Source: Candidatus Nanoarchaeia archaeon (GTDB taxonomy: Archaea > Nanobdellota > Nanobdellia > SCGC-AAA011-G17 > JAFCDX01). Taken from it: a stretch of DNA of 64,000 bases. Positions 1 through 64,000 of this stretch are shown here, piece by piece. Position numbers and translations under genes: made by a program. Below the pieces are notes generated by a model. It did no database searches. It was not told the origin of the DNA and saw only the letters and a program-made list of their open reading frames with translations. Each line of letters opens with the position of its first letter. Positions within the stretch are counted from its first letter, which is position 1. The DNA lies in contig JAQUOT010000002.1 in NCBI GenBank assembly GCA_028716945.1, positions 124,001-188,000 of the forward strand. The letters run 5' to 3'.

Positions 1-325
1 TGATTTAAAAAAAGGACAATACACAAAAGAGATAATCGAAGATGCTAAAGAAGTTATTTTAGAAGACATATTCTTTAATAGAATAAAAAAAATAATTTTA
101 TTTGGTTCTTTCGTAATTAATCAATTAACTTTTAGATCCGATATAGATATAGCGGTAGAATTCTTTGATAATATTAATATAACAGAAGCAACTCTTTTTA
201 GAAAAAGAATATATGGTAAAACAGATGAAAAAGTAGATATACAAGTTTATAATATCCTTCCCGATAAAATTAAAAAAGAAATAGACTCAAAAGGAAAGAT
301 TTTATATGAACGACAGAATAAATGA
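1..325 (+). CDS. mntA: MntA-type nucleotidyltransferase antitoxin, 5' end missing
   Basis: The frame is open from the window edge to TGA at 323-325, so the N-terminus is missing. The visible 107 residues hold the minimal nucleotidyltransferase signature GSF-x9-SDID (GS followed by ten residues and DxD) inside 'KIILFGSF...RSDIDIAVEF'. In MntA/HepT systems this enzyme AMPylates a tyrosine of the HEPN toxin and silences it. The gene overlaps the next one (HepT) by 20 nt, the usual arrangement of the pair. Seen: motif and overlap. Inferred: antitoxin role. Confidence 0.85.
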   Translation, partial: DLKKGQYTKEIIEDAKEVILEDIFFNRIKKIILFGSFVINQLTFRSDIDIAVEFFDNINITEATLFRKRIYGKTDEKVDIQVYNILPDKIKKEIDSKGKILYERQNK

Positions 326-716
326 AAAGATAGAAGAAATTGAAAAGTACCTAAATGAATTAATGGGAATTGTTCCAGATGATTTCGAAGAATATAAGCT
401 GAATTTAGAAAAAAAAGCAGCTTGTGAACGATATTTTGAGAAGGTAGTAGAAGCAGTTGTAGATTTAACCTTTCTAGTAATTAAAGAAAAAAAGCTTAAG
501 ATTCCTGAAGGAGATAAAGAGGCTTTTGATATATTATTCAAAAAAGGTTTAATTCTTAAAGATTTAGCAGAAAATTTAAAAGAAGCAAAAGGGATGAGAA
601 ATATACTTGCACATGAGTATGGTAAAGTTGATGATAAATTAGTTTTTCAATCTATTACAAAAGAACTAGAAGATGATGTTAAAGAATTTATAAATCTAAT
701 CGAGAGAGCACTATGA
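306..716 (+). CDS. hepT: HepT-like HEPN toxin (DUF86 family)
   Basis: 136-residue, mostly helical protein of the usual HepT length. It carries the HEPN ribonuclease motif R-x4-H-x-Y at R98, H103 and Y105 ('RNILAHEY'). In characterised systems the tyrosine is the residue AMPylated by MntA. The ATG lies inside the end of mntA, so the two are translationally coupled. Its stop overlaps the next gene (ATGA at 713). HEPN proteins of this class cleave RNA when free of the antitoxin. No catalytic residue appears lost. Confidence 0.87.
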   Translation: MNDRINEKIEEIEKYLNELMGIVPDDFEEYKLNLEKKAACERYFEKVVEAVVDLTFLVIKEKKLKIPEGDKEAFDILFKKGLILKDLAENLKEAKGMRNILAHEYGKVDDKLVFQSITKELEDDVKEFINLIERAL

Positions 717-1063
717 AAATAATAATATTAGATACAAGTTTTTTGCTTGACTGCATTAAATTCAAGATAGATTTTATCTCAGAATTTGAAAGAATTTGTA
801 ATTTTAATTATAAGTTAGCAGTAATAGATCAAACTCTGAATGAATTAAAAGACAAGAAAAATTCTAAATTAGCACTAAAGCTCGTCGAGAAATTTGAAAT
901 AATAAAAACAAAAAAAGATAATATCGTTGATAATTTAATTTTAGATACAGTTGATGAAAATTATGTTGTTGCTACAGAAGATCAAGCATTAAAAAGAAGA
1001 TTAAAAGAAAAAAATATTCAAACTATTACAATAAGACAAAAACATTTCTTAATTTTAGTTTAA
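713..1063 (+). CDS. PIN-domain ribonuclease-like protein
   Basis: 116 residues with a PIN fold pattern: N-terminal 'ILDTSFLLD' (D7), E44, and a late 'VVATEDQALKRRL' segment with D90. These are the acidic residues expected to bind the metal ions. Archaeal PIN proteins of this FCF1-like/UPF0129 type are commonly encoded just before rpo7 and spt4, which also lie downstream here. It may therefore be a housekeeping RNA-processing nuclease rather than a VapC toxin. It overlaps hepT by 4 nt, so the toxin pair appears to have joined this operon. Confidence 0.75.
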   Translation: MKIIILDTSFLLDCIKFKIDFISEFERICNFNYKLAVIDQTLNELKDKKNSKLALKLVEKFEIIKTKKDNIVDNLILDTVDENYVVATEDQALKRRLKEKNIQTITIRQKHFLILV

Positions 1064-1064
1064 T

Positions 1065-1105
1065 GTTACTTCTTTAAGATAGTTACAAATAGAAAGATTT
1101 ATAAA
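1065..1105 (+). promoter_or_regulatory. Promoter with GTTAC repeat and TATA box
   Basis: TTTATAAA at 1098-1105 lies 22-29 nt before the ATG at 1127, giving a leaderless message. GTTAC occurs at 1065-1069 and 1082-1086. The second copy ends exactly 11 nt before the TATA box, with TAGAAAGA between them. The same module is found at 4992, 10439 and 59287. Confidence 0.6.
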
Positions 1106-1126
1106 TAAAATCTACTTTATTTAAAT

Positions 1127-1705
1127 ATGTTATACTTAAAAACAACTGGAGGACAAGAGATAATTGTAGATGATGAAAAGAAAGTGATAGCTATTAAAGG
1201 TTCTCCTAACGACCCTTGGATAAGAACCACTAAAATAATTAAAAAACATCAAGAAGTTCTTCCATTAATGATTCTAGAACAAAATAAACAGACTACACTT
1301 TTAATTTGTAAAGAAAAAGTTGAAGGTTTAGTAAAGGGAAGTAATGTGGGTGAATATAGTTCTGCACCTGACTTAAGTGATTTGACAGTTGATATTGCTG
1401 AATCTGAACAATTCAGAACAAAAAAAGTTGATTATGGTGGAATGGGTAAGATAATAATGGAAAAGGATTTTTCTGGAGTTACTAATGCTATTAACATGTA
1501 TGGAATAGAATTAGTTGTAGATTCGATGTTTCCTTTGGAAGTAGCCATCTTAATTCATCATTTAAGAAAATCTGGCCAGAGTGATTTAGGAAATAAAGCT
1601 TATGAAAGATTTCAGAGGTATATATATGGTAGTCATGCTTTTACTGATCAACCTAATGAATATATGCAAGATTTCAATGCCATGATTGAAAGAAACGGTA
1701 TGTAA
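1127..1705 (+). CDS. Conserved-looking hypothetical protein
   Basis: 192 residues, soluble, with no recognised motif. The first 60 residues look beta-rich and the end is helical ('EVAILIHHLRKSG'). It has its own promoter (TATA 1098-1105, leaderless ATG) and lies between the PIN gene and rpo7, where many archaea have no extra gene. No function is assigned. Codon use looks like its neighbours. Confidence 0.65.
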   Translation: MLYLKTTGGQEIIVDDEKKVIAIKGSPNDPWIRTTKIIKKHQEVLPLMILEQNKQTTLLICKEKVEGLVKGSNVGEYSSAPDLSDLTVDIAESEQFRTKKVDYGGMGKIIMEKDFSGVTNAINMYGIELVVDSMFPLEVAILIHHLRKSGQSDLGNKAYERFQRYIYGSHAFTDQPNEYMQDFNAMIERNGM

Positions 1706-1759
1706 ACTTCATAATTTAACCACAAGATTTAAAAACCCTTTTTATACTTAGAAATTAAG

Positions 1760-2338
1760 ATGTTTTACGAAATAGAAGTTAAAAGTCATATTAGAATACC
1801 TCCAAGAGAATTAGAGGAAAATATTAAAGAATCTATTTTAAAGAATTTAAAAAGCACTTTTGAGCAATTTATTTCACAAGATTTAGGTATAGTAGTTGAT
1901 GTTTCAGAAGTTTTAGAAGTTGGAGAAGGAGTAATTATTCCTGGAGATGGTGCTGCTTATTACGAAACAAGATTTAAAATCATAGTATTAAAACCAGAAA
2001 TGCAAGAAATTGTTATTGGTAAGATTTCAGAAATTGCAGGTTTTGGAGCATTCATGAACATTGGTCCAATTGATGGAATGATTCACATTTCACAGACAAT
2101 GGATGATTATGTTTCATTTACAAAATCTGGAGAATTACAAGGTAAAGAATCAAAACATATTTTAAAAACCAATGATAAATGCAGAGCAAGAATAATTGCA
2201 GTTTCATATAAAGATTTAACAAGTCCAAAAATTGGATTGACAATGAGACAACCTAATTTAGGTTCAATTGCTTGGATTGAAGAAGATTTAAAAAAAGTAG
2301 CAAAAGAAAAACCTGAAAAAGCTAAGAAAGAAAAATGA
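1760..2338 (+). CDS. rpoE: DNA-directed RNA polymerase subunit E' (Rpo7)
   Basis: 192 residues in the usual two-part layout. The N-terminal Rpo7 domain (about 1-80, 'EIEVKSHIRIPP') is followed by an S1/OB domain (about 80-170, 'GFGAFMNIGPIDGMIHISQ'). Rpo7 pairs with Rpo4 to form the RNA polymerase stalk that binds emerging RNA. The lysine-rich tail is a local extension. Its stop overlaps the ATG of spt4, and eS24 and eS27 follow, which is the standard archaeal cluster. Confidence 0.96.
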   Translation: MFYEIEVKSHIRIPPRELEENIKESILKNLKSTFEQFISQDLGIVVDVSEVLEVGEGVIIPGDGAAYYETRFKIIVLKPEMQEIVIGKISEIAGFGAFMNIGPIDGMIHISQTMDDYVSFTKSGELQGKESKHILKTNDKCRARIIAVSYKDLTSPKIGLTMRQPNLGSIAWIEEDLKKVAKEKPEKAKKEK

Positions 2339-2517
2339 AAAAGGCATGTAAGAAATGTAAAATATTAGTAAAAGGAAATGAATGTCCTATCTGCAAAGGA
2401 ACTAGTTTTACAAATTCCTGGAAAGGTAGAATTTATATTCATAATGTAGAAAAATCTGAAATAGCTCAAAAAGTAGGGATAAAAGTTAAAGGAGAATACG
2501 CAATAAAAACTTCTTAA
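2335..2517 (+). CDS. spt4: Transcription elongation factor Spt4 (RpoE'')
   Basis: 60 residues with one zinc ribbon: C5, C8, C17 and C20 (CKKC...CPIC). Spt4 dimerises with Spt5 (NusG-like) and clamps RNA polymerase on DNA for processive elongation. The length is typical. The start overlaps the end of rpo7 by 4 nt and the stop is followed after one base by eS24, so the genes are translationally coupled. Confidence 0.95.
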   Translation: MKKACKKCKILVKGNECPICKGTSFTNSWKGRIYIHNVEKSEIAQKVGIKVKGEYAIKTS

Positions 2518-2518
2518 A

Positions 2519-2803
2519 ATGAAAGCTATATACAAGGAAGAAATGCCTTTATTAAAAAGAACAAAATTTGAATTCGAGATAGAACATATTAATGCTAAAA
2601 CTCCTTCGAATCAAGAATTAATTAAAAAAATAGCGGATATGGAAAAAGCTCCTGCAGAATTAGTATCTATAAAACATATTTATACAAATTATGGATTGGC
2701 TAAATCAAGAATAATTGCTTTTATTTACAAAGATCAAAAAACTTATGATTTATTTGAAAAGAAAAAAGAGAAAAAAGTTGAAGGAGCTCCTGCAGCTAAA
2801 TAA
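2519..2803 (+). CDS. rps24e: 30S ribosomal protein eS24
   Basis: 94 residues matching eS24 in pattern: an 'NPLLKRTKFEFEI'-like start, a central 'TPSNQELIKKIADM' and 'VSIKHIYTNYGLAKSRIIAFIY'. It is a small-subunit protein shared by archaea and eukaryotes. It sits between spt4 and eS27 with 1-2 nt gaps, the canonical position. Confidence 0.95.
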   Translation: MKAIYKEEMPLLKRTKFEFEIEHINAKTPSNQELIKKIADMEKAPAELVSIKHIYTNYGLAKSRIIAFIYKDQKTYDLFEKKKEKKVEGAPAAK

Positions 2804-2805
2804 AA

Positions 2806-2988
2806 ATGGCAAAGAAAAAAGTAAAAAATAAAAAACCAAGTCAGAAATGGAAAAAGTATAAAACTGAAAACAATAAAATAGTTTCTCGTGGTAAAACCTG
2901 TCCTAAATGTAGTTCATTCTTAGGAACACATAAAGATAGATTACACTGTGGTTCTTGTAGTTATGTAGAAATTATTTCTAAGAAATAA
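2806..2988 (+). CDS. rps27ae: 30S ribosomal protein eS27 (S27ae type)
   Basis: 60 residues: a lysine-rich N-terminus, then a zinc finger with C32, C35, C48 and C51 ('CPKCSSFLGTHKDRLHCGSC'). This is the archaeal S27ae, homologous to the eukaryotic ubiquitin-fused eS31. It is the last gene of the rpo7 cluster. The next gene is convergent and begins 2 nt beyond its stop. Confidence 0.95.
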   Translation: MAKKKVKNKKPSQKWKKYKTENNKIVSRGKTCPKCSSFLGTHKDRLHCGSCSYVEIISKK

Positions 2989-2990
2989 AT

Positions 2991-3281
2991 TTATTCTAAA
3001 GGTATTGCTTGTTTTGGTTTCTTTTCAGGAATGTCATAAGTGACATATCTATCAATTATGTTATATTCTACTACAAAAAAAGGTCTTACTGGAGGATAAT
3101 TTCCAGATAATTCTATTCCGCCATTTTGATTTGGGTTTACTAAATGCCCAGAACTAAATTCTATACCTAATTTTTCATAAGCTTCTTTTGTAAGAATTAA
3201 TTTTACCAATGCGCCTTCTCTTATTAATCCATTTTTAAAATCTTCTTTAAATTGTTTAGAATCGAATTTTTTTCCTTCCAT
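2991..3281 (-). CDS. Hypothetical protein
   Basis: 96 residues from the ATG at 3281, chosen over an upstream TTG because GAGG stands 5 nt before it. It is small and soluble, with a beta-rich centre ('LVKLILTKEAYEKLG', 'PFFVVEYNIIDRYVTYDIP'). No family is recognised. It is the only gene behind the structured leader at 3285-3348, so it is probably regulated at translation. Confidence 0.6.
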   Translation of the reverse strand: MEGKKFDSKQFKEDFKNGLIREGALVKLILTKEAYEKLGIEFSSGHLVNPNQNGGIELSGNYPPVRPFFVVEYNIIDRYVTYDIPEKKPKQAIPLE

Positions 3282-3284
3282 TTT

Positions 3285-3378
3285 ATCCTCGAATGAATAT
3301 AAACCCAAGCAGGCCTCCGAAGAGACTTGCTCGGGAAAAAGAGGTGATTAGATTTAATGATATTAACTAATTTATAAA
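3285..3378 (-). promoter_or_regulatory. Promoter and structured 5' leader with UUCG hairpin
   Basis: On the minus strand a TATA box (3371-3378) predicts a start near 3348, giving a leader of about 67 nt. The leader holds CACCUC (3343-3348), then a hairpin at 3304-3335: CCCGAGCA pairs with UGCUUGGG (G-U allowed), and an inner CUC/GAG stem is capped by a UUCG tetraloop. The SD (GAGG) and ATG follow. CACCUC is complementary to both GAGG copies, so a switch in SD access is possible. Confidence 0.5.
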
Positions 3379-3460
3379 TCTTTCGGTATGTGTTCATTCT
3401 ACAGTGGTTACTAAATAATAAGGTTTATAAACATAGACTTAGTATAAAATATACTTAAAA

Positions 3461-4216
3461 ATGGTAAAATATGGAATAGTCGAACCAAAGAAACTACAAT
3501 TTCCAGTAAGGATGTTGTTAGTAGTTCCTCACAAAGGTAAAAGATTAATTGTTAGTTATCCTGCCTTTGGTACAAATACTTTTGAAGGAAATAGATCTGG
3601 GATGAATAAAATTTATTCTCATCCTCAAACACTAAAACAAATTTCTTTTAAAACTCCAACAACTTCTGAATCTATTTCAGCAAGTGCTTGGAATTTTGAA
3701 AATATAGCTAAACAAGAAATCTTTAATCCAAAATGGTTACAAGCAGGTTACATAGTCCAAACTTCTGAAGGAGTCTATGTAAATCCTTTAAGAAAAGGAG
3801 TTCCAATTACAGATGAAAAAGTTCTTAAATCATATTTAGATAAATCCAAGAAAGTTAATGGAATTTATCTTTATGAAGGAAAAGATATGAGAGACTTTGG
3901 ATTTGCACCTTATGATACTTTTAAACAAGGATTACAAGATGCAATAGATTTTGCTAATGGTGGATTAGCCAGAGTTTTAGAACATACTGAAGAAACAGCT
4001 TTAAATTTAGAAAATATGGCTAAATCTTACCCGAATAGAGTTATGGATAAATCTCTTCCAAGTAGAGTAAATGTTGTTGAATTCGATTCTGTTACAGTAC
4101 CTGTTTTAAGGGTTGTGAGTCTGGATTCTGGCAGGGACTTTGTTAATGGTAAGTTGAGTGTTGGTGGCTACGACTTGAACTGCGAAGGCGGCTTTGCTTT
4201 TGGAATCTTAAAATAA
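3461..4216 (+). CDS. Hypothetical protein
   Basis: 251 residues with no signal peptide or membrane segment. Recognisable blocks are 'VRMLLVVPHKGKRLIVSYPAFGT', a central aromatic region and a C-terminal 'SLDSGRDFVNGKLSVGGYDLNCEGGFAFGILK'. Unlike the rest of the gene, the last 100 bases use more G and C. No function is assigned. A TATA box at 3423-3430 would give a short leader. It stands alone between divergent and unrelated genes. Confidence 0.65.
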   Translation: MVKYGIVEPKKLQFPVRMLLVVPHKGKRLIVSYPAFGTNTFEGNRSGMNKIYSHPQTLKQISFKTPTTSESISASAWNFENIAKQEIFNPKWLQAGYIVQTSEGVYVNPLRKGVPITDEKVLKSYLDKSKKVNGIYLYEGKDMRDFGFAPYDTFKQGLQDAIDFANGGLARVLEHTEETALNLENMAKSYPNRVMDKSLPSRVNVVEFDSVTVPVLRVVSLDSGRDFVNGKLSVGGYDLNCEGGFAFGILK

Positions 4217-4270
4217 ATGCTTTTTAATTCTTTTAGATAAATTTATAAAAAAGTTCTAATTAGTTAATTC

Positions 4271-4987
4271 ATGCAAGACCAGTTATATTCTATGCTTATG
4301 CAAAAGGATGAGATTACCTGGCAGAGCCTTTTACATGAATTGATAAGAACAGGAAAGCTAGATCCTTGGAATATTGATATTTCTATTTTAGCTCAAAGAT
4401 ATTTAGATGCAATTAGAACATTACAAGAAGCTAATTTTTTCATTTCTGGAAAAGTTGTTCTAGCAGCAGCAATATTACTAAAAATAAAATCAGATAAATT
4501 ACTAACAGAAAAATTAGCCGCTTTTGACCAGCAATTATTTTCTCAAGGTGAAATTGAAAATATGGAAGAATTTGGAGAAATGCCTGAAAATGCAAGATTA
4601 TTAGCAGGAAATCCACAACTAACAATTAAAACTCCTTTAGCAAGAAAGAAAAAAGTTAATTTAAATGATTTAATGGGAGCACTGCAGAAAGCTCTTGAAG
4701 TAGACCAAAGAAGAACTATGAAAAGAGTAAGAGAAGAAGGATATTTAAAACAAGTTAAACTGCCTGAGAAAAAAGTTGATATTTCTATATTAATAAAAAA
4801 TCTTTATGATAAAATTTTAGGTTTTTTCAAAGAAAAAGAAAAACTAACTTTTAATGAATTAATTCCAAGCGATAAAAAAGAAGATAAAATTATGACGTTT
4901 TTGCCTTTATTGCATTTAGTTAATAGTAAAAAAATAGATATAGATCAAAAAGAGCATTTTGGTGAGATAGAAATTATTAGGTTGTAA
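4271..4987 (+). CDS. scpA: Segregation and condensation protein ScpA
   Basis: 238 residues. The N-terminal ScpA signature is clear: 'WQSLLHELIRTGKLDPWNIDISILAQRYLDAI' is followed by a helix of the 'KVVLAAAILLKIKSDKL' type. ScpA is the kleisin that bridges SMC ATPase heads in chromosome condensation. The C-terminal winged helix is at about 170-238. No scpB or smc is in the window. Length is typical of archaeal ScpA. Confidence 0.9.
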   Translation: MQDQLYSMLMQKDEITWQSLLHELIRTGKLDPWNIDISILAQRYLDAIRTLQEANFFISGKVVLAAAILLKIKSDKLLTEKLAAFDQQLFSQGEIENMEEFGEMPENARLLAGNPQLTIKTPLARKKKVNLNDLMGALQKALEVDQRRTMKRVREEGYLKQVKLPEKKVDISILIKNLYDKILGFFKEKEKLTFNELIPSDKKEDKIMTFLPLLHLVNSKKIDIDQKEHFGEIEIIRL

Positions 4988-4991
4988 TAAT

Positions 4992-5029
4992 GTAACTGTA
5001 TAGTAATAACAAATAGAAAGATTTATAAA
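4992..5029 (+). promoter_or_regulatory. Promoter with GTAAC/ATAAC repeat and TATA box
   Basis: TTTATAAA at 5022-5029. ATAAC at 5006-5010 ends 11 nt upstream, with AAATAGAAAGA between, as in the 1065 module. A start near 5050 would begin on or next to an ATG that encodes only six codons (5050-5070) before the lipoprotein ATG at 5073. GAGGT at 5057-5061 can serve as its SD. Confidence 0.55.
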
Positions 5030-5072
5030 GGATTTCTATATCTTAATATATGGATTTGAGGTTAAAATAAGA

Positions 5073-5564
5073 ATGATAAAAAAATATTTAAAAAATATTA
5101 TTAAAAAAACAATTTTTCCTATTTTAGGTTCTGTTATTATAGTTAGTAATTCTATTGGTTGCCAAGATACATCACAACGTAAAACTATAACTGGAGAAGT
5201 ATCTAGTCTAAGTTGCGATAAGGGACCTATAAACTTATTTGGTCCGCTTGCTTGTTATTTAAATATTAGGGAGAGCGGGTTAAGTAAATTTGAAACTATT
5301 AGTGTTAGAATGCAATACAATGAACCCAGTTTAGTTGATCAGATTAGTAATATAATCAATGAAGGGGATACTATTCGTCTGGCATGTAGACAATACCCAC
5401 ATGAACACCTTATAGGTCCTATATTGGTTACTGGTTCTGATTATTGTGAGACTAGGGAAGATTGGTTTGAGATTATTAAAGGAAAAAATCAGGGTTATTA
5501 TTATTTAGAATCACTAAATTCAAAACCGGGTTTTCCTGGACATGCTTTTAAAAAATACGAATAA
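5073..5564 (+). CDS. Predicted small lipoprotein or secreted protein
   Basis: 163 residues. The basic N-terminus and hydrophobic stretch (about 12-25) end at 'SNSIGC', a lipobox-like site with the cysteine near position 30. The mature part has several cysteines (Cys 49, 61, 104 and 119 by my count) that could form disulfides, and a 'GEVSSLSCDKGPINLFG' region. No family is recognised. It is convergent with the lipoprotein at 5580, so the two may act together outside the cell (inference). Confidence 0.7.
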   Translation: MIKKYLKNIIKKTIFPILGSVIIVSNSIGCQDTSQRKTITGEVSSLSCDKGPINLFGPLACYLNIRESGLSKFETISVRMQYNEPSLVDQISNIINEGDTIRLACRQYPHEHLIGPILVTGSDYCETREDWFEIIKGKNQGYYYLESLNSKPGFPGHAFKKYE

Positions 5565-5579
5565 TATCATAATATATAA

Positions 5580-6497
5580 TTATTTTTTATAAGCAACATA
5601 AATATCTGCTTCTATTATTTTATCTCCATTTAAAAAATGATGCGTAAAATAAACATTTCCATTATTATCTAAAGAAGCTTCTCCTGCTAATGGAGAAAAC
5701 ATTAATTCTGGTTTTGTCCATTTTTCACCAACTTTTTTTGATCTCCATAATCCATAATCTTTGGTAATCCATAATTCAGTTTTATCTTGGTTAATAAAAG
5801 GCCATCCTTCATCTCCAGCAGTATTTACTTCTTCAACATTTACAGGCTCTGACCATTTTCCATCTACTTTTTTAGACATCCAAATATCTAAACCACCTTT
5901 TCCACCAGTTTTATCAGAATGAAAATATAATTCATCATTTATAATATGTAATTCTCCAACTTTATATTCTGGATTAAAATCAACAAGTTTCCAGTTCTTC
6001 CAGATCCCATCTTTAAATTCTGCACTAAACCAATGTATTCCTGTATAACCTTCTCTTACCGAGCAAAATAACATTGTATTATCTTGAACAAATTCACAGC
6101 CATCTCCAGCAACTTTTCCTTGATCTTGTAAAAATACTCTTGTTGGTTCTTGAAATTCATTATTTACTTTTTTAGAAACCCAAATTCCAGTAACTCCATC
6201 TAAGATTTGTTTTTCTATAGGAACTTTAACATCTGGAGTAAAAAAGAAATATAAAGTATTTCCATCAGATGTTATAAATGCAGAATCTTCTGCACCAGCA
6301 CTATTTACTTTTCCTGGAACAGGTATTGGATCTTGATAATCTTCTGAAAGAGATTTTACAGGAGAAGCATCTGTATCTGGAGTTATTTTAATTGATGTAG
6401 TTGGTATTTTTGAATATCTAGAAACTTCAATGTTTTCTTTAGAACAACTACTCATTAGAAAGATTGCTAATATTAAAATTATAAATAATTTTCTCAT
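5580..6497 (-). CDS. PD40/TolB-like beta-propeller lipoprotein
   Basis: 305 residues. The signal sequence 'MRKLFIILILAIFLMSSC' ends in a lipobox (SSC). The rest contains about five or six repeats of the type 'W-x-SKKV-x-GEW-x-EP-x-V...G.EG.PFI..D...L.I', characteristic of PD40/WD40-like propellers in TolB and OmpA-associated proteins. These usually bind proteins or glycans at the cell surface. A single-gene unit with its own TATA-like promoter (6511-6530). Confidence 0.8.
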   Translation of the reverse strand: MRKLFIILILAIFLMSSCSKENIEVSRYSKIPTTSIKITPDTDASPVKSLSEDYQDPIPVPGKVNSAGAEDSAFITSDGNTLYFFFTPDVKVPIEKQILDGVTGIWVSKKVNNEFQEPTRVFLQDQGKVAGDGCEFVQDNTMLFCSVREGYTGIHWFSAEFKDGIWKNWKLVDFNPEYKVGELHIINDELYFHSDKTGGKGGLDIWMSKKVDGKWSEPVNVEEVNTAGDEGWPFINQDKTELWITKDYGLWRSKKVGEKWTKPELMFSPLAGEASLDNNGNVYFTHHFLNGDKIIEADIYVAYKK

Positions 6498-6510
6498 ATC
6501 TTTATAAGGG

Positions 6511-6530
6511 ATTATTAGTTTAAAAAGCTT
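6511..6530 (-). promoter_or_regulatory. Promoter block identical to one at 10402
   Basis: The 20-nt block AAGCTTTTTAAACTAATAAT (minus strand) lies 14-33 nt before the ATG at 6497. It is repeated exactly at 10402-10421, at the same distance from the ATG at 10388. TTTTTAAA is the likely TATA box. Confidence 0.5.
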
Positions 6531-6537
6531 TTACTTT

Positions 6538-7119
6538 TTATTTTCCAAGATAAAAGTTTTTTATTTGTTTTTTCTTAGGCTTCCTAGAATCATACAATAC
6601 TCTCACTATCCCCGTAATTAAACAGACTCCAGAAAGGTATGCTAGATACTGTAGAGCATATACTTCTTGATCATTTTCTACAGTAATATTTAATCCCATA
6701 TCTTTAAATTCTTTTTGTAATTTTGGGCCTTTAAAATATCCCCTAATGCTTGTAAACTCTTGCAAATTTTTAATATCTTCAGAATAGGGACAATTGTTCT
6801 TTGTTAATCCTTCTAAATCATTGTATACTTTTCTTTGTTCTTTTACATCAAATTTTTTATCCTTGATAGATTCGTTAAAATCATTTATAGTCCTTTCTGT
6901 ATTTTCTTTACAATAAGATTCATGTTTTAACTTTTTTTCTAATTGTTTTTGAGCTTCAACCTGAGCTTCTACCTTTTGTGATTCTAATATTGCTTCTTTT
7001 GTTTCTTGTTTAATAGGCAAGGCATTCTGAGCGTAACTATTAGCTCCACACAGTATTGAACCTGCTACTAAAACTGGAGCTAGATACTTTTTTCCAATAA
7101 GATTATATTTATTTTTCAT
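6538..7119 (-). CDS. Hypothetical protein with signal and C-terminal membrane segment
   Basis: 193 residues. The N-terminal hydrophobic segment (about 12-30) ends at 'SYAQNA', a plausible signal-peptidase site. A long charged helical or coiled-coil middle (35-100) contains four cysteines, and a transmembrane segment lies near 157-175, followed by a basic tail. Topology suggests an extracellular domain anchored at the C-terminus. Last gene of the 8654-6538 operon; its ATG overlaps the preceding gene by 4 nt with SD GGAG upstream. Function unknown. Confidence 0.65.
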   Translation of the reverse strand: MKNKYNLIGKKYLAPVLVAGSILCGANSYAQNALPIKQETKEAILESQKVEAQVEAQKQLEKKLKHESYCKENTERTINDFNESIKDKKFDVKEQRKVYNDLEGLTKNNCPYSEDIKNLQEFTSIRGYFKGPKLQKEFKDMGLNITVENDQEVYALQYLAYLSGVCLITGIVRVLYDSRKPKKKQIKNFYLGK

Positions 7120-7883
7120 ATTCTTTTGTCTCCTTTAATAGAATTCAAAATTCTCTGTAAATTTTCATTATTCATCCTATCCCCTGAAAGAATAATTTTA
7201 TCAACTGATAAAAGAGAAAATTCTTTTTTTAATCCTTCTATAAAATCTACAATTTCATAGTTTGTTTCTGGAAAAGAATGTTTACCATTCCACCCACTAT
7301 AAAGAGGAAAAATCTTCCCACATCTTACATTTATTTTATCAATTTGTTCTGCTATTCTAGAAATATCAGCTCCACATTTTATTCTTTCGATTCTTTTTCC
7401 TAAAGTATAATATAATGCGGCTCTAACAGGATAAACAAGTTCTTTAGATTTGATTGCATAATTTTGTGATTCTAAAAAAGCTTGTTCTTCTTTTTCTATT
7501 ATTTCTTTTGTTTTTTTATCTGGATTTAAAACTTCATCATAATCTAAATAATATCCAGAGATTCCTTGATTGTATATTATACTCTCATTAATTATTTCTC
7601 CTATTGTTCTTGCTGTACTTGTAGTTAAAGATTCTGGAATTATACTGTCTAGATTTCCTTTTAATACTTGAAAATTATCTCCAAAATTTCTGCCATTATC
7701 GGTTTGTTTAAAAAAGAAAAAACCAGGAATACCTTGTTTTGTTACTAAATTTCCACAGAAATATAATGAAGGAAAACCTATTTGACTAAAGGGAGCATAT
7801 TCTTGTTCACAAGCTAATTTTCTAAGTTCTTTGTAATTTAATTCAATTTTTGGTTTTTCAATACCTTCATGACTAATTTTCAT
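7116..7883 (-). CDS. Hypothetical protein
   Basis: 255 residues, probably cytoplasmic, with no membrane segment. Mixed alpha/beta: 'EYAPFSQIGFPSLYFCGNLV', 'GISGYYLDYDEVLNPDKKT', and a C-terminal 'LLSVDKIILSGDRMNNENLQRILNSIKG'. The middle ('AALYYTLGKRIERIKCG') is helical. Not recognised. Third gene of the four-gene operon, coupled to the gene at 6538 by a 4-nt overlap. Confidence 0.65.
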   Translation of the reverse strand: MKISHEGIEKPKIELNYKELRKLACEQEYAPFSQIGFPSLYFCGNLVTKQGIPGFFFFKQTDNGRNFGDNFQVLKGNLDSIIPESLTTSTARTIGEIINESIIYNQGISGYYLDYDEVLNPDKKTKEIIEKEEQAFLESQNYAIKSKELVYPVRAALYYTLGKRIERIKCGADISRIAEQIDKINVRCGKIFPLYSGWNGKHSFPETNYEIVDFIEGLKKEFSLLSVDKIILSGDRMNNENLQRILNSIKGDKRI

Positions 7884-7890
7884 TTTTTCT

Positions 7891-8325
7891 TTACTTATCT
7901 TTCCTCGTTAAATATTCCATACTTAACAAAAATAACATTGGTCCACCACCAAGACCCAAAATACCTGCCATAGTTAGTAAATCATATTTTTTGTATGCTC
8001 TTTCAGCTTCCAGAATCTCAGGTTGTGATTTCAAAAAGTATAATTCTGTCTGTATATGTTTGCATTTCTCTTGCATAGGATTATATTCTCCTGATAATAT
8101 AGGATTTTTTTTAATAAATAAGAGATTTTCTTCACATTGTTCCACACTTTTCTCTAATTTACTTATTTCATGCAGTTTTGGCACGATTTGTTCAATATGA
8201 TGCTTCTTTTTTGCAGAGTAATAAGATGTTACTGGTCCACCAATTGTTAACGCTATTCCTAACATAATACCCCCCAGAATGGTTTTTTTAATGACTGAGG
8301 CTTTGTATTCTTTATAACTATTCAT
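7891..8325 (-). CDS. Hypothetical two-pass membrane protein
   Basis: 144 residues. Hydrophobic segments at about 14-33 and 115-135 flank a charged helical stretch of some 80 residues containing two cysteines and a coiled-coil-like 'EISKLEKSVEQCEENL'. The layout is a helical hairpin with a soluble loop. A strong SD (GAGGT) precedes its ATG, which overlaps the upstream gene by 4 nt. Function unknown; probably part of one membrane complex with its operon partners (inference). Confidence 0.65.
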   Translation of the reverse strand: MNSYKEYKASVIKKTILGGIMLGIALTIGGPVTSYYSAKKKHHIEQIVPKLHEISKLEKSVEQCEENLLFIKKNPILSGEYNPMQEKCKHIQTELYFLKSQPEILEAERAYKKYDLLTMAGILGLGGGPMLFLLSMEYLTRKDK

Positions 8326-8654
8326 TTTTTACCTCTTATTTCTCTAAGTTTTTCATTTCTTATCTCCATACTTTTTTGCTTTTTTTCTTTTAAATGTAAA
8401 TTATATAACTCTTGAATTCTTTTGTATAAAGGTAAAACTTCTTTTCCAGATATAGAACCTAATTCAACAAATGATTCTCTCTCTTCTACAGAAATTTCAC
8501 AGTGTTCAGAACAAGGAAAAAATTTGCTTTTATATGCCGTAACACGTAATGATTTATTAACTCCATAATACCAACCACTTACATTAGCCCAACTTGATAT
8601 GCTTTCTATTACATGAGCAATTTCTTCTAATGTTAATGGGTTTTCATTTTCCAT
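8322..8654 (-). CDS. Hypothetical protein, first gene of operon
   Basis: 110 residues, soluble. It has helical ends and a central beta region ('SGWYYGVNKSLRVTAYKSKFFPCSEHCEISVEE'). SD GGAG stands 9 nt before ATG. The gene diverges from the Lrp-type regulator at 8776 across 121 bp, so that regulator is a candidate to control this operon. No family recognised. Confidence 0.6.
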   Translation of the reverse strand: MENENPLTLEEIAHVIESISSWANVSGWYYGVNKSLRVTAYKSKFFPCSEHCEISVEERESFVELGSISGKEVLPLYKRIQELYNLHLKEKKQKSMEIRNEKLREIRGKK

Positions 8655-8775
8655 ATTTATTTTCTCCTTAATTACTTCTTAACAATAATAACATAATACA
8701 TATATTTAATACTTTTTTATTAATTTTATTACTTTTACGCAATATTTATATATAAGTAACACATATATTAAAAAT
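8655..8775. promoter_or_regulatory. Divergent promoter region
   Basis: 121 bp between the four-gene operon (minus) and the Lrp-type gene (plus). Plus strand: a TATA box within TTTATATATAAG (8746-8757) lies about 25 nt before the ATG at 8776, suggesting a leaderless message. Minus strand: TATTAAATATATG (around 8700-8712) precedes a leader of about 25 nt with SD GGAG. The region is highly AT-rich and could hold an Lrp operator. Confidence 0.5.
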
Positions 8776-9738
8776 ATGACAATAAAGCTAGATTTGAAGG
8801 ATAGAAAGATATTAACTCTATTAGATGAAGATGCAAGACTTTCAAATAGCCAGATTGCTAAAAAAGTAGGTCTTTCAAAGCCAGCAGTAGAATATAGATT
8901 AAAAAGATTTGACAATAATAATATTATATTCTCTTATTATCCTGTTATTGATTTTACAAAGCTTGGTTATTCTCAATATAAAATTTATTTCAAATTCCAG
9001 GATATAACTTTAGAAGATGAAAAAAACATTGTAGATTATTGGAAAAATGATAAAAATTCTGTCTGGGTTGCTCAAATTCGTGGAAGATGGGATTTAGCAA
9101 TTTCTTTGATAGCAAAATCAAATTTTGGGTTTGGAAAGATCTTAAATGATTTTATGAATAAATATTCAAAATTTATTTTAGAAAAAGATGTTCTTTTAAC
9201 AGAATATTCCCCTATTTATGCAAGGCAATATTTAACAGAAACAAAACCTTCTGAATTTACTTATGGAATTCCATCTAAAATTTATGAATTAGATGAAACC
9301 GATGCAAAAATATTAAAAGAATTAGTTAATAATGCAAGAATAAATATAGTGGAATTAGCAGAAAAAACTGATTTAACAAGAGATGTAATTAATTATAGAT
9401 TAAAAAAATTAATTAAAGAAAAGATAATCGTTCAGTACAAATGTTATCCTAATCTTCAAAATTTAGGAATAAACCATTATAAATTAATATTCAGAACTAA
9501 AAATTTTGATGAACAGACAGAAAAACAAATAAAAGCTTATATTGCTCAGCATAACAAAGCAACCCAATTTTTAAAATTGATTGGTTCTTGGGATCTAGAA
9601 ATAGAATTTGAAACAGAAAATGAAGATGAACTTTATAAAATTTTAAATGAAATCAGAAAAAAATTCTCAAACATAATAAGAGATTTTGATATTTTAAGAA
9701 TAACAGAAACTTACAAATATAATTATTTTCCTTTCTAA
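8776..9738 (+). CDS. Double-domain Lrp/AsnC family transcription regulator
   Basis: 320 residues made of two tandem units. Each has an AsnC-type winged HTH ('LDLKDRKILTLLDEDARLSNSQIAKKVGLS' region, about 4-55; 'LDETDAKILKELVNNARINIVELAEKTDLT' region, about 168-220) followed by a RAM-like ligand domain. The usual family size is about 150, so this is a duplication/fusion forming an intramolecular dimer. It probably binds DNA and responds to amino acids. Divergent from the 8654-6538 operon. Convergent with the kinase gene by 4 nt. Confidence 0.85.
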   Translation: MTIKLDLKDRKILTLLDEDARLSNSQIAKKVGLSKPAVEYRLKRFDNNNIIFSYYPVIDFTKLGYSQYKIYFKFQDITLEDEKNIVDYWKNDKNSVWVAQIRGRWDLAISLIAKSNFGFGKILNDFMNKYSKFILEKDVLLTEYSPIYARQYLTETKPSEFTYGIPSKIYELDETDAKILKELVNNARINIVELAEKTDLTRDVINYRLKKLIKEKIIVQYKCYPNLQNLGINHYKLIFRTKNFDEQTEKQIKAYIAQHNKATQFLKLIGSWDLEIEFETENEDELYKILNEIRKKFSNIIRDFDILRITETYKYNYFPF

Positions 9739-10388
9739 ATCAATCCTAAAAATATCATTATCATTAAAATAATCTGTCCAGCAAAACCAGAAAATAAAGG
9801 TATTAATAAATTATCATCTAATTTACTTACAAGACTTTCAACTAAAGTAGCAGTTATTGCCATACCAATTATTATTGGCCATATTGGAGTTCCTAAAGGA
9901 TAGCCATCTAACAACCATAATGAAGTTCTTACAATTAAAAAACCAATTATTAAATCAACAATTAATTCAGCTAATATTCCTTCAAGAGCAAGTTTCTTTG
10001 TTATCCAGGTTCTTCCAAATCTTTTTCCTATTAAAGCAGCAGCCATATCTCCAAAAGTAGTCATTAAAATAGCAGCGGCTGCAATTCTTAGATCAAATAC
10101 AGCTAGACAAATTATAGAACCTATCAAGAAAAATACTTCTCCACCTAAAGAATGTTTTTCTTTTTTTCTACGAAATTTTTGCCATAATTCATGAAGAATA
10201 GGTATTTTTGCTCCTATTTCAATTCTAAGATATTCTAATTCTATTAAAATAATCAACATAAATGAAAGAATCAATAAAGCAATTTTATGATTAAATGTAG
10301 AAGAAACTAAAATATAAATTATTAAGAAAGATAAAGATAGTAAGTGAATTGCTTTTCTTCCAAGCTCTCTTTTTAAATCCCAAACCAT
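9735..10388 (-). CDS. CTP-dependent polyprenol/dolichol kinase-like membrane protein (SEC59/DGK1/VTE5 family)
   Basis: 217 residues with about six hydrophobic segments. Family signatures are an N-terminal 'LGRKAIHLLSL', a central 'KEKHSLGGEVFFLIGS', 'TFGDMAAALIGKRFGRT' (GD and GKRFGRT) and a late 'ATLVESLVSKLDDNLLIPL' (E and DD-N). COG0170 enzymes phosphorylate dolichol, phytol or diacylglycerol with CTP. In archaea this would feed lipid-carrier or isoprenoid salvage. Substrate cannot be told from sequence. Confidence 0.85.
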   Translation of the reverse strand: MVWDLKRELGRKAIHLLSLSFLIIYILVSSTFNHKIALLILSFMLIILIELEYLRIEIGAKIPILHELWQKFRRKKEKHSLGGEVFFLIGSIICLAVFDLRIAAAAILMTTFGDMAAALIGKRFGRTWITKKLALEGILAELIVDLIIGFLIVRTSLWLLDGYPLGTPIWPIIIGMAITATLVESLVSKLDDNLLIPLFSGFAGQIILMIMIFLGLI

Positions 10389-10401
10389 ATATTTCTAAAG
10401 A

Positions 10402-10421
10402 ATTATTAGTTTAAAAAGCTT
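10402..10421 (-). promoter_or_regulatory. Promoter block identical to one at 6511
   Basis: Exact copy of the 20-nt block at 6511-6530, again 14-33 nt upstream of its ATG (10388). It includes the likely TATA box TTTTTAAA. Confidence 0.5.
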
Positions 10422-10438
10422 AGTTTAGGGGTTATAAT

Positions 10439-10476
10439 GTTACTTTAAAGTGGTTACACCTAGAAAGATTTAAATA
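10439..10476 (+). promoter_or_regulatory. Promoter with GTTAC repeat and TATA box
   Basis: GTTAC at 10439-10443 and 10453-10457. The second copy ends 11 nt before TTTAAATA (10469-10476), with TAGAAAGA between. The ATG of the radical SAM gene is at 10506. Same module as at 1065, 4992 and 59287. Confidence 0.55.
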
Positions 10477-10505
10477 CTAATTCTGTATAAATTAGGATAT
10501 AAAAA

Positions 10506-11918
10506 ATGAAAAATATAGAATTACCTAACCTAACTCAATTGAGATTCGAATTAACTGATAAATGTAATCAAAATTGTAGTTTTTGCTGTATTTCTAAAGG
10601 AGATACTGAAACACTAGAATTAGAGCATATAAAAAAGACAATAAATAATGCAATTCCCCTAGGCTTAAAAGAAGTAAGTTTTACAGGCGGAGAGCCTTTT
10701 TTAAAATTTAAAGAATTAAAAGAACTTATTTCTTATGTAAAATCAAAGGGCTTAGAGACTGGAGTTTTAACAAATGCGACTTTGGTTACAGATGAAAACT
10801 TAAATGAACTTTCTGGTCTTGATTGGGCAAGAATATCTATAGAAGGTTTGCAAGAAATAAATGATTCTATGAGGGGAAAAGGAACTTATGAAAAAGTAAT
10901 AGAAGGCATAAAAAAATTTAAGAAAATGAAAGTTCCAATTAAACTCAGATCAACAATAACTAGATTTAATTTTGAAAGTATAGATGATTTAGTATCATTG
11001 GCCCATATGTTAGAAGTAGATAGTTTAGAATTTCAACCATATATTTTTCTTGGAGACAAAGAAAAAGATAATACTTTTTCATTGACCCCCAAATATCATA
11101 TGTTTGTTTCTAAGAAGTTACTTCAATTAAAGAAAGATAATAAATCTAAATTTAATATTAAACTTCTTTCAGGTTGGTTTGAATACCTTCATAAAGAATT
11201 TGAAGGTGAACCACAACCTTATTTTTGTGGTAGAACTTTTTTATATGTTGATGTGAATGGAAATGTAAAAACTTGTGCACCTAATCATAAAATTTTAGGT
11301 AATATAAAACAAGAATCAATTGATGATATTTTCAAAAATTCAAAAATATTAAATGATTTAAGAAATTATGATGCTTCTAAATATTGTCCAGATTGTAAAC
11401 AAGCAAAAAATTGTAAACCTTGTCCATCTCCAGCATTAAATTGTTTTGATACTTTGAATGGACCTGCTCCTAATTGCCCTAGTTGGCAGGAGAAAAGAAA
11501 TTCTAAAAGGTATTTCGAAGACCTTAAACTAGGAGATGTATGGATAAGTCCTTTGAGAGAGCCTATAACTTCTGAAGAAGTTCAAATGTATATGGATTTA
11601 ACAGGAGAAAGAAATAAAATGCACTCAAACGGGATTTATGCTCCAGGATATCTTTTATTTCAAAATATGGGAGCACTTGCACAGAAAGTAAATGTAAGAA
11701 AAGACGCATTTTTCAATGAATATTCTGCAAAATTATTATCTCCAATAATAATAAACCAAGATAGATTTTATTTACAAGAAACAGTTATAGAAAAACAAGA
11801 TAAAGGATCAAAAAATAGAGGATATATTGTTCTAGAAAGAAGATTAATAAAAGAAAATGGGGAAGTTTCAGTTAATTCTAAAATAAAAGTTCAAGTAGAA
11901 AAAAGACCATTATTTTAA
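10506..11918 (+). CDS. Radical SAM/SPASM protein fused to a MaoC-like hotdog domain
   Basis: 470 residues. The radical SAM core (1-210) has C20, C24 and C27 (CxxxCxxC) and 'SFTGGEPFL'. A SPASM-type region (about 240-325) is cysteine-rich ('YCPDCKQAKNCKPC'). From about 336 the protein continues as a MaoC/hotdog domain: 'YFEDLKLGDVWISPLREPIT', 'LTGERNKMHSNGIYAPGYL'. The hydratase motif D-x-N-x-x-H is here E-x-N-x-x-H. SPASM proteins usually modify peptides or other enzymes; the fused domain may bind an acyl group. The fusion spans one uninterrupted frame. Confidence 0.82.
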   Translation: MKNIELPNLTQLRFELTDKCNQNCSFCCISKGDTETLELEHIKKTINNAIPLGLKEVSFTGGEPFLKFKELKELISYVKSKGLETGVLTNATLVTDENLNELSGLDWARISIEGLQEINDSMRGKGTYEKVIEGIKKFKKMKVPIKLRSTITRFNFESIDDLVSLAHMLEVDSLEFQPYIFLGDKEKDNTFSLTPKYHMFVSKKLLQLKKDNKSKFNIKLLSGWFEYLHKEFEGEPQPYFCGRTFLYVDVNGNVKTCAPNHKILGNIKQESIDDIFKNSKILNDLRNYDASKYCPDCKQAKNCKPCPSPALNCFDTLNGPAPNCPSWQEKRNSKRYFEDLKLGDVWISPLREPITSEEVQMYMDLTGERNKMHSNGIYAPGYLLFQNMGALAQKVNVRKDAFFNEYSAKLLSPIIINQDRFYLQETVIEKQDKGSKNRGYIVLERRLIKENGEVSVNSKIKVQVEKRPLF

Positions 11919-13063
11919 AGTAACTTCTTAATTAAATCTTTTTCATTTAAATAAGTTTCTTTGCCTAGTTTCATATCTCTTAATTTATATTTTTTCTTTT
12001 TAATTTCTTCAGATCCAATGAATACAACATAAGGAATATTATAAGAATTTGCAAATTCCAAAGCTTTTGAGACTTTTCCGAACATTATATCTACAGAAAC
12101 AAAGTTTTTTCTTAATTTTTTAACTAGTTCTATTGAATTTTTATCTTGTTCTAGAGATATTATCAAGACTTTTTTCTCATCAACATCAACTTGAGCAATA
12201 GAACCAATTCTATCCAATCCAAAAGAAATTCCACTAGATTGAATATTATTAATTAAATAACTTCCACCAGCACAAATAGTTTCTTTCATAGCTTTTGTTT
12301 TTATTTCAAAAATAGTTCCATTGTAATAACTTAAACCTCTAGCTAACGAAGGTAAAAACTTAACTTCAACATTATAAAATTCACAATATTTTTTAAGTTC
12401 TTCAATTTCTTTGTAAGAATCAAATGTTTTAAAATAAGATTCTGGTTTTTTAAATATATCAAGTATTTTTTCTGCTTTATATTTTTTTAAGTTTTCTTTA
12501 ATCTCTTTTTCATCTAATTTATCAAGTTTATCAATTTCTTTTATAACTTCTGCTTTGTTTTCTTTGATATCATTCTTATCAAGTATTTCATTTAGTAATT
12601 TTCTATTATTAACATAAATTACACAATCAATTTTTAAATCTTCAAACACTTTTTTAGTCAAAGATAATATTTCTGCTTCATCTTTTATATTAGAACCAAT
12701 AATATCTACATCACATTGAGTAAATTGCCTGAATCTATTAGAACTTACAGGTTCATCTCTAAAAATTTCTCCAAGTTGATATCTTTTAAAAGGTAATTTT
12801 TTATTTTGAGCAAGTCTTTTTAACTGAAAGGTTAATTCGTATCTCAAAGCTAATTTTCTTTGTCCTTTATCTTGCAATCTATAAATATCAGAGATAACTT
12901 CACTTGTATTATCTGCTTTAACAAATTCTTCTGCTTCAATAATAGGTGTTTCTGCAGGTTCAAAACCATAAAGTTTAAAGTTTTTTATAAGAATCTCTTT
13001 AATTCTTTCTCTTTTAAGTGCATCAATTCCAATAATATCTCTAAACCCTTTTATAGTTTCCAT
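11915..13063 (-). CDS. hisS: Histidyl-tRNA synthetase
   Basis: 382 residues. Class II motifs are visible: 'IKGFRDIIGIDA' start, motif 2 'YQLGEIFRDEPVSSNRFRQF', 'RGLSYYNGTIFEI' (HisA-type histidine-binding signature) and motif 3 'GISFGLDRIG'. A short anticodon-binding domain follows (about 300-382). It is somewhat shorter than most HisRS (about 420). It charges tRNA-His, whose gene lies 2.2 kb away at 15245. Convergent with the radical SAM gene by 4 nt. Confidence 0.95.
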   Translation of the reverse strand: METIKGFRDIIGIDALKRERIKEILIKNFKLYGFEPAETPIIEAEEFVKADNTSEVISDIYRLQDKGQRKLALRYELTFQLKRLAQNKKLPFKRYQLGEIFRDEPVSSNRFRQFTQCDVDIIGSNIKDEAEILSLTKKVFEDLKIDCVIYVNNRKLLNEILDKNDIKENKAEVIKEIDKLDKLDEKEIKENLKKYKAEKILDIFKKPESYFKTFDSYKEIEELKKYCEFYNVEVKFLPSLARGLSYYNGTIFEIKTKAMKETICAGGSYLINNIQSSGISFGLDRIGSIAQVDVDEKKVLIISLEQDKNSIELVKKLRKNFVSVDIMFGKVSKALEFANSYNIPYVVFIGSEEIKKKKYKLRDMKLGKETYLNEKDLIKKLL

Positions 13064-13218
13064 ACTAAAATAAACTTAAACTTCTTTTTAAACCTTTTTA
13101 ATTAACACTATTTTAATTTATAAACACTTTATAAAAACCCACGATTTAAAATAACTAATGAATCACAAAAATGTTTATATAATCATTAATTAGATCAAAA
13201 TTAAATATAACTGGCTTT

Positions 13219-14112
13219 ATGAAAAATAAAATGAAAAACCCCCTTAATTTAGCAGATAACTTATTAAATAAATTAAAAGAGAACTATCCAAGGATGTTTT
13301 TATTGATACCCCTTATAATCGGATTTGCATATTGTTGGTTTATAATAATTTTTTCAAATTATCTATTTGGATTATTTTTTAAAGAAAAATCATTTAATTT
13401 ATTTTCATTTTTTATAAGTATTCTTTTTATTTTATTATCTTTTTATATTATATTTAAAGTAATTGATGAAATATTATCATACTTTTCAAAAAAGAACTTA
13501 AAACTTAAAAACTCTTATTTAACTTTATCGGTAACTTTAATTGTTTTTATATTGCTTATTATGAGTGTACAAGTAAGGAATATCTATGATAATGTTTATC
13601 CTTTAATTTCTCCAGTTGCTGAAACAAGATATAGCGAGTCTACATTTGTAGAATGTTCAAGCACACAAAATAAATTAATCCCCGTTATTGGAGATACTCT
13701 CAGTTGTAATATCACATTAAAACCTAAAGCCAATGTATCTTTTAATGAATTAGATATATCCTTACAAGGACAATATTTTAATTTAGAATCTAATGTTTGG
13801 AATGACACTGCTTTTTATACTCCGACAAATGAAAAACAAGAAAATTTATCTTTAATCAAATTTTATATTCCGACATTTAAAAAAGAAGAATGGATAGCTT
13901 ATCATCTTTGGGTTGAATTTAAAGATAAAAAGACAGGGGATTGGGACAGAAGTTATTTTGATTTTACTTTTACTACCATTGATAATAATAACTATTACGG
14001 AAGAAGATATGAAGGAATAAGTTTGATTTTTATTCTGGTATCTCTGGGATTTTTTTCAGTATTTACTGGCGTTAAAAATTTAAAGGACATCGTTGAAGGA
14101 AATAATAAATAA
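13219..14112 (+). CDS. Hypothetical membrane protein
   Basis: 297 residues with four probable transmembrane segments at about 28-55, 62-85, 98-118 and 265-285. A large loop (about 125-260) is probably extracellular: beta-rich, with 'ECSSTQNKLIPVIGDTLSCNITLKP' containing two cysteines and an Ig-like look. TATA (13173-13180) lies about 40 nt upstream of ATG. No family recognised. Confidence 0.7.
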   Translation: MKNKMKNPLNLADNLLNKLKENYPRMFLLIPLIIGFAYCWFIIIFSNYLFGLFFKEKSFNLFSFFISILFILLSFYIIFKVIDEILSYFSKKNLKLKNSYLTLSVTLIVFILLIMSVQVRNIYDNVYPLISPVAETRYSESTFVECSSTQNKLIPVIGDTLSCNITLKPKANVSFNELDISLQGQYFNLESNVWNDTAFYTPTNEKQENLSLIKFYIPTFKKEEWIAYHLWVEFKDKKTGDWDRSYFDFTFTTIDNNNYYGRRYEGISLIFILVSLGFFSVFTGVKNLKDIVEGNNK

Positions 14113-14125
14113 ACTAATTTTATCA

Positions 14126-14208
14126 AAATTTAATTATTAAAGTATATTCTATAAAATATATATTCTAACAAATTGCAACTTGCAAGATGTGCGCGCCAGA
14201 TTTATAAA
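14126..14208 (+). promoter_or_regulatory. Element shared by both LAGLIDADG genes (copy 1)
   Basis: 35 nt at 14152-14186 are identical to the complement of 60217-60251, including TTGCAACTTGCAAG. The next 22 nt (TGTGCGCGCCAGATTTATAAA region) differ by one indel and one substitution. Weaker similarity extends to 14126. TTTATAAA (14201-14208) is the TATA box and lies 22-29 nt before the ATG at 14230, so the message is leaderless. Two TTGCAA palindromes sit just upstream and look like an operator. Confidence 0.75.
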
Positions 14209-14229
14209 GCAAATTTACTAAATATTATT

Positions 14230-15246
14230 ATGGGAATCAGAGAAAGAGTAGTTTTTCCTAAAGGTAAACAAAAGCAATTTTTAGATTATATTTATAAGTT
14301 ATCTAATCTGCCTTGGAAAGAGTTAGGGTTGAAATTAGACGTAAATTCAGGAACTTTATTTCATACTTATAAATTTGAACAATCCAATATACCCTATAGT
14401 TTGTTTTTAAAAATATGTGAAACATTTAATTTAGACTCTAATGAAATTTTAAAACAAAATGATGCTAAAATTAGTAATGAAGACAGATCTTACCCAAGAA
14501 AAACGTTTGGAGAAACCAGGAAAAAATTAAGAGAAATAAATATAACTTTTATTAACAAAAATAATATTTTAAACAATGAGGGAATAATCTTTTCTAAGAA
14601 AGATGAAGAAAGAAAAATTAAATTACCTAATAAAATTACTCCAGAACTAGCAGAAGAAGTTGGAATGCATTTAGGAGATGGTTTTTTGTCTGGAAGAAAG
14701 ACTGAATATAGATTAAAAGGCAATAAAGATGAAAAAGATTATTATGATACTTTCATTAAAGGGTTGTATAAAAGCTTATTTAATATAAATTTAAATATAA
14801 AAGAATATGAAGATACTTATGGCTTTGAAATGTATTCTAAAGCAATTCACACATTTAAATCAAAAGTTTTGGGTTTACCTATTGGAAGAAAAATAAATGT
14901 TAAAATTCCAGATATCTTTAAAATAAATGATATAACCATATTAACTTCTTTATTAAGGGGACTTTATGATACAGATGGTTGTATTACTTTTATGTCTCAT
15001 TATAACCATAAAAAGTATTATCCACATATTACTTTTGCTCAAAAATCAGATTTTTTAATAAAAGATATTTATAATATATTGAAAATGTTAGGATTTAATC
15101 CTTGTTATTTCAAGGGGGAAGGCTATTCTAGTCTTAGTTTATATGGTTATAATTCCTTAAAAAGATACATGGATTTAATAGGATTTCACAATCCAAAACA
15201 TTTAAGAAAAGTAAATAACTGGAAATTATTATATCCAAAACTATGA
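14230..15246 (+). CDS. Free-standing LAGLIDADG homing endonuclease
   Basis: 338 residues from the ATG at 14230; the in-frame start at 14173 lies upstream of the TATA box and is rejected. The N-terminal third contains an HTH-like unit ('WKELGLKLDVNSGTLF'). Two LAGLIDADG helices follow: 'AEEVGMHLGDGFL' and 'LLRGLYDTDGC', each with the catalytic aspartate. The C-terminal 'YMDLIGFHNPKHLRK' resembles the end of the second endonuclease at 59495. It is not inside an intron or intein. Its TGA (15244-15246) overlaps the first bases of tRNA-His. Confidence 0.88.
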   Translation: MGIRERVVFPKGKQKQFLDYIYKLSNLPWKELGLKLDVNSGTLFHTYKFEQSNIPYSLFLKICETFNLDSNEILKQNDAKISNEDRSYPRKTFGETRKKLREINITFINKNNILNNEGIIFSKKDEERKIKLPNKITPELAEEVGMHLGDGFLSGRKTEYRLKGNKDEKDYYDTFIKGLYKSLFNINLNIKEYEDTYGFEMYSKAIHTFKSKVLGLPIGRKINVKIPDIFKINDITILTSLLRGLYDTDGCITFMSHYNHKKYYPHITFAQKSDFLIKDIYNILKMLGFNPCYFKGEGYSSLSLYGYNSLKRYMDLIGFHNPKHLRKVNNWKLLYPKL

Positions 15247-15331
15247 TGGCCGTGATGTAGCGGTAGCACACAAGCCTGTGGTAATTTTTTACAGACAGCT
15301 TGTCGGCCGAGTTCGAATCTCGGCGGTCATC
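15245..15331 (+). tRNA. tRNA-His(GTG) with 15-nt intron
   Basis: Acceptor ATGGCCG pairs with CGGTCAT, with the His-specific G-1 (15245) opposite C73 (15331). Anticodon stem CAAGC/GCTTG; loop CTGTGG, then a 15-nt intron (15282-15296, after position 37), then A38. T-arm CCGAG TTCGAAT CTCGG. D-stem has one weak pair. No CCA is encoded. It begins inside the stop codon of the LAGLIDADG gene and has no clear promoter of its own, so it is probably cut out of the endonuclease mRNA by RNase P. Confidence 0.93.
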
Positions 15332-15390
15332 CTCTAAAGTTTTAAAAAGTAAGTTTTATAAATACTTTTTAATTGATAATAATTTATACA

Positions 15391-15687
15391 ATGAGTAAAA
15401 TATTAAGTAAAGTTGAATTTACAATTGGAAATAAAGAAAAACACAAGGTTTCTATAGAAAAAGAACGGTCTTTTTTAGGAATAAGCATTATAATAAATAT
15501 TGATAATAAAGAAGAAAGAAAAGAAAGAGTTAGTACATTTGGTAAAAAGAGATTTGATTTAGAGATTGGTAATAAAGAAAATCATGAAATGAAAGTCGAA
15601 GTAAATATCCCTCTTTTTCCAGATTTTAGGCAGTGGAGATGTGAAGTTTATATTGATGGTAAAATTAAAGATATATATCATCTATAA
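15391..15687 (+). CDS. Hypothetical protein
   Basis: 98 residues from the ATG at 15391, preferred over an upstream start because TATA (TTTTATAAATA, about 15352-15362) lies just over 30 nt before it. Beta-rich, charged and soluble: 'KVEFTIGNKEKHKVSIEKERSF' style strands with repeated 'IGNKE-x-H' (two copies, near residues 12 and 70). It may be a small beta-sandwich. Function unknown. Confidence 0.6.
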   Translation: MSKILSKVEFTIGNKEKHKVSIEKERSFLGISIIINIDNKEERKERVSTFGKKRFDLEIGNKENHEMKVEVNIPLFPDFRQWRCEVYIDGKIKDIYHL

Positions 15688-15738
15688 TATCTTCTATAGG
15701 ATAATAAAATTTAAAAATTTTAGTTTGTTTTATTTTAT

Positions 15739-15930
15739 ATGGTTAAAAACTACATAAGTTGGAAAATAGTTGCGATAAGAACCTTTCGAGAAGTTTTTCT
15801 TATAAGTGGAGCAGTGATTTTAGGAGCTACAATAAAAAGGGAACCTTCTGTTTGGTTAGGTATTAGTTTAATAATTGTCGCAGTAGTAATGGATTTATTT
15901 TCTAATGCCAAAGAACCTAAACATTCTTGA
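15739..15930 (+). CDS. Small two-pass membrane protein
   Basis: 63 residues with hydrophobic segments near 17-30 ('VFLISGAVILGA') and 37-55 ('VWLGISLIIVAVVMDLF'). The start fits a TATA-like TTTTATTTTATATG context, but the SD is absent. The 3' end overlaps the convergent minD by 36 nt. Unrecognised; short length keeps confidence moderate. Confidence 0.45.
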   Translation: MVKNYISWKIVAIRTFREVFLISGAVILGATIKREPSVWLGISLIIVAVVMDLFSNAKEPKHS

Positions 15931-16683
15931 TAATTTATGTTCTTTTACAAGTTTTTCTTCTTTGTAAGGCATTCCTAGTATTTTAGCAGCTAATTCCTTG
16001 TAAGCTAAAGACGCTTTAGAATTTGGATGTATATTAACAAGAGCGTCTTTATGGGTTATAGAACTTTTAATTAAATCATCATAAGGAACAATAGAAATAA
16101 CATCTTTTTCAAGAAGTTCTTCTATGTTTTTAATACTTAGTTCATTTTTATCATTTTTTACTTTTGTTACAACAATTCCTCTTATTGGTTTTCCAAGACT
16201 CTCAGCAATTTTCATTGTTCTCAAGGCATCTGTAACAGAAACTAAATCTGGATTTGTAACAATTAATATTTCATCAGAATTTTTCATTCCAGCAATTACT
16301 TCACGACCAATTCCTGCTGCATTATCTATAATAATTAATTCAGAAGTACCTTTCAAATCTTTAATAGCTTGTTTTAAATGTTCAGGATATAAATTAACTA
16401 ATTCTTTTACATTTATACTACCCAATAACAATTTTAATCCAGAAGGATGTATATATACTGCTTCTGTTGCATGGTTTTTTCCTTTCAATACATCATGTAT
16501 ACTTATAGAAGTTTTAGGAAATCCCATATAAACACCTAAATTAGGAGTTGTTAAAGAAGCATCAATAATTGTAGTATCTTTATTAAATTGTTTAAATGCC
16601 GCAGCTAAATTAATAGCAGTGCTTGTTTTTCCTGTTCCTCCTTTGCCTGAGCAAATTGCTATATGGTGTGTCATTTTACTCAT
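15895..16683 (-). CDS. minD: MinD/ParA-family ATPase
   Basis: 262 residues. The deviant Walker A motif 'GKGGTGKTSTAINLAAA' (both lysines present) is followed by switch I 'DASLTTPNLG' and Walker B-like 'LIIIDNAAG'. The C-terminus is basic and could be a weak membrane anchor ('KLSRMFRFFGIRK'). MinD-type ATPases position division or surface machines at the membrane. The ATG overlaps the preceding gene (16676) by 8 nt, forming one operon with the two proteins at 16676 and 17124. Confidence 0.9.
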   Translation of the reverse strand: MSKMTHHIAICSGKGGTGKTSTAINLAAAFKQFNKDTTIIDASLTTPNLGVYMGFPKTSISIHDVLKGKNHATEAVYIHPSGLKLLLGSINVKELVNLYPEHLKQAIKDLKGTSELIIIDNAAGIGREVIAGMKNSDEILIVTNPDLVSVTDALRTMKIAESLGKPIRGIVVTKVKNDKNELSIKNIEELLEKDVISIVPYDDLIKSSITHKDALVNIHPNSKASLAYKELAAKILGMPYKEEKLVKEHKLSRMFRFFGIRK

Positions 16684-17116
16684 TAATTTTTTGTTCTACA
16701 AACCTTATAAATTCTATGGTTTTTTCAAAATATTCTATTAGAGTATCTACGTTTACTTCTATTGGTTTTTTATCTTTACTAATCAGCGTAATATGCTTTC
16801 TAAATTCTTCTTTGGTGGAATATTCACATTTTGTTAATTTTTTAAAAGTTTTATAATATTTTAAAAAAGGTTTTGTCTTTGGAACTAGTTTTTCAACTAA
16901 ATCACATCTTTCTACAACAGAAACAGGAATTTGTTTTATTTTTTTATTCTCATGCAATTTTTTCAATAAAGCAAGTATGCCTAAATCAAAAGCATTTACT
17001 AATCTTTTAATAGTATTAAGAATAATATCGCAAGTTCTAACATATTTCAGAGTTATATAAATAGAATGATCTGCTCGTTTCAATTCTTCCTTTGCTTCTT
17101 CTAAAGTATTTTTCAT
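16676..17116 (-). CDS. Helical protein, RADH family member A
   Basis: 146 residues, mainly alpha-helical. Near the N-terminus is 'LKRADHSIYITLKYVRT', which matches 'LMRADHMTYMTYPLVKD' in the next protein upstream, so the two are probably paralogues. Both share a final region of the type 'VNVDTLIEYFEKTIEFIRFVEQK'. It lies between its paralogue and minD in one operon, so it is probably a partner of MinD (inference). No known family recognised. Confidence 0.65.
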   Translation of the reverse strand: MKNTLEEAKEELKRADHSIYITLKYVRTCDIILNTIKRLVNAFDLGILALLKKLHENKKIKQIPVSVVERCDLVEKLVPKTKPFLKYYKTFKKLTKCEYSTKEEFRKHITLISKDKKPIEVNVDTLIEYFEKTIEFIRFVEQKINE

Positions 17117-17123
17117 TTTAGAA

Positions 17124-17618
17124 TTAATCCTCTCTTTTTACAAGATACTCCTCTTTTTTTAGCATAGATTCTACTTCTGTTAAAAATTTTCTTGTTTTAA
17201 CCAAATAACTTTTAATCACATCTACATTTAAAGTTTTTGTTTTAAATGTAGGTGAGCAAATTATTAATTTATCCTGTCTTATGAATTCCATGTTGCTTTG
17301 TTTATGAGATTCTACCATCATTTTTAATTCTTGTATAAATTCCATATGTTCCATAGATAAACTATGAAACTTTGAAGATTTACTTTTAAATACTTGGAAT
17401 CTTGAATCAAAATTTTCTGGCAAAGGTGAAATTCTTTTATATAATCTATCATATTGCAAAATTGCTTCCATTGTATTAAGAACAGATGAATAAATATTTT
17501 CTAAAATATAAGTAAACATTTTTAGATCTTTAACTAAAGGATATGTCATGTAAGTCATATGATCTGCTCTCATTAAAGTTTGTTTTGCTAGAGCCAGGTG
17601 TTTATAATAATCTTCCAT
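17124..17618 (-). CDS. Helical protein, RADH family member B
   Basis: 164 residues from the ATG at 17618. TATATAAA at 17641-17648 sits about 26 nt upstream, so the message is leaderless and the longer TTG start is unlikely. Helical, with 'RADHMTYMTY' near residue 20 and 'LNVDVIKSYLVKTRKFLTEVE' near the end, paralleling the next gene. First gene of the RADH-B, RADH-A, minD operon. Function unknown. Confidence 0.65.
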   Translation of the reverse strand: MEDYYKHLALAKQTLMRADHMTYMTYPLVKDLKMFTYILENIYSSVLNTMEAILQYDRLYKRISPLPENFDSRFQVFKSKSSKFHSLSMEHMEFIQELKMMVESHKQSNMEFIRQDKLIICSPTFKTKTLNVDVIKSYLVKTRKFLTEVESMLKKEEYLVKRED

Positions 17619-17667
17619 ACTATTTAGAAGGTAGAACAAATTTATATAGGTTTTGGGTTATAAAGGC

Positions 17668-17991
17668 TTATTTCTTTAGATCTAGGATTGTTTTTGCTAG
17701 GTCTCCATTATTCTTTTTTAGAGTTTCAAGAGCTTTTGCCTTAGATACTTTTGTCTGTTCAACTATCATATCTAAATCACTTTCATCGAATTCTTCTTCA
17801 GAAATATTTCCAGAAATTTGAAAAGAAACATTTCCTTGCATGTCTACTTTTGTGACTTGAGGATTATTTATTATTATTTTAGAATTATCTTGTTTTTCTA
17901 TTATAACTTTGTTTGCAGAAACTTCTTCTTGTTTGATACCCAGCTTTTTCATTGCAGCTTTTACTAATCTTGGATCCATTGCGTCAAACAT
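17668..17991 (-). CDS. nac: Nascent polypeptide-associated complex protein (NAC)
   Basis: 107 residues. The N-terminal 'MDPRLVKAAMKKLGIK' is the archaeal NAC start. A beta-barrel NAC domain (about 20-65, 'INNPQVTKVDMQGNVSFQI') and a C-terminal UBA domain (about 70-107, 'VEQTKVSKAKALETLKKNNGD') follow. NAC binds emerging chains at the ribosome exit. Its ATG lies 2 nt after the stop of Sec61-beta, so the two form an operon for nascent-chain handling. Confidence 0.93.
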   Translation of the reverse strand: MFDAMDPRLVKAAMKKLGIKQEEVSANKVIIEKQDNSKIIINNPQVTKVDMQGNVSFQISGNISEEEFDESDLDMIVEQTKVSKAKALETLKKNNGDLAKTILDLKK

Positions 17992-17993
17992 TT

Positions 17994-18158
17994 TTATCCA
18001 AACACCTTACTTTTATGTAACCAAATTTCAAGAATTATTATAAAGATTATAAATGTTATTATATACATAGGTTTTATAGATAATCTACTTTTGTATTCAT
18101 CAAAATATCTAACTAAACCTCCACCAGAACTTGGTAGTTGTATTTTATCTTCTGCCAT
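17994..18158 (-). CDS. secG: Preprotein translocase subunit Sec61-beta (SecG)
   Basis: 54 residues read directly from the sequence. The conserved motif 'LPSSGGGLVRYFDEYK' is followed by a single transmembrane helix ('MYIITFIIFIIILEIWL', about 31-47) and a short tail. This is the standard archaeal Sec61-beta, the small subunit of the SecYE-beta channel. TATATA (18178-18185) lies about 24 nt upstream of ATG, indicating a leaderless message. Directly upstream of NAC. Confidence 0.93.
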   Translation of the reverse strand: MAEDKIQLPSSGGGLVRYFDEYKSRLSIKPMYIITFIIFIIILEIWLHKSKVFG

Positions 18159-18210
18159 GAATTTCTTAAAATTAAAGTATATAAAAAGGTTTTGTTTTAA
18201 AAATAAAAAT

Positions 18211-18540
18211 GTAGGTAAGAAATAAGCCGTCTTTTGTCAATCTCCATTTGGAAAGATTGTGCTAACATTCTACTAAGCGTCTTTACAGACTTGCACTGAT
18301 AGGGTCTGTCGTTTCAATGCTCCCTTTAACCTATTCAGCTGGTTAACTCATTTCTCTCACGAGAAATTTCACAGCCACATTTTTATAACAGCTAAAGGAC
18401 ATTCCGTTTCTGAGCAGTTGCCTTCCATTTCTGGAACTTGTGTCAAGACAAGCAACCGATATTATCTTTTGATTTTTGTCAAAAGTTTAGTGGACGGACT
18501 TTCCTCACTTTTGCAAGCGATAGTTAGCTATCTTACCTAC
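18211..18540 (-). ncRNA. rnpB: RNase P RNA
   Basis: Minus strand. The 5' end GTAGGTAAGA pairs with the 3' end TTCTTACCTAC (P1 helix). Conserved blocks are GAGGAAAGTCCGTCC (CR I) near the 5' end, ACAGACCCTATCAGTGCAAG (central) and GACGGCTTAT near the 3' end. About 330 nt, normal for archaeal type A RNA. A TATA-like TTATATATAG lies 25-35 nt upstream. It processes 5' ends of tRNAs, including the endonuclease-linked tRNAs of this window (inference). Confidence 0.95.
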
Positions 18541-18652
18541 ATAATATATATTGCAGTAGCTATATATAAATTTAATGTTTTAAGAAATCTCTAGTTAATT
18601 AAATATATTTTTTAGTACACTAAAATTTATATAAAGGCCATTAATTAATTTT

Positions 18653-19006
18653 ATGGTAGATTCACTTAATTTAGAAGGAAAGATTGTTTCTTCAGTTATT
18701 AAATTTGCAACAGAACAAAGAAAAATGTATGTTGTTAAAGGAAATGATTTTCAAGATAGAAGAGTTATTAGGATTGAAATTGGGGAGTATGATATTAATG
18801 CAGAGCGTATGGCTGATTCATTTAGACATGTTATTCATTTAAAAAACTCAAAGATATGTGATCAAAGCACCATGCACGTTAGTGATAATGGAAATATAAG
18901 AAAACTTTACATCGAATTTATAGAATATATGAATTCTCAAAATGTAAAATTAAAAAATGATTTTAAAGAAGTATGGGCTTCTAGTCCAAGAAAATATCCT
19001 CTTTAA
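18653..19006 (+). CDS. Hypothetical protein
   Basis: 117 residues, soluble and charged, with 'VIRIEIGEYDINAERMADSFRHVIHL' in the middle. Own TATA-like promoter (ATTTATATAAAGG around 18627-18639). It lies, on the opposite strand, between rnpB and 23S rRNA. It ends about 70 bp before the 23S 3' end, so the two transcripts converge. No family recognised. Confidence 0.6.
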   Translation: MVDSLNLEGKIVSSVIKFATEQRKMYVVKGNDFQDRRVIRIEIGEYDINAERMADSFRHVIHLKNSKICDQSTMHVSDNGNIRKLYIEFIEYMNSQNVKLKNDFKEVWASSPRKYPL

Positions 19007-19072
19007 AATTTTATATAAGATTCTTTCTATTAAATTAGGATTTGGAAAAATTTTATAGAAATAAAAAATAAA

Positions 19073-21993
19073 TGTGCATAGGATTTTTGGAAAAAAATGT
19101 TAGTAACCGCAGGCTGAACATCTCGTTACCTTGATGCTTACACCTCGATCCTATCAAGCTCATCTTCTATGAGCATTTTATGTGTGTCTCTTTTCGCGGA
19201 GGGCTTCGAACTTAGATGCTTTCAGTTCTTATCCCAAGGGGCGTAGCTGCTCTGCCTACCTTATCAGATAACAGATACACCAGAGGCCCCAGACCACCGT
19301 TCCTCTCGTACTAAATGATCTTTCCACTCAGACACGAACACCTCCACTAGATATCGAACATACTGTTTCGCAACGTATTGAACCCAGCTCACGAGCCTTT
19401 TTAATGGGTGAACACCCCCACCCTTGGCTGCTTCTGCACAGCCAGGATAAGGCGAGCCGACATCGTCGTAGCAAACCGCGCCGTCGATATGAGCTCTCAG
19501 GCGCGACAACTCAGTTATCCCCGGAGTAGCTTTTCTATTAGCCCTAGCTCCCATAAACGAAGCATAGGGGTTCACTAAACCAAAGTTTCCTTCCTGCACC
19601 CTTTATTGTTCAGAGTACAGTTAAGCCAGCTTTTGCATTTACACTCTACTTTGGATTTCTAAACCAAATGAGCTGACCTTTGGGTGCTCTTGATACCGTT
19701 TCAAGAGCATGCCGCCCCAGCCAAACTATCCATCAGCTACTGTCCTTCCTTTCAGAAGTTAGCAATATAAAATTTTAAGAGTGGTGTCTCATATTTCGCC
19801 TATACTCAAACTAGCGTCTGAGTCTTAGCAGCTACCACCTACACTGCACATAAAATTTCACACTACAATAACAGACTATAGTGAAGCTTCACGGGGTCTT
19901 TGCTTCCCACTGGAGGTCTCAGGACTTTGCACCTGAATATAGTGTTCGGGGGATTCGAGTTAGGGACAGTGACAATCTCGTTACGCCATTCATGCAAGTC
20001 GTCATTGAAACGACAAGGTATTACGCTACCTTAAGAGAATTATAGTTATTCCCGCCGTTTACGAGTCCTTAGTTTCCTTGAAAGGAATGTTCGGATACTC
20101 GCACTGGGCAGACTTCACCTTCCATACTAATCTTTACAGAGTAGCGGAAAGCTATGTTTTTGTTAAACAGTCGGACTACCCTTGTTATTGCATCCTGTAA
20201 TTGCATTCGTATGAAAACAATCGCAGGAATCCCTTATACCGAAGGCATGGGACTAATTTGCCGAGTTCCCTTAACTCAAGTTTTCCCTCATATCTTAGGT
20301 TTCTCACCTAGGGTACCTGTGCTGGTTCTGGGTATGATTATCTAAGATCCTTTTAATTTCCTTTTCATGGACTCTAGAAATTAACCAAATGAACAAATGT
20401 CCACTCGTCTCAAATTTAATTGCATTCTCATCATTACGATACTCCTGCAATTTATTTTGATTGACATTTCAGATTAAAAATGTTGGTCTATCCCAAAGTG
20501 TCAAAAATTAAAATTTCGTTGCCGAATGTACTTAGATAGTAAAGGAATTTTAACCTTTTTCCCTTTTTCACTATTCAAATTATGTAGTGATTAGGATCAA
20601 CTAACTCTCAGCTGAACTGCATTGCTGAGAAACCCTTACCCTTACGATACCAATGATTCTAACATTGTGTTGCTCCGTACTACCGCCAGGATTCGCAATT
20701 TTACTTGGTCCATATTTTCTTACGAAAATACTTCTACCCAAGAAAAACGCCTGTCTACCAATATCTTTTCAGATTTCAACAGTATCGGTAATCAATTTAG
20801 CCCCGTCCATTTTCAGGGCACACTATCTTGAAAGGTGAGCTATTACGCTTTCTTTAAAGGATGGCTGCTTCTAAGCCTACCTCCCTTCTGTCTGAGATAG
20901 TATACACCTTTCACCCGTTAACACTTAATTGATATTTTGGGACCTTAACTGTTGGCTTGGGTTGTTCCCCTGTTGGATTGCGAGCTTACCCCACAACCCC
21001 GTTTCCCAACTTCTACAGAACTTAAACGTTCTTAGTTTGACAAGAGGCCGACTAGTTTCCTAGCCAAAACCTCAAATCAGGATCTTTACCATTTAAGCTT
21101 CCTCTGTTGAGACTTGACTCAGATCAAATTCGACAGGAACCAGCTATTACCGGTCTCGATTGGCATTTCACTCCTAATCCAGAGTCAGAAGAACGCTTTC
21201 TCACAGAACCTCTTCAGGCCTCCATTTCCTTTTACAGAAACTTCACCTTGCCCTGGATTAGATCGATCGGTTTCGGGTCATACCTAAGTAACTTAAAGCA
21301 TTTTCATACTTTTCCCCTCGTGAACTGCGGGATCTCGCTTTCGCTTCGGTTTCTTTTTTCAAATTAACCTTGCTACTTAAGTAAACTCCCTGGCCCGTTA
21401 TTCGAAACGTACGATGCAACTCCTAAGAGCAGCATCATGCTATAACTATTAGGTTTCAGATTCTTTTCACTCTCTATTACGAGTTCTTTTCAACGTTCCC
21501 TCACGGTACTATTCGCTATCGGTCTCAAAGCAATATTTAGAGTTGGAAGTAAATGTCTCCCAAATTCAGGCCTAAATTCCGATAGACCTTACTCAAGATA
21601 CTCACACATCTTTCTGATTAAATACTACGGGACTATCACCCTTTACAGTGTTTCTTTCCAGAAAACTTTGTATTATCAGTTAAGACTAAAAGTGAGTCTT
21701 CAACACCACATCTCCTTGCTGTTTCCAGTAGGATTCAGTTTGCTCTCTGCTGTTTTCTCTCGCTGATACTAACAGCATCTCGAATTGATTTCTTTTCCTG
21801 CGGATACTAAGACGCTTCAATTCTCCGCGTAACCTATCATTTCTGATTTCTCCGAAGAGATAGAATCTAATTAGGAAATCTCTAGTTCTAAGACTGCATG
21901 CGTCTCCCTAGAGCATATCGTAGCTTGCCACGTCCTTCTTCGAGCTTTGAACCTAGTCTTCCACCTAATAGTGTATTCCAAATCCTATGCACA
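19073..21993 (-). rRNA. rrl: 23S ribosomal RNA
   Basis: About 2,920 nt on the minus strand. The terminal helix is visible: 5' TGCATAGGATTTGG pairs with 3' CCAAAAATCCTATGCA. Conserved blocks include the peptidyl-transferase region and sarcin-ricin-type AGTACGAGAGGAACG (complement near 19305). No insertion large enough to be an intron is evident from the total length. Ends are approximate. It follows tRNA-Ala in the same transcript. No 5S gene lies downstream. Confidence 0.96.
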
Positions 21994-22064
21994 GTTAATA
22001 TGAAATATTAACTATCAAACCCAAACAATCATGTTGTGGATCCTCATGAATAAATACTTAAATG

Positions 22065-22200
22065 TGGACCCGTCGGGATTTTCAAAGTTATTCAGTTTCT
22101 GAAAAAACTATTTCGAACCCGAGACCCCCTCCTTTCTTTGATAAAGTTTTTATCAAGTTTTATATGCAAGGGAGGTATTCTACCGCTGAACTACAGGCCC
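22065..22200 (-). tRNA. tRNA-Ala(TGC) with two introns (anticodon loop and T-loop)
   Basis: Acceptor GGGCCTG pairs with CGGGTCC and has the alanine identity pair G3-U70, with A73. D-arm GTTC/GAAT. Anticodon stem CCTCC/GGAGG and loop CTTGCA, interrupted after position 37 by a 31-nt intron (22134-22164). T-stem TCGGG/CCCGA; the loop begins TTCGAA and is interrupted by about 33 nt (22079-22111) before T60. Removing both gives a standard 72-nt tRNA. The T-loop intron folds into a hairpin (AGTT..TTCAG AAA CTGAA.AACT). It lies in the 16S-23S spacer. Confidence 0.9.
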
Positions 22201-22212
22201 AGTTTATTTTAA

Positions 22213-22236
22213 ATATGAGCAAAAGCATTTAGTGAG
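22213..22236 (-). other. Pre-16S processing stem, 3' arm
   Basis: Minus-strand CTCACTAAA-TGC-TTTTGCTCATAT, just beyond the 16S 3' end, pairs with the arm at 23781-23802. CTCACTAAA and CTCATA form the outer helices and TTTTGC the inner helix, with 3-nt bulges on opposite strands. This is the bulge-helix-bulge shape cut by the archaeal tRNA splicing endonuclease. Confidence 0.7.
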
Positions 22237-22264
22237 TTCTATTATATTATATTTTAAAAAAATA

Positions 22265-23733
22265 TAGGAGGTGATCCATCTGCAGGTTCCCCTACAGATA
22301 CCTTGTGACGACTTAACCCTTCTTATTGAATCCAAATTTGTTCTATTCTAAAAAACAGACCTCATTTGAACCCTACTCGAATGGTTTGACGGGCGGTGAG
22401 TGCAAGGCTCAGGGACATATTCACCGTTCAATAGTGATGAACGATTACTAGGAATTCCGTTGTCACGAGCATGAGTTTCAATGCTCGATCTAGACTAAGA
22501 TAGGGTTTTGAGGATTAACTTCTCCTCTCGGAGTTGTGACCCATTGTCCCTACCATTGTTGCGCGCGTGTAGCCCAAGATATTCAGATCATACGGACCTA
22601 TCGTTGCCCACGCCTTCCTCCTGTTTTCACAGGCAGTCCATATATTGTGCTCATTCTTCATTACTGAAACGTTAGCAAATATACATGTGGGTCTTGCTCG
22701 TTGCCAGACTTAACTGGACACCTTACGGCACGAGCTGACGACGGCCATGCAATACCTCTCGGCTTGTTAGGTAAAACCTTTAATCTGACCTTCATTCTGC
22801 CGTCGATCTTGGTAAGATTTCCGGGGTGGAATCCAATTGAACCGCACACTCCACTCCTTGTGTGAGCCCCCGCCTATTCCTTTAAGTTTCAGCCTTGCGA
22901 CCGTAATTCCCAGGTAGCGAGCTTAACGTCTTCACTTAGGCACTGCACATTCTCTAGGAATATGCAACACATAGCTCGCAGCGTTTACGGCTAGGACTAC
23001 GCGGGTATCTAATCCGCTTTGCGCCCCTAGCTTTCATTCCTCATTGTCAGAACCGTTCTGGACAAGCGCCTTCGCCACTGGAAGTCTTTCAAGGATTATA
23101 ACATTTTACCGCTCCCCCTGAAATACTCTTGTCCCCTCCCGGTCTCGAGCTTGTTAGTATCTCTTGCACGCTGTTGAATTAAGTCCAACAATTTCACAAA
23201 AGACTTGACAAACCAACTACGAATGCTTTAGACCCAATAATAGTGAACGCCACTCGTGGACGCTGGTGTTACCGCGGCGGCTGGCACCAGTCTTGCCCAC
23301 CACTTATTCTCCAAGCTTTTTACACTTGGCAAAAGCCTATCCAATGGATAAGCACTTGGGATTCCCTTATCACGCTTTCGCGCATTGTAAAGTTTTCGCG
23401 CCTGCTGCACCCCTTAGGGCTAGGGTCAGTATCTCAGTACCCTTCTCGGGGCTACCCCTCTCAGGGCCCCTACTGATCTTTGGTTTGGTGAGCCTTTACT
23501 TCACCAACAGCCTAATCAGCCGCCAACTCATCCTTAAGCGTTACCTTTCAAAGAAAAAACATTCCAGTATCTTTCTTTTATCCAGTTTTAGTCTCAGTTT
23601 CCCAAGGTTATCCTAGACTTAAGGTTAGATTATCGACGTGTTACTGAGCCTTATGCCGGTGTATTGCTACCCCTGACTTGCATGGCTTAATCGAATCCCA
23701 ATAGCAGCATTCTCCTGCAGGATCAACAGGAAT
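22265..23733 (-). rRNA. rrs: 16S ribosomal RNA
   Basis: About 1,470 nt on the minus strand. 5' end ATTCCTGTTGATCCTGCAGG (archaeal start); 3' end GGATCACCTCCTA, whose anti-SD matches the GGAGG and GGTGA sites seen upstream of operon genes here. The length leaves no room for an intron. Promoter near 23904-23916. First gene of the 16S-tRNA-Ala-23S transcript. Confidence 0.97.
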
Positions 23734-23780
23734 CAAAAATGCAAGGCTACAAGATTGTAACTTAAATAAATTTAGAGTCT

Positions 23781-23802
23781 CACTAAATTTTGCTGCCTCA
23801 TA
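23781..23802 (-). other. Pre-16S processing stem, 5' arm
   Basis: Minus-strand TATGAG-GCA-GCAAAATTTAGTG in the rRNA leader, partner of 22213-22236. The two arms bring the ends of the 16S together before cutting. The remaining leader up to about 23885 is AT-rich, with no gene. Confidence 0.7.
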
Positions 23803-23903
23803 CTCAAATGTTCATTTAAGTACTCATGATGTTCCTTAAACGGAACTAAAATCTCAGAAAATGTAATATTTTCTTCATTAATAGAGAATTTTAATTTAAA
23901 AAG

Positions 23904-23916
23904 ATATATATAAACC
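23904..23916 (-). promoter_or_regulatory. rRNA operon promoter
   Basis: Minus-strand GGTTTATATATAT box about 170-180 nt before the 16S start; predicted transcript start near 23885. It lies about 40 bp beyond the stop of eL41, so the ribosomal protein operon and the rRNA operon run head to tail. Confidence 0.6.
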
Positions 23917-23953
23917 TTTCGCTAAATTTTAAAAAATATATTCGAGAAATTAT

Positions 23954-24058
23954 TTATTTAAGTGCTCTTAATCTTCTCTTTTTTCTTTTTATTTTTTTAC
24001 GTTGCCACTTCCAACGCATTTGTCCCTTCTTTTTCCAACGTCTTGAACTTCTTTTCAT
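23954..24058 (-). CDS. rpl41e: 50S ribosomal protein eL41
   Basis: 34 residues, almost entirely lysine, arginine and tryptophan: 'MRWKWQRKKIKRKKRRLRAL' follows a 13-residue lead. This is the single-helix eL41 pattern. The ATG overlaps the uS10 stop in ATGA, so it is coupled to uS10. An internal methionine (residue 14) would give the classic 21-residue form, so either start is possible. Confidence 0.8.
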   Translation of the reverse strand: MKRSSRRWKKKGQMRWKWQRKKIKRKKRRLRALK

Positions 24059-24363
24059 TCTAACATCTCAATTGCAATTTGAACATCTTCTGGTATTTTT
24101 ACTCTCATAATTAATCTTAGTGCTCTTTCATCTACGCCAAGATCAATTAATCTTTTATGAATTCTCATTTCAAAGTTATCAAAGGAAGCTTTTCCATTTC
24201 CACAAGGACTTTTTCTTGTAGTCATTTTTAATCTTTTCATTGGTAAAGGTATTGGTCCTCTTATTTTTGTTCCAGTTTTTTCAGCAATATCTTTAATAGA
24301 ATTACATAATTCATTTATCTTGTTTATATCTGAACTTGATATATTTATTCTCGCTTTTTCCAT
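24055..24363 (-). CDS. rps10: 30S ribosomal protein uS10
   Basis: 102 residues from the ATG at 24363 ('MEKARINISS'), the usual archaeal length; an in-frame start 18 codons upstream is less likely. Conserved 'GPIPLPMKRLKMTTRKSPCG' and 'FEMRIHKRLIDL' are present. In archaea uS10 normally follows EF1A directly. Here a PD-(D/E)XK gene on the other strand separates them. Confidence 0.95.
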   Translation of the reverse strand: MEKARINISSSDINKINELCNSIKDIAEKTGTKIRGPIPLPMKRLKMTTRKSPCGNGKASFDNFEMRIHKRLIDLGVDERALRLIMRVKIPEDVQIAIEMLE

Positions 24364-24450
24364 TTTTTCTTTAAGATTTAATAAAATAAGGGATTTATAA
24401 AGATTTTTGTTTTCCAAAAAAGTTAAATATAATTATAATCCTTATATATT

Positions 24451-24945
24451 ATGAATTATGATAATAAAAGTAGAGAGAAAGGAGAGGAAACTGAGAGGAG
24501 ATTTAAATCTTGGCTAGATAAACATAATATTCCATATTTTTATATTAAACAAGATCAAGAAACTTTTTCTAATGTATTTAAAAATGTTCAAGGCAAAAGA
24601 CCAGATTTTATGATACTTATTCCAAATTTTGGTTTTATATTTATTGATGTTAAATACAAAAACATTCATCCAGAATACAAAACTTATCCTTTAGATAGTC
24701 AAGAAACAAAAATTTATTCTTCTTTACAGAGAAAATTTAATTTACATATCTGGTATGTTTTATCTAATGAAAGTTCTGATTTTAAAACTTGGTTATGGAT
24801 TCCTGTTTCAAAGGTTTTAGAATCTGGAGTAGAAAAACATATTTCTAGTAAATCTCAAATGGATTTTTTTGCTGTGCCTCCAAAAGAATTTGTGCAAATT
24901 GCCGACGATGAATCACTAAGTAAATTATTTTCTAAAATATTTTAA
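24451..24945 (+). CDS. PD-(D/E)XK nuclease-like protein
   Basis: 164 residues. The N-terminal 'KGEETERRFKSWLDKHNIPYF' supplies the helix with E, and 'GKRPDFMILIPNFGFIFIDVKYK' gives PD...D-x-K (PDF and DVK), the active-site pattern of Holliday-junction-resolvase-like and restriction-like nucleases. No partner methylase is adjacent. It lies on the opposite strand between EF1A and uS10, so it was probably inserted into that operon. Confidence 0.7.
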   Translation: MNYDNKSREKGEETERRFKSWLDKHNIPYFYIKQDQETFSNVFKNVQGKRPDFMILIPNFGFIFIDVKYKNIHPEYKTYPLDSQETKIYSSLQRKFNLHIWYVLSNESSDFKTWLWIPVSKVLESGVEKHISSKSQMDFFAVPPKEFVQIADDESLSKLFSKIF

Positions 24946-24954
24946 AAAAAGAAT

Positions 24955-26235
24955 TTATTTCTTTACTAAATCAATGCACATACCTGCTGCTACAGTTGTA
25001 CCTGCATCTCTGATTGCAAATCTTGCCATATGAGGTATTTCTTTTTGTCTTTCAATTACTAATGGCTTTGTAGGTTGTATTTTAACAATTGCTACGTCTC
25101 CATTTTTTAACATATCAGGATGTTCTTTTATTGTTTCTCCTGTTGCAGGATTAATTTGTTTAACTAATTCTATAAATTTACATGCTGTTTGTGAAGTGTG
25201 AATGTGGAATACTGGTGTGTATCCTACTGTTAATACTGTTGGATGATTTAATATTACAACTTGGGCAGTAAATTCTGTTACAACACTTGGAGGATTACTT
25301 GCTGGTCCTAATACATCACCACGTGCAATATCTTTCTTTTCAATTCCTCTAACGTTAAATCCTACATTATCTCCAGGTAATGCTTCTGTCATTTGTTCAT
25401 GATGCATTTCTATAGATTTTACTTCTCCAGATACACCTTTACCTTCTCTTCCTGGGCAAACTGTAACTTTGTCTCCAACTTTCATAATTCCTGTTTCTAC
25501 TCTTCCAACTGGAACTACTCCGATACCTTGGATACTATATACATCTTGAATTGGTAATCTTAATGGTAAATTTGTTGGTTTTTCTGGTTCTTTGAATAAA
25601 TCTAATTGTTCTCTTAATGTTGGTCCTTTATACCAAGGAGTTTTTGTTGATTTATTAACAATATTTTCTCCTAAATATGAACTTGCTGGTATGAAATTAA
25701 TTTCATCTGGTTTATATCCTACTGATTTTAATAAATTTGAAACACTTTCTTTAACTGCTTTGTATTTAGCTTCATCAAAGTTAACTACATCCATTTTGTT
25801 GATTAAAATTGCTAATTGGTTTACACCAAGGGTTTTACATAAGAAAATGTGTTCTTTAGTTTGTTCCATAACACCGTCGGAAGCTGCTACTACAACAACA
25901 CCAACATCTGCTTGGCTTGCTCCAGTAATCATATTTTTAATAAAGTCTCTGTGACCAGGAGCATCTATAATTGTATATTCATATTTGTTTGTTACGAATT
26001 TTTTATGTGAAAGATCTATGGTAACTCCTCTTTCTTGTTCTTCTTTTAAGTTATCCATAACGAATGCGAATTCAAAACCAGCTTTACCTAATTCTTGAGC
26101 TTTTTCTTTAAGCTTTTTCATTTCAGTTTCTGGAATTCCACCTGAATCATATAATAGTCTACCAACCGTAGTTGATTTACCATGATCTACGTGACCTACA
26201 AATACTATGTTCATATGTGGTTTTGTTCTTGCCAT
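24955..26235 (-). CDS. tuf: Translation elongation factor 1-alpha (aEF1A)
   Basis: 426 residues. G1 '[10 protein letters not shown]', G3 'DAPGHRDF', G4 'NKMD' and G5 'PASSY' are all present, followed by two beta-barrel domains. It delivers aminoacyl-tRNA to the ribosome. The archaeal/eukaryal type is shown by '[23 protein letters not shown]'. It runs in the same direction as EF2 and uS10. Confidence 0.98.
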
Positions 26236-26284
26236 TTTGAATAAAATATGGATTTAAAACTTATTTATAAAGGTTTTGGTGGTA

Positions 26285-26983
26285 CTAATCTAAACTTGAT
26301 GGAAGAAGTAATTTAATTCTGTTATCATACTCTTCAGTTAATATTTTTTTTGATAATTTAGATATACTTATATCATTTGAATCTCTTTTTAAATTATATA
26401 ATTCTTCAAACCTTTTTTTACCAATATTACTATACACTTTTTGAATCTCTTTTAATACTACGCTCATTTTTTCTACAGAAGAAATGTATATTAGGTTAGG
26501 AGATCCGCTTGATATAAATTCTAAATAAGGTTTTTTAATTCCATCTCCATTGTGGGCAGGGCTAATATTTAATAAATCTGTAAATATGTTTAAGGCATCA
26601 ACTCTGCCTTCTGGATATAAATGACTGCAGACAGTTATCCAATTAGGATCACATTTAAAATCAAGAGTTGGAACATATCCATCTAAATATTGTTTTCTAC
26701 CAGAAATAATTTTTACACCCTTACAATGAATTCTTGGATCTGTATCATTTACACAAATCATAACAGATTCTATCTCTAATCCAATCTTAGCTATATAATC
26801 TTCAATTAATTTCTTGAAATGTTCCATAGCATCTTTTTGTAAATTCCAATTTGGTCTTTTATTTGCTAGTTTTAATAAATCAAGAAAAGCTGCATAATCT
26901 TTATTAGTAGAATCATTTGTTTTATCAATATTAAGAAATGTTTTAATGCCTTCAACTTTAGTTACTTCTAATTCTAATCCCAT
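26285..26983 (-). CDS. Hypothetical protein
   Basis: 232 residues, soluble, alpha/beta. Blocks: 'ESVMICVNDTDPRIHCKGVKI', 'LDFKCDPNWITVCSHLYPEGRVD', and a helical C-terminus. Four cysteines lie in the middle third. No motif recognised. Located directly upstream of EF1A (50 bp) in the same orientation, between EF2 and EF1A where other archaea have nothing. Confidence 0.6.
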   Translation of the reverse strand: MGLELEVTKVEGIKTFLNIDKTNDSTNKDYAAFLDLLKLANKRPNWNLQKDAMEHFKKLIEDYIAKIGLEIESVMICVNDTDPRIHCKGVKIISGRKQYLDGYVPTLDFKCDPNWITVCSHLYPEGRVDALNIFTDLLNISPAHNGDGIKKPYLEFISSGSPNLIYISSVEKMSVVLKEIQKVYSNIGKKRFEELYNLKRDSNDISISKLSKKILTEEYDNRIKLLLPSSLD

Positions 26984-27055
26984 AGTATAAACTAATACTA
27001 AAAATATATAAAGGTTTCTTTTGCAACTACTTTAGAAGGTATACAATTTAGCAAT

Positions 27056-27126
27056 CTTTTTATACATTAATTTATCTTAAAATTTAAGAGGTGTGAGCCT
27101 CAGAAGTCTTTTTCTGAGATATTAAA
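27056..27126 (+). promoter_or_regulatory. Promoter and two-hairpin leader (copy 1)
   Basis: TTTTTATACA (about 27056-27065) predicts a start near 27087. The leader then consists of GAGG (27088-27091), CCTC (27098-27101) and the 7-bp hairpin CTCAGAA/TTCTGAG (27099-27105 with 27112-27118), followed by ATATTAAA and ATG at 27127. GAGG-CCTC and CTCAGAA-TTCTGAG cannot form together. The same layout occurs before 48330. Confidence 0.6.
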
Positions 27127-28074
27127 ATGAATAAGAAAATTAAAAGAATAATAAATATAATGATAGGTCTGCTTTTAGTAGGATATACCTTTACAGCAGG
27201 ATACAGTTTTTATACTAACTTTAAAAAGAGAGAATTAAAAAAAGAACTTATTAGAAATTTAGGAACTATAGAAAAACCAACCTATTTTATTCAAGAAAGT
27301 TTTGTTCCTTTAAAAGATTTTTCTTTGTTTAAAAAAGATGAAATTATTATTGCTAAAGAAACATTTAACTTATTGACTGGAAAAGAATTTCCAAAAGCAG
27401 TTGATTTTGAAAAAATAAATGAAAATCCTATAAAACTAGGTTGGGTTGGAAGGTATTATCAAGATCAATTAAAAATAAAGTATGTGGATTCTGGAAAAGG
27501 AAAAAATTTAGATACCTTAGTTCATGAAATGGGGCACATGATGGTACAACATGATGAAATTCCTTTAGAAAATATTTTTTCATTATATGATGAATTAAGT
27601 TATAATTTTGAGAAAGCAGAGGATATATTTAAACTAGGAAAAAATAAAAGGGTTTTAGAAGAAGCCGCTGCTTATGCTTATACTAATGCAGTATTTGATT
27701 ATTTACTTAAACAAGGAGTTTCCCAAGAAAAAAATAAAGAAATTTCTGAAGGATTTCAAGAAATATTTGAAGCTAAACTCTTTTTTAAAATAGAGATGGA
27801 GAGTAGAACAAACACTTTTTATATTAAAGGAAATAACGAAGAACATTATAAAGGAGCAGCATTATTTTATGCTACAGAAAAGGTAATTAAAAATCCATAT
27901 AACACCTTTAATTATTTAGCAACACTAAAAGATTCTGATTTAAATAACTTAGATTATAGAATAAAAGAACAAATGATACATGATGAGATATTTTTCTTGG
28001 AAGAAAATGTTAGAAGTCTTTACAAAGAAATATTTAAAATGGAAATAAAATTAAAAGAAAAAAATGACAGATAA
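27127..28074 (+). CDS. Membrane-anchored HExxH metallopeptidase-like protein
   Basis: 315 residues. One N-terminal transmembrane helix (about 9-28) is followed by a soluble domain with 'LDTLVHEMGHMMVQH' (H133, E134, H137) and a later 'VLEEAAAYAY' whose E178 or E179 could be the third zinc ligand (gluzincin layout). Probably an extracellular zinc protease. Its last codons overlap the start of the cysteine-rich protein at 28064 by 11 nt. Leader structure suggests translational control. Confidence 0.72.
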   Translation: MNKKIKRIINIMIGLLLVGYTFTAGYSFYTNFKKRELKKELIRNLGTIEKPTYFIQESFVPLKDFSLFKKDEIIIAKETFNLLTGKEFPKAVDFEKINENPIKLGWVGRYYQDQLKIKYVDSGKGKNLDTLVHEMGHMMVQHDEIPLENIFSLYDELSYNFEKAEDIFKLGKNKRVLEEAAAYAYTNAVFDYLLKQGVSQEKNKEISEGFQEIFEAKLFFKIEMESRTNTFYIKGNNEEHYKGAALFYATEKVIKNPYNTFNYLATLKDSDLNNLDYRIKEQMIHDEIFFLEENVRSLYKEIFKMEIKLKEKNDR

Positions 28075-28453
28075 AATTTGTCTTTATGATGAACTTGGAG
28101 AAATATTTGATCCTTTAAATAAAAAAGTATGTTCTCCTTGTTCAGATAGAGGATATCTTTTTATGCCACACGGATGTTGTAGTTCTTGTAGTTATTCTAA
28201 GGGGCATTATCAACATAGACCAGATTCTTTTAAACTCATTAAAATTTTATATTGTTTTGATGAAAAAGAAGGATTTTTTGATGTTAAAAATAATTCTTGT
28301 AAATTACCAAGACAGTTAAGAAGTATTATTTGTCTTGAATATATTTGTCGTGCAATGTTAGTTAAATTATCTAGAGAAAATTTAAAAAGAATTGATGAAT
28401 TAATGGCAGAAATAAAAGAAGATAGAAGGAATAATAAAAATTTTCCTTACTGA
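28064..28453 (+). CDS. Cysteine-rich hypothetical protein
   Basis: 129 residues. About ten cysteines, mostly in the first half ('KVCSPCSDRG', 'HGCCSSCSY'), with histidines nearby, suggest one or two zinc sites or an iron-sulfur site. The C-terminal half is helical ('VKLSRENLKRIDELMAEI'). Overlaps the metallopeptidase by 11 nt, so it is a likely functional partner. Convergent with EF2 by 7 nt. Family not recognised. Confidence 0.6.
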   Translation: MTDKICLYDELGEIFDPLNKKVCSPCSDRGYLFMPHGCCSSCSYSKGHYQHRPDSFKLIKILYCFDEKEGFFDVKNNSCKLPRQLRSIICLEYICRAMLVKLSRENLKRIDELMAEIKEDRRNNKNFPY

Positions 28454-30630
28454 TTCTCGCTAAGACCTTTTCTTTCTCTGATTTGTTTAATAACTTTTAA
28501 TTGTAAATCACCAGGTAATTTTTCATATACTTGATTAATTAAATAGAATACACCTCTTCCTTCAGTACAACTTCTTAAATCTGAAGCTAATCCAAAGGAT
28601 TCTGCAATAGGTAATTTTGCTTTAACAGTAATATGTTCTCCTTCTTGACTCATTTCTAGTAATTGACCACGTTTATTTTGTATTAATTTTGTTATTTCTC
28701 CCATGAATTGCATTGGTGCTTCCATTTGTAATATTTGTAATGGTTCAAATAAAACTGCACCTGCATCTCTCATAGCATCTTTTATTGCATCTCTTACAGC
28801 AGGTAATACTTGTGCTGGTCCTCTGTGAATAGCATCTTCGTGTAATTTACAATCCATTAAATCAACTCTCATCTTAACTGCAGTTTCTCTTGCTAAAGGT
28901 CCACCAATAACAACTTGATGGAAGGATTCTTTTACTAATTCAATAACTTCACCAATATGAACAATACCTTTTGTAGAATCAACTAACATATTTCCTTTGA
29001 AAAAATCAACAACAGATCTTGCTTCTTTATTTTCCATACCTAATTCTAATAATTTTTTAATTGTACCTTCATCTTTTTTCTTAACTTCTCCTTCTGGAAT
29101 TTCTCCTGCTTTAATAGCGTCGTAGATTTTTGGATCTAAAGGACTAACTTTAATATAGAATTTATTGTGTTTGTTTGGTGATTTACCTTCCATTTCTTGA
29201 GATTCTTTTGTAATTGCTTCCCTGTAAGATACAATTGGATTACTTGTCTTTACAGCAAGCCCTTTTTCAGTTTTAATTCTATTTTCTATGATTTCTAAAT
29301 GTAATTCTCCCATTCCAGACATTAAATTTTCTCCTGTTTCTTCATTGATTTGAATAACAATAGAAGGATCTTCTTTTCCAACCTGCCTTAAAACTTCAAT
29401 TAATTTTGGTAAGTCAGCAGATTTTGTAGCTTCTATACTTTTAGTAATTACAGGATCAAAAATATGTTTTATTTCTTCAAATGGTTGTATAGGTACGGAT
29501 GAAACAGTTTCTCCTGCAAAAGTATCTTTCAATCCAACTAATCCAACAATATTTCCTGCAACAGCTTCATCAACTTGTAATCTCTGAGCTCCTTTGTAAA
29601 TGGAAACTTGCTGTAATCTTATTGGTTTTTTTGCTAGATTTAACCAAACATCTTGTCCTTGCTTTACTGTGCCTGAAAATAATCTTCCTGCTGCAACTTC
29701 TCCTACGAATTTTTCAACAACAATTTTTGTACATACAAAAGCAACAGGACCATTTGGATCACAAGTCATTAATGATTTTCCAACTTCTGAATCTAAATCT
29801 CCTCTCCATATTTTTGGAATTCTATAAACTTGAGCTTGTTTTGGATTAGGATGATGTCTTATTGACATATCTAAAACTACTGCATGCAATGGAGCTTTTT
29901 TAGCTAATTCTTTGTAAGCCTCTTCTCCTTTTTCATAAGCATCAATAACATCTTTGAAACTTAATTTGGTAGTTTTCATATAGGGTAAAGATAATGCCCA
30001 ATTGTGGAAAGCAGAACCAAATGCTACAGAACCTTCTTCAACAGAAACTTGCCAAGCAGTTTTATATTCATCAGGTGCTATTCCCATAATAATTTTATTA
30101 ACATCATTTATAATTTTGACGAATTTTTCCTGCATTTTTTCAGGTGTTAGTTTAACTTCACGAATTAATCTATCAACTTTGTTAATGAATAGAACTGGCT
30201 TTACTCTTTCTCTTAAAGCTTGTCTTAAAACAGTTTCAGTCTGTGGCATGATACCTTCAACAGCACATACTAATACAATAGCACCGTCGATAGCTCTCAT
30301 TGCTCTTGTTACGTCTCCACCAAAATCTACATGTCCAGGAGTATCAATTAAATTAATTAAATAAGGATCATTATTATAATGGTGAACCATAGAAACGTTA
30401 GCTGCATCAATAGTAATTCCTCTTTGCTGTTCATCTTCGTGAAAATCTAGAGATAATTGTTTTCCTGCTAATTCTGCTGAAATCATTCCTGCTCCAAGCA
30501 ATAAATTATCTGAGAAGGTAGTTTTACCATGATCAATATGAGCACAAGTACAAATATTTCTAATATGTTCAGGTTTTTTCATTAAACCTATAACTTGTTC
30601 TACTAATTTATCAGACGCAACCGATGCCAT
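28447..30630 (-). CDS. fusA: Translation elongation factor 2 (aEF2)
   Basis: 727 residues. G1 'AHIDHGKTT', G3 'DTPGHVDF' and G4 'NKVD' are present. The domain IV region contains 'DAIHRGPAQVLPAVRDAI', where the histidine modified to diphthamide is expected. It catalyses translocation. In most archaea EF2 follows uS7 directly; here about 18 kb of accessory genes separate them. Confidence 0.98.
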   Translation of the reverse strand: MASVASDKLVEQVIGLMKKPEHIRNICTCAHIDHGKTTFSDNLLLGAGMISAELAGKQLSLDFHEDEQQRGITIDAANVSMVHHYNNDPYLINLIDTPGHVDFGGDVTRAMRAIDGAIVLVCAVEGIMPQTETVLRQALRERVKPVLFINKVDRLIREVKLTPEKMQEKFVKIINDVNKIIMGIAPDEYKTAWQVSVEEGSVAFGSAFHNWALSLPYMKTTKLSFKDVIDAYEKGEEAYKELAKKAPLHAVVLDMSIRHHPNPKQAQVYRIPKIWRGDLDSEVGKSLMTCDPNGPVAFVCTKIVVEKFVGEVAAGRLFSGTVKQGQDVWLNLAKKPIRLQQVSIYKGAQRLQVDEAVAGNIVGLVGLKDTFAGETVSSVPIQPFEEIKHIFDPVITKSIEATKSADLPKLIEVLRQVGKEDPSIVIQINEETGENLMSGMGELHLEIIENRIKTEKGLAVKTSNPIVSYREAITKESQEMEGKSPNKHNKFYIKVSPLDPKIYDAIKAGEIPEGEVKKKDEGTIKKLLELGMENKEARSVVDFFKGNMLVDSTKGIVHIGEVIELVKESFHQVVIGGPLARETAVKMRVDLMDCKLHEDAIHRGPAQVLPAVRDAIKDAMRDAGAVLFEPLQILQMEAPMQFMGEITKLIQNKRGQLLEMSQEGEHITVKAKLPIAESFGLASDLRSCTEGRGVFYLINQVYEKLPGDLQLKVIKQIRERKGLSENQ

Positions 30631-30800
30631 AACATTTTGGGTACGTATTTTATTTATAAAAGTTTTGCTTTTTTGTTTGTTTAAAAGCCTATAAACCCAT
30701 AAAAGAAGGTTTAAAAATAGGTAATATAAGCTAAAATTAGTTATAGAAAGGTTTATAAATAAAGATACTACCAGATAGTAACTACTAATAGGTGAATAAA

Positions 30801-31163
30801 ATGAAAAATATAAGAAAGAAACTGAATGACACAGTTAAAGAATGGGGTAATAAAAAAACCGCTAAGTATTTAGGGTTCCCTGAAGAATCTAACAAAAATT
30901 ATGGATTAGGAGATTTATTAACAACAGATGTTAATTTTAAAAGAGCTGGAAAAGTAATTGGTAGTATCGCTCCCTATTGGATGGCATATGCAATTGCTGA
31001 TCATTATGGGACAGGTAAACTTGACGTAATAACTTCAACTATGGTGTTAGGAACTCTTGCTACAATAACTAACATACCTTCTATTTTTGGTAAAGCAGGT
31101 TATGCTAGTGGGAAAAAATTAGATAGTTTAGTCAATAGAGTTAGAGGTAAAAAACAATGGTAG
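30801..31163 (+). CDS. Hypothetical membrane-associated protein
   Basis: 120 residues from the ATG at 30801, preceded by SD AGGTGA; the GTG at 30792 is part of that SD. Basic ends flank a hydrophobic region with two probable membrane segments (about 50-68 'VIGSIAPYWMAYAIADHYG' and 75-95). Promoter TTTATAAAT near 30751-30759. Overlaps the following long gene by 7 nt. Function unknown. Confidence 0.6.
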   Translation: MKNIRKKLNDTVKEWGNKKTAKYLGFPEESNKNYGLGDLLTTDVNFKRAGKVIGSIAPYWMAYAIADHYGTGKLDVITSTMVLGTLATITNIPSIFGKAGYASGKKLDSLVNRVRGKKQW

Positions 31164-32815
31164 ATGATAGAACAAAAGCAGGAGTTGGTATTAGTACAAC
31201 TAAAAATAATTCTAATGATACAGTTACTCAATTAGAATTATCTAAGAAAGTAGAAGATTTAGAAGCTAGATTAGTAGAAGCCAATAATAGACTCGCCATG
31301 TATGAAACACAATTAGTATTATATGAAAAAAATTCTGAAACACAATCAAAAACTCTTGATATGATAAGGAAGATGGATAAACTTGCAGATAGCGATATTC
31401 TCGATAAAGAAAAAGTTGCTCATTTATTACCTATTGTTGGGCATTATACAAATTTAGATTATATTTATTTTGAATTAGATCCTAGACACGATCCTACAAA
31501 AACCCAAAAACCTTTAGAATTCGTGAAACTTGGAAATAAATTCCTTCAATTGACTGACGCAGTAAAAGCAGAAAATCAAGAATTATATGATTTCTCAGAA
31601 CATATGAAAGCTTTAAGAGATCAAAAAGGTATGCTTTATAATCCAAATTTCCAAATAGATCATACAAAAGTTAAAAATAAAATATATAACGATGTTGAAT
31701 TGAATAGTGGCCTAATAGATGGTCAAGTTGATGTTCAAAGTTTACAATTAAATACCAGCGATAATTATGACCCAAAAAATAGTGTGGGTGTCATACAATT
31801 ATTTAAAAGAATAAATGAAGAAGATAGATTATTACAGTCTGATTTATTTATCATAGATCATTTCCAAATCACAATTGATTCATTGATAAACAGATTATGG
31901 AATCTAGGTTTAAAACAAGAAACTGATAAACAAGCACTAGACGATCAAACTTATTGGGCAACTGCTAATTATGTAGGCCATGATGGATTAGAAAAGAAAG
32001 AGCAAGAATTACCTCAAGAAGGTTGGGAAAAAGAATCTGTTATGGACAAAAATAAATTGCCATTTGAAGAAGATTTACATAAATTAACTGGAGAAATTTC
32101 TTTTGCAGAAGGATTTGATTTTCATACTAATTTAGGAATGGATAATCCAAGAGAATTATATTCTGCTGATTCTTTATATAAGATTTCAGATCTTGCATCA
32201 AAATTAGTTTTGGGAGTATGTAAAGATTTATTTAAGATAGAACCAGAAATAGAAATTTCTTTAACACCTACTAGAACCAATAAAGAATTAATAGAATTGA
32301 ACGATCCAAGATCAAGAAAAAAATATACTGATGAAATGAGAAAAAAAGAAATAAAATATAATTGGGTGAAGGCAATGATATTTTGTTCACAATATGCGCT
32401 TAGTGCACCTCTTTTAAAGGATGATTATGGTAAACCTTTATCAAAGCCAAGTAAAAGTTTATCAGTTTTGACAGATGCATTAAATTACAATCTTAATAAA
32501 TTGATTCAAGCTCAAACTCGTGAAAAATATGCAGATTCATTTTATAATAATGTTCCTAATTTACTTAGAAGAATAAATGATTCAGCTGCTGGTTCAAGAT
32601 TAGAAGGAACAGCAATAGTAGAAGAATCAGCAAATATTGTAGAAGCTTGTTTATTATATGCAGCTTATGCTTTCAAAAGTGATTTATCAAGTACAAATCC
32701 AGAATTAGGAAAAAAACAACACACCCCAGATCAATGCTTACAATACTTAGCAGATAAGGGGTATACTAAACAAGCTGAATATCTAAGAAAAGTAGTAAAA
32801 GCGCCAAGTAATTAG
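31157..32815 (+). CDS. Large hypothetical protein with N-terminal coiled coil
   Basis: 552 residues, highly charged, with no membrane segment. Residues about 22-65 form a coiled coil ('LSKKVEDLEARLVEANNRLAMYETQL'). The remainder is alpha-rich, with 'HDPTKTQKPLEFVKLGNKFLQLTDAVK' and a C-terminal helical domain. No enzyme motif is seen. It overlaps the small membrane protein before it (7 nt), so the two probably form a membrane-tethered pair. Unrecognised; could be structural. Confidence 0.65.
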   Translation: MVDDRTKAGVGISTTKNNSNDTVTQLELSKKVEDLEARLVEANNRLAMYETQLVLYEKNSETQSKTLDMIRKMDKLADSDILDKEKVAHLLPIVGHYTNLDYIYFELDPRHDPTKTQKPLEFVKLGNKFLQLTDAVKAENQELYDFSEHMKALRDQKGMLYNPNFQIDHTKVKNKIYNDVELNSGLIDGQVDVQSLQLNTSDNYDPKNSVGVIQLFKRINEEDRLLQSDLFIIDHFQITIDSLINRLWNLGLKQETDKQALDDQTYWATANYVGHDGLEKKEQELPQEGWEKESVMDKNKLPFEEDLHKLTGEISFAEGFDFHTNLGMDNPRELYSADSLYKISDLASKLVLGVCKDLFKIEPEIEISLTPTRTNKELIELNDPRSRKKYTDEMRKKEIKYNWVKAMIFCSQYALSAPLLKDDYGKPLSKPSKSLSVLTDALNYNLNKLIQAQTREKYADSFYNNVPNLLRRINDSAAGSRLEGTAIVEESANIVEACLLYAAYAFKSDLSSTNPELGKKQHTPDQCLQYLADKGYTKQAEYLRKVVKAPSN

Positions 32816-33165
32816 TTAATCCAATCTTTAGACAAACGTCTTATTTCTGAATGTGCAATTTTTCCAAATTCTCCAGAAAAGTTTTTAGGAATATGTAATA
32901 ATTCATGTAATATAGTAACATCTTGATCTTTTTTAGAAACTCTTTCAAAATTATGATTGTTAAAAGTTATAACATAAAAAGGTTTTATATGAGGATAAAT
33001 TAATTGTAAAGTTCTAAAGAAACCAGTAATTTTTGCACAAGTTCTTGTATCACAAGAATATCTGTAAAAGTGAACTCTTTCAAAATCTATATAATTTAAA
33101 TTAAATCTTTTAGCTATTTCAATCGCTCTTTCTTTTAATTCTGGTGCTTCTATGTATTGTACCAT
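32812..33165 (-). CDS. Putative HExxH metallopeptidase
   Basis: 117 residues. 'VTILHELLHIP' gives H87, E88 and H91, and 'KIAHSEIRRL' supplies a third histidine (H105). Two cysteines lie in 'SCDTRTCAKI'. This resembles the small soluble archaeal metallopeptidase-domain proteins. Substrate unknown. The 3' end overlaps the 31157 gene by 4 nt (convergent). Confidence 0.75.
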   Translation of the reverse strand: MVQYIEAPELKERAIEIAKRFNLNYIDFERVHFYRYSCDTRTCAKITGFFRTLQLIYPHIKPFYVITFNNHNFERVSKKDQDVTILHELLHIPKNFSGEFGKIAHSEIRRLSKDWIN

Positions 33166-33330
33166 TACAAATTATAGAAACTATTTGCTTTTAATGTTTT
33201 TGGTATAAGAAAGATTTATTTTATTATTCTTAGAAAAGGAAATTAATAGAGATTAGGAAAAATCGAAAGAAAGACTTATTGGTGTGAAAGGGACAAAAGA
33301 TTTAAAAAATACTAGTTGTTCTCAATATAT

Positions 33331-33669
33331 ATGAAATGGCTTTTACTTGATGATCCCTTAGAACACAATGGAACAATGTATGAGAATATCTCTGCAGGTC
33401 TTGAATTATATGGGCAAGAGGTTAAAGTAACTTTTGGATTAGAAGAAACATTAAATCTGATGAAAGAAACTCCTTTTGATTATGTTATAATTCATCATTA
33501 CGATTTTACAAAAGTTGATACTCTAAGAGGTAGATTCCCTGGTCCAAAATATTGTGCAAATAGTGCTGATATTCTGCTTTTTGCAAGTCCAATAACCATA
33601 GCAGGTAAATTAAATAAAAATTTACTTGAACATATGATCTTTTGGTACCAAATGACTATGAAGATTTAA
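33331..33669 (+). CDS. Degenerate receiver-like protein
   Basis: 112 residues from the ATG at 33331; ATTTAAAAAAT (about 33299-33309) 22-30 nt before it supports leaderless initiation over the upstream TTG. It starts 'MKWLLLDDP', has 'FDYVIIHHYDF' where receivers carry the phospho-aspartate, then 'ADILLFAS'. The fold may be receiver-like, but the aspartate is missing (IIHH). The assignment is tentative. The upstream 165 bp hold only AT-rich sequence and TATA-like words. Confidence 0.45.
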   Translation: MKWLLLDDPLEHNGTMYENISAGLELYGQEVKVTFGLEETLNLMKETPFDYVIIHHYDFTKVDTLRGRFPGPKYCANSADILLFASPITIAGKLNKNLLEHMIFWYQMTMKI

Positions 33670-33726
33670 AAGCTTTTATGCAGAGAGAAACAAATTCTAA
33701 TTAATCTTTTGTCTTTAAAGACAAAT

Positions 33727-34815
33727 CTACTTTTGCGATAAAAAATTATTCAAATTGAAGAGTCCTTCAGATTCAGAAGATGATTCTTTTTTCTTTTCAA
33801 GAAAAATAGAATGAGGATAATCTAGATAATGCTCAACCATACTAGAACCTTCGTCTTTGAATCTGATTTTATCTTTCTTAATATCTATGTCAGTATAATT
33901 TTTTAATTCTTCTGCGATTATTTTCTCTGAGTATAACTTAGTAATAAGTTCGTGTTGTTTAGTGTCAAAGAGGCCACATTTTTTATTAATTTCAAATAAT
34001 TGTTTTTTAAATCCTAAGTTTATTAATTCATCTTGTGCATCTAAATTAGTTACTATAATTACTTTTTTTCTAGGAAAAATATTCCTTTCAAAAAATTGTT
34101 GGGCTTTATCTAATGTTTTTCCAGAACTTCTATCTTCATCAAAAAGAACAAGGCTTTTTTCTTGTAGTTGTTCTTGTAAATAAGAAATTTCGGTAGGGCT
34201 TAATTGAGGATAAATATCTTTTAATTTTTGAGTAGAAAATCTTGTGACATAAAAAGTAGAACTATCATTTTTAAAATAGGATTCATTACAATATCTTAAA
34301 TAAGTATCCATTCCTGCAGCTACACCTCCATGTGCAAGAGCTACAAATAAAATAGGGCGACCACAAGTTTTCATAATTAAATCTTTTGCTGTTCTTTTTG
34401 ACCTTGTAGGATTGGTCGCATTCCATGTTACTCGGTCATAAGGTTGATTTAATTTTCTATTCAACAGAGATTTGTTTCTTGTTTCAATAATTTTTATTCT
34501 TAATTCTTCAATCTCTCTTGCTGTATTTGGATTTCCTTGATAAATATTTAATCCTAATTGAATTGCCTCTTTTAGTAAAAATTCTACTCCGCAGGCAGTT
34601 GGATTTTGAATTTTATAATCAACTACTGCACGAATAATTCTAGGGGGATGAAGTGCTAGCCGAATTATTACAGATTCACTAGTTTTTGAATTTAATGATT
34701 CTCCAGTTTCATCTAGAACAGCATCTAAAGTTCCTTGATATTTTTGCTGTTCAAACCCTCTTCTAAAAGTAGGGTCTGCTTCGGCCATTGTATCAAATAA
34801 TGAATGATATACCAT
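33727..34815 (-). CDS. Phosphoribosyltransferase-like protein
   Basis: 362 residues. The N-terminal helical region (1-130) is unrecognised. From about 150 comes an alpha/beta domain with 'PILFVALAHGGVAAGMDTY' and the PRPP-loop-like 'SLVLFDEDRSSGKTLDKA' (two acidic residues and SSGKT), as in type I phosphoribosyltransferases. The C-terminal tail is charged, with a serine/glutamate stretch. Substrate unknown. Confidence 0.65.
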   Translation of the reverse strand: MVYHSLFDTMAEADPTFRRGFEQQKYQGTLDAVLDETGESLNSKTSESVIIRLALHPPRIIRAVVDYKIQNPTACGVEFLLKEAIQLGLNIYQGNPNTAREIEELRIKIIETRNKSLLNRKLNQPYDRVTWNATNPTRSKRTAKDLIMKTCGRPILFVALAHGGVAAGMDTYLRYCNESYFKNDSSTFYVTRFSTQKLKDIYPQLSPTEISYLQEQLQEKSLVLFDEDRSSGKTLDKAQQFFERNIFPRKKVIIVTNLDAQDELINLGFKKQLFEINKKCGLFDTKQHELITKLYSEKIIAEELKNYTDIDIKKDKIRFKDEGSSMVEHYLDYPHSIFLEKKKESSSESEGLFNLNNFLSQK

Positions 34816-35061
34816 ATTTTATAGCTAAATTATCTTATTTATAAACTTTTCTATAAATTTACTACTATATAATGACTATTTAAAAGGGTAGGATCTCGCT
34901 CTAAAAAATGGTGCTTTCAGTAATATTTAGAATTAACAATTAAAAGTTTAATCATTTTATTTTATTTGGGTATAATAATATAGTTATATTTGATTCAAAA
35001 GTTTAGAATATATATAATTTATTTACAAAAAGCTTATATAAATTATTATTTTTTTAAATTT

Positions 35062-35646
35062 ATGACCAAGATAATTTTAGCAACAACCTCTATTTATAGA
35101 AAAAAAGCATTTAGAGTACTTGGTTTAGAATTTATTGCTAAAGGTAGTGATATTAATGAATATTTTGAAGATAGACCTAATACTCCAAAAGAACTAGTAC
35201 TTTATTTATCAAAATTAAAAGCTGATGCTGTTTCAAAAAATTATTCTGAAGGGATTATTGTTGGTTTTGATTCTGTTGGTTGGTTTAAAGGTCAAATTTT
35301 AGAGAAACCTAAATCAAGACAAGAAGCATTCCAAAGATTAAAATCCCTTTCTAGAGATTCATTTCAATTTTATACTGGAATTTATATGAAAAATCTTGAA
35401 ACAAAACAATATTTACGTAAAGCAGTTGTAACAAAAGTAAATACTAGAAACTTAACTAATTCTGAAATAAATAAATATTTAGATCAGGATGAAAAATTTA
35501 ATACTTATGCTTTAGGATTTGATCCATTAGGACATTATAGTTCTACTTTTATTTCTAAAATTGAAGGAAGTTATAATAATATTTTAAAAGGAATACCTTT
35601 AGAAATGATTGTTGAGATGCTTCCTCTAGTAGGATATAAAATATAG
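35062..35646 (+). CDS. Maf-like nucleoside triphosphate pyrophosphatase
   Basis: 194 residues from the ATG at 35062; the longer frame from 34990 runs through the promoter (TTATATAAAT near 35034). 'IILATTSIYRKKAFRVLGLEF' replaces the classic S-x-R-R, 'VGFDSVGWF' replaces the usual A-x-D-T and 'GFDPLGHY' is the late motif. Maf enzymes hydrolyse modified or canonical NTPs. Several catalytic residues are altered, so substrate and activity are uncertain. Confidence 0.72.
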   Translation: MTKIILATTSIYRKKAFRVLGLEFIAKGSDINEYFEDRPNTPKELVLYLSKLKADAVSKNYSEGIIVGFDSVGWFKGQILEKPKSRQEAFQRLKSLSRDSFQFYTGIYMKNLETKQYLRKAVVTKVNTRNLTNSEINKYLDQDEKFNTYALGFDPLGHYSSTFISKIEGSYNNILKGIPLEMIVEMLPLVGYKI

Positions 35647-35721
35647 TTTGTAATATATTAATAACAAACATATATTTTCTATACATAAATGTATATAAGC
35701 AACATATATCAAACATTCCGC

Positions 35722-36276
35722 ATGAAAAAAGGGCTTTCAATCATATTAATTCTATTAACAGCATTTTTTATCTCGGGTTGTGTTACAGGTAATGTTGTTC
35801 AAGATAGTTGTAAAGCTCCTTATACTTATATGGGGGGAGCATGTTGTTTAGATAAAAATCAAGATGGAATATGTGATAAAGATACTGCAGAAGTAAGATC
35901 TTTTACAGGTGCAGAAGATTGTAGATTTGATAGAGAATTTACATGTTTAGGTAAAAAAATAACAAGCAATGCAATTGAATTAAAAATAAGACATGATAGA
36001 TCAGGAATTGCTTCTATAACCAAGATAGACTTACCTAATGTAGGAGAGAATGGTTGTAAACAAGTTACAAATGGTTTAGTAGAAGATGGAATTGATTTTA
36101 ATCAAGAAAAAGTAATTGTAATATCTTGCCCAGATCTTAGTGATTTTGTAGATACTCCAATTGTTTTAGAAGCTAAGATATATGAGAAATCAAAAATGAA
36201 AGGAAATGCTTTAGTTCCTTATAATATTTATAATGTAGCAACAGAAGGATATTTGGCTGGAATAGTTCAAGAATAA
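35722..36276 (+). CDS. Predicted lipoprotein with EF-hand-like calcium loop
   Basis: 184 residues from the ATG at 35722 (the ATG at 35689 is upstream of the signal). The signal sequence ends in the lipobox 'FISGC'. Just after it, 'CCLDKNQDGICDKDTAE' is a thrombospondin/EF-hand-like calcium loop (DxNxDG-x-D) with flanking cysteines. The remainder is beta-rich. Membrane-anchored, extracellular. This 'D-N-x-DGICD' lipoprotein type is common in DPANN archaea. Confidence 0.72.
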   Translation: MKKGLSIILILLTAFFISGCVTGNVVQDSCKAPYTYMGGACCLDKNQDGICDKDTAEVRSFTGAEDCRFDREFTCLGKKITSNAIELKIRHDRSGIASITKIDLPNVGENGCKQVTNGLVEDGIDFNQEKVIVISCPDLSDFVDTPIVLEAKIYEKSKMKGNALVPYNIYNVATEGYLAGIVQE

Positions 36277-36317
36277 ATTTAGGAAATTTTATAAACTAGT
36301 TCTTTAATAAATTTAAT

Positions 36318-36638
36318 ATGTCTAGTGTGAATGAACAATCAACAGCAGAAAGAGTTGCTGAAGAAATAGCAAAAAGAGAGGCAATTGAAGATAATTTGAC
36401 TTTTAATAGAGAATTTACAAAAGAAAGAAAATTTAAACATCTTGATCTTATGGTTATAAAACATGTTAGTCCACAATTTTATTTTAAGGCTTGGGAACAA
36501 GCAGATAAATTAGCAAAACAAGATTATAACAAGAAAGGAGATGTTTTTGTTTTGATAGAAGGAAGCAATAGAGTTGCTTTTATAAAAAGCAGACGTGAAT
36601 TTCATTTAAAAACACTTTTAGGAAGTACAAGAAAATGA
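36318..36638 (+). CDS. Hypothetical protein, co-transcribed with ndk
   Basis: 106 residues, soluble, with helical N-terminus and 'YNKKGDVFVLIEGSNRVAFIKS' beta hairpin near the end. It overlaps the ndk ATG by 4 nt (ATGA), so the two are coupled. No family recognised. Confidence 0.6.
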   Translation: MSSVNEQSTAERVAEEIAKREAIEDNLTFNREFTKERKFKHLDLMVIKHVSPQFYFKAWEQADKLAKQDYNKKGDVFVLIEGSNRVAFIKSRREFHLKTLLGSTRK

Positions 36639-37123
36639 TAGAAAGAACATTAATATTATTAAAACCAGATTGTATACAAAGAGGATTTATTGGAGAGATA
36701 ATTACTAGATTTGAAAAAGTTGGATTAAAGATAGTTGGAATGAAGATGGTTTATGCTACTAAAGAATTTGCAGGAAAACATTATTTTGATGTAGAAAAAA
36801 GACACGGAAAAAAAGTATTTGATAGCAATGTAAAATATTTAACAGAAGGTCCTATTGTGGCTGTATGTTTAGAAGGTGTTAGTGCTATAGAAATTATTAG
36901 AAAAATGGTAGGAAGTACTGAACCAAGAGCCTCTTTACCTGGAACAATAAGAGGAGATTATTCACATGTTTCTTATGAACACGCAGATGTAAAAAATATT
37001 GCTGCAAAAAATTTGATACATGCTTCTGCTAGTAAAGACGATGCTAAAAAAGAATTAGATCTTTGGTTCAAAAAAGAAGAATTGCATTCTTATAAAACCG
37101 TTCACGAAATACATACTTTATAG
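36635..37123 (+). CDS. ndk: Nucleoside diphosphate kinase
   Basis: 162 residues. 'ERTLILLKPDCIQRGFIGEI' start, 'MVGSTEPRASLPGTIRGDY' nucleotide site, and active-site H129 in 'KNLIHASAS'. It transfers phosphate between NTPs and NDPs via phosphohistidine. The length is slightly above the usual 150 because of a C-terminal extension. Coupled to the upstream gene. Confidence 0.97.
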   Translation: MIERTLILLKPDCIQRGFIGEIITRFEKVGLKIVGMKMVYATKEFAGKHYFDVEKRHGKKVFDSNVKYLTEGPIVAVCLEGVSAIEIIRKMVGSTEPRASLPGTIRGDYSHVSYEHADVKNIAAKNLIHASASKDDAKKELDLWFKKEELHSYKTVHEIHTL

Positions 37124-37158
37124 AAACGTTTTTATATAGCTTCTTTAGTATATAGTTT

Positions 37159-37806
37159 ATGAAAATATTCAAATATTTGTTAATTTTTGTATTGATATTA
37201 TTAGTATTACCTATAGGATATTCTGCTCCAAAATGGAAACAAAATCCAAGCACTCCTAGTACACCAACAGAACCTACAACTATAATTAAAGAAACTGTTA
37301 TTATAAATAATACTTCTACACCTACAGAACAAGAAGGAATAGATTGGAATATGGTTGGAGGAATTGCAGCTGTAATTGGTATTGCTGCAGCATTGGCAGG
37401 ATGGTTCTTTACAAGAAAGAAATCTGGAACAACTTCAAAATATCTTACTGAAATTAATACTACTTTTAACAATTATAAAAACAATTCAGATAAATGTGAA
37501 ATTCAATTACTTGAATTAAAAAATAAACTAGAAAAAGAATTTTCTTCGGGTAAACTAACAGAGCAAAGTTATGATATTTTAGATAGAAAGATAGATAATT
37601 ACTTAGGGGATATAAGAAAAGGAATAGTTAATCAATTACAATTAACAGGAGAAGCTAGACAAGCAGTTGAAAAAGCACTAAAAGATGGTAAAATCTCAGA
37701 AAAAGAATACGATACTATTAAAAAATTAGATCTTAAAGGTCTGGCTAAAGAACAAAAGGAAAAATTATTCAAATTGTTAAAAAAATGGGAAGAAAAGAGT
37801 AAATAA
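37159..37806 (+). CDS. Secreted/membrane protein of unknown function
   Basis: 215 residues. Signal peptide (about 1-22), a proline/threonine-rich extracellular linker ('STPSTPTEPTTI'), one transmembrane helix (about 70-88, 'GGIAAVIGIAAALAGWFF'), then a cytoplasmic helical domain with two SHOCT-like repeats ('FSSGKLTEQSYDILDRKI', 'LKDGKISEKEYDTIKKL'). Leaderless promoter likely (TTTTTATATAG near 37129). The last 24 nt are repeated at 38353-38376. Confidence 0.7.
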   Translation: MKIFKYLLIFVLILLVLPIGYSAPKWKQNPSTPSTPTEPTTIIKETVIINNTSTPTEQEGIDWNMVGGIAAVIGIAAALAGWFFTRKKSGTTSKYLTEINTTFNNYKNNSDKCEIQLLELKNKLEKEFSSGKLTEQSYDILDRKIDNYLGDIRKGIVNQLQLTGEARQAVEKALKDGKISEKEYDTIKKLDLKGLAKEQKEKLFKLLKKWEEKSK

Positions 37807-37840
37807 AAAGTTTTATTAATTTAATCTTATTTTAAAAAGT

Positions 37841-38266
37841 ATGAAATTAAGTGTTTTTAATTACGAATTAAACAAAGATTCATATAATTTATCATTTTTA
37901 TTAGAGTATAATGCAGGGGAGCTTGATTCTTCTAAATTTGTAAAGTTATTTAAAAAAAGATTTAAACCTTTATCTCCTTTTGCTATCAAAAATGAAGAAC
38001 ATAGTATTGTTGGAGAGGGCAATAACAGGATTTTAAAAGATTTTTTTATGTATCTTACAGAGCATGCTGCTTATTTATCTATAGAAAAACACAGTGGAGA
38101 ATCAGAAATATGTGTAGAATTGCATTCACAACCAAAAAAGAAAGTATTAAAATTTTTAGATGATATTGTTAAAGATAGCTCTCTTAATGGATTATGTACA
38201 GAAGCACAGAAAATATTAACTCATTTGCAATGCAAAATAAATTATAATTTAATTGATACTCTTTAA
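37841..38266 (+). CDS. Hypothetical protein
   Basis: 141 residues, soluble alpha/beta, with no motif. It is flanked by two copies of a 24-bp repeat (37783-37806 and 38353-38376). Its 3' end overlaps, on the other strand, a remnant of a phosphoesterase gene. It therefore sits inside a duplicated or rearranged segment. Confidence 0.6.
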   Translation: MKLSVFNYELNKDSYNLSFLLEYNAGELDSSKFVKLFKKRFKPLSPFAIKNEEHSIVGEGNNRILKDFFMYLTEHAAYLSIEKHSGESEICVELHSQPKKKVLKFLDDIVKDSSLNGLCTEAQKILTHLQCKINYNLIDTL

Positions 38267-38352
38267 CTTTCCAAATTTATAAATCTTATCTTCTACTACA
38301 AATAATTCAAAGTCTTTTAAATCTTTTAAAAAAGGACTTATAATTCTTAAAG
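38249..38352 (-). pseudogene. C-terminal remnant of a metallophosphoesterase
   Basis: On the minus strand this stretch reads '...ISPFLKDLKDFELFVVED', then 'KIYKFGKLKSIN' and stop. It matches the end of the phosphoesterase at 39366 ('LLSPFLKNLKDFKVYVFEK', 'ELYKFGKLKDIN' and stop). No start codon or catalytic part remains, so this is the tail of a lost paralogue. Confidence 0.8.
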
Positions 38353-38376
38353 AAATGGGAAGAAAAGAGTAAATAA
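38353..38376 (+). repeat. 24-bp direct repeat of the end of the 37159 gene
   Basis: Identical to 37783-37806, the stop-codon end of the membrane protein gene. It abuts the phosphoesterase remnant, so this junction marks a duplication or deletion breakpoint. Confidence 0.75.
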
Positions 38377-38442
38377 TGGGGTAGTTAAAATATATTTTAA
38401 AAACTAATAATCTTTATAAGATTTAAACTAATAAAATTGTTA

Positions 38443-39369
38443 ATGGAAGTCGATAATGAAACTTTAAAACTAGCATTTGATAATCTTGATTCTGATGGAC
38501 TTAAAACAGGATTCTTAGAAGATTTATTAAAATCAAATAAGGATTTGCCAAAAGAATTTTGTTGTTTAGCTAAAAAGTATCTTTCTGGAAGAAGAAATTA
38601 TCTAGCAGCAGCAGAATTTGCTAAAAATACAGAATCATTCTTAGAAGCTGCATATTTATATAGAAAAGGAGGAAAAATTGAACAAGCAATAGAACTTGCT
38701 AAAAGTTCTGGACTCGAGGATGTTGCAAGACAATTTTTAATTGCTAGAGAAAAAACAAAAAGTTTTCATAATCTTGTGGGAGTTATAAATCTATTAAAAC
38801 AATATAGAGATATTTGTGATTCAAACAAAGCAATGATGTTTCATAATAAAGCATCTTGTATAGATTCTGCCTTAATGTTTGCTGATAAGAACAATTTTGT
38901 TAATAAAATAAGGGAAATACACTCTGAATTGAGCAAATTTCATGAAATTTATTCTAAAGAGTTTGTAGGATTTTGGGAATATGGTCATCTTTCATCTGCT
39001 AAATATCATGCTGAAAAGGCAGGAGAAAAAGAGAGAGTATTAAGTTTACATGAAGAAATTTTAAGAAGAATCAGAACTGATAGATTTAATCATGATACTA
39101 ATGTTCCTGACGAATTGACTTATTTTGAACAAGAAGGGTATATAGAAGAAGCACTAACAATCTGTAAAATATATAAAATGAATGAACATGCTGGTGACTT
39201 ATTATTAAAAACAAAAGGATTAGAATTAGCTAGGCCTTTTTATGAAAAGGTTATAGCAGAACATGAAAAGAGAGGATTTTTTAATGAAGCTTTAAAAGTT
39301 GCAAAGAAAGCAGGATTAACAGACAAAATTATATATCTCGAAAGGATTACTAATGCTTTAGTTGCTTAA
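38443..39369 (+). CDS. TPR/alpha-solenoid protein
   Basis: 308 residues from the ATG at 38443. Repeated helix pairs of about 34 residues: 'AAAEFAKNTESFLEAAYLYRKGG', 'AIELAKSSGLEDVARQFLIA', 'KVAKKAGLTDKIIYLERI'. TPR-like solenoids are protein-interaction scaffolds. No catalytic domain is seen. The 3' end overlaps the phosphoesterase by 4 nt (convergent). Confidence 0.65.
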   Translation: MEVDNETLKLAFDNLDSDGLKTGFLEDLLKSNKDLPKEFCCLAKKYLSGRRNYLAAAEFAKNTESFLEAAYLYRKGGKIEQAIELAKSSGLEDVARQFLIAREKTKSFHNLVGVINLLKQYRDICDSNKAMMFHNKASCIDSALMFADKNNFVNKIREIHSELSKFHEIYSKEFVGFWEYGHLSSAKYHAEKAGEKERVLSLHEEILRRIRTDRFNHDTNVPDELTYFEQEGYIEEALTICKIYKMNEHAGDLLLKTKGLELARPFYEKVIAEHEKRGFFNEALKVAKKAGLTDKIIYLERITNALVA

Positions 39370-40076
39370 TTAATATCTTTTAACTTTCCAAATTTATATA
39401 ATTCTTTTTCAAATACATAAACTTTAAAGTCTTTTAGATTTTTTAAAAAAGGGCTTAATAGTTTTTCTTTAGTTACATTTGTACCTTCAGATATTAAATT
39501 TAATGAGGGTTGTACAATTAAGGTTTTATTTTTGTATTTTCCAACTAAAAAACATTTGAATTTCTCAGTTGGTCTTTCTTTAAAACTAACTGCAGGATGT
39601 TCATGTCCTATTATAACTAATTTAGAATCTTTAAAGTCTTTATTTTCTGGTATTTTATGTCCATGACAAATATAAATGTCATTTACCTTATAATATTCTA
39701 AGACCTTTATATCCTTTTTTTCTGCAATAGGTCCTAAGATAGTATCATGATTACCTTTTACTAATATAAGCTCTGCTTTAGTGCTTAGAATGTTAATTAT
39801 TTTTAATGTCTGACTCCATTCTTGGCTAGAAATAGTTCCAAATTCATGTTTTAAATCTCCATTTACAATTATTTTTTTAATTTCTAGTTCCTTAAACACC
39901 TTTTCTATTCTTTTAACTAGCTCTTGAAATTGGAATCTTGGTAGTAAAATCCCTTGTTTATTCATTGCCTCTTCCAAACCAATATGTAAATCAGATAAAA
40001 TTAGCATTTTTTCTTTTTCTAAATATAAAAACAAATCTTTTGCTAGAACTCTTTCTTTATTTTTGTATAAATACAT
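39366..40076 (-). CDS. Metallophosphoesterase (ICC-like, COG1407 type)
   Basis: 236 residues from the ATG at 40076. Calcineurin-like motifs: 'LSDLHIGLEE' (D-x-H), 'VNGDLKHE' (GD), 'VKGNHDTI' (GNHD), 'CHGH' and 'IGHEHPA' (GHxH). Metal-dependent phosphodiesterase or phosphatase; the archaeal member's substrate is unknown. Its C-terminal 32 residues are duplicated as a remnant at 38249. Lies 7 nt downstream of a small zinc-ribbon gene. Confidence 0.9.
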   Translation of the reverse strand: MYLYKNKERVLAKDLFLYLEKEKMLILSDLHIGLEEAMNKQGILLPRFQFQELVKRIEKVFKELEIKKIIVNGDLKHEFGTISSQEWSQTLKIINILSTKAELILVKGNHDTILGPIAEKKDIKVLEYYKVNDIYICHGHKIPENKDFKDSKLVIIGHEHPAVSFKERPTEKFKCFLVGKYKNKTLIVQPSLNLISEGTNVTKEKLLSPFLKNLKDFKVYVFEKELYKFGKLKDIN

Positions 40077-40083
40077 GTTTAAT

Positions 40084-40242
40084 TTAAAAGCTGTCCTTGT
40101 CACAGTCTTCTAAAAGACTTGCTGCATCATAATCTTTGTATAAATTAGAAGCAGGTGCACCGCATGCAGGGCATACTTTTGGTGTTATAGTGCCTTTTGG
40201 AGCAAAACTGTAAGAACATCTTTTGCATCTGTATTTTCCCAT
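40084..40242 (-). CDS. Small zinc-ribbon (rubredoxin-like) protein
   Basis: 52 residues read directly: 'MGKYRCKRCSYSFAP' gives C6 and C9, and 'KVCPACGAPAS' gives C24 and C27. Then comes 'NLYKDYDAASLLEDCD' without further paired cysteines. The fold is a single zinc ribbon or rubredoxin-type knuckle pair. Upstream of and in operon with the phosphoesterase. It could be a metal-binding accessory protein. Confidence 0.75.
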   Translation of the reverse strand: MGKYRCKRCSYSFAPKGTITPKVCPACGAPASNLYKDYDAASLLEDCDKDSF

Positions 40243-40318
40243 ATTATTTAGATAAAATATTTGTTTATAAATTTTACTATATCACTTTTCAAAAGGAAAA
40301 TTTTTTAAATGGGGGCAT

Positions 40319-40681
40319 ATGCAACAGGTTAGAATGATACAAGTAAGAGATTATAGACAAACTGCAGCAGAAAATGAGGCAGTATTTAGGAACGTACTAA
40401 TGGATTTAAAAAATAATTGTGCACAAAGACCTATGGGAATTTATGTTCCAGAAGACTTAAAAGTTGATTTACCAATTGATGAATTTTTTAAAATATATTC
40501 AGCAGGGCAAAGGATGGGAATATTTACTATATGTGATTTTCAAATGCACCAACCAAATTCTGCAAGATTAAGTTTCAAAGATGTTGCATTCATGTCTGGT
40601 GGTGGAGCTGAATTAGAATATTTAGTAAAAGAAGATAAATCTGTAGAATATCAAGGTCATGGGATTATAGTTAGAAGTTAA
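40319..40681 (+). CDS. Hypothetical protein
   Basis: 120 residues, soluble, ending in a glycine-rich beta region ('FMSGGGAELEYLVKEDKSVEYQGHGIIV'). No motif recognised. TTTTTAAAT near 40299-40307 lies about 15 nt upstream of the ATG. Ten nt separate it from the transpeptidase gene, so they are probably co-transcribed. Confidence 0.55.
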   Translation: MQQVRMIQVRDYRQTAAENEAVFRNVLMDLKNNCAQRPMGIYVPEDLKVDLPIDEFFKIYSAGQRMGIFTICDFQMHQPNSARLSFKDVAFMSGGGAELEYLVKEDKSVEYQGHGIIVRS

Positions 40682-40690
40682 AACCAGATT

Positions 40691-41632
40691 ATGAAAAGAA
40701 GAAATTTTATTGAATGCTTGGCTTTGGTTGGATCTAGCTGTTTAATGCCAAAGCAAGTTTTAAAGGAAAATAAGAATATATGTAAACCAGATGATGGAAT
40801 AGTTGATATATCTTTTTCTACATTAGAACTAGAAGAACTAATAAAAAAAGATTATAAAAGAGAATTTAATAATAAAGATAAAAACATTATAAAAGATATT
40901 AATTTAAGGAATTTTTTAAGGGATAAAATTACAGAACAAAACAATTCTTATTTATTTGGAAAGTGTTTAGATGATGCTGTTTCTAATTTCATAATTAGAT
41001 TTAATAAATTATATTCTCAGATTAGAAATAGTTGTTATGAACCTCTCCAAGATGGAAATTTAGATTATGCTTTAGTAATGCCAAAGAGTTTTTTAGAAGA
41101 TGAAATGGATATATCCATAGAAATAGATAAAAAAGATTTATTATTAAAAGTTTATCAGAATTTTAATTCTCAAAATTTATTATTGCTTGAAAAACCAGTT
41201 GCTTTAGGCAAGGGAAAAACCATAGTAAAGGATAAAGAAATGAATTTCAATACTCCCTCTGGAACATTTTACATTAAAAGAATAGTGACATATCCTTGGT
41301 GGTATCCTCCTGAATGGTCAGATGCTAAAGGACCAATTAAACCTGGAAAAAATAATCCTTATGGAATTTGGATGGCAGAAACCTGTTCTAATTTAGAAAT
41401 AGAAGGATATGAAATAAATTTAAAAGGGGATGATGGAATAAGAATACATTCTACAAATATGCCTTTGAGTATTGGAAAATATGCTTCTCATGGTTGTATA
41501 AGGGTGCATCCAGATGTTGCAGAAGAATTATTTCCAGCAATCTTGTATTATATTTATCATAAAGAACCTAAAACTAATAGCAGAGGAACTATTTATCCTT
41601 TAGAAAAAGTAATTGAAGTAAGAATAGAATAA
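40691..41632 (+). CDS. L,D-transpeptidase (YkuD domain)
   Basis: 313 residues. The N-terminus 'MKRRNFIECLALVGSSC' is twin-arginine-like with a lipobox-like C17. The YkuD catalytic motif is complete: 'IRIHSTNMPLSIGKYASHGCIRVHP' contains H near 252, S266-H267-G268 and nucleophile C269. In bacteria these enzymes cross-link peptidoglycan or anchor proteins to it. The middle (40-120) is helical and unrecognised. An archaeon without murein would need another acceptor, so this is likely of bacterial origin. Its last 46 nt are repeated at 41744. Confidence 0.87.
   Translation: MKRRNFIECLALVGSSCLMPKQVLKENKNICKPDDGIVDISFSTLELEELIKKDYKREFNNKDKNIIKDINLRNFLRDKITEQNNSYLFGKCLDDAVSNFIIRFNKLYSQIRNSCYEPLQDGNLDYALVMPKSFLEDEMDISIEIDKKDLLLKVYQNFNSQNLLLLEKPVALGKGKTIVKDKEMNFNTPSGTFYIKRIVTYPWWYPPEWSDAKGPIKPGKNNPYGIWMAETCSNLEIEGYEINLKGDDGIRIHSTNMPLSIGKYASHGCIRVHPDVAEELFPAILYYIYHKEPKTNSRGTIYPLEKVIEVRIE
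41582..41627 (+). repeat. 46-bp exact direct repeat, copy 1
   Basis: The last 46 nt before the end of the transpeptidase gene are identical to 41744-41789 (period 162 bp). The interval between copies holds a 13-bp inverted repeat with one mismatch (41650-41662 and 41685-41697). Confidence 0.85.
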
Positions 41633-41743
41633 ATATCTATTTTAAGTAGTATATGTGCACATCTTAAATAATTATTTCGGTTAAATGTGCCCATATAAAG
41701 ATTCGTGTTTTAAAAAGTAAAAGATATTACAAAAAAGAATATA

Positions 41744-41794
41744 AGAGGAACTATTTATCCTTTAGAAAAAGTAATTGAAGTAAGAATAGCATAA
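41744..41794 (+). pseudogene. 3'-end remnant of a second L,D-transpeptidase gene
   Basis: Reads 'RGTIYPLEKVIEVRIA' and stop, matching the functional gene's end ('RGTIYPLEKVIEVRIE'). No catalytic part is present. It is the tail of a tandem copy that was mostly deleted. Confidence 0.8.
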
Positions 41795-41842
41795 TTAAAT
41801 ATAATAGTTAGTTTTATATATCAAAATATCTTTATAATCCGT

Positions 41843-42655
41843 ATGAGAGGTAAAATTTTCTTTAATCATAAAAATTTGAAGATAATTAAAGATGATGTTC
41901 TGCTTACTGATGAAATTTCTAACGACAGTATTGATTTAATTGTTACATCTCCTCCTTATAATATAGATATAAAATATAATTCACATGATGATCAAATAAC
42001 TTATGAAAAATATTTAGAATTTAGTTACAAATGGTTATCTAGGTGTTTTGACTGGTTAAAGGATGATGGAAGATTATGTCTTAATATCCCTTTAGATAAG
42101 AATAAAGGAGGTCAACAAAGTGTTGGTGCAGATTTAACAACAATAGCCAAAAAAATTGGATTCAAATATCATTCTACTATTATTTGGAATGAGGGAAATA
42201 TTTCACGAAGAACTGCTTGGGGTTCTTGGCTTAGTGCTTCTGCTCCTTATGTAATTGCTCCAGTAGAATTAATTCTTGTTTTGTATAAAAAAGACTGGAA
42301 AAAAAATAATAAAAAACAATCAGATATAACAAAAACAGAATTTATAGAATGGACTAATGGATTGTGGACCTTTCACGGTCAAAGCAAAAAAGGGGCAGGT
42401 GGTCATCCTGCACCATTCCCTATCGAATTGCCTAAAAGATGTATCAAACTATTCAGTTATGTTGATGATGTTGTTTTAGATCCTTTTATGGGTAGTGGCT
42501 CAACAATGATAGCGGCAATACTAAACAATAGAACTTCTGTAGGTATTGAAATTGATGATGAATATTGTGATATAGCAAAGAAAAGAATTATAGAAGAGGC
42601 AAAACTTTTAAATAAGAAATTACCTGCGAGAGCAGTAAAGATGAAGGTATGTTGA
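41843..42655 (+). CDS. Type II DNA methyltransferase (N4/N6 amino-methyltransferase)
   Basis: 270 residues. 'VTSPPYNIDI' (catalytic SPPY, 36-39) precedes 'VLDPFMGSGSTMIAA' (SAM-binding, about 220-232), the beta-class order. SPPY is often seen in cytosine-N4 enzymes, while D/N-PPY is typical of N6-adenine enzymes. It is followed after one base by an HNH nuclease gene, so the two form a restriction-modification pair. Confidence 0.9.
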   Translation: MRGKIFFNHKNLKIIKDDVLLTDEISNDSIDLIVTSPPYNIDIKYNSHDDQITYEKYLEFSYKWLSRCFDWLKDDGRLCLNIPLDKNKGGQQSVGADLTTIAKKIGFKYHSTIIWNEGNISRRTAWGSWLSASAPYVIAPVELILVLYKKDWKKNNKKQSDITKTEFIEWTNGLWTFHGQSKKGAGGHPAPFPIELPKRCIKLFSYVDDVVLDPFMGSGSTMIAAILNNRTSVGIEIDDEYCDIAKKRIIEEAKLLNKKLPARAVKMKVC

Positions 42656-42656
42656 A

Positions 42657-43250
42657 ATGACAAAAAATTTAGAAGAAATGAGCCAAGCAGATTTAATTAT
42701 GGAATATTTTAAGAAAAATTCAAAAAGAGAAATTAAACATCCGGAGATAGTTGATTGGGCTGTTGCTGAATGGAAAAAACGAACAGGTGAAGTCTTTAGA
42801 GATCCAGATAGAGCAATAAGAAAACTTTCTCAAGGAGGACAATTAATAAAAATTTCTAAAGGTATTTACAAATACGATCCAGATTTTGTAAAAAACAGAG
42901 AATTAGAGGACTTTACTTCTTCTCAGAAAGAAGAAATTTTCAAAAGAGATAATTACAAATGTGTAATTTGTGGGAGAGGCAGAGCAGATGGAGTTGAAAT
43001 TCAAGCAGATCATATCAAACCAAAAGAATTAGGAGGAAAAGCAGAAATTGAAAATGGACAAACTTTATGTGCTCAACATAATTTTCAAAAGAAGTCTTAT
43101 AAACAAACTGAAACAGGAAAAAGAATGTTTATACGACTTTATGAATTAGCAAAGAAAAATAATGATAAAGAATTAATGAAATTTTGTGAAGATATTTTAA
43201 AAGTTTATGAGAAAGACAATATTAATGGACACATAATTTGGAAAAAATAA
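42657..43250 (+). CDS. HNH restriction endonuclease
   Basis: 197 residues. A winged-helix-like N-terminal domain (about 8-80) is followed by an HNH domain: 'CVICGRG', 'IQADHIKPKELGGK', 'ENGQTLCAQHNFQKK' (two zinc CxxC-like sites and DH...H). Starts one base after the methylase stop. Recognition site cannot be read from sequence. Confidence 0.85.
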   Translation: MTKNLEEMSQADLIMEYFKKNSKREIKHPEIVDWAVAEWKKRTGEVFRDPDRAIRKLSQGGQLIKISKGIYKYDPDFVKNRELEDFTSSQKEEIFKRDNYKCVICGRGRADGVEIQADHIKPKELGGKAEIENGQTLCAQHNFQKKSYKQTETGKRMFIRLYELAKKNNDKELMKFCEDILKVYEKDNINGHIIWKK

Positions 43251-43261
43251 TAAAAATATAA

Positions 43262-45841
43262 TTATTTGTTTATCTTAGCTAATATGTAAGAATGCATTCT
43301 TTTTATGAACTCAGCTTTTTCTTCTAATTTTAAGAAGTCTAAATGACCTTCAAGTACTAAATTAAATGCAAAAGGACTAGGAATGCTAGTTGAAATTTCT
43401 TTAATTTTTATCTTTCCGTCTTCAATGTCTTTTAATATTTTAGTTGCATTATCAATATCCATTAAATCTTCAAGTACTTCTCTTTTAGCTTCTCTTAAAA
43501 TGCAAAAGTCTTTAGAAACCATTTTAACTGCATTCATTAATATCATAGAACTTACTTGTTGTCTTCCAACTCTTTTTTCTCTGCCTTTGTAATTTCTTAA
43601 TATCATTAATGATCTTGCTGCACAATGCCTGAATCTTCTTTTAAGGACTTCAGAATTTTCTATTGCAATTTCAAGAATTTTTCTTAATTCATTTGATTTT
43701 ATATATTTAAAAGCTCTAAGAACTTGAACTTTTTTATTTTCAGGACTTGCAATGTAAAAACCATTATCAGAAATACCAATTTCTACGTCTCTATGCTGCA
43801 TTCTTGATATAGCAAAGGCAATTGCTCTTGATAAAACATCATTTACTCTTCTTCCATATAAAGAATGGAATATAACATAATTTTTTTCGTCTTCTTTCAA
43901 GAATTCTATAATTAATTCTTTTGAATTTGGAATGTTTTTATTCATATACAAATATTCTTCTCTAAAATATTCGTAAATTGCATTTCCTGCATAAGAATCT
44001 ACATACAAATATTCATTAATGAATTTTAAAATGTCTTCTTTTGATTTTTTAGAATCAAATTTATCTTTCATTAAATATCTGAATCTGTTTATTTCTGTAG
44101 CTAAATCAAAATTCAAAGGTAACATTTCAGAGAACCAAGAAGGAACAGTAGGTTGTTTTCTTTCAGAAGATAATACTTGTGCAACCATTCCACGACTAAA
44201 TAAAAACTTGTAAGTGTTTCCTCCAAGTAAAAAAATATCATTCCTTTTTAATTTTTCAAGAAAACCTTCATCTACATGTCCTATAACTTGTTCTCCAATT
44301 TTAACAGTTATAAAAGATTCTTCTGGAATAGTTCCAATATTTGACATATAAATAACTCTTGCTAATTTACCTCTTTTACCAATCATTTTTGTTTCTTCAT
44401 CATACCAAATCTTTGCATAAATATGTCTATTTTCTAAGCTAGAATATTTTCCAGCCAAATAATCAATAACCTCCTGGAAATCTTTTTTTTCTAAAGTAGA
44501 ATAAGGATAAGCTTTTTTAATCATTCTTAATAGAGAATCAAAATTAATTCTTTCAGTGATGGCTATACCATAAATTTGTTGTGCTAAAACATCAAGACAA
44601 TTCTTTGGAATATGAATTTTATCCACTTTTCTTTCAATAACATTCTTTAACATTACCGAGCATTCAACCAAATCATCTCTATCCATTACAACAAATCTGC
44701 ATTTAATAGTTTCATGTAGTGCATGTCCTGATCTACCTGCTCTTTGTATAGCTCTTGCAATAGATTTAGGACTTCCAAGTAAAATAACTAAATCAATATA
44801 ACCAATATCAATTCCAAGCTCTAAAGAAGTAGAACAAACAATACATTTTAATTTTCCTTCTCTTAATCTCTGTTCTATATCATGTCTGTGTTCTTTTGAA
44901 AGAGAACCATGATGTGCTCCAATGTTTTCACTATAATTTTTAGGAAATTTTTCTTTTAAATGATGCACAACTCTTTCAGTAGCACTTCTTGTATTAGTAA
45001 ATATCAAAGTTGTTTTATGTCCCTGTATTAAACTATCTAAAGTATTATACATTTCATCATGTTTTTTCTCATAAGTTATGTTAATTAAATCAGGAACAGG
45101 AGATATAACTTTTATATCCATTTTCTTAGAAAAATCTATTCTAGAAATAATACAATCTCTTGAAGAACCAACTAAAAACTTGGCAATTTCTTCTATTGGC
45201 TCGCACGTAGCGCTAAGTCCAATTCTTGTAATTTCAGATTCACAATAATCTTGTAATCTTTCCATGCTTATTGATAAATGTGTACCTCTTTTAGATTCTG
45301 CAATAGAATGTAATTCATCTATAATCAAATATTTTACATTTTTCATATTTTCCTTGAATTTTATCGTAGAAATTACTATGGATAATGTTTCAGGAGTTGT
45401 AATTAAAATATGTGGAGACTTTTTTAACATTTTAGCTTTCTCTGAAGCAGTTGTATCTCCTGTTCTTACTAAAACTCTAATTCCAAACTCTTTTCCTGCA
45501 ATTTTTTCCATTTCTTTTAATGGTTCAATTAAGTTAACTTGAATATCTGAATTTAATGCCTTTAATGGAGAAATATAAACTGCATATACTTTATTTTCAA
45601 GCAAATTGTTTTCAGATAGAGTTATTAAATAATTTAAAATCGATAAAAAAGCTGTTAAAGTCTTACCAGAACCTGTTGGGGCAGAAACTAAAATATTTTT
45701 TTGTTCATTTATTTCTTTTATAGAATACAACTGAGATAAAGCAAAATTCTTGAATTTAGATGTAAACCATTGCTTAACAATAGGGTGCAAACTATCAAAA
45801 AGTTCTTCTTCTTTATCTGGTTTTTCCTTAAAAGTTATCAT
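43262..45841 (-). CDS. lhr: Lhr-type DEAD/DEAH helicase
   Basis: 859 residues. Walker A 'SAPTGSGKTLTAF', motif II 'DELHS', motif III 'LSATC', motif VI 'QRAGRSGH'. The WH and Lhr-specific C-terminal domain (about 550-859) is present, giving the compact Lhr-core size. Lhr enzymes unwind DNA/RNA hybrids in repair. The gene is convergent with the HNH nuclease. Confidence 0.93.
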   Translation of the reverse strand: MITFKEKPDKEEELFDSLHPIVKQWFTSKFKNFALSQLYSIKEINEQKNILVSAPTGSGKTLTAFLSILNYLITLSENNLLENKVYAVYISPLKALNSDIQVNLIEPLKEMEKIAGKEFGIRVLVRTGDTTASEKAKMLKKSPHILITTPETLSIVISTIKFKENMKNVKYLIIDELHSIAESKRGTHLSISMERLQDYCESEITRIGLSATCEPIEEIAKFLVGSSRDCIISRIDFSKKMDIKVISPVPDLINITYEKKHDEMYNTLDSLIQGHKTTLIFTNTRSATERVVHHLKEKFPKNYSENIGAHHGSLSKEHRHDIEQRLREGKLKCIVCSTSLELGIDIGYIDLVILLGSPKSIARAIQRAGRSGHALHETIKCRFVVMDRDDLVECSVMLKNVIERKVDKIHIPKNCLDVLAQQIYGIAITERINFDSLLRMIKKAYPYSTLEKKDFQEVIDYLAGKYSSLENRHIYAKIWYDEETKMIGKRGKLARVIYMSNIGTIPEESFITVKIGEQVIGHVDEGFLEKLKRNDIFLLGGNTYKFLFSRGMVAQVLSSERKQPTVPSWFSEMLPLNFDLATEINRFRYLMKDKFDSKKSKEDILKFINEYLYVDSYAGNAIYEYFREEYLYMNKNIPNSKELIIEFLKEDEKNYVIFHSLYGRRVNDVLSRAIAFAISRMQHRDVEIGISDNGFYIASPENKKVQVLRAFKYIKSNELRKILEIAIENSEVLKRRFRHCAARSLMILRNYKGREKRVGRQQVSSMILMNAVKMVSKDFCILREAKREVLEDLMDIDNATKILKDIEDGKIKIKEISTSIPSPFAFNLVLEGHLDFLKLEEKAEFIKRMHSYILAKINK

Positions 45842-45887
45842 TTTTGTATAATAGAAGGAAAATAACTATATAAACTTATATAAAAAT

Positions 45888-46697
45888 TTATTGAAAAATA
45901 AAGTATTTTTTGAATAAATCTTCAAAATATTTTATTTTTGGAGGTTTTTCAAGAAATTCGTTAGCACCTGCTTCTAAAGCTTCATCTTTTAAATCATCTC
46001 CACTTAAAATACATATTGGTATTTCTTTATCTAATTCTCTTATTTGTTTACTTGCTTCTAAACCTGTTAATTTAGGCATATTATGATCTGTGATTATTAA
46101 ATTATAACCCTCTTTATCTTCTTTAAACAAAGTAACCAATTGTTCTCCATTTTCAACATAATCTACCCTTAATATTAAATCTAAATCTTTGCCTACCATA
46201 TCAAATACGTGCTCATAAGCAACCAATATATTTTTATTATCTTCTGCTACAACTATCCTTTTTAATTTAAAATAATATTCTCTTAATATTTTTAATTCTT
46301 GTTCTGTGTAAATTTCTGTTTCTATTCTATTTTTACAGAGTTCAGCTAAACTTTTTTCAAATGATTTTTTAGTTTTAAAATCTTTCTTTGTTTTTTCCAT
46401 CCTTTCATTTGGAATATCTTTAATCTTTGAAATAAATAAATCAACTGCTTTTTCTAAAGGAAGAGTTTTTTCAGAATCTACTTCAGCTTTAATTTCCCCA
46501 GATTCATTTTCAGTAATATATAAACCTGAACAGTTTGTAGATAATAAGCAGTTTTCATAAACAACCATAAAAATATACTCCTTCTCGTGTTGTTCTGGAA
46601 AAGATTCCGTTTTTCTCAGATTACCATAATTCAATTGACCTAGATAAGGTTCAATTTCTCTATTTAATCTTAAGGTAATCTCATTTATATTATTCAT
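45888..46697 (-). CDS. Receiver-domain protein with novel N-terminal region
   Basis: 269 residues. The C-terminal receiver (about 147-265) has acidic pocket E152/D153, phospho-acceptor D204 ('IITDHNMPKLTG') and K251 ('LEKPP'). The N-terminal 140 residues are unrecognised ('YIFMVVYENCLLSTNC'). Leaderless promoter: TTTATAAA at 46719-46726. No histidine kinase is nearby, so it is an orphan response regulator that may signal by protein contact. Confidence 0.8.
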   Translation of the reverse strand: MNNINEITLRLNREIEPYLGQLNYGNLRKTESFPEQHEKEYIFMVVYENCLLSTNCSGLYITENESGEIKAEVDSEKTLPLEKAVDLFISKIKDIPNERMEKTKKDFKTKKSFEKSLAELCKNRIETEIYTEQELKILREYYFKLKRIVVAEDNKNILVAYEHVFDMVGKDLDLILRVDYVENGEQLVTLFKEDKEGYNLIITDHNMPKLTGLEASKQIRELDKEIPICILSGDDLKDEALEAGANEFLEKPPKIKYFEDLFKKYFIFQ

Positions 46698-46786
46698 ACT
46701 ATATATTACAGAATATGCTTTATAAATCTTTGTATTTTCATAAACTTTTTAAATTCTAAAGTAATATAATTACGAGGGGGTGTTTT

Positions 46787-47041
46787 ATGCCTGCAAAAAA
46801 GAAAGAAATTGGTGTTATAGAACATTATTTTAGCAACATAGGCGTAGCAGTAATACAGTTAAAAGGAACTTTAAAAGTAGGGGATAAAATTTCTATTGAA
46901 GGAGCAACTACAAATATTACTCAAGAAGTAGATTCTATGCAGATTGACAGAAAACCAGTAGAAGAAGCTAAAAAAGGACAAGCAATAGGAATAAAAGTTG
47001 CTGATAAAGTAAGAGCCAACGACCTTGTTTTTTTAGTTTAA
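46787..47041 (+). CDS. Translation-factor domain-2-like protein
   Basis: 84 residues, beta-rich: 'GVIEHYFSNIGVAVIQLKGTLKVGDKISIEG' and 'KPVEEAKKGQAIGIKVADKVRANDLVFLV' form the EF-Tu/SelB domain 2 beta-barrel without a GTPase domain. Such stand-alone proteins are common in archaea. SD GAGGGGGTG is strong. Convergent with the 2H phosphoesterase by 9 nt. Confidence 0.8.
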   Translation: MPAKKKEIGVIEHYFSNIGVAVIQLKGTLKVGDKISIEGATTNITQEVDSMQIDRKPVEEAKKGQAIGIKVADKVRANDLVFLV

Positions 47042-47542
47042 TTTAAATTTTTTTATTATTCCCCAATCTTGTATCTTTTTAGATAAGTCAATCTCTTCAA
47101 TTTTAAATTTTATACCTGATAAACTTACTTTCTCTCCCGGAATATACTTTTCTTTTAATTCCATTAAAGTCATATGGGGATTATAATTGGCTTCTCTGAA
47201 AGTTTTATCATATTCTCCTGCAAATTTTCTAGTTCTTTCAAGGATTTTATAATGTAAATTTAATATTTCTTCATTTCTTTCTAATTTAAGTACCAAACAA
47301 TTAGGATTTCTAATATCATCAAATATTTCAAGATCTTTAGTTACTAACTCAAAAGGTTTAATTGATAAACTTTCTAAAGAAGTTATAAGCTCATCTTCAT
47401 ATTTTTCATCACAAGAAAAATTAAATAAAGTACAATGTAAAAATTTATTATCTTTTAAAATGTCTTTATAAATTAAATTTTTATATTCATTTATCTTTTT
47501 AAAAAGTTCTTTTGATGGATTTAAATGCACTAAATATTTCAT
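47033..47542 (-). CDS. 2H phosphoesterase (LigT/2'-5' RNA ligase-like)
   Basis: 169 residues with the two H-x-T-L motifs: 'FLHCTLFNF' (H36) and 'NPHMTLMEL' (H123). 2H enzymes act on 2',3'-cyclic or 2',5' linkages of RNA or nucleotides. It overlaps the nucleotidyltransferase gene upstream by 4 nt, so the two are probably one functional unit. Confidence 0.87.
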   Translation of the reverse strand: MKYLVHLNPSKELFKKINEYKNLIYKDILKDNKFLHCTLFNFSCDEKYEDELITSLESLSIKPFELVTKDLEIFDDIRNPNCLVLKLERNEEILNLHYKILERTRKFAGEYDKTFREANYNPHMTLMELKEKYIPGEKVSLSGIKFKIEEIDLSKKIQDWGIIKKFKLN

Positions 47543-48330
47543 ATTTTAAATTCTCTTTCTCCTATCTCTGGGTATTTACAAACATATTCTTTGATCATTA
47601 ATTCAAAATCTGTTAAACTTTCAGTTAAAATAGAAATAACTATTCCTGGGTCTTTTGAAAATTTTTCTAATTTTTTTATATTTGATAATATTTGATTAGT
47701 TTCGTTAAGATAAAAAGGATCATGCCCCAATAATTCTTTTATTTTATCTTGAGCAACAAATCTTCTATCCAATAATTCTCCAGTTCTTAAGTAAATTAAT
47801 TTTTTTGGTAATCCTGTAAAAGTTTTAAGGTATCTTTCAAAGTCTTTAGCTAATACATCTTGATTTTTCTTTACATTAAATCTAGATTTTAATAAACTAT
47901 TTCTTAAAAATCTTAAATTAAAAGAAGTGCTATATAATATATTTGATTTAAAATCATGACCATTTAATTCAGATATATATTTTTCATCCCCTTTTATTAC
48001 TTTACCATGATTTTTTATCCAGTCAGTATAATCTTTGGTATAAGATAAAAATCTTCCATCTAAATTTGTTCCACGATCAAGAACATTAAATTGTTCTTCT
48101 ATCGGATGTTCTATTAAGCATTCGCATAAAGAATTGGATATATCTAACATTTTTTCTTTATCAGTTATAAATTGATTGTTAAGGATTAAGCCTCCATCAA
48201 TATCACTTCTACCATAATCACAATTTCCCGTAGTATATGAACCATATAAATAAAAGCAAACATCTTTATGATTCTTCAATTTTTTAGAAAAATCTTCTAC
48301 AAATTTATCATAATCTTCTTTTGTTAACAT
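47539..48330 (-). CDS. Nucleotidyltransferase-domain protein
   Basis: 263 residues from the ATG at 48330; an upstream TTG is less likely. 'FYLYGSYTTGNCDYGRSDID' contains G30-S31 and D43/D45, the pol-beta-type nucleotidyltransferase site. The C-terminal helical part (150-263) could be HEPN-like or a substrate domain. It may nucleotidylate RNA, protein or a small molecule. Preceded by the two-hairpin leader (copy 2) and coupled to a 2H phosphoesterase. Confidence 0.78.
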   Translation of the reverse strand: MLTKEDYDKFVEDFSKKLKNHKDVCFYLYGSYTTGNCDYGRSDIDGGLILNNQFITDKEKMLDISNSLCECLIEHPIEEQFNVLDRGTNLDGRFLSYTKDYTDWIKNHGKVIKGDEKYISELNGHDFKSNILYSTSFNLRFLRNSLLKSRFNVKKNQDVLAKDFERYLKTFTGLPKKLIYLRTGELLDRRFVAQDKIKELLGHDPFYLNETNQILSNIKKLEKFSKDPGIVISILTESLTDFELMIKEYVCKYPEIGEREFKI

Positions 48331-48371
48331 TTTCAAATATCTCAGAAAAAATCTGAGGTTTAATACCTCTT
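48331..48371 (-). promoter_or_regulatory. Two-hairpin leader (copy 2)
   Basis: Between uS7 and the nucleotidyltransferase. Minus strand: GAGG (48366-48369), CCTC (48355-48358), hairpin CTCAGA/TCTGAG (48352-48357 with 48341-48346), ATATTTGAAA and ATG. Same order and spacing as at 27088-27126. No other SD is present. Confidence 0.6.
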
Positions 48372-48372
48372 T

Positions 48373-48966
48373 TTATCTAGCACTTGAAGCTTGTCTTTCC
48401 ATTTCTAATTTCTTTGAAAGAGCGGCGCTTGTTTGATCCATATTATATGCTTTAAGGATTTCATCTGCTAAGCATGCTTCTATTGTTTTTTTAGTATTCC
48501 AAGATTTTGCATAAGCACCTTGAGTAATTAATCTCAAAACCATATCAATTCTTCTTTGGGGAGCAACTTCTACTGCTTGAGGATATTTAGCTCCACCATA
48601 TTCTATGCTTGTAACTTCTTCTCTAGGAGCAGCATTTTCCAAAGCTCTTATAAAAACTTCAACAGGATTTTGTTTAGTTTGATTTTCTACGATTTCAAAT
48701 GTTTTAATTACTGTTCTATATGCAAACTGCCATTTACCTGAGCATTGTCCAGAAGTTAATTTATGTTTTTTACCTTTGTGTCCTGGAACCATTAATTTGT
48801 TAATTAATCTTTCAATAATATTCATATAAGTTGATTTGTGGAATCTTCTAGTATTTCTACCGCAAGTTCTAGGAACTAATGTTTCTCTTAAATTAACATA
48901 TTTCTGCAATCCAATATCTTTTACAACAATTGCACTTGTATCCCATCTATCAAATAATTTTAACAT
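48373..48966 (-). CDS. rps7: 30S ribosomal protein uS7
   Basis: 197 residues, archaeal length. 'NIIERLINKLMVPGHKGKKH', 'NPVEVFIRALENAAPREEV' and 'RRIDMVLRLITQGAY' are characteristic. It binds 16S rRNA head. Follows uS12 with a 1-nt gap. In other archaea EF2 comes next; here a nucleotidyltransferase leader follows. Confidence 0.96.
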   Translation of the reverse strand: MLKLFDRWDTSAIVVKDIGLQKYVNLRETLVPRTCGRNTRRFHKSTYMNIIERLINKLMVPGHKGKKHKLTSGQCSGKWQFAYRTVIKTFEIVENQTKQNPVEVFIRALENAAPREEVTSIEYGGAKYPQAVEVAPQRRIDMVLRLITQGAYAKSWNTKKTIEACLADEILKAYNMDQTSAALSKKLEMERQASSAR

Positions 48967-48967
48967 T

Positions 48968-49405
48968 TTATCTTCTACCTTTCTCTATCTTTTTGTGTAA
49001 TAAAGCATCTAAACTCTGATCATTAACTTTTATAACTTGCCATCTAATTCCAGGAATATCTCCTTTAGCTCTTCCTTTCTTTCCACCCATACATTCTATA
49101 ATAACTTCATCGTGTTCTGCAATAAATTTGGAAGCATTATCTCCAGGTAAGAATGCTGATATTTTTTTACCGTTTTTAATCAATTGTACTTTAGCTATTT
49201 TTCTTTTAGCTGAGTTTGGCTGTTTAGCTTCTACTTCTCCTTTTTCTAATACAATAGCTTTAGCTTGATGAGAACCTCTTAATGGATCTGATTTTTCTTT
49301 TAATCTTAAAACTCTTCTTTTATACCAAGGATAGTACCATCTGAATTTTCTTCTTTTATTTTTAAGCTTTTTTCCAGCGTTTAATCCATTGGTTTTATGT
49401 GCCAT
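48968..49405 (-). CDS. rps12: 30S ribosomal protein uS12
   Basis: 145 residues. '[29 protein letters not shown]' holds the conserved decoding-site PNSA loop, and '[23 protein letters not shown]' the archaeal C-terminal part. It monitors codon-anticodon pairing. Promoter region upstream is shared with the opposite-strand gene at 49504. Confidence 0.97.
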
Positions 49406-49503
49406 TTTCTATTTAAAATCTTAAATTATAGATTTATAAAGCTTATTGTTCTATAAAATTTACAGAAAGGATTATAAATCTTAAATTTGTTTGTTAATTT
49501 AAG

Positions 49504-49818
49504 ATGAACGCTTTAGAAGGAAAGGTAACTAAACAACCTTGGGAAATGGAGAAATCTCAAGTAGAAATTATTACTTCTTACGAAGCTAAAATTATTGGAG
49601 AAATAGATACAGAAAATAGATATCCTGTTGAATTTTCTGAGGAAGATGGGAGTACAGTTTTTACAAGCATTACAAAAGAAAAATTTGATAATTTTCCTTG
49701 CCCTGTAAATTTAGGAGTCCATTTTTGGATAGTAGCATATAAACTTAAAGAACAACCAAAAATAATTAATGCAGCAGTATGGCCTATATCTAAATACTGG
49801 CATTCAAGTTGGTTATGA
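49504..49818 (+). CDS. Hypothetical protein inserted in the RNA polymerase-ribosomal operon
   Basis: 104 residues, soluble, aromatic-rich ('PVNLGVHFWIVAYKLKEQPK', 'VWPISKYWHSSW'). Runs against the operon, between nusA and uS12, overlapping the end of nusA by 6 nt. TATA-like ATTATAAAT at about 49470-49478 supports transcription. No family recognised. Confidence 0.55.
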   Translation: MNALEGKVTKQPWEMEKSQVEIITSYEAKIIGEIDTENRYPVEFSEEDGSTVFTSITKEKFDNFPCPVNLGVHFWIVAYKLKEQPKIINAAVWPISKYWHSSWL

Positions 49819-50229
49819 TACTTTTATATCCACAATATCAAAGTACATAGAAACTATCTTTTTAATTTCTATAAGGTTTTTTGAATCTCTACCTATTATT
49901 TGGCCTTTTTCTCTAGTACTAGGTAAGCTTATTGTAATAGTATTATCTTCATTTGTAATGGTTTTAGCAGTTATTGGGGCTATTAAATTCCCAACAAATT
50001 TTGTAACATCTGGATTATATTCAACAATTTTTAATTTTTTGTTCATTTTTTGTTCTAGATGTTTTATATTAACTCCCCCTTTTCCAATTACTTTTCCCAT
50101 ATCTCCTTCTTTTACAATTACTATGATAGAATTATCTTCTCTTAAGAAACAATCTTTTACAGAACATCTTGTTACATTTTCTATAACTGTTCTATAATTC
50201 ATTAAATTTAAATTGTATTTTATCCCCAT
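49813..50229 (-). CDS. nusA: Archaeal NusA-like transcription factor
   Basis: 138 residues with two KH domains: 'IIVIVKEGDMGKVIGKGGVNI' (GKGG) and 'TISLPSTREKGQIIGRDSKNL' (GRDS). Archaeal NusA lacks the bacterial N-terminal and S1 parts. In the standard operon between eL30 and uS12. Confidence 0.93.
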   Translation of the reverse strand: MGIKYNLNLMNYRTVIENVTRCSVKDCFLREDNSIIVIVKEGDMGKVIGKGGVNIKHLEQKMNKKLKIVEYNPDVTKFVGNLIAPITAKTITNEDNTITISLPSTREKGQIIGRDSKNLIEIKKIVSMYFDIVDIKVS

Positions 50230-50231
50230 TT

Positions 50232-50480
50232 TTAGAAAGCTATTACAGAAATATTGAAAGGTTTTTTACATACTGCTCCCAGCTCGTTATTTGTTTCTTT
50301 CAATTCGATTACTTTAACATCAGCTAATTTACTGTAATGTAAAATATCTCTTTTAATTTCGTCTTTACAATTCTTTGAAATATATATTTTCTCTACTTTT
50401 CCAGATCTTATTTCTTTCAAAGTTCTATCTGCACCAAATATTGGTTTTTTCTTTTTCAAGTCTTCTCTTAAGTCATTCAT
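50232..50480 (-). CDS. rpl30e: 50S ribosomal protein eL30
   Basis: 82 residues of the L7Ae/L30e fold: 'FGADRTLKEIRSGKVEKIYISKNC' and 'ADVKVIELKETNNELGAVCKKPF'. Slightly shorter than most eL30 (about 95). Overlaps rpoA'' by 4 nt and precedes nusA by 2 nt. Confidence 0.92.
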   Translation of the reverse strand: MNDLREDLKKKKPIFGADRTLKEIRSGKVEKIYISKNCKDEIKRDILHYSKLADVKVIELKETNNELGAVCKKPFNISVIAF

Positions 50481-51628
50481 TTTTCTACCTTTGGCTTCAT
50501 TTTAGCCATTAATCCAGGTAATCCAGTTCCTAAAGGTACTGGCTGGTTTAGCATTACGTTTTCTATAACAGAGCTTAATTGATCTACTTCACCAGTTAAA
50601 CTTGCATCAACTAAATGAGGAATTGGAGTTTCAAAACTCGCTTTTGCCAAGACACTTTCTTTTTCTTGGGTTATTCCCGATCTTGTTACTCCTTTAATTT
50701 CTCCAGTTGCTGTCATAGCATCTGCTAATAGCATAATGTGTCTAATATCTATATTTAAACCTTGCTCACCTATAACTTTTAAGATTTCATCTACAATTGC
50801 TTGCCTTGCTGCTTCTACTCCAAGAACATCTCCTATTTCTGCTACATCATTAGTTCTTGTTCTTGCAGCATCGATTTCTTCAATTTCAAGCATGTCTTTT
50901 AAGTTTGAACCAACACAATAGATAATATATTCTTCTTCAACTTTCATAGGTAATACTCTTGCAATACCTTTTACTCCAGAAATATGAATTTCCTTGGATT
51001 TTTCTTTTAATTTATATAATTCTGATAATTTAATTTCTTTTATTGTTGATTTTATAATTAAACTATCTCTGTCTTGGTCTACTGTAACATTTTTTAGATT
51101 AGCTACAATGATATCTGCAATATCCTTTGAACTTAGATTAAATTCAGTCATTTTCTTTCTAGCTAATTTTACTTCTACATTGTTTTCAATTATATTTAAT
51201 AAAAATTCAGAAGCAACTTCTTCTAATTTAGTCTCTTTAATTCTGGCTGCAATTTCTTTTACTTGAGTAGGACTTTGTGAATATTTTTTCTGTAAATAAA
51301 CTTCCATTACCGGAGTTGAAGGATTTTTTCTTGCATCGAAAATTTCTATTAATCTTGGTAAACCCATAGTAACTTTCATTTCAGATGCTCCAGCGAAGTG
51401 GAATGATCTTAAAATCATCTGTGTACCTGGTTCTCCAAAGGATTCTGCAGTTACAATACCAATAGCTTCACCAGGAGCAATTTTCATATCTTCATAAGTT
51501 GTTTTTATTTTATCTAAAACTGATTTTGTATCTTTTTCTGATAATTTATACTGTTTAGTAAGAGTTTTTGCTCTATCTAAAACTGGTTTAGGTATAAAAA
51601 CTTCGTATTGTTCAAATAAATCTGCCAT
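50477..51628 (-). CDS. rpoA2: DNA-directed RNA polymerase subunit A'' (Rpo1C)
   Basis: 383 residues, the C-terminal part of the beta'-like subunit: 'PGEAIGIVTAESFGEPGTQMILRSFHFAG' is the trigger-loop region, and the jaw and clamp parts follow. Overlaps A' by one nt (stop/start), as in many archaea. Confidence 0.97.
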   Translation of the reverse strand: MADLFEQYEVFIPKPVLDRAKTLTKQYKLSEKDTKSVLDKIKTTYEDMKIAPGEAIGIVTAESFGEPGTQMILRSFHFAGASEMKVTMGLPRLIEIFDARKNPSTPVMEVYLQKKYSQSPTQVKEIAARIKETKLEEVASEFLLNIIENNVEVKLARKKMTEFNLSSKDIADIIVANLKNVTVDQDRDSLIIKSTIKEIKLSELYKLKEKSKEIHISGVKGIARVLPMKVEEEYIIYCVGSNLKDMLEIEEIDAARTRTNDVAEIGDVLGVEAARQAIVDEILKVIGEQGLNIDIRHIMLLADAMTATGEIKGVTRSGITQEKESVLAKASFETPIPHLVDASLTGEVDQLSSVIENVMLNQPVPLGTGLPGLMAKMKPKVEK

Positions 51629-54201
51629 TATAACTTTGCAACCTCCTTTACAATTTTTTCAACATCAATAGTACCATTTTCACTCTTTGAAACATCAATC
51701 GAATCTTCTCCATATTTAAATTGTACAATGCTTCTGTTTGCATCTCTTACTGTTTCATCATATTCAACTCTTAAATCTTGTAATGCATTTGAGATTCTTC
51801 TGTATAAATAACCTGATTTAGGCGTTCTTAATGCAGTATCCATCAGTGAGTCTCTACCTGTTAAGCAGTGGAAGAAATATTCGTATGGTTTTAATCCTCT
51901 TTTATATCCATTTTTAATCCAACCTTTTGCTTCTGGACTCATTTCATTATCTTCGAACATTGATAAAGCTCTTTTCTTATATCCTGTATTAATTCTTTGT
52001 CCACGTAAAGCCTGCTGTCCAACACAACCTGCCATCTGAGCTAGATTTAATATTTTACCTCTTGCTCCTGAACGTGCCATAACTAAAGCAGAATTATTTT
52101 TTTCTGGAATAGATTTTGCAATCAACTTACCTACATCGTTTCTTGCTTCAGTTAAAGCTTCAATGATTTTTAATTCAATAGTTTCTTCAATAGTTCTTCC
52201 GTGTATTGGTGTTAATTCTCCATCTTCAAACTGTTTAATATATCTTTTAGCTTTTTTCTCAGCTTCTGTTAAAATTTCTTCGATTTCATTCTTTAATTTT
52301 TCAGTAATGTCTGTATCTGAGATAGATGTAGTAAAACCATTCTTTAATAATACTGCAATTCCTAATCTAAATATCTTTTCTGTGATTTCAAAACCTGCTT
52401 CTTTGTAAGTTACATACAAGCTTCTAATCATAGATCCTCCTTCAGAACCTATTGTATTCTTATCAACTACCCCTTCTATTAATTTTCCTTTTTTAACAAT
52501 AACTTCTTCATCGTTTTTTGATTCTCCAACGAAGTCAAAATCATCTGGTAATAAAACACTAAATACTTCTTTTCCTGTAACTTTGTCTTTTAATTTTGAG
52601 AATTTTTCAGAATCATCAACACCAATGGAAATTAATAATTGAATTGCTTCTTCTTTAGTTAATGTTAATTCTTTGGTTAATAAATAACAACCTACAATTG
52701 CATCTTCAATACATCCAATAACATTTGAACCATCTTTTGGAGTTATCAAATGTTTTCTTACACTCATTAATACTTCTGCTTCTGTTCTAGCTTCTTCTGT
52801 TTGAGGAATATGTAAGTTCATTTCATCTCCATCAAAGTCTGCGTTATATGGGAAACATACAGCAGGACTTACTCTAAATGAATTTCCAGGCAATACTCTA
52901 ACTTTATGACACATGATACTCATTCTGTGTAAGCTTGGTTGTCTGTTAAATATAGAAATATCTCCATCAATCAAATGTCTTTCAACAATAAATCCTTCTG
53001 CTAATTCTCCAAGTAATTGTTCTTTGGTTTCATCTGTAATTTGTTTTTTAGTTCCATCTGGTCTAATAACATAATTTGCTCCTGGATATTCTTTAGGACC
53101 TCTCTGAACATATTCTTTTAATTTAGCAAAATTCCAAGAGTTAACTGTTTCTGGTATTGTTAAATCCATAGCAACTACTATTGGAATTCCAACTTCTCCT
53201 AATTTTATTTTTGGATCTGGAGAAATAACAGTTCTTGCAGCATAATTTACTCTTTTTCCAGCTAAATTATATCTGAATCTTCCTTCTTTGGATTTAATTC
53301 TATCAGTTAATGTTTTTAATGGCTGTCCTGATCTATGTCTTGCTGGAGGAACTTGAGCAATATCATTATCAAAGTAAGTCATTATGTGATATTGTAATAA
53401 TTCCCATAAATCTTCAACAATAACTTCTGGTGCTCCTGCATTAATATTTTCAAATAATCTTTGATTTATTCTTACTATATCAGAAAGTTTGTGAGTTAAA
53501 TCATCTTCAGATCTTTCTCCTGTATCTAATGTAATGCTTGGTCTTACTGTTACAGGTGGAACAGGCAACATTGTTAAAACAAACCATTCTGGTCTTGCAA
53601 AAGCAGGATTTATTCCAATTAATTCTAAATCTGCATCAGATATTTTTTCTAATCTGGTTTTAATTTCAATAGGAGTTAATTTTTGATCTTCTTCATAGAA
53701 AGAAACTGGTTTTTCTAGTTTTAATTCAACTTTTTTAGCTTGACAATAAGGACATTTTTTAATAGTTTTTAACGAACTTGCAAATTCTTCATATTCTCTT
53801 TTAACAGCAATGTATTTTTCTGTTTTTGTCTTTTCTTCTATAGCTAATTTATGTATTCTAATTTTTTCTTCATCAGCATAAATTCTTCCACAACTTTTAC
53901 AAGTGTATCTTAATAAATCATAAACTGTATCAACATATTTTACATGTATAGCAGGTCTTGCTAATTCTATATAACCAAAATGTCCCATACATTCTTTTAG
54001 TTTTCCACCACAAGTTTTACATTTTAATCCTGGATCAATAACTCCCATTCTAACATCCATTAATCCACCATCAACAGGATAACCTTCCTTATCATATAAT
54101 TCTGGTGTAACTATCTTGGTTGCTGACATTTTCTTAATTATCATAGGACTAAGTACACCAAATACAATTGATCCTACCTTTTTGTATACATATTCTGTCA
54201 T
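51628..54201 (-). CDS. rpoA1: DNA-directed RNA polymerase subunit A' (Rpo1N)
   Basis: 857 residues. The catalytic 'NADFDGDEMNLH' binds the two magnesium ions. Zinc sites are at 'CKTCGGKLKECMGHFGYIEL' and 'CKSCG...CPYC'. Main catalytic subunit. Separated from B' by one nt. Confidence 0.98.
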   Translation of the reverse strand: MTEYVYKKVGSIVFGVLSPMIIKKMSATKIVTPELYDKEGYPVDGGLMDVRMGVIDPGLKCKTCGGKLKECMGHFGYIELARPAIHVKYVDTVYDLLRYTCKSCGRIYADEEKIRIHKLAIEEKTKTEKYIAVKREYEEFASSLKTIKKCPYCQAKKVELKLEKPVSFYEEDQKLTPIEIKTRLEKISDADLELIGINPAFARPEWFVLTMLPVPPVTVRPSITLDTGERSEDDLTHKLSDIVRINQRLFENINAGAPEVIVEDLWELLQYHIMTYFDNDIAQVPPARHRSGQPLKTLTDRIKSKEGRFRYNLAGKRVNYAARTVISPDPKIKLGEVGIPIVVAMDLTIPETVNSWNFAKLKEYVQRGPKEYPGANYVIRPDGTKKQITDETKEQLLGELAEGFIVERHLIDGDISIFNRQPSLHRMSIMCHKVRVLPGNSFRVSPAVCFPYNADFDGDEMNLHIPQTEEARTEAEVLMSVRKHLITPKDGSNVIGCIEDAIVGCYLLTKELTLTKEEAIQLLISIGVDDSEKFSKLKDKVTGKEVFSVLLPDDFDFVGESKNDEEVIVKKGKLIEGVVDKNTIGSEGGSMIRSLYVTYKEAGFEITEKIFRLGIAVLLKNGFTTSISDTDITEKLKNEIEEILTEAEKKAKRYIKQFEDGELTPIHGRTIEETIELKIIEALTEARNDVGKLIAKSIPEKNNSALVMARSGARGKILNLAQMAGCVGQQALRGQRINTGYKKRALSMFEDNEMSPEAKGWIKNGYKRGLKPYEYFFHCLTGRDSLMDTALRTPKSGYLYRRISNALQDLRVEYDETVRDANRSIVQFKYGEDSIDVSKSENGTIDVEKIVKEVAKL

Positions 54202-54202
54202 T

Positions 54203-56002
54203 TTAGTATTTATTCTTTAAATTTAATCTTGGATAAATGCATAATGCTTTTAATTCATCCAATAATAATTTGAATGCATATGATAATTCAATAGCATTAA
54301 CTTCTGTGCTGCTTCCACATTTTGGACAAGTTTTTCTTTGTTTGAAATGATCATACATTCCCATCAATCCGCAATTTTCACATACATAAACAAGAGTTTT
54401 ATCAGAGTCAAATCTTTCTTTTAATAATAAAGACGCACCATGTGCTACAAAGCAATCTTTTTCCATTTCTCCTAATCTTAATCCTCCACCTCTTGCTCTT
54501 CCTTCAATTGGTTGTCTTGTTAATAATTGAACTTTTCCAGATGCTCTGCTGTGTAATCTGTTTGCAACCATATGTCTTAATCTTAAATAGTAAATATTAC
54601 CAATGTATATTTTTGCTTTGTAAACTTCTCCTGTCATTCCATTATACATTGTTTCTGTTGAATTTTCTCTGAATCCTAATTCTAATAATTCTTTTCTCAT
54701 TTCATCTTCTGGTTTTGAATCAAATACAGTTCCATCAATATATTTTCCAGATAATGAAGCAACTTTTCCTCCAAGGATTTCTAACATATGAGATACAGTC
54801 ATTCTTGAAGGTACACTGAAAGGAGAGAAAATTATATCTGGTTTTATTCCTGCTGCAGTAAATGGCATATCTTCTTCAGGAACAATTAATCCAATAACAC
54901 CCTTCTGTTCGTGTCTTGAAGCGAATTTATCTCCTATTTCTGGAATTCTTGTTTCTCTTACTCTTACTTGAACTAATTTATTTCCTTCTTCATTTTCTGT
55001 AACAACAACAAAATCAACAACACCTTTTTCTCCGTGCTTGACTGAAACAGAACTTTCTCTTCTTATGTTAGCTGCAATAGAAAATTCTTCCATTCCTCCT
55101 AAGAATCTTGGAGGACTTATTTTTCCAATAATAACATCACTTTCTTTTATTTTTGCTTCTGGGAATATGATTCCATCTTCTTCTAAATATCTATAATCTT
55201 TTTCGCTTCTATATCCTTTAACTTCTTTGTCTGGTATAATTATTTCATCTTTTAATCCACCAGAATATCTTAATTCTTCAACAGAATAAGGCCTGAAATA
55301 AGTTGATCTTCCAAATCCTCTATCTATAGAACCTTTATTTACAATTATTGAATCTTGCATATTATACCCTTCATAACTCATAATAGCAATTACTATATTT
55401 TGTCCATAAGGATATCTGCTTTGTGGGAATATTTCTGAAGTAAAAGATCTTACAATTGGAACTTGAGGATAGTGTAATACATTAGTATCTGTATCCATTC
55501 TTAATAAATAATTTGCAGTATATAATCCTAAAGATTGTTTCTGCATCTTGTTACCTTTAATTAATCTTGAAGATGAACAGAAGTTTGAATATGGCATTAA
55601 AGACGCACATATACCTAACATTGCAATAGGACTAATTTCTAAATGAGTATGTTTGGTAGTAATATCCTTTTCATATAGAGCTACTAAAGCATTTTCTTCT
55701 TCGCTTGCATCTAAATATTCTATAATGCCTTGTTTAACTAAATCAGAGAATTTTAATTCAGTACCTAGTTTTTCCATATGCTTTTCTGTTAATAATGATT
55801 TTCCATTTTCAACAACGATTACTGGTCTACGAGCACGACCTTTTGAACTTTCAATTCTTACTTCATTGGAATTTTCATCGAAATATACATTAATTATTCC
55901 AGGAATAGAACTCTTTCTTCTTTCAGATCTTACCTTTCTTACAAATTCCTTTGGATTTTCTATATCTCCAATATAATTTTCATTCAAGTATACATCTGTC
56001 AT
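54203..56002 (-). CDS. rpoB1: DNA-directed RNA polymerase subunit B' (Rpo2C)
   Basis: 599 residues: 'YGQNIVIAIMSYEGYNMQDSIIVN' (hybrid-binding), 'GDKFASRHEQKGVIG' and a C-terminal zinc site 'CENCG...CPKCG'. The beta subunit is split from B'' (56004) by one nt, as in methanogens and many DPANN. Confidence 0.97.
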   Translation of the reverse strand: MTDVYLNENYIGDIENPKEFVRKVRSERRKSSIPGIINVYFDENSNEVRIESSKGRARRPVIVVENGKSLLTEKHMEKLGTELKFSDLVKQGIIEYLDASEEENALVALYEKDITTKHTHLEISPIAMLGICASLMPYSNFCSSSRLIKGNKMQKQSLGLYTANYLLRMDTDTNVLHYPQVPIVRSFTSEIFPQSRYPYGQNIVIAIMSYEGYNMQDSIIVNKGSIDRGFGRSTYFRPYSVEELRYSGGLKDEIIIPDKEVKGYRSEKDYRYLEEDGIIFPEAKIKESDVIIGKISPPRFLGGMEEFSIAANIRRESSVSVKHGEKGVVDFVVVTENEEGNKLVQVRVRETRIPEIGDKFASRHEQKGVIGLIVPEEDMPFTAAGIKPDIIFSPFSVPSRMTVSHMLEILGGKVASLSGKYIDGTVFDSKPEDEMRKELLELGFRENSTETMYNGMTGEVYKAKIYIGNIYYLRLRHMVANRLHSRASGKVQLLTRQPIEGRARGGGLRLGEMEKDCFVAHGASLLLKERFDSDKTLVYVCENCGLMGMYDHFKQRKTCPKCGSSTEVNAIELSYAFKLLLDELKALCIYPRLNLKNKY

Positions 56003-56003
56003 T

Positions 56004-57488
56004 TTATTTTCCCTGCATTCCTAAATCAACTAATGATTTTTTTAATTTTTCATCGTCCATTTCTTGCTGAGTTACTTCACACAACATTGCAAGATTCTTT
56101 CTTAAACCAACAGGAGTTCCTTCTGGGGTTTCTATTGGACATAATCTTCCAAAGTGAGTTCCATGTAATTCTCTAGCTTCGAAATTTTCTTGAGTCGAAT
56201 CTAATAATGAAACAACTCTTTGTAAATGTGATAATGTTGATAAGGCATTTGTTCTATCAATGTTTTGAGATATTCCTTTTCTTCCACCAATCCACATACC
56301 TGTTGCCATTGCACTTTTAATTCTACTAGTTAATAATTCATTTCTAATTATTATTTTTATAGATTGGAATTTTCCTCTTTTAACTAATCTCTGGAAGTTG
56401 TATAAGATATCTTGAACTAAATTTCTTAAATTAACTCTGAATAAATCTCCAAGTAAATCCCCAGATAGTTTTAATCTTTTGTTCATAAAATGATCTTTAT
56501 CTTCGGTAACTTGCTTGCTTTCTGCTGTTGCTAAGAATTTTTTAATTATCTTGCATAAGTTATACGCTTTTTTCATTCTTGATTCAGCAGTTATTCCTAA
56601 GTGAGGAAGTAAATATTTATCTAATTGTTCTTTAACTTTTTCAAGTTTTTCATCTTTGTCTTGTGCTACACCTATTTTTTTACCCAATTGTAATAAAGCA
56701 TCCTCTTCTGTTTTCAAGTCAACGCATTCAACTAAATTAATATAAACAGAATCGTATTGTTTCTCTTTTGAAATCGCTTCCATAATTTCTTTATCTTTTA
56801 CTAATCCAAGGGCTTTGATGAAAGTAACAATAGGAACTTTTCTAAATCTTGTAAAACTTAAATAAATAATTCCATCTTTCATTTGCTCAATGCTGTGTGG
56901 AATTCTGTAAGAAGATTTTTCTGAATATATTTTTGCCGTATAAGTGCTTGGGCCAGTTTCTTCTTTTTCTATGAATAATTTGTTTGAAACTAAATCTTCA
57001 ACAGTAATTAATACTCTCTCATTTCCATTTAATATGAAATATCCACCAAAATCATTTGGATCTTCACCGTGGGAAATTAATTCTTCTGGTTTTGCATTAC
57101 ATAAATGACAATATTTTGATCTTATCATTACAGGAATTTTACCAAGTTCTATTACGAAATTTTCTCTTTGTATGTTATCTACATAAACAAAAACTTCTAC
57201 TTCTATTGAAGCTGCGTAAGTTAATGCTCTTAATCTTGCTTCTGTCGGATAAACTGGTCTTTTAGAACCATCAGCTTCGATAATTTCTGGTTTTTTTATC
57301 TGAACTTTACCAAATTTAATTCTGAAAGTATCTACATCTTGTGGAATAATGGTAGGAATAATCTCTTCGGTTTCATTAATTATTTGTTGTATTCCATTAT
57401 CCATAAAATTGTTAAAAGAATTTATATTAGATTGTACGAATGAATTTTCCTTGAAATATTCTCTAATAATATTTTTATATTCAATCAT
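56004..57488 (-). CDS. rpoB2: DNA-directed RNA polymerase subunit B'' (Rpo2N)
   Basis: 494 residues: N-terminal beta part with 'GKIPVMIRSKYCHL', 'GGYFILNGNERVLITVEDLV' and the conserved end 'HGTHFGRLCPIETPEGTPVGLRKNLA'. The split point is at the usual archaeal location. Overlaps rpoH by 4 nt. Confidence 0.97.
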   Translation of the reverse strand: MIEYKNIIREYFKENSFVQSNINSFNNFMDNGIQQIINETEEIIPTIIPQDVDTFRIKFGKVQIKKPEIIEADGSKRPVYPTEARLRALTYAASIEVEVFVYVDNIQRENFVIELGKIPVMIRSKYCHLCNAKPEELISHGEDPNDFGGYFILNGNERVLITVEDLVSNKLFIEKEETGPSTYTAKIYSEKSSYRIPHSIEQMKDGIIYLSFTRFRKVPIVTFIKALGLVKDKEIMEAISKEKQYDSVYINLVECVDLKTEEDALLQLGKKIGVAQDKDEKLEKVKEQLDKYLLPHLGITAESRMKKAYNLCKIIKKFLATAESKQVTEDKDHFMNKRLKLSGDLLGDLFRVNLRNLVQDILYNFQRLVKRGKFQSIKIIIRNELLTSRIKSAMATGMWIGGRKGISQNIDRTNALSTLSHLQRVVSLLDSTQENFEARELHGTHFGRLCPIETPEGTPVGLRKNLAMLCEVTQQEMDDEKLKKSLVDLGMQGK

Positions 57489-57736
57489 TTTATCACAACC
57501 CTATAATAAGTGCTTTGCCCTAAAGTTGGACTTTTTCTAACTATTTTTATAACATCTCCAATTTTCAAATTTAATTTTTTAGCCATAGCATCGTCTTGGG
57601 ATATTGCTGGAAATTGTTTTATAGAAATATTATAAGACTGAAGCAATTGTTTTTTTTCTTCTTCTGTTAATTTGATATGCTCTGGAACCAGAGAATGTGT
57701 TGTAATATCAAATTTGTCTTTCTTCTCTTCTTTCAT
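57485..57736 (-). CDS. rpoH: DNA-directed RNA polymerase subunit H (Rpo5)
   Basis: 83 residues. 'HSLVPEHIKLTEEEKKQLL' and 'FPAISQDDAMAKKLNLKIGDVIKIVRKS' are the Rpo5 signature, the homologue of the RPB5 C-terminus. SD AAGGAAAT before ATG. Only 20 nt separate it from the 3' end of tRNA-Lys, so the operon is likely read from the tRNA promoter. Confidence 0.96.
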   Translation of the reverse strand: MKEEKKDKFDITTHSLVPEHIKLTEEEKKQLLQSYNISIKQFPAISQDDAMAKKLNLKIGDVIKIVRKSPTLGQSTYYRVVIK

Positions 57737-57756
57737 TTTGATTTCCTTTTAGTATA

Positions 57757-57846
57757 CGGGCCGGGGGGGATTTGAACCCTCGACCACTTGCTTTCTATGA
57801 TGTGATCTTAAAAGGCAAGTGCTCTACCAAGCTGAGCTACCGGCCC
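57757..57846 (-). tRNA. tRNA-Lys(TTT) with 16-nt intron
   Basis: Acceptor GGGCCGG/CCGGCCC, G73, D-stem GCTC/GAGC, anticodon stem CTTGC/GCAAG, loop CTTTTA then a 16-nt intron (57793-57808, after position 37) and A38; T-arm GAGGG TTCAAAT CCCCC (one G-C order variation). TATA (57871-57878) 25-32 nt upstream. No CCA encoded. Confidence 0.92.
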
Positions 57847-57870
57847 ATTGCATAGCACTAGCTGATAGTT

Positions 57871-57878
57871 CTATAAAT
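57871..57878 (-). promoter_or_regulatory. tRNA-Lys promoter (TATA)
   Basis: Minus-strand ATTTATAG box about 26-32 nt before the tRNA 5' end. It probably also serves the RNA polymerase operon. A second TTTATAAA at about 57991-57998 (minus) predicts a start near 57967, but no convincing gene lies between; the remaining 57847-58065 sequence is AT-rich with no clear feature. Confidence 0.5.
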
Positions 57879-58065
57879 GATAAATTGGTTATATCAATAA
57901 GGTAAAATTTATGATTATAATGACTTGAGGTGTTATTATCCATTTTATCCCAGAAGCTTGCTATTTCCTTGTTAATTTCGTTATTAGCCTATTTATAAAG
58001 TTTACGTTTTTTAGGGATATAAGCTTTTAATAGAAATTAAGGGATTAAACCCTTCTAAGGATAAA

Positions 58066-58176
58066 TTATCCTACTATTACTTTTCTTGCTTTTATAATTC
58101 CTTTCAAATGACTTGGAATAAATTTTTTATTGTCTAATTTTTGAAATTTCCATTTCTTAACTATTTTTATTTTCAT
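58066..58176 (-). CDS. Possible small basic protein
   Basis: 36 residues from ATG at 58176 ('MKIKIVKKWKFQKLDNKK...'), strongly basic. TTTAAATA at about 58231-58238 and SD AAGGAG at about 58195-58200 support expression. The SD is too far from ATG (about 18 nt) but well placed for an in-frame ATT five codons upstream, which would give 41 residues. Could be a small ribosome- or nucleic-acid-binding protein. Unconfirmed. Confidence 0.35.
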   Translation of the reverse strand: MKIKIVKKWKFQKLDNKKFIPSHLKGIIKARKVIVG

Positions 58177-58258
58177 TTTCTTTATCTTAATTTTTCTCCT
58201 TCTTACGATAGAATATCAAGGTAACATAGTATTTAAACCTGTTTAAAGGTAAAAAGCG

Positions 58259-58281
58259 CCTTTTTTTCTAAAAAAGGAATC
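58259..58281 (-). terminator. Possible terminator downstream of glycosyltransferase
   Basis: Minus-strand inverted repeat of CCTTTTTT and AAAAAAGG with a short loop, about 10 nt beyond the glycosyltransferase stop, followed by CGCTTTTTACC. It fits a 3'-end signal; archaeal termination relies mainly on the T-runs. Confidence 0.35.
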
Positions 58282-58289
58282 TCTATTTA

Positions 58290-58985
58290 TTAACTATATT
58301 TTGCTCTTAATGGATTTAGCTTTTTCCAAGTAACAAATCCTTTTCTTTGCGAAGGAGCTATAGCTTTTTTTCCTGTACTATCATACCAATAACGTCTTTT
58401 TTTAGTTTCCCCTTCTTTATCTGGAAGGAAATGAATAATTTCTATATGCCTTTCAATGCCATCATATATTCTAGAACCATCTACAAATAAATATTCCCAA
58501 CAATCATGCCCCTCATTTTGATATTTTTTATCTTTTACATGGAACATCCTTGGATTATTTCCCCCAGGTTTTATTTCTCCATCGGCATATATATTTAGAA
58601 TATCAAAGAAAAGATTAATATCTTTAGATTTATTGATTTTTAAAAATCCTTTAAGTTTTAATAATTCTTTTCTGAATATTCTTTCATCAGCATCTAATAT
58701 TAAAGCCCTTTTAGTTTCAACTTTACTAAGAGAAAAATTTCTTGAAGAAGCGTAATCATCGAATTGTCTATCAAAAATATTTAAATTTGGATATTTTTTT
58801 GCTGATTCTTGAAGAATTTGTCTTGTTCCATCTACAGAACCAGTGTCTACTACAATTGCTTGTTCTACAAAAGGAACGATACAATTTATAAAATCAACTA
58901 TCCCTCCTGCAGGATTCATCATTTCATCTCTTACAATGGCACAAAGAGAAGTACCCTTTAAAATACAATTTTGTTCTTTGATCAT
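58290..58985 (-). CDS. Family 2 glycosyltransferase
   Basis: 231 residues from ATG 58985, one nt after the preceding gene's stop. 'AIVVDTGSVDGTRQIL' (nucleotide-sugar site) and 'ALILDADERIF' (DxD-like) are typical of inverting GT-A enzymes. Acts on sugars at the cytoplasmic membrane face. Co-transcribed with the small membrane protein at 58987. Confidence 0.85.
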   Translation of the reverse strand: MIKEQNCILKGTSLCAIVRDEMMNPAGGIVDFINCIVPFVEQAIVVDTGSVDGTRQILQESAKKYPNLNIFDRQFDDYASSRNFSLSKVETKRALILDADERIFRKELLKLKGFLKINKSKDINLFFDILNIYADGEIKPGGNNPRMFHVKDKKYQNEGHDCWEYLFVDGSRIYDGIERHIEIIHFLPDKEGETKKRRYWYDSTGKKAIAPSQRKGFVTWKKLNPLRAKYS

Positions 58986-58986
58986 C

Positions 58987-59265
58987 TTATTTATCAAATT
59001 TAATATTATTGTTTTGTTTAGATTCTAAGATATAATCAAGTAAAACTTTTTTATAGTGGGTACTAATATTATCGATTCTTCTTAAACCATCTGCAATTAA
59101 AAGAACTCCACCTAAATTTGTTGCATAATCATAAATTTCTTTTGCTTGACCTTGAAGATTAAAATGATTGTCTGCTACCACTAATAAAGTACCTGCAATT
59201 ATTTCTAATCCATAAGACCATGAATTATATCCTTTTTTTAAGGACTTTTCAAGATTTTGTTTCAT
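58987..59265 (-). CDS. Small membrane protein
   Basis: 92 residues. Two hydrophobic segments (about 17-32 'SYGLEIIAGTLLVVAD' and 45-62 'YATNLGGVLLIADGLR'). Basic ends. Leaderless from the 59287 promoter. Likely partner of the glycosyltransferase. Family not recognised. Confidence 0.6.
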   Translation of the reverse strand: MKQNLEKSLKKGYNSWSYGLEIIAGTLLVVADNHFNLQGQAKEIYDYATNLGGVLLIADGLRRIDNISTHYKKVLLDYILESKQNNNIKFDK

Positions 59266-59286
59266 ATATTAACTAAATAATTAGTA

Positions 59287-59336
59287 TTTATAAATCTTTC
59301 TATTCGTAACTACTTAAGAGTTATAAAAGATGTAAT
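59287..59336 (-). promoter_or_regulatory. Promoter with GTTAC module
   Basis: Minus strand: TTTATAAA (59287-59294), GTTAC (59306-59310) ending 11 nt upstream with TAGAAAGA between, and a weaker ATTAC at 59332-59336. ATG at 59265 is 22-29 nt from TATA (leaderless). Confidence 0.55.
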
Positions 59337-59359
59337 AAACGCCCGGATAAAAATGAATA

Positions 59360-59462
59360 CGCCCCGGCCGAGATTTGAACTCGGGTTATAGCTTCGACAG
59401 AGCTTCACATTCTTGAAGAGATACTTCTAAGATTATGTGCTAGGCCACTACACAACCGGGGC
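59360..59462 (-). tRNA. tRNA-Asp(GTC) with about 30-nt intron in the anticodon stem
   Basis: Acceptor GCCCCGG/CCGGGGC, G73 (Asp-like), D-stem GTGT/GCAC, T-arm CCGAG TTCAAAT CTCGG. Loop CTGTCGA gives anticodon GTC. The 3' stem AGCTA needs TAGCT, which appears only after removing about 30 nt (59405-59434) between positions 27 and 28. That segment folds (CTT-GAAG with CTTC-AAG). It lies 32 nt downstream of the second LAGLIDADG gene. Confidence 0.85.
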
Positions 59463-59494
59463 ATAAAAGTTTATATTTTAATTTATTTATAAGT

Positions 59495-60172
59495 TTATTG
59501 TTTTAATAATTTTACTCTTTCTAAATAATGGGTATGGGGAGTATAATAACCAAGTTTATTCCAAATAGCAATCTTTGTTAGGTGTTTTGGATTAGAAAAC
59601 CCAATAAATTTCATCCATTTTTTTAGATTATGTCTACCATATATATCAATTTGATATTGAATAAAAGTTTTATTACCTAAAGTTGTTAATTTTGTGTAAA
59701 TATTTGCTTTTATATTAAATAACTTTAAAAGATTTTTAAGTTCTTCAGTAAAATTTTTATTTGAAAAACTTGAAGTAATAAAAGGATAATTATGCTTTTT
59801 CTTTGTGAATGATATACTAAAATCAGTATCTGCAATCCCCCTTATAAAATTAGCTATGAGTTTTTTGTTCTTTTTTGCAAAAGTTGGAATTCCCATTGTT
59901 TTTGGTCCAGAAACTAATCCAAGAGATATTAATTTTTCTATTACACTTTTTGAACAAACAGAAAGAGCTATCGCATTTTTATTCTTATGTTTCCAAATTG
60001 ATGCTTCTTTATTAAATAAAGTTTTAATTAAAGGTTTAACATAATTTATTAAATAATCATAATCTTCTTCAGAATGGCCAGTGACTACAAACCTATAAGT
60101 TCCACTTTTACTATAGATATTTCCATCGCCCAACATAATACCAATAAATTCAGCTAATTTTTTCTTATCCAT
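59495..60172 (-). CDS. Free-standing LAGLIDADG homing endonuclease
   Basis: 225 residues. Motif 1 'LAEFIGIMLGDGNIYS' and motif 2 'LIANFIRGIADTDFSI', each with catalytic D. Ends with 'KKWMKFIGFSNPKHLTK', like the endonuclease at 14230. Lacks the N-terminal HTH extension of that protein. Leaderless from the shared element (TATA 60194-60201). Not within an intron or intein. Followed after 32 nt by tRNA-Asp. Confidence 0.9.
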   Translation of the reverse strand: MDKKKLAEFIGIMLGDGNIYSKSGTYRFVVTGHSEEDYDYLINYVKPLIKTLFNKEASIWKHKNKNAIALSVCSKSVIEKLISLGLVSGPKTMGIPTFAKKNKKLIANFIRGIADTDFSISFTKKKHNYPFITSSFSNKNFTEELKNLLKLFNIKANIYTKLTTLGNKTFIQYQIDIYGRHNLKKWMKFIGFSNPKHLTKIAIWNKLGYYTPHTHYLERVKLLKQ

Positions 60173-60193
60173 AATTAAAAGAAGTAAATTTTA

Positions 60194-60275
60194 TTTATAA
60201 ATCTGACGCGCACATACTTGCAAGTTGCAATTTGTTAGAATATATATTTTACAGAAGATACTTTATTTAAATTTT
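60194..60275 (-). promoter_or_regulatory. Element shared by both LAGLIDADG genes (copy 2)
   Basis: Complement of 60217-60251 equals 14152-14186 exactly (35 nt). The adjoining TATGTGCGCGTCAGATTTATAAA (60194-60216) differs from copy 1 by one indel and one substitution. Similarity continues loosely to 60275. The flank also lies in front of the divergent gene at 60348. Confidence 0.75.
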
Positions 60276-60347
60276 TGTATTATATATTTTATAATAATAT
60301 TGTTGGTTTACAAATATCTATTTAAAAAGAATTAATCTTTGAAAGAT

Positions 60348-60935
60348 ATGGATAATAGTATAAGTTTATTTGCATTCGATGAATCTAATCACGATCAAAT
60401 TCCAGAATTCTTAGTTGGGTTTTTTTCTCTTAGTGAAAAATATGTTCAAGAAGGAGTTTCAAAAAAATTAATAAAAAAAGGGCAAATTGATAATTTTTTA
60501 GAATTTACAGAACCCTATTTAGATGCTTATTATAAATATTGTATATTAACCCAAGATATTAAATGGGAATTTGAAAGTCAAGTAAGAAAACTTCAAGAAC
60601 AAGGTATAAAATGCGAACTTGTAAATCTAATTAGATCTAAAGTGATTTATAGTTTATTATATGGAGAACCATTAACTGAGAATCAAACTAATTTATATAT
60701 TGATGGTAAATTAAATAAGAGACAGAGAGAAGAGATCTATAAAACTTGTAGTAGTTTACCTACAAAAGTTAAAATTTATTATGGAATAGATTTAGATACA
60801 AAGATACCTTTAGTAAATTTTAGTGATACTATAGCTAGATCCCTTTTTAGAAGAGTAAGTAATCAAAAAAATATTAAACCCATCTTAGAAAAATTGGTAT
60901 TAGATGAAGAACATTATAAGCCAATAATTCTTTAA
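60348..60935 (+). CDS. Predicted RNase H-fold (DUF3800-like) protein
   Basis: 195 residues from ATG 60348 (TATA-like TATTTAAAAA at 60318-60327). 'LFAFDESNHDQIPEFLVGFFSL' near the start, 'NLYIDGKLNKRQ' in the middle and 'LVNFSDTIARSL' near the end place acidic residues D/E, D and D as in DUF3800/RNase H-like proteins. The call is tentative. Divergent from the LAGLIDADG gene. Confidence 0.5.
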   Translation: MDNSISLFAFDESNHDQIPEFLVGFFSLSEKYVQEGVSKKLIKKGQIDNFLEFTEPYLDAYYKYCILTQDIKWEFESQVRKLQEQGIKCELVNLIRSKVIYSLLYGEPLTENQTNLYIDGKLNKRQREEIYKTCSSLPTKVKIYYGIDLDTKIPLVNFSDTIARSLFRRVSNQKNIKPILEKLVLDEEHYKPIIL

Positions 60936-61483
60936 TGTTTTTGTGAAGGAGGCAATAAGTTAGTTATAATAGATATTTCTTCTTCAATCGTTAATTTACT
61001 AGAATCAAGTATTAAGTTATAATGCTTTGGGTCCCTATAGTCATATTTGTACATATCTTTTCCTACTTTTGCTTCATTATTTTCTCGTCCAATAAGGATT
61101 TTTTTTATTTCTTCAAAGGATTTTCCTTTGTAAACATCAACATCTAATCCTCTTTTTGCTCTAAGATCAATATTGGCTGTAACTAAAACCAATAAAACTG
61201 AAGGATCTTTATATTGTACACCATATCTCATATTTCCGATAAACTCTCCTTTTTCAATAATATTTTTAAATCTTTTATCCATTGATAAATTATTTTTTAA
61301 TGTTATTTTTTTCCAATAATCTTCAAAAGAAATTTCTTTATTTGGATATAATTTAGTCCACTCATCTCTCCATAACTGTCCTATAGAATAAACTGGCCAA
61401 TTGTATATTTTAGCTAATTTTTCTGCTAAAGTTGATTTTCCTGAAACTGGAGGACCGGATATAATAATACTTTTGTATTTCAT
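60932..61483 (-). CDS. cmk: Cytidylate kinase-like P-loop kinase
   Basis: 183 residues. Walker A 'ISGPPVSGKSTLAEKLAK' and 'YSIGQLWRDEW' (like the 'S-x-G-x-x-x-R' of archaeal CMP kinases). A lid-like region 'RRNNEAKVGKDMYKYDYRDP'-type segment follows. Phosphorylates a nucleotide (CMP likely). In operon with the MazG-like gene upstream. Confidence 0.75.
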   Translation of the reverse strand: MKYKSIIISGPPVSGKSTLAEKLAKIYNWPVYSIGQLWRDEWTKLYPNKEISFEDYWKKITLKNNLSMDKRFKNIIEKGEFIGNMRYGVQYKDPSVLLVLVTANIDLRAKRGLDVDVYKGKSFEEIKKILIGRENNEAKVGKDMYKYDYRDPKHYNLILDSSKLTIEEEISIITNLLPPSQKH

Positions 61484-61490
61484 GTTTCAA

Positions 61491-61796
61491 TTATTTTGTT
61501 TCATCAAGAATTATTCTATCTTTGAATTCACCTTTTTCTTTTGCTTTCTTTTTTCTGAGAAGTTCTAATTGTTTTTTATCAATTTTTTTATAAGTACTTA
61601 TTGCATAAATTACTTCAAGAATATCTACAAGTTCTTCTTCATTATCTTCTTTTAAAAATTCTTTAACTTCTTCTTCAAGTTTTTCTTTAAGCTTTTGTAA
61701 GTATTCTTCATTAGAACCGATATGTGTAATTGGAATAGAACCATTTTTCTTTATTATTTCTGGAATCCTATCACGAATGAGTTTGTTATACTTCAT
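61491..61796 (-). CDS. MazG-like nucleotide pyrophosphohydrolase
   Basis: 101 residues: 'YNKLIRDRIPEIIKKNG' and 'KLKEKLEEEVKEFLKEDNEEELVDILEVIYA', the MazG/phosphoribosyl-ATP-diphosphatase-like helices with EExxE...ExxD. Hydrolyses NTPs. ATG is 26 nt downstream of tRNA-Tyr, so it may be co-transcribed with it. SD AAGGATAAT. Confidence 0.88.
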   Translation of the reverse strand: MKYNKLIRDRIPEIIKKNGSIPITHIGSNEEYLQKLKEKLEEEVKEFLKEDNEEELVDILEVIYAISTYKKIDKKQLELLRKKKAKEKGEFKDRIILDETK

Positions 61797-61822
61797 ATCA
61801 TTATCCTTTATATAATAAAATG

Positions 61823-61951
61823 TCCCACCACCCAGATTCGAACTGGGGATCCCGCGGGTTCAGCTATCTGTTTTTCATTTCTTGCTTTTGCTTTAGATCA
61901 AACAGCGAATTTATCTACAGCCGCGAACTCTAACCGCTGAGCTATGGTGGG
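61823..61951 (-). tRNA. tRNA-Tyr(GTA) with 56-nt intron
   Basis: Acceptor CCCACCA/TGGTGGG with C1-G72, the archaeal tyrosine identity, and A73. D-stem GCTC/GAGT, anticodon stem CGCGG/CCGCG, loop CTGTAG then a 56-nt intron (61859-61914, after position 37) and C38. T-arm CCCAG TTCGAAT CTGGG. No CCA encoded. Confidence 0.93.
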
Positions 61952-61988
61952 CTATTATTTTCAAGAAAAATATCATTTAAATATGTTT

Positions 61989-63386
61989 CTAATCTTTTAA
62001 ATGTTTAAATAATAGAATTCTATTGGACTTAGAAACAACCAATTTTTCTCCTTGCATGTATTTAACTAAGGTAGGAGGTAACATTAACTTTCCTAATCTA
62101 CGTTGTCTTGATTCTGCCCTATAAGTAATTATTACTTCTTGTTTTGATTTTAATTCAGGTATCTTCCAAAATAAAGTAGTCATAGTATCTACTCTTGAAA
62201 CTTTTTCAGGATGTGGGCCAAAGAAATTAAATGGTTTTCCAACAAGATTTGGAATTCTTTCTAAAATACGTACATTGTGTAAATTTCTTTGTCTTTTATT
62301 ATAGATTGTTAGCATAACTTTTATATTGGATAATCCTCTTTCTCCTCTCATAGTTAATACTTGTTTTTTAACAACAACATCTCTTTTAATTTTAAAGTAT
62401 AATAAAACACCAACCAATAAAACAAAAATTGCAATTATTAATGGATTTCTATAGTTTGTTGTTATTTTAATTTCATATTCTTGTTTAGGTTCAAATTTTA
62501 AAATCCAAGTTAATTTATAACCGGAATCTGTTTTTATTATCTCATCTGGTTTTGGTTCTGTTGAAGTGAATAATTTTTGTATGAATGAAACCTCTTTTAC
62601 ATATTTTTCAGTTATAATTGCATTACCTTCATTCATTTTTTTAATGATTTGTTTTTGAACTAATATAGAATTATCTTCACTTATAATATCACGAATGCCT
62701 TTATATTGAGAAACTTTTAAAATTTCTGTTGTTTTTCCAACTAATTTATCTTTCCAATAATATGAAATTTCAACATTATGATCCCCTTCTTGTGCATCAG
62801 GATTCAATTTTAAATAAAATGTTTCTGTGTTTGCTGAAAGCGGGTTTATGGTCGTTGTTTTTGTATCACTAAAAATATCGCTGCTTAAACTTATTTGTAC
62901 ATCTTCAAGTACACTATTATGAATATTTGTAATTTTTAATTCAACTTTGTTTGTTTCTTTTCTTGGATCAATAATTTCTGGAGTTATTAATTCTGTTTTT
63001 AAGAAATTATTTGGGTCTACTAAAGTTATTGTTAATAATTTTTGTTCTGTCTCTCCTGATCCTCTTGAAACTATTGTTATAGGAACAGCGAAAGATCTTG
63101 GAACTAAATCATCTGCGGCTTGTTTGAATTTTAATTTAACAGTTTGCGATTCTCCTTGTCCTATCATTATATTTAATAAATCTGATGAATCTAATAACCA
63201 ATTTAAATCTAAAGATTGTACATAAAATGTATCTGCATCTCCAGAATTTATTATTGTTAAATCAGCTAGTCCATCTTCACCTTTTAAAACTAAAACTTCA
63301 TTTGGATTTATTGATAAATCTATAGAAGCATAAACAGTACTTGCTAATAATATTAGAAAAATGAATATTAAGCCTCTTTTAATCAT
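61989..63386 (-). CDS. Membrane-anchored surface protein with Ig-like domains
   Basis: 465 residues. Signal peptide (about 1-20), then beta-rich Ig/NEW3-like repeats (20-220: 'LTIINSGDADTFYV', 'LKITNIHNSVLEDVQI'). A transmembrane helix at about 315-335 ('PLIIAIFVLLVGVLLYF') separates a second beta domain (340-465). Similar large proteins occur widely in DPANN; function unknown. Confidence 0.75.
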   Translation of the reverse strand: MIKRGLIFIFLILLASTVYASIDLSINPNEVLVLKGEDGLADLTIINSGDADTFYVQSLDLNWLLDSSDLLNIMIGQGESQTVKLKFKQAADDLVPRSFAVPITIVSRGSGETEQKLLTITLVDPNNFLKTELITPEIIDPRKETNKVELKITNIHNSVLEDVQISLSSDIFSDTKTTTINPLSANTETFYLKLNPDAQEGDHNVEISYYWKDKLVGKTTEILKVSQYKGIRDIISEDNSILVQKQIIKKMNEGNAIITEKYVKEVSFIQKLFTSTEPKPDEIIKTDSGYKLTWILKFEPKQEYEIKITTNYRNPLIIAIFVLLVGVLLYFKIKRDVVVKKQVLTMRGERGLSNIKVMLTIYNKRQRNLHNVRILERIPNLVGKPFNFFGPHPEKVSRVDTMTTLFWKIPELKSKQEVIITYRAESRQRRLGKLMLPPTLVKYMQGEKLVVSKSNRILLFKHLKD

Positions 63387-63420
63387 ATTTTATGGTTAAT
63401 TAGGCTATATTTAAATTTTA

Positions 63421-64000
63421 TTATTTTGGATTATCTGTCTCTAATAGACTACTTAGACTTTCTCCTTCATTTACTCTACGTATAGCTTCAGCAAATAAAG
63501 GTATAAAAGATATAACTTCTAATTTTGGACAAATATTCTTTTGTATTATAGTATCTCCAACAAAAAAACCATCAAAAGCATTTACTAATTCTATTCCTTT
63601 TGTGAATAATGCATGAGTTGTATAAGCATATACTTTTCTTGCTCCTTTTTCTCTTGCAGCTTTTTCTGCTTTATTTAAAGTTATTCCAGAATCTAAAATA
63701 TCGTCTATATATAAGACATTTCTGCCTCTTATATCTTCTACATCTCCTATTAATTGATATTTCTCAACTTTTCCAGCTTCTGCTCTGTATTTATTTCCAA
63801 CAATAATTTCTTTCATGCCTAAACGTTTTGCAAAATTTCTTGCTCTTGGAGCTCCGCCTGCATCAGTACTCGCTATCAAAAGATTTTCAAGAATTTCTGA
63901 ATGGTTTTTCTTTAAATGATCTATAACAACTGGGAATGAATATAAATTATCCATTTCTTTATAAAAACCTTGTATAGCATCATTGTGTAAATCTATAGTT
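63421..64000 (-). CDS. prs: Ribose-phosphate pyrophosphokinase, 5' end cut by window
   Basis: The frame stays open to the window edge, so the N-terminus lies beyond 64000. The visible 192 residues begin 'TIDLHNDAIQGFYKEMDNLYSF', the PRPP synthetase motif following the active site, and contain 'VLYIDDILDSGITLNKA', the PRPP-binding loop. Makes PRPP from ribose 5-phosphate and ATP. Confidence 0.93.
   Translation of the reverse strand, partial: TIDLHNDAIQGFYKEMDNLYSFPVVIDHLKKNHSEILENLLIASTDAGGAPRARNFAKRLGMKEIIVGNKYRAEAGKVEKYQLIGDVEDIRGRNVLYIDDILDSGITLNKAEKAAREKGARKVYAYTTHALFTKGIELVNAFDGFFVGDTIIQKNICPKLEVISFIPLFAEAIRRVNEGESLSSLLETDNPK

Follow-up and report, generated by a model that had tools for sequence, protein, structure and literature searches.

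The window analysed here, i.e. the whole stretch of 64,000 nucleotides, contains two free-standing LAGLIDADG homing-endonuclease genes, one coding for a protein of 338 aa on the forward strand (14230..15246; PF14528, 28.7 bits with a cut-off of 22.5) and the other for a protein of 225 aa on the reverse strand (59495..60172; PF14528, 44.9 bits). Like other free-standing LAGLIDADG genes, both ORFs code for stand-alone LAGLIDADG_3 (Pfam) proteins located outside introns and inteins, whose cleavage activity and mobility are predicted properties. Each gene is preceded by a copy of a putative operator-promoter element. The first of 12 copies spans 14143..14208 on the forward strand (profile R1 74.6 bits, E 5.5e-21; alignment of 11 copies) and copy 2 spans 60194..60260 on the reverse strand (74.7 bits, E 5.0e-21). 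Copy 1 begins with an AT-rich block (14143..14167), conserved in the 11 copies, bearing two TATATTCTA words 16 nt apart (14143-14151 and 14159-14167). The block is followed by the tandem word TTGCAAC-TTGCAA (period 7; 14173..14185), proposed as the regulator-binding site, in whose place other families have different tandem words, by a GTGCGCG block directly upstream of the TATA box (14189..14195; alignment of 11 copies) and by the TATA box TTTATAAA itself (14201..14208), with the ATG 21 nt further on. The corresponding tandem word and TATA box TTTATAAA of copy 2 occur on the reverse strand at 60218..60230 and 60194..60201 respectively, the latter again 21 nt ahead of the ATG. As the TATA box precedes each ATG by 21 nt, leaderless transcripts are likely for both genes. 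The GTGCGCG block is rare in a window of 28.6% GC, where GCGCG occurs 4 times on the forward and 6 times on the reverse strand in 64 kb. An RNA structure at the element was rejected, the sole predicted hairpin being the word pairing with itself with zero compensatory changes.

Sequence comparison confirmed the 35-nt identity between 14152-14186 and the complement of 60217-60251 reported in the initial annotation, as well as the near-identity over about 58 nt, the stretch through TTTATAAA showing an extra T and a single C/T substitution. The looser similarity described further downstream extends through the ATG codons of both genes. The encoded proteins share 32% identity over 211 aa, which bears out the original statement that conservation is higher in the DNA element than in its genes. 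With ≤3 mismatches allowed, a 27-nt core matched the window at exactly two positions versus 0.00 in 100 dinucleotide shuffles, and the conserved unit is best delimited as 14143-14208 (+) and 60260-60194 (-), with the TATATTCTA repeats upstream and the TATA box terminal. Elsewhere in the window, a direct repeat of about 46 nt occurs at 41582-41627 and 41744-41789, 162 nt apart.

The genome, 803,636 bp on two contigs (C1 and C2), was then searched for the element. The first search returned 11 strong copies, which were aligned into profile R1, and the subsequent genome-wide profile search yielded 12 sites scoring 51-75 bits. The next best match reached 12.6 bits, thus indicating a sharply bounded set, and every one of the 12 sites ends in a TATA box. 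The initial annotation had described two genes with near-identical upstream DNA, which holds true within a larger set of 12 copies in the genome; it had also raised the question whether every further copy precedes a LAGLIDADG gene, and ten more copies were found but only 8 of the 12 do so (C2:138k and C2:184k in the window, C1:251k, C1:206k, C1:71k, C2:31k, C1:391k and C2:43k). Conversely, among the 12 free-standing LAGLIDADG genes of the genome, the element lies ahead of 8 and is absent from 4. The remaining sites precede the radA operon (C1:482k; an 89-aa ORF followed by RadA), an operon that comprises two microprotein ORFs plus a metallophosphoesterase and lies directly downstream of the Orc1/Cdc6 gene (C1:416k), an RNase_H_2-like ORF just below the Pfam cut-off (C2:242k) and a 279-aa ORF with zero matches in Pfam, NCBIfam and PDB (C1:268k). 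Two members of the 12-site set have no clear function. The copies are therefore not spread over many unrelated genes, as 8 of 12 belong to LAGLIDADG genes and at least radA has a functional tie to DNA breaks.

Some further features were observed around LAGLIDADG genes. An RT-16 RNA (RF03019) occurs upstream of two LAGLIDADG-element loci (L030:4789-4925 and L070:3701-3836, both on the reverse strand), and tRNA genes adjoin several LAGLIDADG genes (L031:2116-2265, L035:3566-3660 and L073). Positions 59361-59462 of the window (-) resemble by eye an intron-bearing tRNA, with no ARAGORN or Rfam call.

The element was compared across about 60 genomes of the same order, which is probably Woesearchaeales, since Candidatus Woesearchaeota and Nanohaloarchaea are, with other DPANN records, among the best named matches of RadA. 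Three other genomes of family f1 carry 2, 11 and 7 good copies, whose members are again radA (L076, L086 and L090), the phosphoesterase operon (L071, L084 and L089) and LAGLIDADG genes; a DEAD-box helicase stands behind the element once, in G002, and a similar ORF occurs in G029. What remains constant across the order is that a short word is directly repeated in tandem; where such a repeat is distinct from shuffles, it usually has a period of 7-9 and mostly ends about 11-18 nt before the TATA box. The two TTGCAA palindromes pointed out in the initial annotation are present in the window copies, but their palindromy is not kept in the relatives and is thus incidental, the direct repeat being what persists across families. 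The word varies between families and, within one genome, is common to radA, the phosphoesterase operon and many LAGLIDADG genes. The radA promoters carry CTGGACAC twice in f11, GCTTGCCA twice in part of f7, ACGCGTCT twice in G025, CACTTGCCACTTGCCA in f3, TGACATaagTGACAT in f9 and TTGGACGCA three times in G030, among others; by genome, the word is TTGCAAC in G000, GCTTGCCA in G054 and CACTGGACA in G013. GC-rich blocks similar to GTGCGCG occur in other families, and the AT-rich upstream block is found in the radA promoters of some of them but not all. A viral origin of the element was tried and rejected, one degenerate pattern giving zero matches in viral_contigs.

Two comparisons addressed the covariation of the words. 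The promoters of 59 free-standing LAGLIDADG genes of relatives, picked by the Pfam HMM only and with family f1 excluded, were ranked against the radA promoters of 16 families. The own-family radA promoter ranked first for 13 of the 59 versus 3.7 expected (block permutation p=0.0002), a result that depends on the chosen start codons, that of L314 having been corrected by eye, with the sequence seen, before the test. Examples are the LAGLIDADG genes of G054 with the radA word GCTTGCCAGCTTGCCAACCAC and those of G048 with AAAACAATTCTTATATCTCA. The region downstream of orc1/cdc6, occupied by the phosphoesterase operon in many genomes, was in turn matched to radA promoters with a local aligner not tuned to any motif. 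The own-genome radA promoter ranked first in 13 of 18 genomes of the first set and in 21 of 34 genomes from 14 families of the enlarged set (against an expectation of about 1.1; p≤2e-5, which is the floor of the permutation), the statistics of both comparisons taking genomes as exchangeable after family grouping, with shared ancestry only partly handled and most genomes fragmented; in 13 of the 34 the best match was not the own radA promoter. Genome-wide pattern searches gave 7 sites for the f11 word and 9 for the f7 word, while reversed-pattern controls gave 0. All 7 sites of CACTGGACACACTGGACA in G013 and G040 precede radA, LAGLIDADG(-like) genes or the ORF1-ORF2 operon, and all 5 sites of GCTTGCCAGCTTGCCAAC in G054 precede radA, LAGLIDADG genes or the phosphoesterase operon, so that 12 of 12 word sites in these three genomes lie ahead of radA, LAGLIDADG(-like) or ORF1-ORF2(-phosphoesterase) genes. 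Of the 4 sites of G026, two precede radA and the phosphoesterase, a third an HTH-like ORF, and the fourth is unassigned. Since the best match is the radA promoter of the own genome (21/34) or family (13/59) more often than expected, the covariation of the word across each genome is, at the level of sequence, the signature of a shared trans-acting regulator, to which promoter copying may add some within-genome likeness in a few genomes (G019 and G033).

On these grounds, the element is probably the operator-promoter shared by a small regulon centred on homologous recombination. The autoregulatory operator suggested by the initial annotation is supported as regards the operator, which is discrete, TATA-linked and sequence-specific, with a word that shifts in concert; the autoregulatory part is not supported, as the element also precedes radA and the Orc1/Cdc6-linked operon, and repeat-type words are kept at these loci in genus g10 (G009 and G037), where PF14528 has no match. 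One DNA-binding regulator would read the tandem word just upstream of the BRE/TATA and, because of this position, would be more likely to help TBP/TFB, as an activator, than to block the start site. As the specificity of the regulator drifts, all its sites would follow. The regulon would respond to DNA breaks or replication stress, and the LAGLIDADG genes would have gained from the simultaneous production of RadA, as homing depends on recombinational repair of the break that they cut. The sharing of RadA's control by LAGLIDADG genes points to a common timing of cleavage and recombinational repair.

A candidate regulator is encoded directly upstream of the phosphoesterase-operon site, where an Orc1/Cdc6-like protein of 354 aa with AAA and Cdc6 lid regions is found at C1:415962-417023. 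Orc1/Cdc6 is present in 61 of 61 genomes and lies near the phosphoesterase operon in many families. Only one such gene was found in this genome, and the family's four genomes (G000-G003) did not yield the second paralogue of about 405 aa that most of the order possesses. In Sulfolobales, DNA-damage genes are under the control of the non-initiator Orc1 protein Orc1-2, which acts via the ANTTTC hexamer (PMC9738581), and by analogy we tentatively propose the adjacent Orc1/Cdc6 protein as the regulator. Both cases are archaeal and link an Orc1/Cdc6-type protein, here as a candidate, to DNA-damage promoters through a short promoter site (PMC9738581); in contrast, ANTTTC is absent from both strands of the window copies by eye, LAGLIDADG genes are the main members here and the tandem word varies by family. 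The genome-wide profile search found no element at the promoter of the Orc1/Cdc6 gene itself, and variation in the protein's winged helix showed no significant relation to that of the operator (partial r -0.13, p 0.10, n 18).

The same neighbourhood could be explained if the sites were akin to origin recognition boxes, Orc1/Cdc6 binding the word at the origin and at scattered promoters so that regulation follows replication and not damage. The only Orc1/Cdc6 gene found in this genome is directly followed by one of the sites, but all 12 occupy promoter positions, each with its terminal TATA ahead of an ORF, and we consider this explanation unlikely. A sampled GC-skew profile, calculated for G008 only, gave no usable signal for a replication origin.

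Copying of the promoter, either along with LAGLIDADG genes or by gene conversion, would make within-genome sameness a mere consequence of duplication. The two window copies and that at C1:251k are similar through the start codon, and about 100 nt are alike between the radA promoter and the orc-linked region in G019 and G033, so that the mobile promoter cassette put forward by the initial annotation may describe a means of spread. In most genomes, however, the loci share only a word of 15-30 nt plus the TATA box, with different flanks and spacers (G054, G007, G025 and G013), and the radA and phosphoesterase sites are recurring members in several families; copying as the whole explanation is thus quite improbable.

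Autoregulation would have each LAGLIDADG protein bind the element to control its own gene, in the way I-TevI of phage T4 autorepresses by binding an operator that resembles its homing site (PMC2988022). The 8 LAGLIDADG genes behind the 12 sites and an extra N-terminal domain, putatively DNA-binding by eye, in several LAGLIDADG proteins are in line with this precedent, which likewise has an operator dedicated to the control of a homing endonuclease gene. The operator described here is instead shared with radA, the phosphoesterase operon and other host genes, and is not confined to the endonuclease's own promoter, and a near-identical site is common to proteins about 32% identical. Moreover, the two genomes of genus g10 returned zero PF14528 matches and retain repeat-type words at radA and at the orc-linked operon, which argues for an operator independent of LAGLIDADG proteins and makes autoregulation very unlikely.

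An alternative-TFB promoter class, with GTGCGCG as a variant BRE and no separate regulator, would account for the block abutting the TATA box and for its GC-rich counterparts in other families, but it is disfavoured by the single TFB gene found in this genome (308 aa, two cyclin repeats), and the upstream tandem word is the most family-specific part, so that we give this class hardly any credence. Finally, the element is almost certainly not the cleavage site carried with the endonuclease genes, a possibility that the initial annotation had also raised. Proximity to these genes is the only point in its favour; divergent enzymes only about 32% identical would need one common target, and the element also stands in front of radA and other genes that encode no endonuclease, in every case at promoter distance ahead of TATA.

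Taken as the operator-promoter of a recombination regulon, the element recalls the bacterial SOS regulon, in which LexA boxes serve as operators and the operator words differ between bacterial lineages. Here too, a common operator is found at the main recombinase gene and at other DNA-metabolism genes (the radA operon and other sites), and the operators vary together from genome to genome in the manner expected of a single regulator acting in trans; the difference is that no LexA was identified and that the site consists of a word directly repeated in tandem ahead of an archaeal TATA box. It is possible, although we advance this only with reserve, that a protein of the Orc1/Cdc6 family controls an SOS-like regulon in this DPANN order and that this regulon was joined in many families by selfish LAGLIDADG genes, which re-tune their promoters at each change of the operator word and time their breaks with the recombinase. 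Few archaeal DNA-damage regulons are known, and a limited open-access literature search returned no account of this regulon or of any DPANN DNA-damage regulon, nor a description of a shared host-type operator for free-standing LAGLIDADG genes. For an entire order, the analysis provides a predicted operator with its member genes and a candidate regulator, each of which can be tested in vitro. The results further bear on the persistence of homing endonucleases, since selfish DNA-cutting genes appear to be plugged into the control of the host recombinase on which they depend, and appear to follow the host control sequence as it diverges between lineages.

Further observations concern the genes behind the element. 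Conserved microprotein ORFs of about 33-39 aa lie between operator and phosphoesterase (L034, L071, L084, L089 and L317), the second ending like EAAFMEGY; L089 has the first microprotein only, and in L317 the ORFs remain with no phosphoesterase seen directly downstream. RadA lies in very long frames of 798-1376 aa in eight genomes (G004, G016, G019, G022, G029, G033, G034 and G059), and the LAGLIDADG matches sharing these frames in several genomes suggest inteins in RadA itself. The leaders of radA operons (e.g. L127, L128, L130, L149 and L221) carry a conserved TGAAATAAAAnCCGAAAGGAA, sometimes in two copies, just ahead of the ribosome-binding site; this leader had no Rfam match in the five loci searched. 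Compensatory changes occur at the two base pairs enclosing its GAAA loop (85.7% paired, 13 double-change cells, 0/500 shuffles).

Follow-up and report, generated by a model that had tools for sequence, protein, structure and literature searches.

How does a free-standing LAGLIDADG homing endonuclease (HE) gene come to end flush with a tRNA gene, and from which promoter are the two expressed? The question is raised by a locus in a window of 64,000 nucleotides, i.e., the whole stretch of DNA that was analysed, in which the stop codon of such a gene overlaps a tRNA-His. The genome holding the window consists of two contigs with 803,636 bases in all, and contains archaeal rRNAs as well as RNase P RNA. 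The same HE gene family occurs in relatives labelled as Woese-, Pace-, Nano- or Micrarchaeota, and by these labels the host is a DPANN archaeon.

Two endonuclease genes and their tRNAs

The first HE gene (14230..15246, plus strand) encodes a protein of 338 aa, with an N-terminal HTH-like region of ~80 aa and a LAGLIDADG domain. The match to LAGLIDADG_3 (PF14528) lies above the cut-off (E=1.6e-6), and the HTH match at the N-terminus is weak and under the cut-off. The acidic motif residues are D150, D247 and D249; among 26 homologues the first two are invariant and the third is present in at least 90%. By its domain and these residues, the predicted protein fits a LAGLIDADG homing endonuclease.

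The tRNA-His gene (anticodon GTG; 15245..15332, plus strand) begins with G-1 at 15245, has its anticodon at 15278-15280 and carries a 15-nt intron (15282-15296) after position 37. The TGA of the HE gene occupies 15244-15246 and covers nucleotides -1 and +1 of the tRNA, so that the overlap with an intron-containing tRNA-His reported in an earlier, sequence-only reading of this DNA is confirmed. A second copy of tRNA-His was not found in the genome by BLAST, which makes the gene single copy. HisRS is encoded at 11915..13063 on the minus strand; in relatives, tRNA-His lies directly 5′ of HisRS.

The second HE gene (59495..60172, minus strand; 225 aa, LAGLIDADG_3 1.4e-11) shares 32% identity over 211 aa with the first. 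It ends, as that reading also had it, 32 nt before an intron-containing tRNA, i.e., tRNA-Asp (GTC; 59360..59462, minus strand; 103 nt).

The tRNA-His at 15245 was detected neither by ARAGORN nor at the Rfam gathering threshold. Because these two overlook many of the tRNAs concerned, a finder was written that is built on the T-arm and acceptor; it was checked against Rfam hits, and its range was later widened. Automatic isotype assignment was unsuccessful for most multi-intron tRNAs. The sole tRNA that ARAGORN reports in the window (57756-57847, minus strand) has no assigned anticodon and is probably another intron-containing tRNA.

Endonuclease genes are linked to tRNA genes

Of the 12 free-standing LAGLIDADG genes in the genome, seven adjoin a tRNA. 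Four of them immediately precede a codirectional tRNA (His, Asp and two others, read as Met and Thr), two are convergent with the tRNA and touch or overlap it, and one is situated just 3′ of a tRNA that is Asn according to its anticodon. The remaining five are located at protein genes. The two-of-two arrangement noticed at first is therefore a count for the window, and only four genes of the genome share it. Counted with the strict finder over the fetched loci, where some overlooked tRNAs were identified by eye, a tRNA is found within 300 nt for 56 of 86 HE ORFs. In 77 named loci, the near flanks (up to 300 nt) total 45 kb and hold 65 tRNAs, whereas the far flanks total 299 kb and hold 20. This ~21-fold enrichment means that the adjacency is not due to chance, and it recurs in the manner expected of a SegB-like endonuclease. 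A common direction is not the rule that it had seemed, as, around the 86 ORFs, 11 tRNAs face the HE from its 3′ side and 11 others lie 5′ of it on the same strand.

Some HE families are associated with a single isotype. All 13 closest homologues of the first HE gene, from Woese-, Pace-, Nano- and Micrarchaeota, are located at tRNA-His: 12 directly 5′ and one directly 3′, in many cases with HisRS next to them. The ORFs of four of the 13 read through the whole tRNA in frame, and HE stop codons are found at recurring tRNA positions (nucleotides 13-15 in six cases, nucleotides 8-10 in two). Other HE subfamilies recur at Ile and Arg tRNAs. The presence of the gene is sporadic, since the HE lies at the tRNA-His/HisRS pair in some genomes and is missing from the same pair in most relatives. 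Altogether, both the tRNA linkage and the His specificity of the first HE gene's family are shown by these loci. There is strong support for the suggestion that an endonuclease linked to tRNA genes could home into tRNA loci, and the phenomenon is far more general than the two genes from which it was drawn.

It might be argued that tRNA borders are merely a place where insertion is harmless, so that HEs that target something else, or that are dead, persist there. Several homologues indeed have internal stops, and some HEs of this genome are found at protein genes. However, insertion at harmless sites would not lead one to expect a single family at tRNA-His in all 13 cases from four phylum-level groups, with others at Ile and Arg, or ORFs that enter or traverse the tRNA. 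We consider this explanation unlikely.

A number of separate observations were made at such loci. A decayed tRNA copy was considered as an insertion scar 5′ of the HE in locus L027 and was rejected, as the sequence can be read as tRNA-Leu whose T-loop apparently contains an intron. A candidate tRNA remnant is present 5′ of the HE in L018. In L005 (G000:C1:71214-71330), a tRNA-Leu-like gene has a T-loop that is apparently split into GGGTTCAA, an intron-like insert and TTATCCC. In L023 (700-860 and 2124), the sequence preceding the HE promoter resembles, at a modest alignment score, the 5′ end of the gene that follows the HE. The picture is as if an HE module had entered the start of the gene, with a second 5′ end restoring it. 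L110 contains a group I intron (1222-1417; Rfam RF00028, 84.8 bits) just 5′ of a tRNA T-arm, with a LAGLIDADG gene further downstream; in PMC6125680, every archaeal group I intron was in an rRNA gene. Elsewhere, on contig C1 of the window's genome, L012 (C1:249200-252415) and L024 (C1:252899-256096) resemble a diversity-generating retroelement, as they contain a reverse transcriptase together with a variable-repeat-like ORF. The C-terminus of this reverse transcriptase, ISFISDKYLPEKIKNKDFID, resembles that of a nearby topoisomerase VI-A-like protein.

A promoter element common to endonuclease genes and radA

The two HE genes of the window are preceded by a nearly identical stretch of ~70 nt, which the sequence-only reading had overlooked. 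Its parts are, in order, AT-rich TATATTCTACAAAATATATATT, TAACAAATTGCAACTTGCAAG, GTGCGCG and a TATA box centred ~25 nt before the ATG, a spacing that suits a leaderless mRNA. The middle of the element has nine copies in the genome; the reversed pattern has none. A sequence model, R1, was built from 11 aligned copies. It matches the element of the first HE gene at 14143..14210 on the plus strand (G000:C2:138143-138210; 77.9 bits, E=4.7e-22), where the element terminates in the TATA box TTTATAAA (14201-14208), and that of the second at 60192..60260 on the minus strand (77.3 bits, E=7.2e-22).

Run on its own genome, R1 finds 12 sites with scores from 53.7 to 77.9 bits, and the next match is at 12.2 bits. 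Eight of these sites precede free-standing LAGLIDADG genes, so that eight of the 12 HEs share their element with radA in this genome (hypergeometric p ~2e-14 for 8 of 12 sites and 12 HE genes, with ~900 genes assumed). The other four precede the radA operon, an operon of a small ORF and a metallophosphoesterase, an RNase_H_2-like protein (a weak match, under the cut-off) and a 279-aa protein. The last of these (L006; G000:C1:267053-267892, minus strand) has no Pfam match, ends ~20 nt before an IleRS-like gene and might represent a homing nuclease with a different fold. A search of genome G002, from the same family, gave ten copies of the core, belonging to the radA operon, the metallophosphoesterase operon, ~7 LAGLIDADG-type ORFs, an HTH-like protein and a degraded ORF. 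In two further genomes of that family, G001 and G003, the element is present before radA and the core search gave no other copy. The metallophosphoesterase operon bears the element in two genera.

Two side observations concern the radA operon itself. In L119 and L126, among others, a conserved leader, GAAATAAAAnCCGAAAGGnnnGGAGG, stands before the small protein preceding RadA and may fold into a hairpin close to the ribosome-binding site. In L137 (G018) and L121 (G051), a different LAGLIDADG-type gene is situated directly upstream of the radA operon; the usual element was not found there.

The element follows the host

Across the order, the core of the element differs between species, and HE promoters resemble the radA promoter of their own genome. 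The cores common to both could be read directly as ATTCAAACGACATACTCGCCAT in G076, ATTCACTAGTCCATYGGACAACCTCACGCG in G083, CCTTACAAATGTTGCATGTGCAA in G065, ATTATTTCCCAAYAACC in G033 and AAAACAATTCTTAT in G048. The summed match of HE promoters to their own radA was 520 in 21 genomes, against 239±23 after permutation; a larger set, with 31 genomes and 67 HE genes, gave 1473, compared with 762±61 for permuted genomes (z ~11). With sharing defined as a score of at least 18 against the radA upstream region of the same genome, 29 of the 67 HE genes, in 16 of the 31 genomes, reach the threshold and 38 fall below it. Among 133 other ORFs in the same loci a single one reaches 18, and this is an HE gene overlooked by the profile; neighbouring non-HE ORFs do not match the radA promoter. 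Beyond the order, sharing with radA was mostly absent and seen in at most three of 16 genomes.

The closest HE proteins of two species have promoters that are unrelated (mutual score ~12), each like its own radA (30-56). L091 and L092, for instance, have promoters that score 11.5 against each other and 41.5 and 30.5 against their respective radA. The mean score between HE promoters is 55.5 within one genome and 15.9 between genomes. By these promoter comparisons, it is the host that the element follows, not the endonuclease.

This bears on the idea that the element is a mobile promoter module spread by HEs, or an autoregulatory site bound by them, that radA acquired secondarily. Most copies are indeed HE promoters (8 of 12 here, ~7 of 10 in G002). 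The idea is nevertheless improbable: the cores of HE orthologues differ by species, each matching the radA of that species; radA of G001 and G003 has the element where no other copy of the core was detected; and the metallophosphoesterase operon shares it in two genera.

tRNA introns do not track the endonuclease

The intron had been read as part of the system. In collaborative homing, known from cyanophage psbA and T4-like systems, a free-standing HE acts together with a separate intron; by analogy, the HE would here cut the tRNA at the intron insertion site, the intron and the HE would spread jointly, and the intron would protect the resident tRNA. Apart from these phage and cyanophage precedents, the idea draws on the fact that all seven tRNA-linked HEs of this genome adjoin tRNAs longer than the intron-free length. 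However, introns are common in this genome regardless of HEs (~2/3 of the tRNAs found exceed 77 nt, a count that includes Leu and Ser tRNAs), so that their co-occurrence with both HE genes of the window is unsurprising.

The comparison with HE-free loci of relatives, which had been proposed as a check, points the same way. The tRNA-His of G001 and G002 and the tRNA-Asp of G002 have an intron and no HE, although collaborative homing would have empty alleles lack the intron. Conversely, tRNA-His lacks an intron at 11 of the 13 closest HE-linked loci, with an intron at only two, and the many intron-free HE-linked tRNAs include those of L090, L104, L105, L113, L154, L164, L174 and L190. A coupling of intron and HE was accordingly rejected for tRNA-His and tRNA-Asp. 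Collaborative homing is largely refuted at tRNA-His, and overall we regard it as very unlikely.

Transcription of the tRNA

When 24-43 nt separate the HE stop codon from the tRNA, this spacer usually contains a TATA box ~30 nt upstream of the tRNA; when the two genes overlap, such a box is often missing. The claim that no separate tRNA promoter is clear thus stands for tRNA-His, for which there is no convincing TATA box (best score -0.5), and falls for tRNA-Asp, which has one between the HE stop codon and the tRNA (59484..59492, minus strand; score 8.5, centred at -28). Taken together with the promoter of the HE gene, this suggests that tRNA-His is probably made from the HE promoter. If RNase P cleaves at G-1, the cut would fall within the HE stop codon.

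The proposal that expression of the HE gene relies on the transcription unit of the tRNA, with RNase P forming the 3′ end of its mRNA, could appeal to the overlap of the stop codon with nucleotides -1 and +1 and to the missing TATA box of tRNA-His, but it is most improbable, as HE genes have their own conserved promoter, common to radA, tRNAs with an HE end 24-43 nt upstream usually keep a TATA box at about -30, and RNase P would remove the stop codon where it overlaps; the reverse dependence is more likely.

A proposed timing of homing by the radA regulon

The reading that best accommodates these observations, to which we assign a probability of roughly 0.7, is that the host expresses tRNA-specific homing endonuclease genes within its radA regulon. 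Each free-standing LAGLIDADG HE would be specific for one tRNA locus, with the first HE gene in a tRNA-His-specific family. The HE would cut this locus on related chromosomes that lack the HE gene, and recombination would then place a copy of the gene right against the tRNA. Within this order, many HEs would be transcribed, as leaderless or short-leader mRNAs, from the ~70-nt element that serves as operator and promoter of the host radA operon. Their expression would then be tied to the state of RadA production, and breaks would be repaired by recombination, i.e., by homing, instead of being lethal.

Nuclease activity, the target and its exact cut site are predictions of this model, as are a regulator of the element and the induction of HEs by DNA damage or DNA entry. 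The co-members of the element besides HEs are few, namely radA, the metallophosphoesterase, the RNase H-like protein and the protein without a Pfam match, and its trigger may be other than DNA damage. Since an intron is not required, the homing reading leaves unexplained how the resident tRNA escapes cleavage. A broader version is only slightly favoured by us: DPANN archaea would have a recombination regulon centred on radA, the operator of which evolves fast, and selfish genes that home to tRNAs would carry or re-acquire this operator in each host, synchronising cutting with recombination capacity.

Double-strand breaks made by homing endonucleases are lethal unless recombination repairs them, and the timing of HE expression therefore matters to parasite and host alike. 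Many HEs are tied, species by species, to the promoter of the very recombinase that completes homing, which suggests that they cut only when the cell is ready for break repair. To our knowledge, genetic tools are largely lacking for DPANN archaea. The element would offer a handle on the control of recombination in this group, as it defines a small regulon and predicts a regulator, and the tRNA-His family offers predicted nucleases with a conserved, predictable target.

Comparison with known systems

An incomplete literature search, covering parts of the sources, turned up no description of archaeal tRNA genes with a LAGLIDADG neighbour, nor of a recombinase promoter that drives homing genes, which is weak evidence that tRNA-linked LAGLIDADGs under such a promoter are novel. 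Collaborative homing resembles the present case in that a free-standing HE adjoins an intron-containing gene, and differs in that intron presence does not track HE presence here. The LAGLIDADG endonucleases known from group I or BHB introns in archaeal rRNA belong to the same superfamily and Pfam families (PMC6125680). They are encoded inside the introns, whereas the HEs described here are free-standing beside tRNAs and far larger than tRNA introns.

The archaeal DNA-damage regulons are likewise comparable, as genes for recombination or DNA exchange are regulated in them, with induction being a presumption in our case. Homologous recombination genes are reported to be UV-induced in Halobacterium (PMC1224876), and the operator of the Orc1-2 damage regulon of Sulfolobus is the DDRE, ANTTTC (PMC9738581). 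In contrast to this hexamer, which is too short to judge in DNA this AT-rich, the element described here is ~70 nt long with species-specific cores, and its conserved core is a different one.

For the tRNA link, the closest known case is, by analogy, SegB of phages T4/T6, a free-standing GIY-YIG homing endonuclease of the tRNA region (Brok-Volchanskaya 2008, via PMC13096335). According to PMC13096335, SegB cuts inside tRNA genes in a recombination-dependent process. SegB has another nuclease fold and resides in a phage instead of a chromosome, and neither a favoured tRNA isotype nor a tie to a host recombinase promoter has been reported for it. What it has in common with the HEs of this genome is a free-standing endonuclease gene beside tRNA genes, with cleavage in the tRNA being a prediction for the latter.

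Follow-up and report, generated by a model that had tools for sequence, protein, structure and literature searches.

A tRNA-Ala(UGC) gene with a predicted T-loop intron in the rRNA operon of a probable woesearchaeote

The non-canonical positions at which BHB introns interrupt archaeal tRNA genes include 53/54, 56/57 and 59/60 (PMC4090602). Such introns are known mainly from Crenarchaeota and a few other groups, and those of the T-loop have been described mainly in Thermoproteales and a few further groups; an earlier note on the DNA studied here assigned T-loop introns mainly to a few crenarchaeal groups. The tRNA genes of Thermoproteales such as Pyrobaculum carry many introns, with several per gene and similar sequences across isotypes (PMC8450103, PMC4090602). 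The Thermoproteales EndA is an (alpha beta)2 enzyme of broad specificity. Introns at non-canonical positions have been linked to broad-specificity endonucleases, and alpha4 and alpha2 EndA have been described as restricted to canonical BHB motifs (PMC4033280, PMC6379350). There is thus precedent for introns at 59/60, for BHB splicing and for tRNAs with several introns (PMC4090602, PMC8450103).

The gene reported here resembles the described non-canonical introns (PMC4090602) in its 59/60 position, its BHB sites and its second intron at 37/38. It differs in that it is an rRNA-operon tRNA of a lineage that we infer to be Woesearchaeota, and in that the T-loop introns are found lineage-wide. Like the Thermoproteales genes it belongs to a set with many introns, several per gene and similar across isotypes; in contrast to Thermoproteales, we found one EndA subunit, which lacks the crenarchaeal loop.

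The spacer tRNA-Ala gene and its two inserts

The window, which is the whole 64,000-nt stretch of DNA analyzed, contains an rRNA operon on the minus strand, with the RNase P RNA beyond it. The host genome comprises 804 kb on two contigs and is rated 97.6% complete. The tRNA gene lies between the 16S and 23S rRNA genes and is composed as follows.

22266-23733, minus strand: 16S rRNA, upstream of tRNA-Ala in the same operon
22065-22200, minus strand: two-intron tRNA-Ala(UGC) gene, in the spacer between 16S and 23S rRNA
22165-22200, minus strand: exon 1, positions 1-37 (acceptor 5′ strand with G3, D arm, anticodon stem 5′ strand, anticodon TGC, A37)
22134-22164, minus strand: intron 1, 31 nt, at the canonical position 37/38; relaxed BHB with 3 of 4 central pairs
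22112-22133, minus strand: exon 2, position 38 to A59 (anticodon stem 3′ strand, variable loop, T stem 5′ strand TCGGG, TTCGAA)
22114-22117, minus strand: T54-G57 (TTCG), the exon side of the central BHB helix
22111-22113, minus strand: 5′ bulge AA/A, with the 5′ splice site predicted after A59 from the geometry
22079-22111, minus strand: intron 2, 33 nt, at T-loop position 59/60; the predicted ends follow the BHB rule and the intronless relatives
22081-22084, minus strand: TGAA, the intron side of the central BHB helix, conserved and covarying at position 57
22078-22080, minus strand: 3′ bulge AA/T, with the 3′ splice site predicted before T60 from the geometry
22065-22078, minus strand: exon 3 (T60, T stem 3′ strand CCCGA, acceptor 3′ strand CGGGTCC with U70 of G3-U70, A73); CCA is not encoded
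19081-21987, minus strand: 23S rRNA, downstream of tRNA-Ala in the same operon

Removal of both inserts in silico yields a 72-nt tRNA-Ala(UGC) in which all four stems are paired and the anticodon is UGC. The earlier note had proposed a spacer tRNA-Ala with a 31-nt insert at 37/38 and about 33 nt inside the T-loop, paired arms and the alanine identity pair G3-U70. This reading stood up to in-silico removal and to comparison with relatives: the first insert occupies 22134-22164, the second is exactly 33 nt (22079-22111, at 59/60), and the spliced product retains both the pairing and G3-U70. ARAGORN calls tRNA-Ala(tgc) only after the double removal. Taking out either insert singly is insufficient, and with the T-loop intron alone removed the gene is typed as Ser. 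The unspliced gene was missed by ARAGORN, run on the whole window, and by Rfam RF00005 at its gathering score; RF00005 matched a partial stretch with just 21.5 bits. A covariance model that allows the T-loop intron, a search the earlier note had suggested, scored the gene at 79.9 bits in the host genome, where the next tRNA scored 50.3. Neither this model nor RF00005 found a second tRNA-Ala in the genome, although at 97.6% completeness a second copy, or an EndA subunit, may have been missed, and the tRNA inventory comes from targeted searches and selected stretches and is not exhaustive.

The T-loop insert has the geometry of an archaeal splice site. T54, T55, C56 and G57 pair with TGAA near its 3′ end, giving all four central pairs, and the flanking bulges are 3 nt each (AAA on the 5′ strand and AAT on the 3′ strand, before the T stem). 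The site thus has the strict hBHBh′ form (3-nt bulge, 4-bp helix, 3-nt bulge). When the insert was shuffled, the 4-bp central helix with 3+3-nt bulges arose in 1.6% of cases, and in 0.4% it was accompanied by four or more of the six inner-stem pairs. As a single sequence is weak evidence, conservation across relatives settled the matter. Among 70 distinct tRNA-Ala T-arms with inserts, 265 of 280 central-helix cells are paired (95%), compared to 21-64% in a control in which the partner was displaced by 1-4 nt. All four pairs and 3+3 bulges are present in 59 of the 70. Position 57 and its intron partner form A-U in 42 of these T-arms, G-C in 14 and G-U in 3. In a 32-sequence alignment the whole structure exceeded 500 of 500 shuffles in both covariation score and cells paired. 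Insert length ranges from 12 to 41 nt in the tRNA-Ala set and the inner sequence is free to vary. In intronless relatives the T-loop is mostly TTCGAAT or TTCAAAT, the predicted splice product, and these relatives agree with the BHB cut rule in placing the insertion between A59 and T60. Given the geometry, the conserved pairs, the covariation at position 57 and the predicted product in intronless relatives, the insert is to be read as a genuine BHB intron, for which EndA is the most likely nuclease and RtcB the most likely ligase.

The folding of both junctions, also suggested in the earlier note, gave a strict motif for the T-loop and a relaxed one at 37/38. The central helix of the latter, with three of four pairs in the window, is perfect in 10 of the 28 members of the set.

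In combination, the sequence comparisons point to a functional rRNA-operon tRNA-Ala(UGC) gene carrying two protein-spliced archaeal BHB introns, with a probability of about 0.93. In the proposed precursor, the T stem would stack on the 4-bp helix formed by T54-G57 and intron UGAA, with 3-nt bulges on either side. EndA would cleave 3′ to the second nucleotide of each bulge, whereupon RtcB would ligate A59 to T60, producing an ordinary T-loop, TTCGAAT. The 31-nt intron at 37/38 would be excised by the same route. Cleavage and ligation in the cell, and the order of these events, are what we infer.

T-loop introns in relatives and in other tRNAs

When GTDB species were scanned with a T-loop pattern specific to tRNA-Ala, 71 stretches matched. 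In 60 of them there is a tRNA-like T-arm, and nearly all of these are titled Woesearchaeota, Nanoarchaeota or “archaeon”. The remaining 11 (10 bacterial and one from a halophilic archaeon) are without tRNA context and were taken as chance matches. Within the phylum, 48 of 371 genomes have the tRNA-Ala pattern and none has the reversed pattern. The spacer tRNA-Ala has a T-loop intron in 23 of the 42 genomes of the order with a readable spacer tRNA and lacks it in the other 19. All three typed genomes of the window's family have the intron in the same tRNA. Two genomes (G053 and G084) matched the 16S query but had an unreadable spacer tRNA, and were left untyped. The claim of the earlier note that a T-loop intron is unusual in this archaeon therefore does not hold, as the intron is common in its family and order and, across many isotypes, in its phylum. 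It stands out only when set beside the published record. On a 16S tree, where the branch of one row (G023) is very long, intron presence switches state at least 7-9 times. It has thus been gained or lost repeatedly, though it is clustered within families.

When the strict T-loop BHB pattern was sought in any tRNA, candidates turned up in 187 of the phylum's 370 genomes, compared to 6 for the reversed control, and the pattern was nearly absent from two large families (f60 and f28). At 155 distinct strict places, ARAGORN recognized a tRNA in 5 without splicing, in 143 after exact removal and in 42 after a shifted cut of equal length. The isotypes involved include Ala (TGC, CGC and GGC), Lys, Asp, Ser, Leu, Ile, Cys, His, Thr, Glu, Arg, Gly and Trp, as assigned by ARAGORN after removal of the T-loop intron only, which makes them approximate and unreliable where another intron persists. 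The T-loop intron of the window belongs to a widespread and spreading set of 59/60 introns in Woesearchaeota-type archaea.

Adjacent tRNA-Asp(GTC) and tRNA-Lys(TTT) genes have near-identical T-loop introns, with two mismatches at one locus (L256) and none at another (L260). At a third such pair (L264) the introns are identical or similar. These pairs suggest recent intron copying between isotypes. Moreover, an identical 35-nt intron core occurs at three tRNA loci (L300, L301 and L312) in two genomes. Near-identical introns in different tRNA genes imply that introns move between genes or are copied by gene conversion.

Inspected by eye, many other tRNA genes of the host (loci L025, L026, L030, L231, L233, L234 and L235) have apparent D-loop introns, often with an intron in the anticodon region as well. 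Another T-loop insert, TTCA...TGAA, interrupts the tRNA-Leu(TAA) gene of the host (L027, G000:C1:71214-71295 and slightly further); its 3′ bulge is 5 nt and the BHB hence relaxed. At L232 (G000:C1:427050-427350, minus strand) a tRNA resembling Arg(TCT) is represented by its 3′ part, with no obvious 5′ half in the upstream stretch; the gene either has a long D-loop intron or is split. In the window, a tRNA-Lys(TTT) with a short anticodon-loop intron lies at 57756-57847 (minus strand), and the ARAGORN run on the window leaves its type unassigned. The window also has ORFs with LAGLIDADG-type homing endonuclease domains (14173-15246, plus strand, and 59495-60172, minus strand) and a DNA methyltransferase-like ORF, judged from its sequence, followed by an HNH nuclease ORF (41843-43250, plus strand). 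The latter two are possibly a restriction-modification pair.

Other readings of the spacer gene can be weighed. If the T-loop insert were retained, the mature tRNA would have an extended T arm, and RNAfold does find the unspliced gene stable, with the T stem running on into the insert hairpin (z = -2.5). However, that continuing helix occupies T54-G57, which are needed for the tRNA elbow. The bulges stay fixed at 3+3 nt while the insert varies in sequence and length, relatives have precise empty sites, and removal restores a recognizable tRNA at nearly all of the strict places, so we give retention very little credence. The poor and partial score with the standard tRNA model would suit a decaying pseudogene, with another tRNA-Ala serving the cell, and the earlier note had named another intact copy as the sign of this. 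No such copy was found with either model, all the stems and G3-U70 are retained, and family-mates keep the gene with intact exons and divergent introns, which brings the chance of a pseudogene close to negligible. We thus rejected both readings on the basis of the pairing, the covariation, the empty sites and the lack of a detected second tRNA-Ala.

A further reading links the intron to processing of the rRNA operon and gives it a regulatory role that only the spacer tRNA would have. The tRNA-Ala matches are mostly in the 16S-23S spacer and, according to one report, the splicing endonuclease of other archaea also acts in pre-rRNA maturation (PMC7714728). However, nearly half of the spacers of the order are intronless, and tRNAs encoded outside the spacer, such as Ala(CGC), Ala(GGC), Lys and Asp, carry the same type of intron. 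The latter leaves a spacer-specific role unsupported, and we consider it highly unlikely. The preferred reading remains that of two BHB introns removed by protein splicing, one of which belongs to the 59/60 set.

The splicing endonuclease and ligase

The genome has one EndA gene, which encodes a protein of about 194 aa with both Pfam domains and an intact Y/H/K triad. The closest solved structure is 3iey_A, followed by the EndA of M. jannaschii. We take 3iey_A, with its partner chain NEQ261, to be the catalytic EndA subunit of N. equitans. Nanoarchaeum equitans is a member of the same broad DPANN branch as the host. It shares with the host this likeness of the catalytic subunit, but its tRNAs include split ones and its beta subunit is a protein of its own, whereas a beta-subunit profile search of the host genome recovers just the alpha gene. 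The A. pernix EndA loop is absent, and the Y/H/K triad intact, in all 30 EndA proteins of the order, including that of the window's genome. As a single short subunit with the triad, without the crenarchaeal loop and with no beta subunit found, the EndA fits the alpha4 (M. jannaschii) type. As no second subunit was found, it may act as a homotetramer. Two points speak against the splicing reading: the imperfect central helix at 37/38, and the published link of non-canonical positions to broad-specificity enzymes (PMC4033280), given the one alpha-type subunit of this genome. An alpha-type EndA should nevertheless accept the T-loop intron, whose motif is mostly strict even though its position is non-canonical. 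RtcB, the expected ligase for these introns, is encoded in the genome (L230:806-3211, G000:C1) and is interrupted by an intein, which bears a LAGLIDADG domain.

Implications for Woesearchaeota-type archaea

Searches of the open-access literature turned up no description of T-loop introns from Woesearchaeota. Relative to that literature, what seems to be new is the expansion of T-loop introns in archaea for which a single, loop-less EndA subunit was found. We put it at slightly better than an even chance that there is a large, undescribed expansion of mobile 59/60 BHB introns in Woesearchaeota-type archaea, covering most isotypes, including the rRNA-operon tRNA-Ala, and served by a homomeric, loop-less EndA.

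The lineage puts to the test the accepted link between non-canonical positions and broad-specificity endonucleases. If this expansion is real, the rule that a non-canonical position needs a broad-specificity EndA would become one in which any position is permitted, given a strict BHB. Because introns have come and gone naturally many times at a single site, and near-identical ones occur across tRNAs, the spread of archaeal tRNA introns becomes testable in this lineage. As standard gene finders miss these genes, the tRNA sets of Woesearchaeota may look incomplete when they are complete. Finally, with an intron in the rRNA operon, tRNA splicing, and hence formation and modification of the T-loop, would become part of rRNA-operon processing.

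Follow-up and report, generated by a model that had tools for sequence, protein, structure and literature searches.

A conserved 5' leader element of Nanoarchaeota with the form of a translational switch

The window analyzed here, a 64,000-nt stretch of contig JAQUOT010000002.1 from the Candidatus Nanoarchaeia archaeon assembly GCA_028716945.1, carries the same short structured leader before two genes, and only these two copies of it. The initial annotation had placed the copies at 27088-27126 on the plus strand and 48331-48369 on the minus strand, and these positions held (Table 1). It had also proposed that the leader has the form of a translational switch, which the comparisons below support, with the switching itself and whatever drives it remaining matters of inference. 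Our reading, made without expression, probing or ligand data, is that the element is a cis-regulatory leader that switches translation initiation; we put its probability at ~0.6.

Table 1. Features of the two element copies in the window and of the adjoining genes
Feature	Position	Strand	Remark
TATA box TTTATA	27059..27064	+	29 nt before GAGG of the 27-kb copy
SD GAGGUG, 27-kb copy	27088..27093	+	fully complementary to the 16S 3' end GGAUCACCUCCU
H1 5' strand, 27-kb copy	27088-27092	+	first five bases of SD GAGGUG
H1 3' strand GCCUC, 27-kb copy	27097..27101	+	intramolecular anti-SD
CCTCAGA, 27-kb copy	27098-27104	+	
H2 5' strand CUCAGA, 27-kb copy	27099..27104	+	CUC common to H1 and H2
H2 3' strand UCUGAG, 27-kb copy	27113..27118	+	
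Gene after 27-kb copy	27127..28074	+	ATG 27127; 315 aa; HEMGH (HExxH) zinc-peptidase-like motif
SD/H1 5' strand GAGGUA, 48-kb copy	48364..48369	-	GAGG 48369-48366
H1 3' strand ACCUC, 48-kb copy	48355..48359	-	
H2 5' strand CUCAGA, 48-kb copy	48352..48357	-	within CCTCAGA 48358-48352
H2 3' strand UCUGAG, 48-kb copy	48341..48346	-	
Gene after 48-kb copy	47539..48330	-	ATG 48330; nucleotidyltransferase-like
rps7 (uS7)	48373..48966	-	stop codon directly upstream of the 48-kb copy

Distribution and promoter context of the element

The element spans 45 bases and opens certain mRNAs of Nanoarchaeota, with the consensus AA-GAGGUG-loop1-RCCUCAGA-loop2-UCUGRG-(8-11 nt)-AUG. The pattern GAGG-N4-12-CCTCAGA-N2-12-TCTGAG occurs four times in the 804-kb genome from which the window comes, and the reversed control gave none. 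A covariance model trained on these four copies (with N padding, since MAFFT misaligned their loops) added two more, so that the genome holds six copies, all shortly upstream of an ATG; the four copies beyond the first two had been missed by the initial annotation. A pattern scan of one genome per species (84,980 species) returned 21 matches, 18 of them labelled Nanoarchaeota, Nanoarchaeia, Pacearchaeota or Woesearchaeota and one, with a complete element context, labelled Euryarchaeota SM23-78. We concluded that the element is essentially confined to Nanoarchaeota (Woese-/Pacearchaeota).

Across 378 genomes of the window's class, model R2 gave ~83 matches at E<=1e-3, a count that includes its own training sequences; the highest number for one genome (G312) was seven, at E<=0.1. 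Distinct copies in our collection number 99. Weak model matches that appeared to be coding sequence or truncated (L155, L168, L170-L174, L145 and L164) were left out, two of which, L145 and L164, are likely to be genuine elements on re-inspection. The two bacterial matches of the species scan (L057 and L058), which lack promoter and AUG context, were set aside as chance, as was the single match in a scan of viral contigs, which has neither promoter nor start-codon context.

No Rfam 15 family was matched at its gathering score, either by the window copies or by twelve further loci that were scanned with a relaxed E-value, and we found no earlier description of the element in the literature searched, which excluded most subscription journals and all preprints. 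We regard it as uncatalogued and claim its membership in no known RNA family.

A TATA-like hexamer lies 24-36 nt upstream of GAGG in 82 of the 99 copies (bulk 27-33 nt, peak 29-30 nt), and transcripts should therefore start at, or a few bases from, the element, so that comparison places it at the 5' end. That the transcript start at the 27-kb copy coincides with the element, as initially predicted, thus held as a suggestion. There is no TATA box between rps7 and the 48-kb copy, which, because it also directly follows the rps7 stop codon, is probably inside an operon; some other copies also lack a TATA box. An SD is absent from most window genes, and in many of the promoter-proximal ones a TATA box lies ~29 nt before the ATG; we infer that most promoter-proximal genes of the window are leaderless. 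A number of internal operon genes in the window do carry an SD of the GAGG/AGGT type. Other genes of the class have a short leader of the form AAGAGGTG-(about 5 nt)-ATG, and the element resembles such a leader in which a structure has come to separate SD from AUG. In 83 of 89 copies, H2 is separated from the AUG by 7-12 nt.

Two further loci (L016 and L022; G042:C32:3771 and 427) are near-identical promoter-plus-leader cassettes before unrelated genes, which, on a reading of their sequences, we take to encode a PhoU-like protein and a histidine-phosphatase-like protein. This suggests that further genes can acquire such a cassette by copying.

Conservation of the three helices

Helix 2 (H2, CUCAGA:UCUGAG) shows strong covariation. 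It is 97.2% paired across 97 sequences, and five of its six pairs have changed on both sides, giving variants such as CUCUAAG/CUUAGAG, CUCAAG/CUUGAG and CUUAGA/UCUAAG. We counted 20 double-change cells, versus 1.6 in shuffles, and every slid control was far lower. This test was favoured by an alignment that had been fitted to H2; model-free pattern searches show the same changes. The G-U states of H2 speak for an RNA rather than a DNA feature.

Side-by-side reading of the copies revealed a pairing that the initial annotation had missed and that no search or model had used, namely, that of loop 1 with loop 2 (H3; e.g., UUCAG:CUGAA, AUUCG:CGAAU, CGUG:CACG and GCAG:CUGC). Comparison shows H3 clearly: its mean duplex energy was -1.89 kcal/mol, versus -0.83+-0.11 kcal/mol in 5000 re-pairings, none of which was as low, and among 94 copies (near-duplicates removed) 46 had three Watson-Crick pairs in allowed registers, versus 12.4+-3.1 (maximum 24) in 5000 permutations. 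The in-register pairs comprise 15 different triplets within a narrow register; in the strongest registers, the strand from loop 1 directly adjoins R and that from loop 2 follows H2 after 0-1 nt. The registers were picked after the data had been seen, but the register-free energy test was equally clear; the permutation disregards relatedness, although the downstream genes are mostly unrelated. H3 is weak, with fewer than three Watson-Crick pairs in register, in about half of the copies, and it is weak in both copies in the window. In A/U-rich copies, inspection by eye also picked up pairing of loop 2 with bases close to the AUG, for which we make no claim.

Helix 1 (H1, GAGGU:RCCUC) masks the SD. 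When AAGAGGTG..CTCAG..CTGRG was searched for with the two bases before CTCAG left free, 22 places were found, versus none in the control. The base before CTCAG was C in 18 and U, which is G-U compatible, in 2 (p about 8e-10 against p=0.2), and the base before that was a purine in 21 (p about 5e-6 against p=0.5). This conserved C and purine lie outside H2. Within H2, the U of pair 2 is kept in 97 of 98 copies, though its H2 partner is A or G (18-20 U-G states), as would be expected if it also paired with the A of GAGGU. In one copy (L143), GAGG:CCUC has become AAGG:CCUU, changed on both sides together with changes in H2, and in another (L145) GAGGUG:CACCUC is kept despite an insert of ~55 nt in loop 1. 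One of the 22 places (G190, L087) has no start codon and may be chance.

A referee could object that two-sided changes in H1 are few, that a permutation test on its columns has no discriminating power because the columns hardly vary, and that three copies (L076, L111 and L132) have no good H1. The conservation of the H1-complementary bases is shown; as a helix, H1 has good support, judged from conservation, though weaker support than H2, and the conserved R and C could instead reflect loop or groove contacts inside the pseudoknot termed P below. Loss of pairing in relatives, which the initial annotation had named as grounds for refuting its proposal, was not seen, as pairing is conserved through the double-sided changes of H2 and the kept bases of H1.

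The insert just mentioned belongs to a LolD-like leader (L145/L177; G339:C6:14664-14748, minus strand) and holds GGCAAUU...AAUUGCC, whereas the LolD leader (L162) from a congeneric species lacks such an insert. An added sensor domain is one possible interpretation.

A proposed switch and its rivals

Since the strand CUC is common to both, H1 and H2 are mutually exclusive. The initial annotation had made this claim for CCTC, pairing either with GAGG or within the CTCAGA hairpin, and it held: the exclusion is conserved, and the predicted energies are near balance, with medians of -7.0 kcal/mol for H1 alone and -7.1 kcal/mol for H2 alone. The two energies co-vary (rho 0.33, p 0.001), and the gap between them is smaller than in re-paired values (p 0.005), to which the shared CUC contributes; these predictions disregard pseudoknots and real growth temperature. 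The original picture of two hairpins needs amendment, as H3 is compatible with either H1 or H2, and from sequence alone we predict two rival H-type pseudoknots. In the one formed by H2 and H3, the loops would be about 2 nt (RC), 0-1 nt and 4-5 nt (UAAUU-like and conserved), and its folding would shorten the SD-AUG spacing from 35 nt to an effective ~11 nt.

We propose that in fold P (H2 plus H3) the SD GAGGUG would be single-stranded and most of the gap to the AUG taken up by the pseudoknot, so that the 30S subunit could use the SD (ON), and that fold K (H1, with or without H3) would pair the SD with RCCUC and leave the gap to the AUG open (OFF). The shared CUC strand would force a choice between K and P, and the balance would be set by some factor, be it a metabolite, a protein, temperature or ribosome availability. 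Interconversion of K and P in cells, the assignment of P as ON and the existence of an external factor are all inferred. It is unlikely that the freed UCUGAG strand serves as a second SD; it offers only GAG/GGG and is unconvincing in that role.

The element meets the requirement of an SD-masking translational riboswitch for two conserved exclusive folds, less strongly for H1 than for H2, and without binding data. Compact translational riboswitches such as preQ1, SAM-II and fluoride share with the proposed folds a small H-type pseudoknot linked to SD access. Unlike them, the element has no Rfam match or known ligand, its targets do not form one pathway and its H3 strands vary freely. The archaeal L7Ae k-turn leaders are likewise structured 5' leaders that control translation (PMC5539422, PMC6298567), but inspection of the 99 copies, without a k-turn model, showed H2 to be a continuous Watson-Crick/G-U helix with no tandem G-A pairs, so that the element does not qualify as one. 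By analogy, we suggest a mode of action like that of SD-masking translational switches; S15/rpsO and the phage T4 split sites, both considered below, are mechanical analogues.

A first alternative, which remains possible and overlaps with the switch reading in being one way to drive the switch, is that recognition of P (or K) by an RNA-binding protein traps the 30S subunit or blocks it, as with S15 on rpsO. The anatomy is of the same kind, in that a pseudoknot at the ribosome-binding site of the Escherichia coli rpsO operator controls initiation (PMC3858243). That pseudoknot is in equilibrium with a two-hairpin fold. Diverse targets would suit a global factor, which might make contact at the UAAUU-like end of loop 2, a conserved feature. 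Against this, no candidate protein gene is recurrently linked, and the only target to recur is an exporter operon. The rpsO operator also differs in being bacterial, confined to one gene and bound by that gene's own product, whereas the element precedes many unrelated archaeal genes; nor is the SD of rpsO masked by a 5'-terminal anti-SD arrangement like that of the element. An S15/rpsO-type operator in the strict sense is not supported, as no ribosomal protein occurs among the downstream Pfam families (25 of 43 inspected).

Less likely is a static split ribosome-binding site, in which only H2 (and H3) matters, bringing a 5'-terminal SD near the AUG, and H1 is a by-product without switching. 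The precedent is in phage T4 genes 25 and 38, where structure cuts the SD-AUG distance from 27 to 11 nt and from 22 to 5 nt (PMC3014915). The element is alike in having RNA structure that shortens the effective spacing, its ~11 nt being close to the 11 nt of gene 25, and it has the defining trait of a gene 25-type split site, an intervening structure that leaves SD and AUG at a usable distance; enhanced initiation itself is inferred. One locus (L176, G182:C11) also favours this alternative, as it lacks an anti-SD and consists of TATA, AAGAGGTG, a 10-bp hairpin and ATG; it is possibly a plain split site, and the open reading frame after it has only 24 aa. However, the T4 cases are single genes for which no anti-SD strand or alternative fold is described, and a static site leaves unexplained why CC and the purine at or before the start of CUC are conserved outside H2, why the U of H2 pair 2 is practically never C despite its U-G states, and why H1 shows the covariation in L143 and persists across the insertion in L145.

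An RNA thermometer, in which warming would melt the weak 5-bp hairpin H1, would fit the marginal, balanced stabilities but is very unlikely, as a simple thermometer needs no covarying H2 and H3 and exclusive folds of similar stability would melt together. A DNA-level element, be it a terminator or an inverted repeat to which a transcription factor binds, is suggested by the position just after a TATA box and by the palindrome-like repeat of H2 but is all but excluded by covariation with G-U pairs and the loop1:loop2 pairing, which are RNA properties, by the promoterless 48-kb copy, by the absence of a U-tract after H2 and by the fixed distance to the AUG.

Downstream genes and a possible regulon

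The names first given to the two window genes held in part. The "metallopeptidase" has the HEMGH motif and is likely to be membrane anchored, but its product matched no Pfam family, and the "nucleotidyltransferase" has only a weak Polbeta/NTP_transf_2 match (Polbeta E 3e-4, below the curated cut-off). The element-bearing genes of this genome are unrelated, as they encode these two proteins, family-less proteins and one that we take, from its sequence only, to be NUDIX-like.

Most of the 88 downstream proteins examined have no family. LolD-type ABC ATPases from different genomes account for nine (L054, L063, L076, L099, L117, L162, L019, L023 and L082) and CARDB proteins for two more, and several of these genes are followed by genes for a CARDB-like secreted protein and a MacB/FtsX-type permease. 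The LolD/MacB-type exporter operon is thus the sole recurrent target. None of the seven ABC-domain matches over the cut-off in the window's genome is at an element site. The spread of targets is suggestive of a general signal rather than a single pathway. In one DPANN assembly, the element precedes a gene that is probably the set's single sigma-70 region 2/4 match (L129, G375:C64:9317), and contamination or transfer is possible there.

A bolder reading, to which we give slightly less than even odds, is that the element represents an orphan class of riboswitch or riboregulator restricted to Nanoarchaeota, with two alternative H-type pseudoknots sharing H3 and CUC. It would act, through an unidentified factor, on a stress or envelope regulon that has the LolD/CARDB/MacB exporter among its members. 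If true, such a leader would exist in archaea in which leaders are otherwise rare. For these archaea, which have small genomes and are mostly uncultured, the literature searched yielded no description of a structured element of translational control. The element, if confirmed, would be a compact natural case of two competing pseudoknots sharing one helix. Its architecture is testable and recurs across families, marking a regulon of largely unknown genes, and it offers a handle on the signal common to the genes downstream of it.
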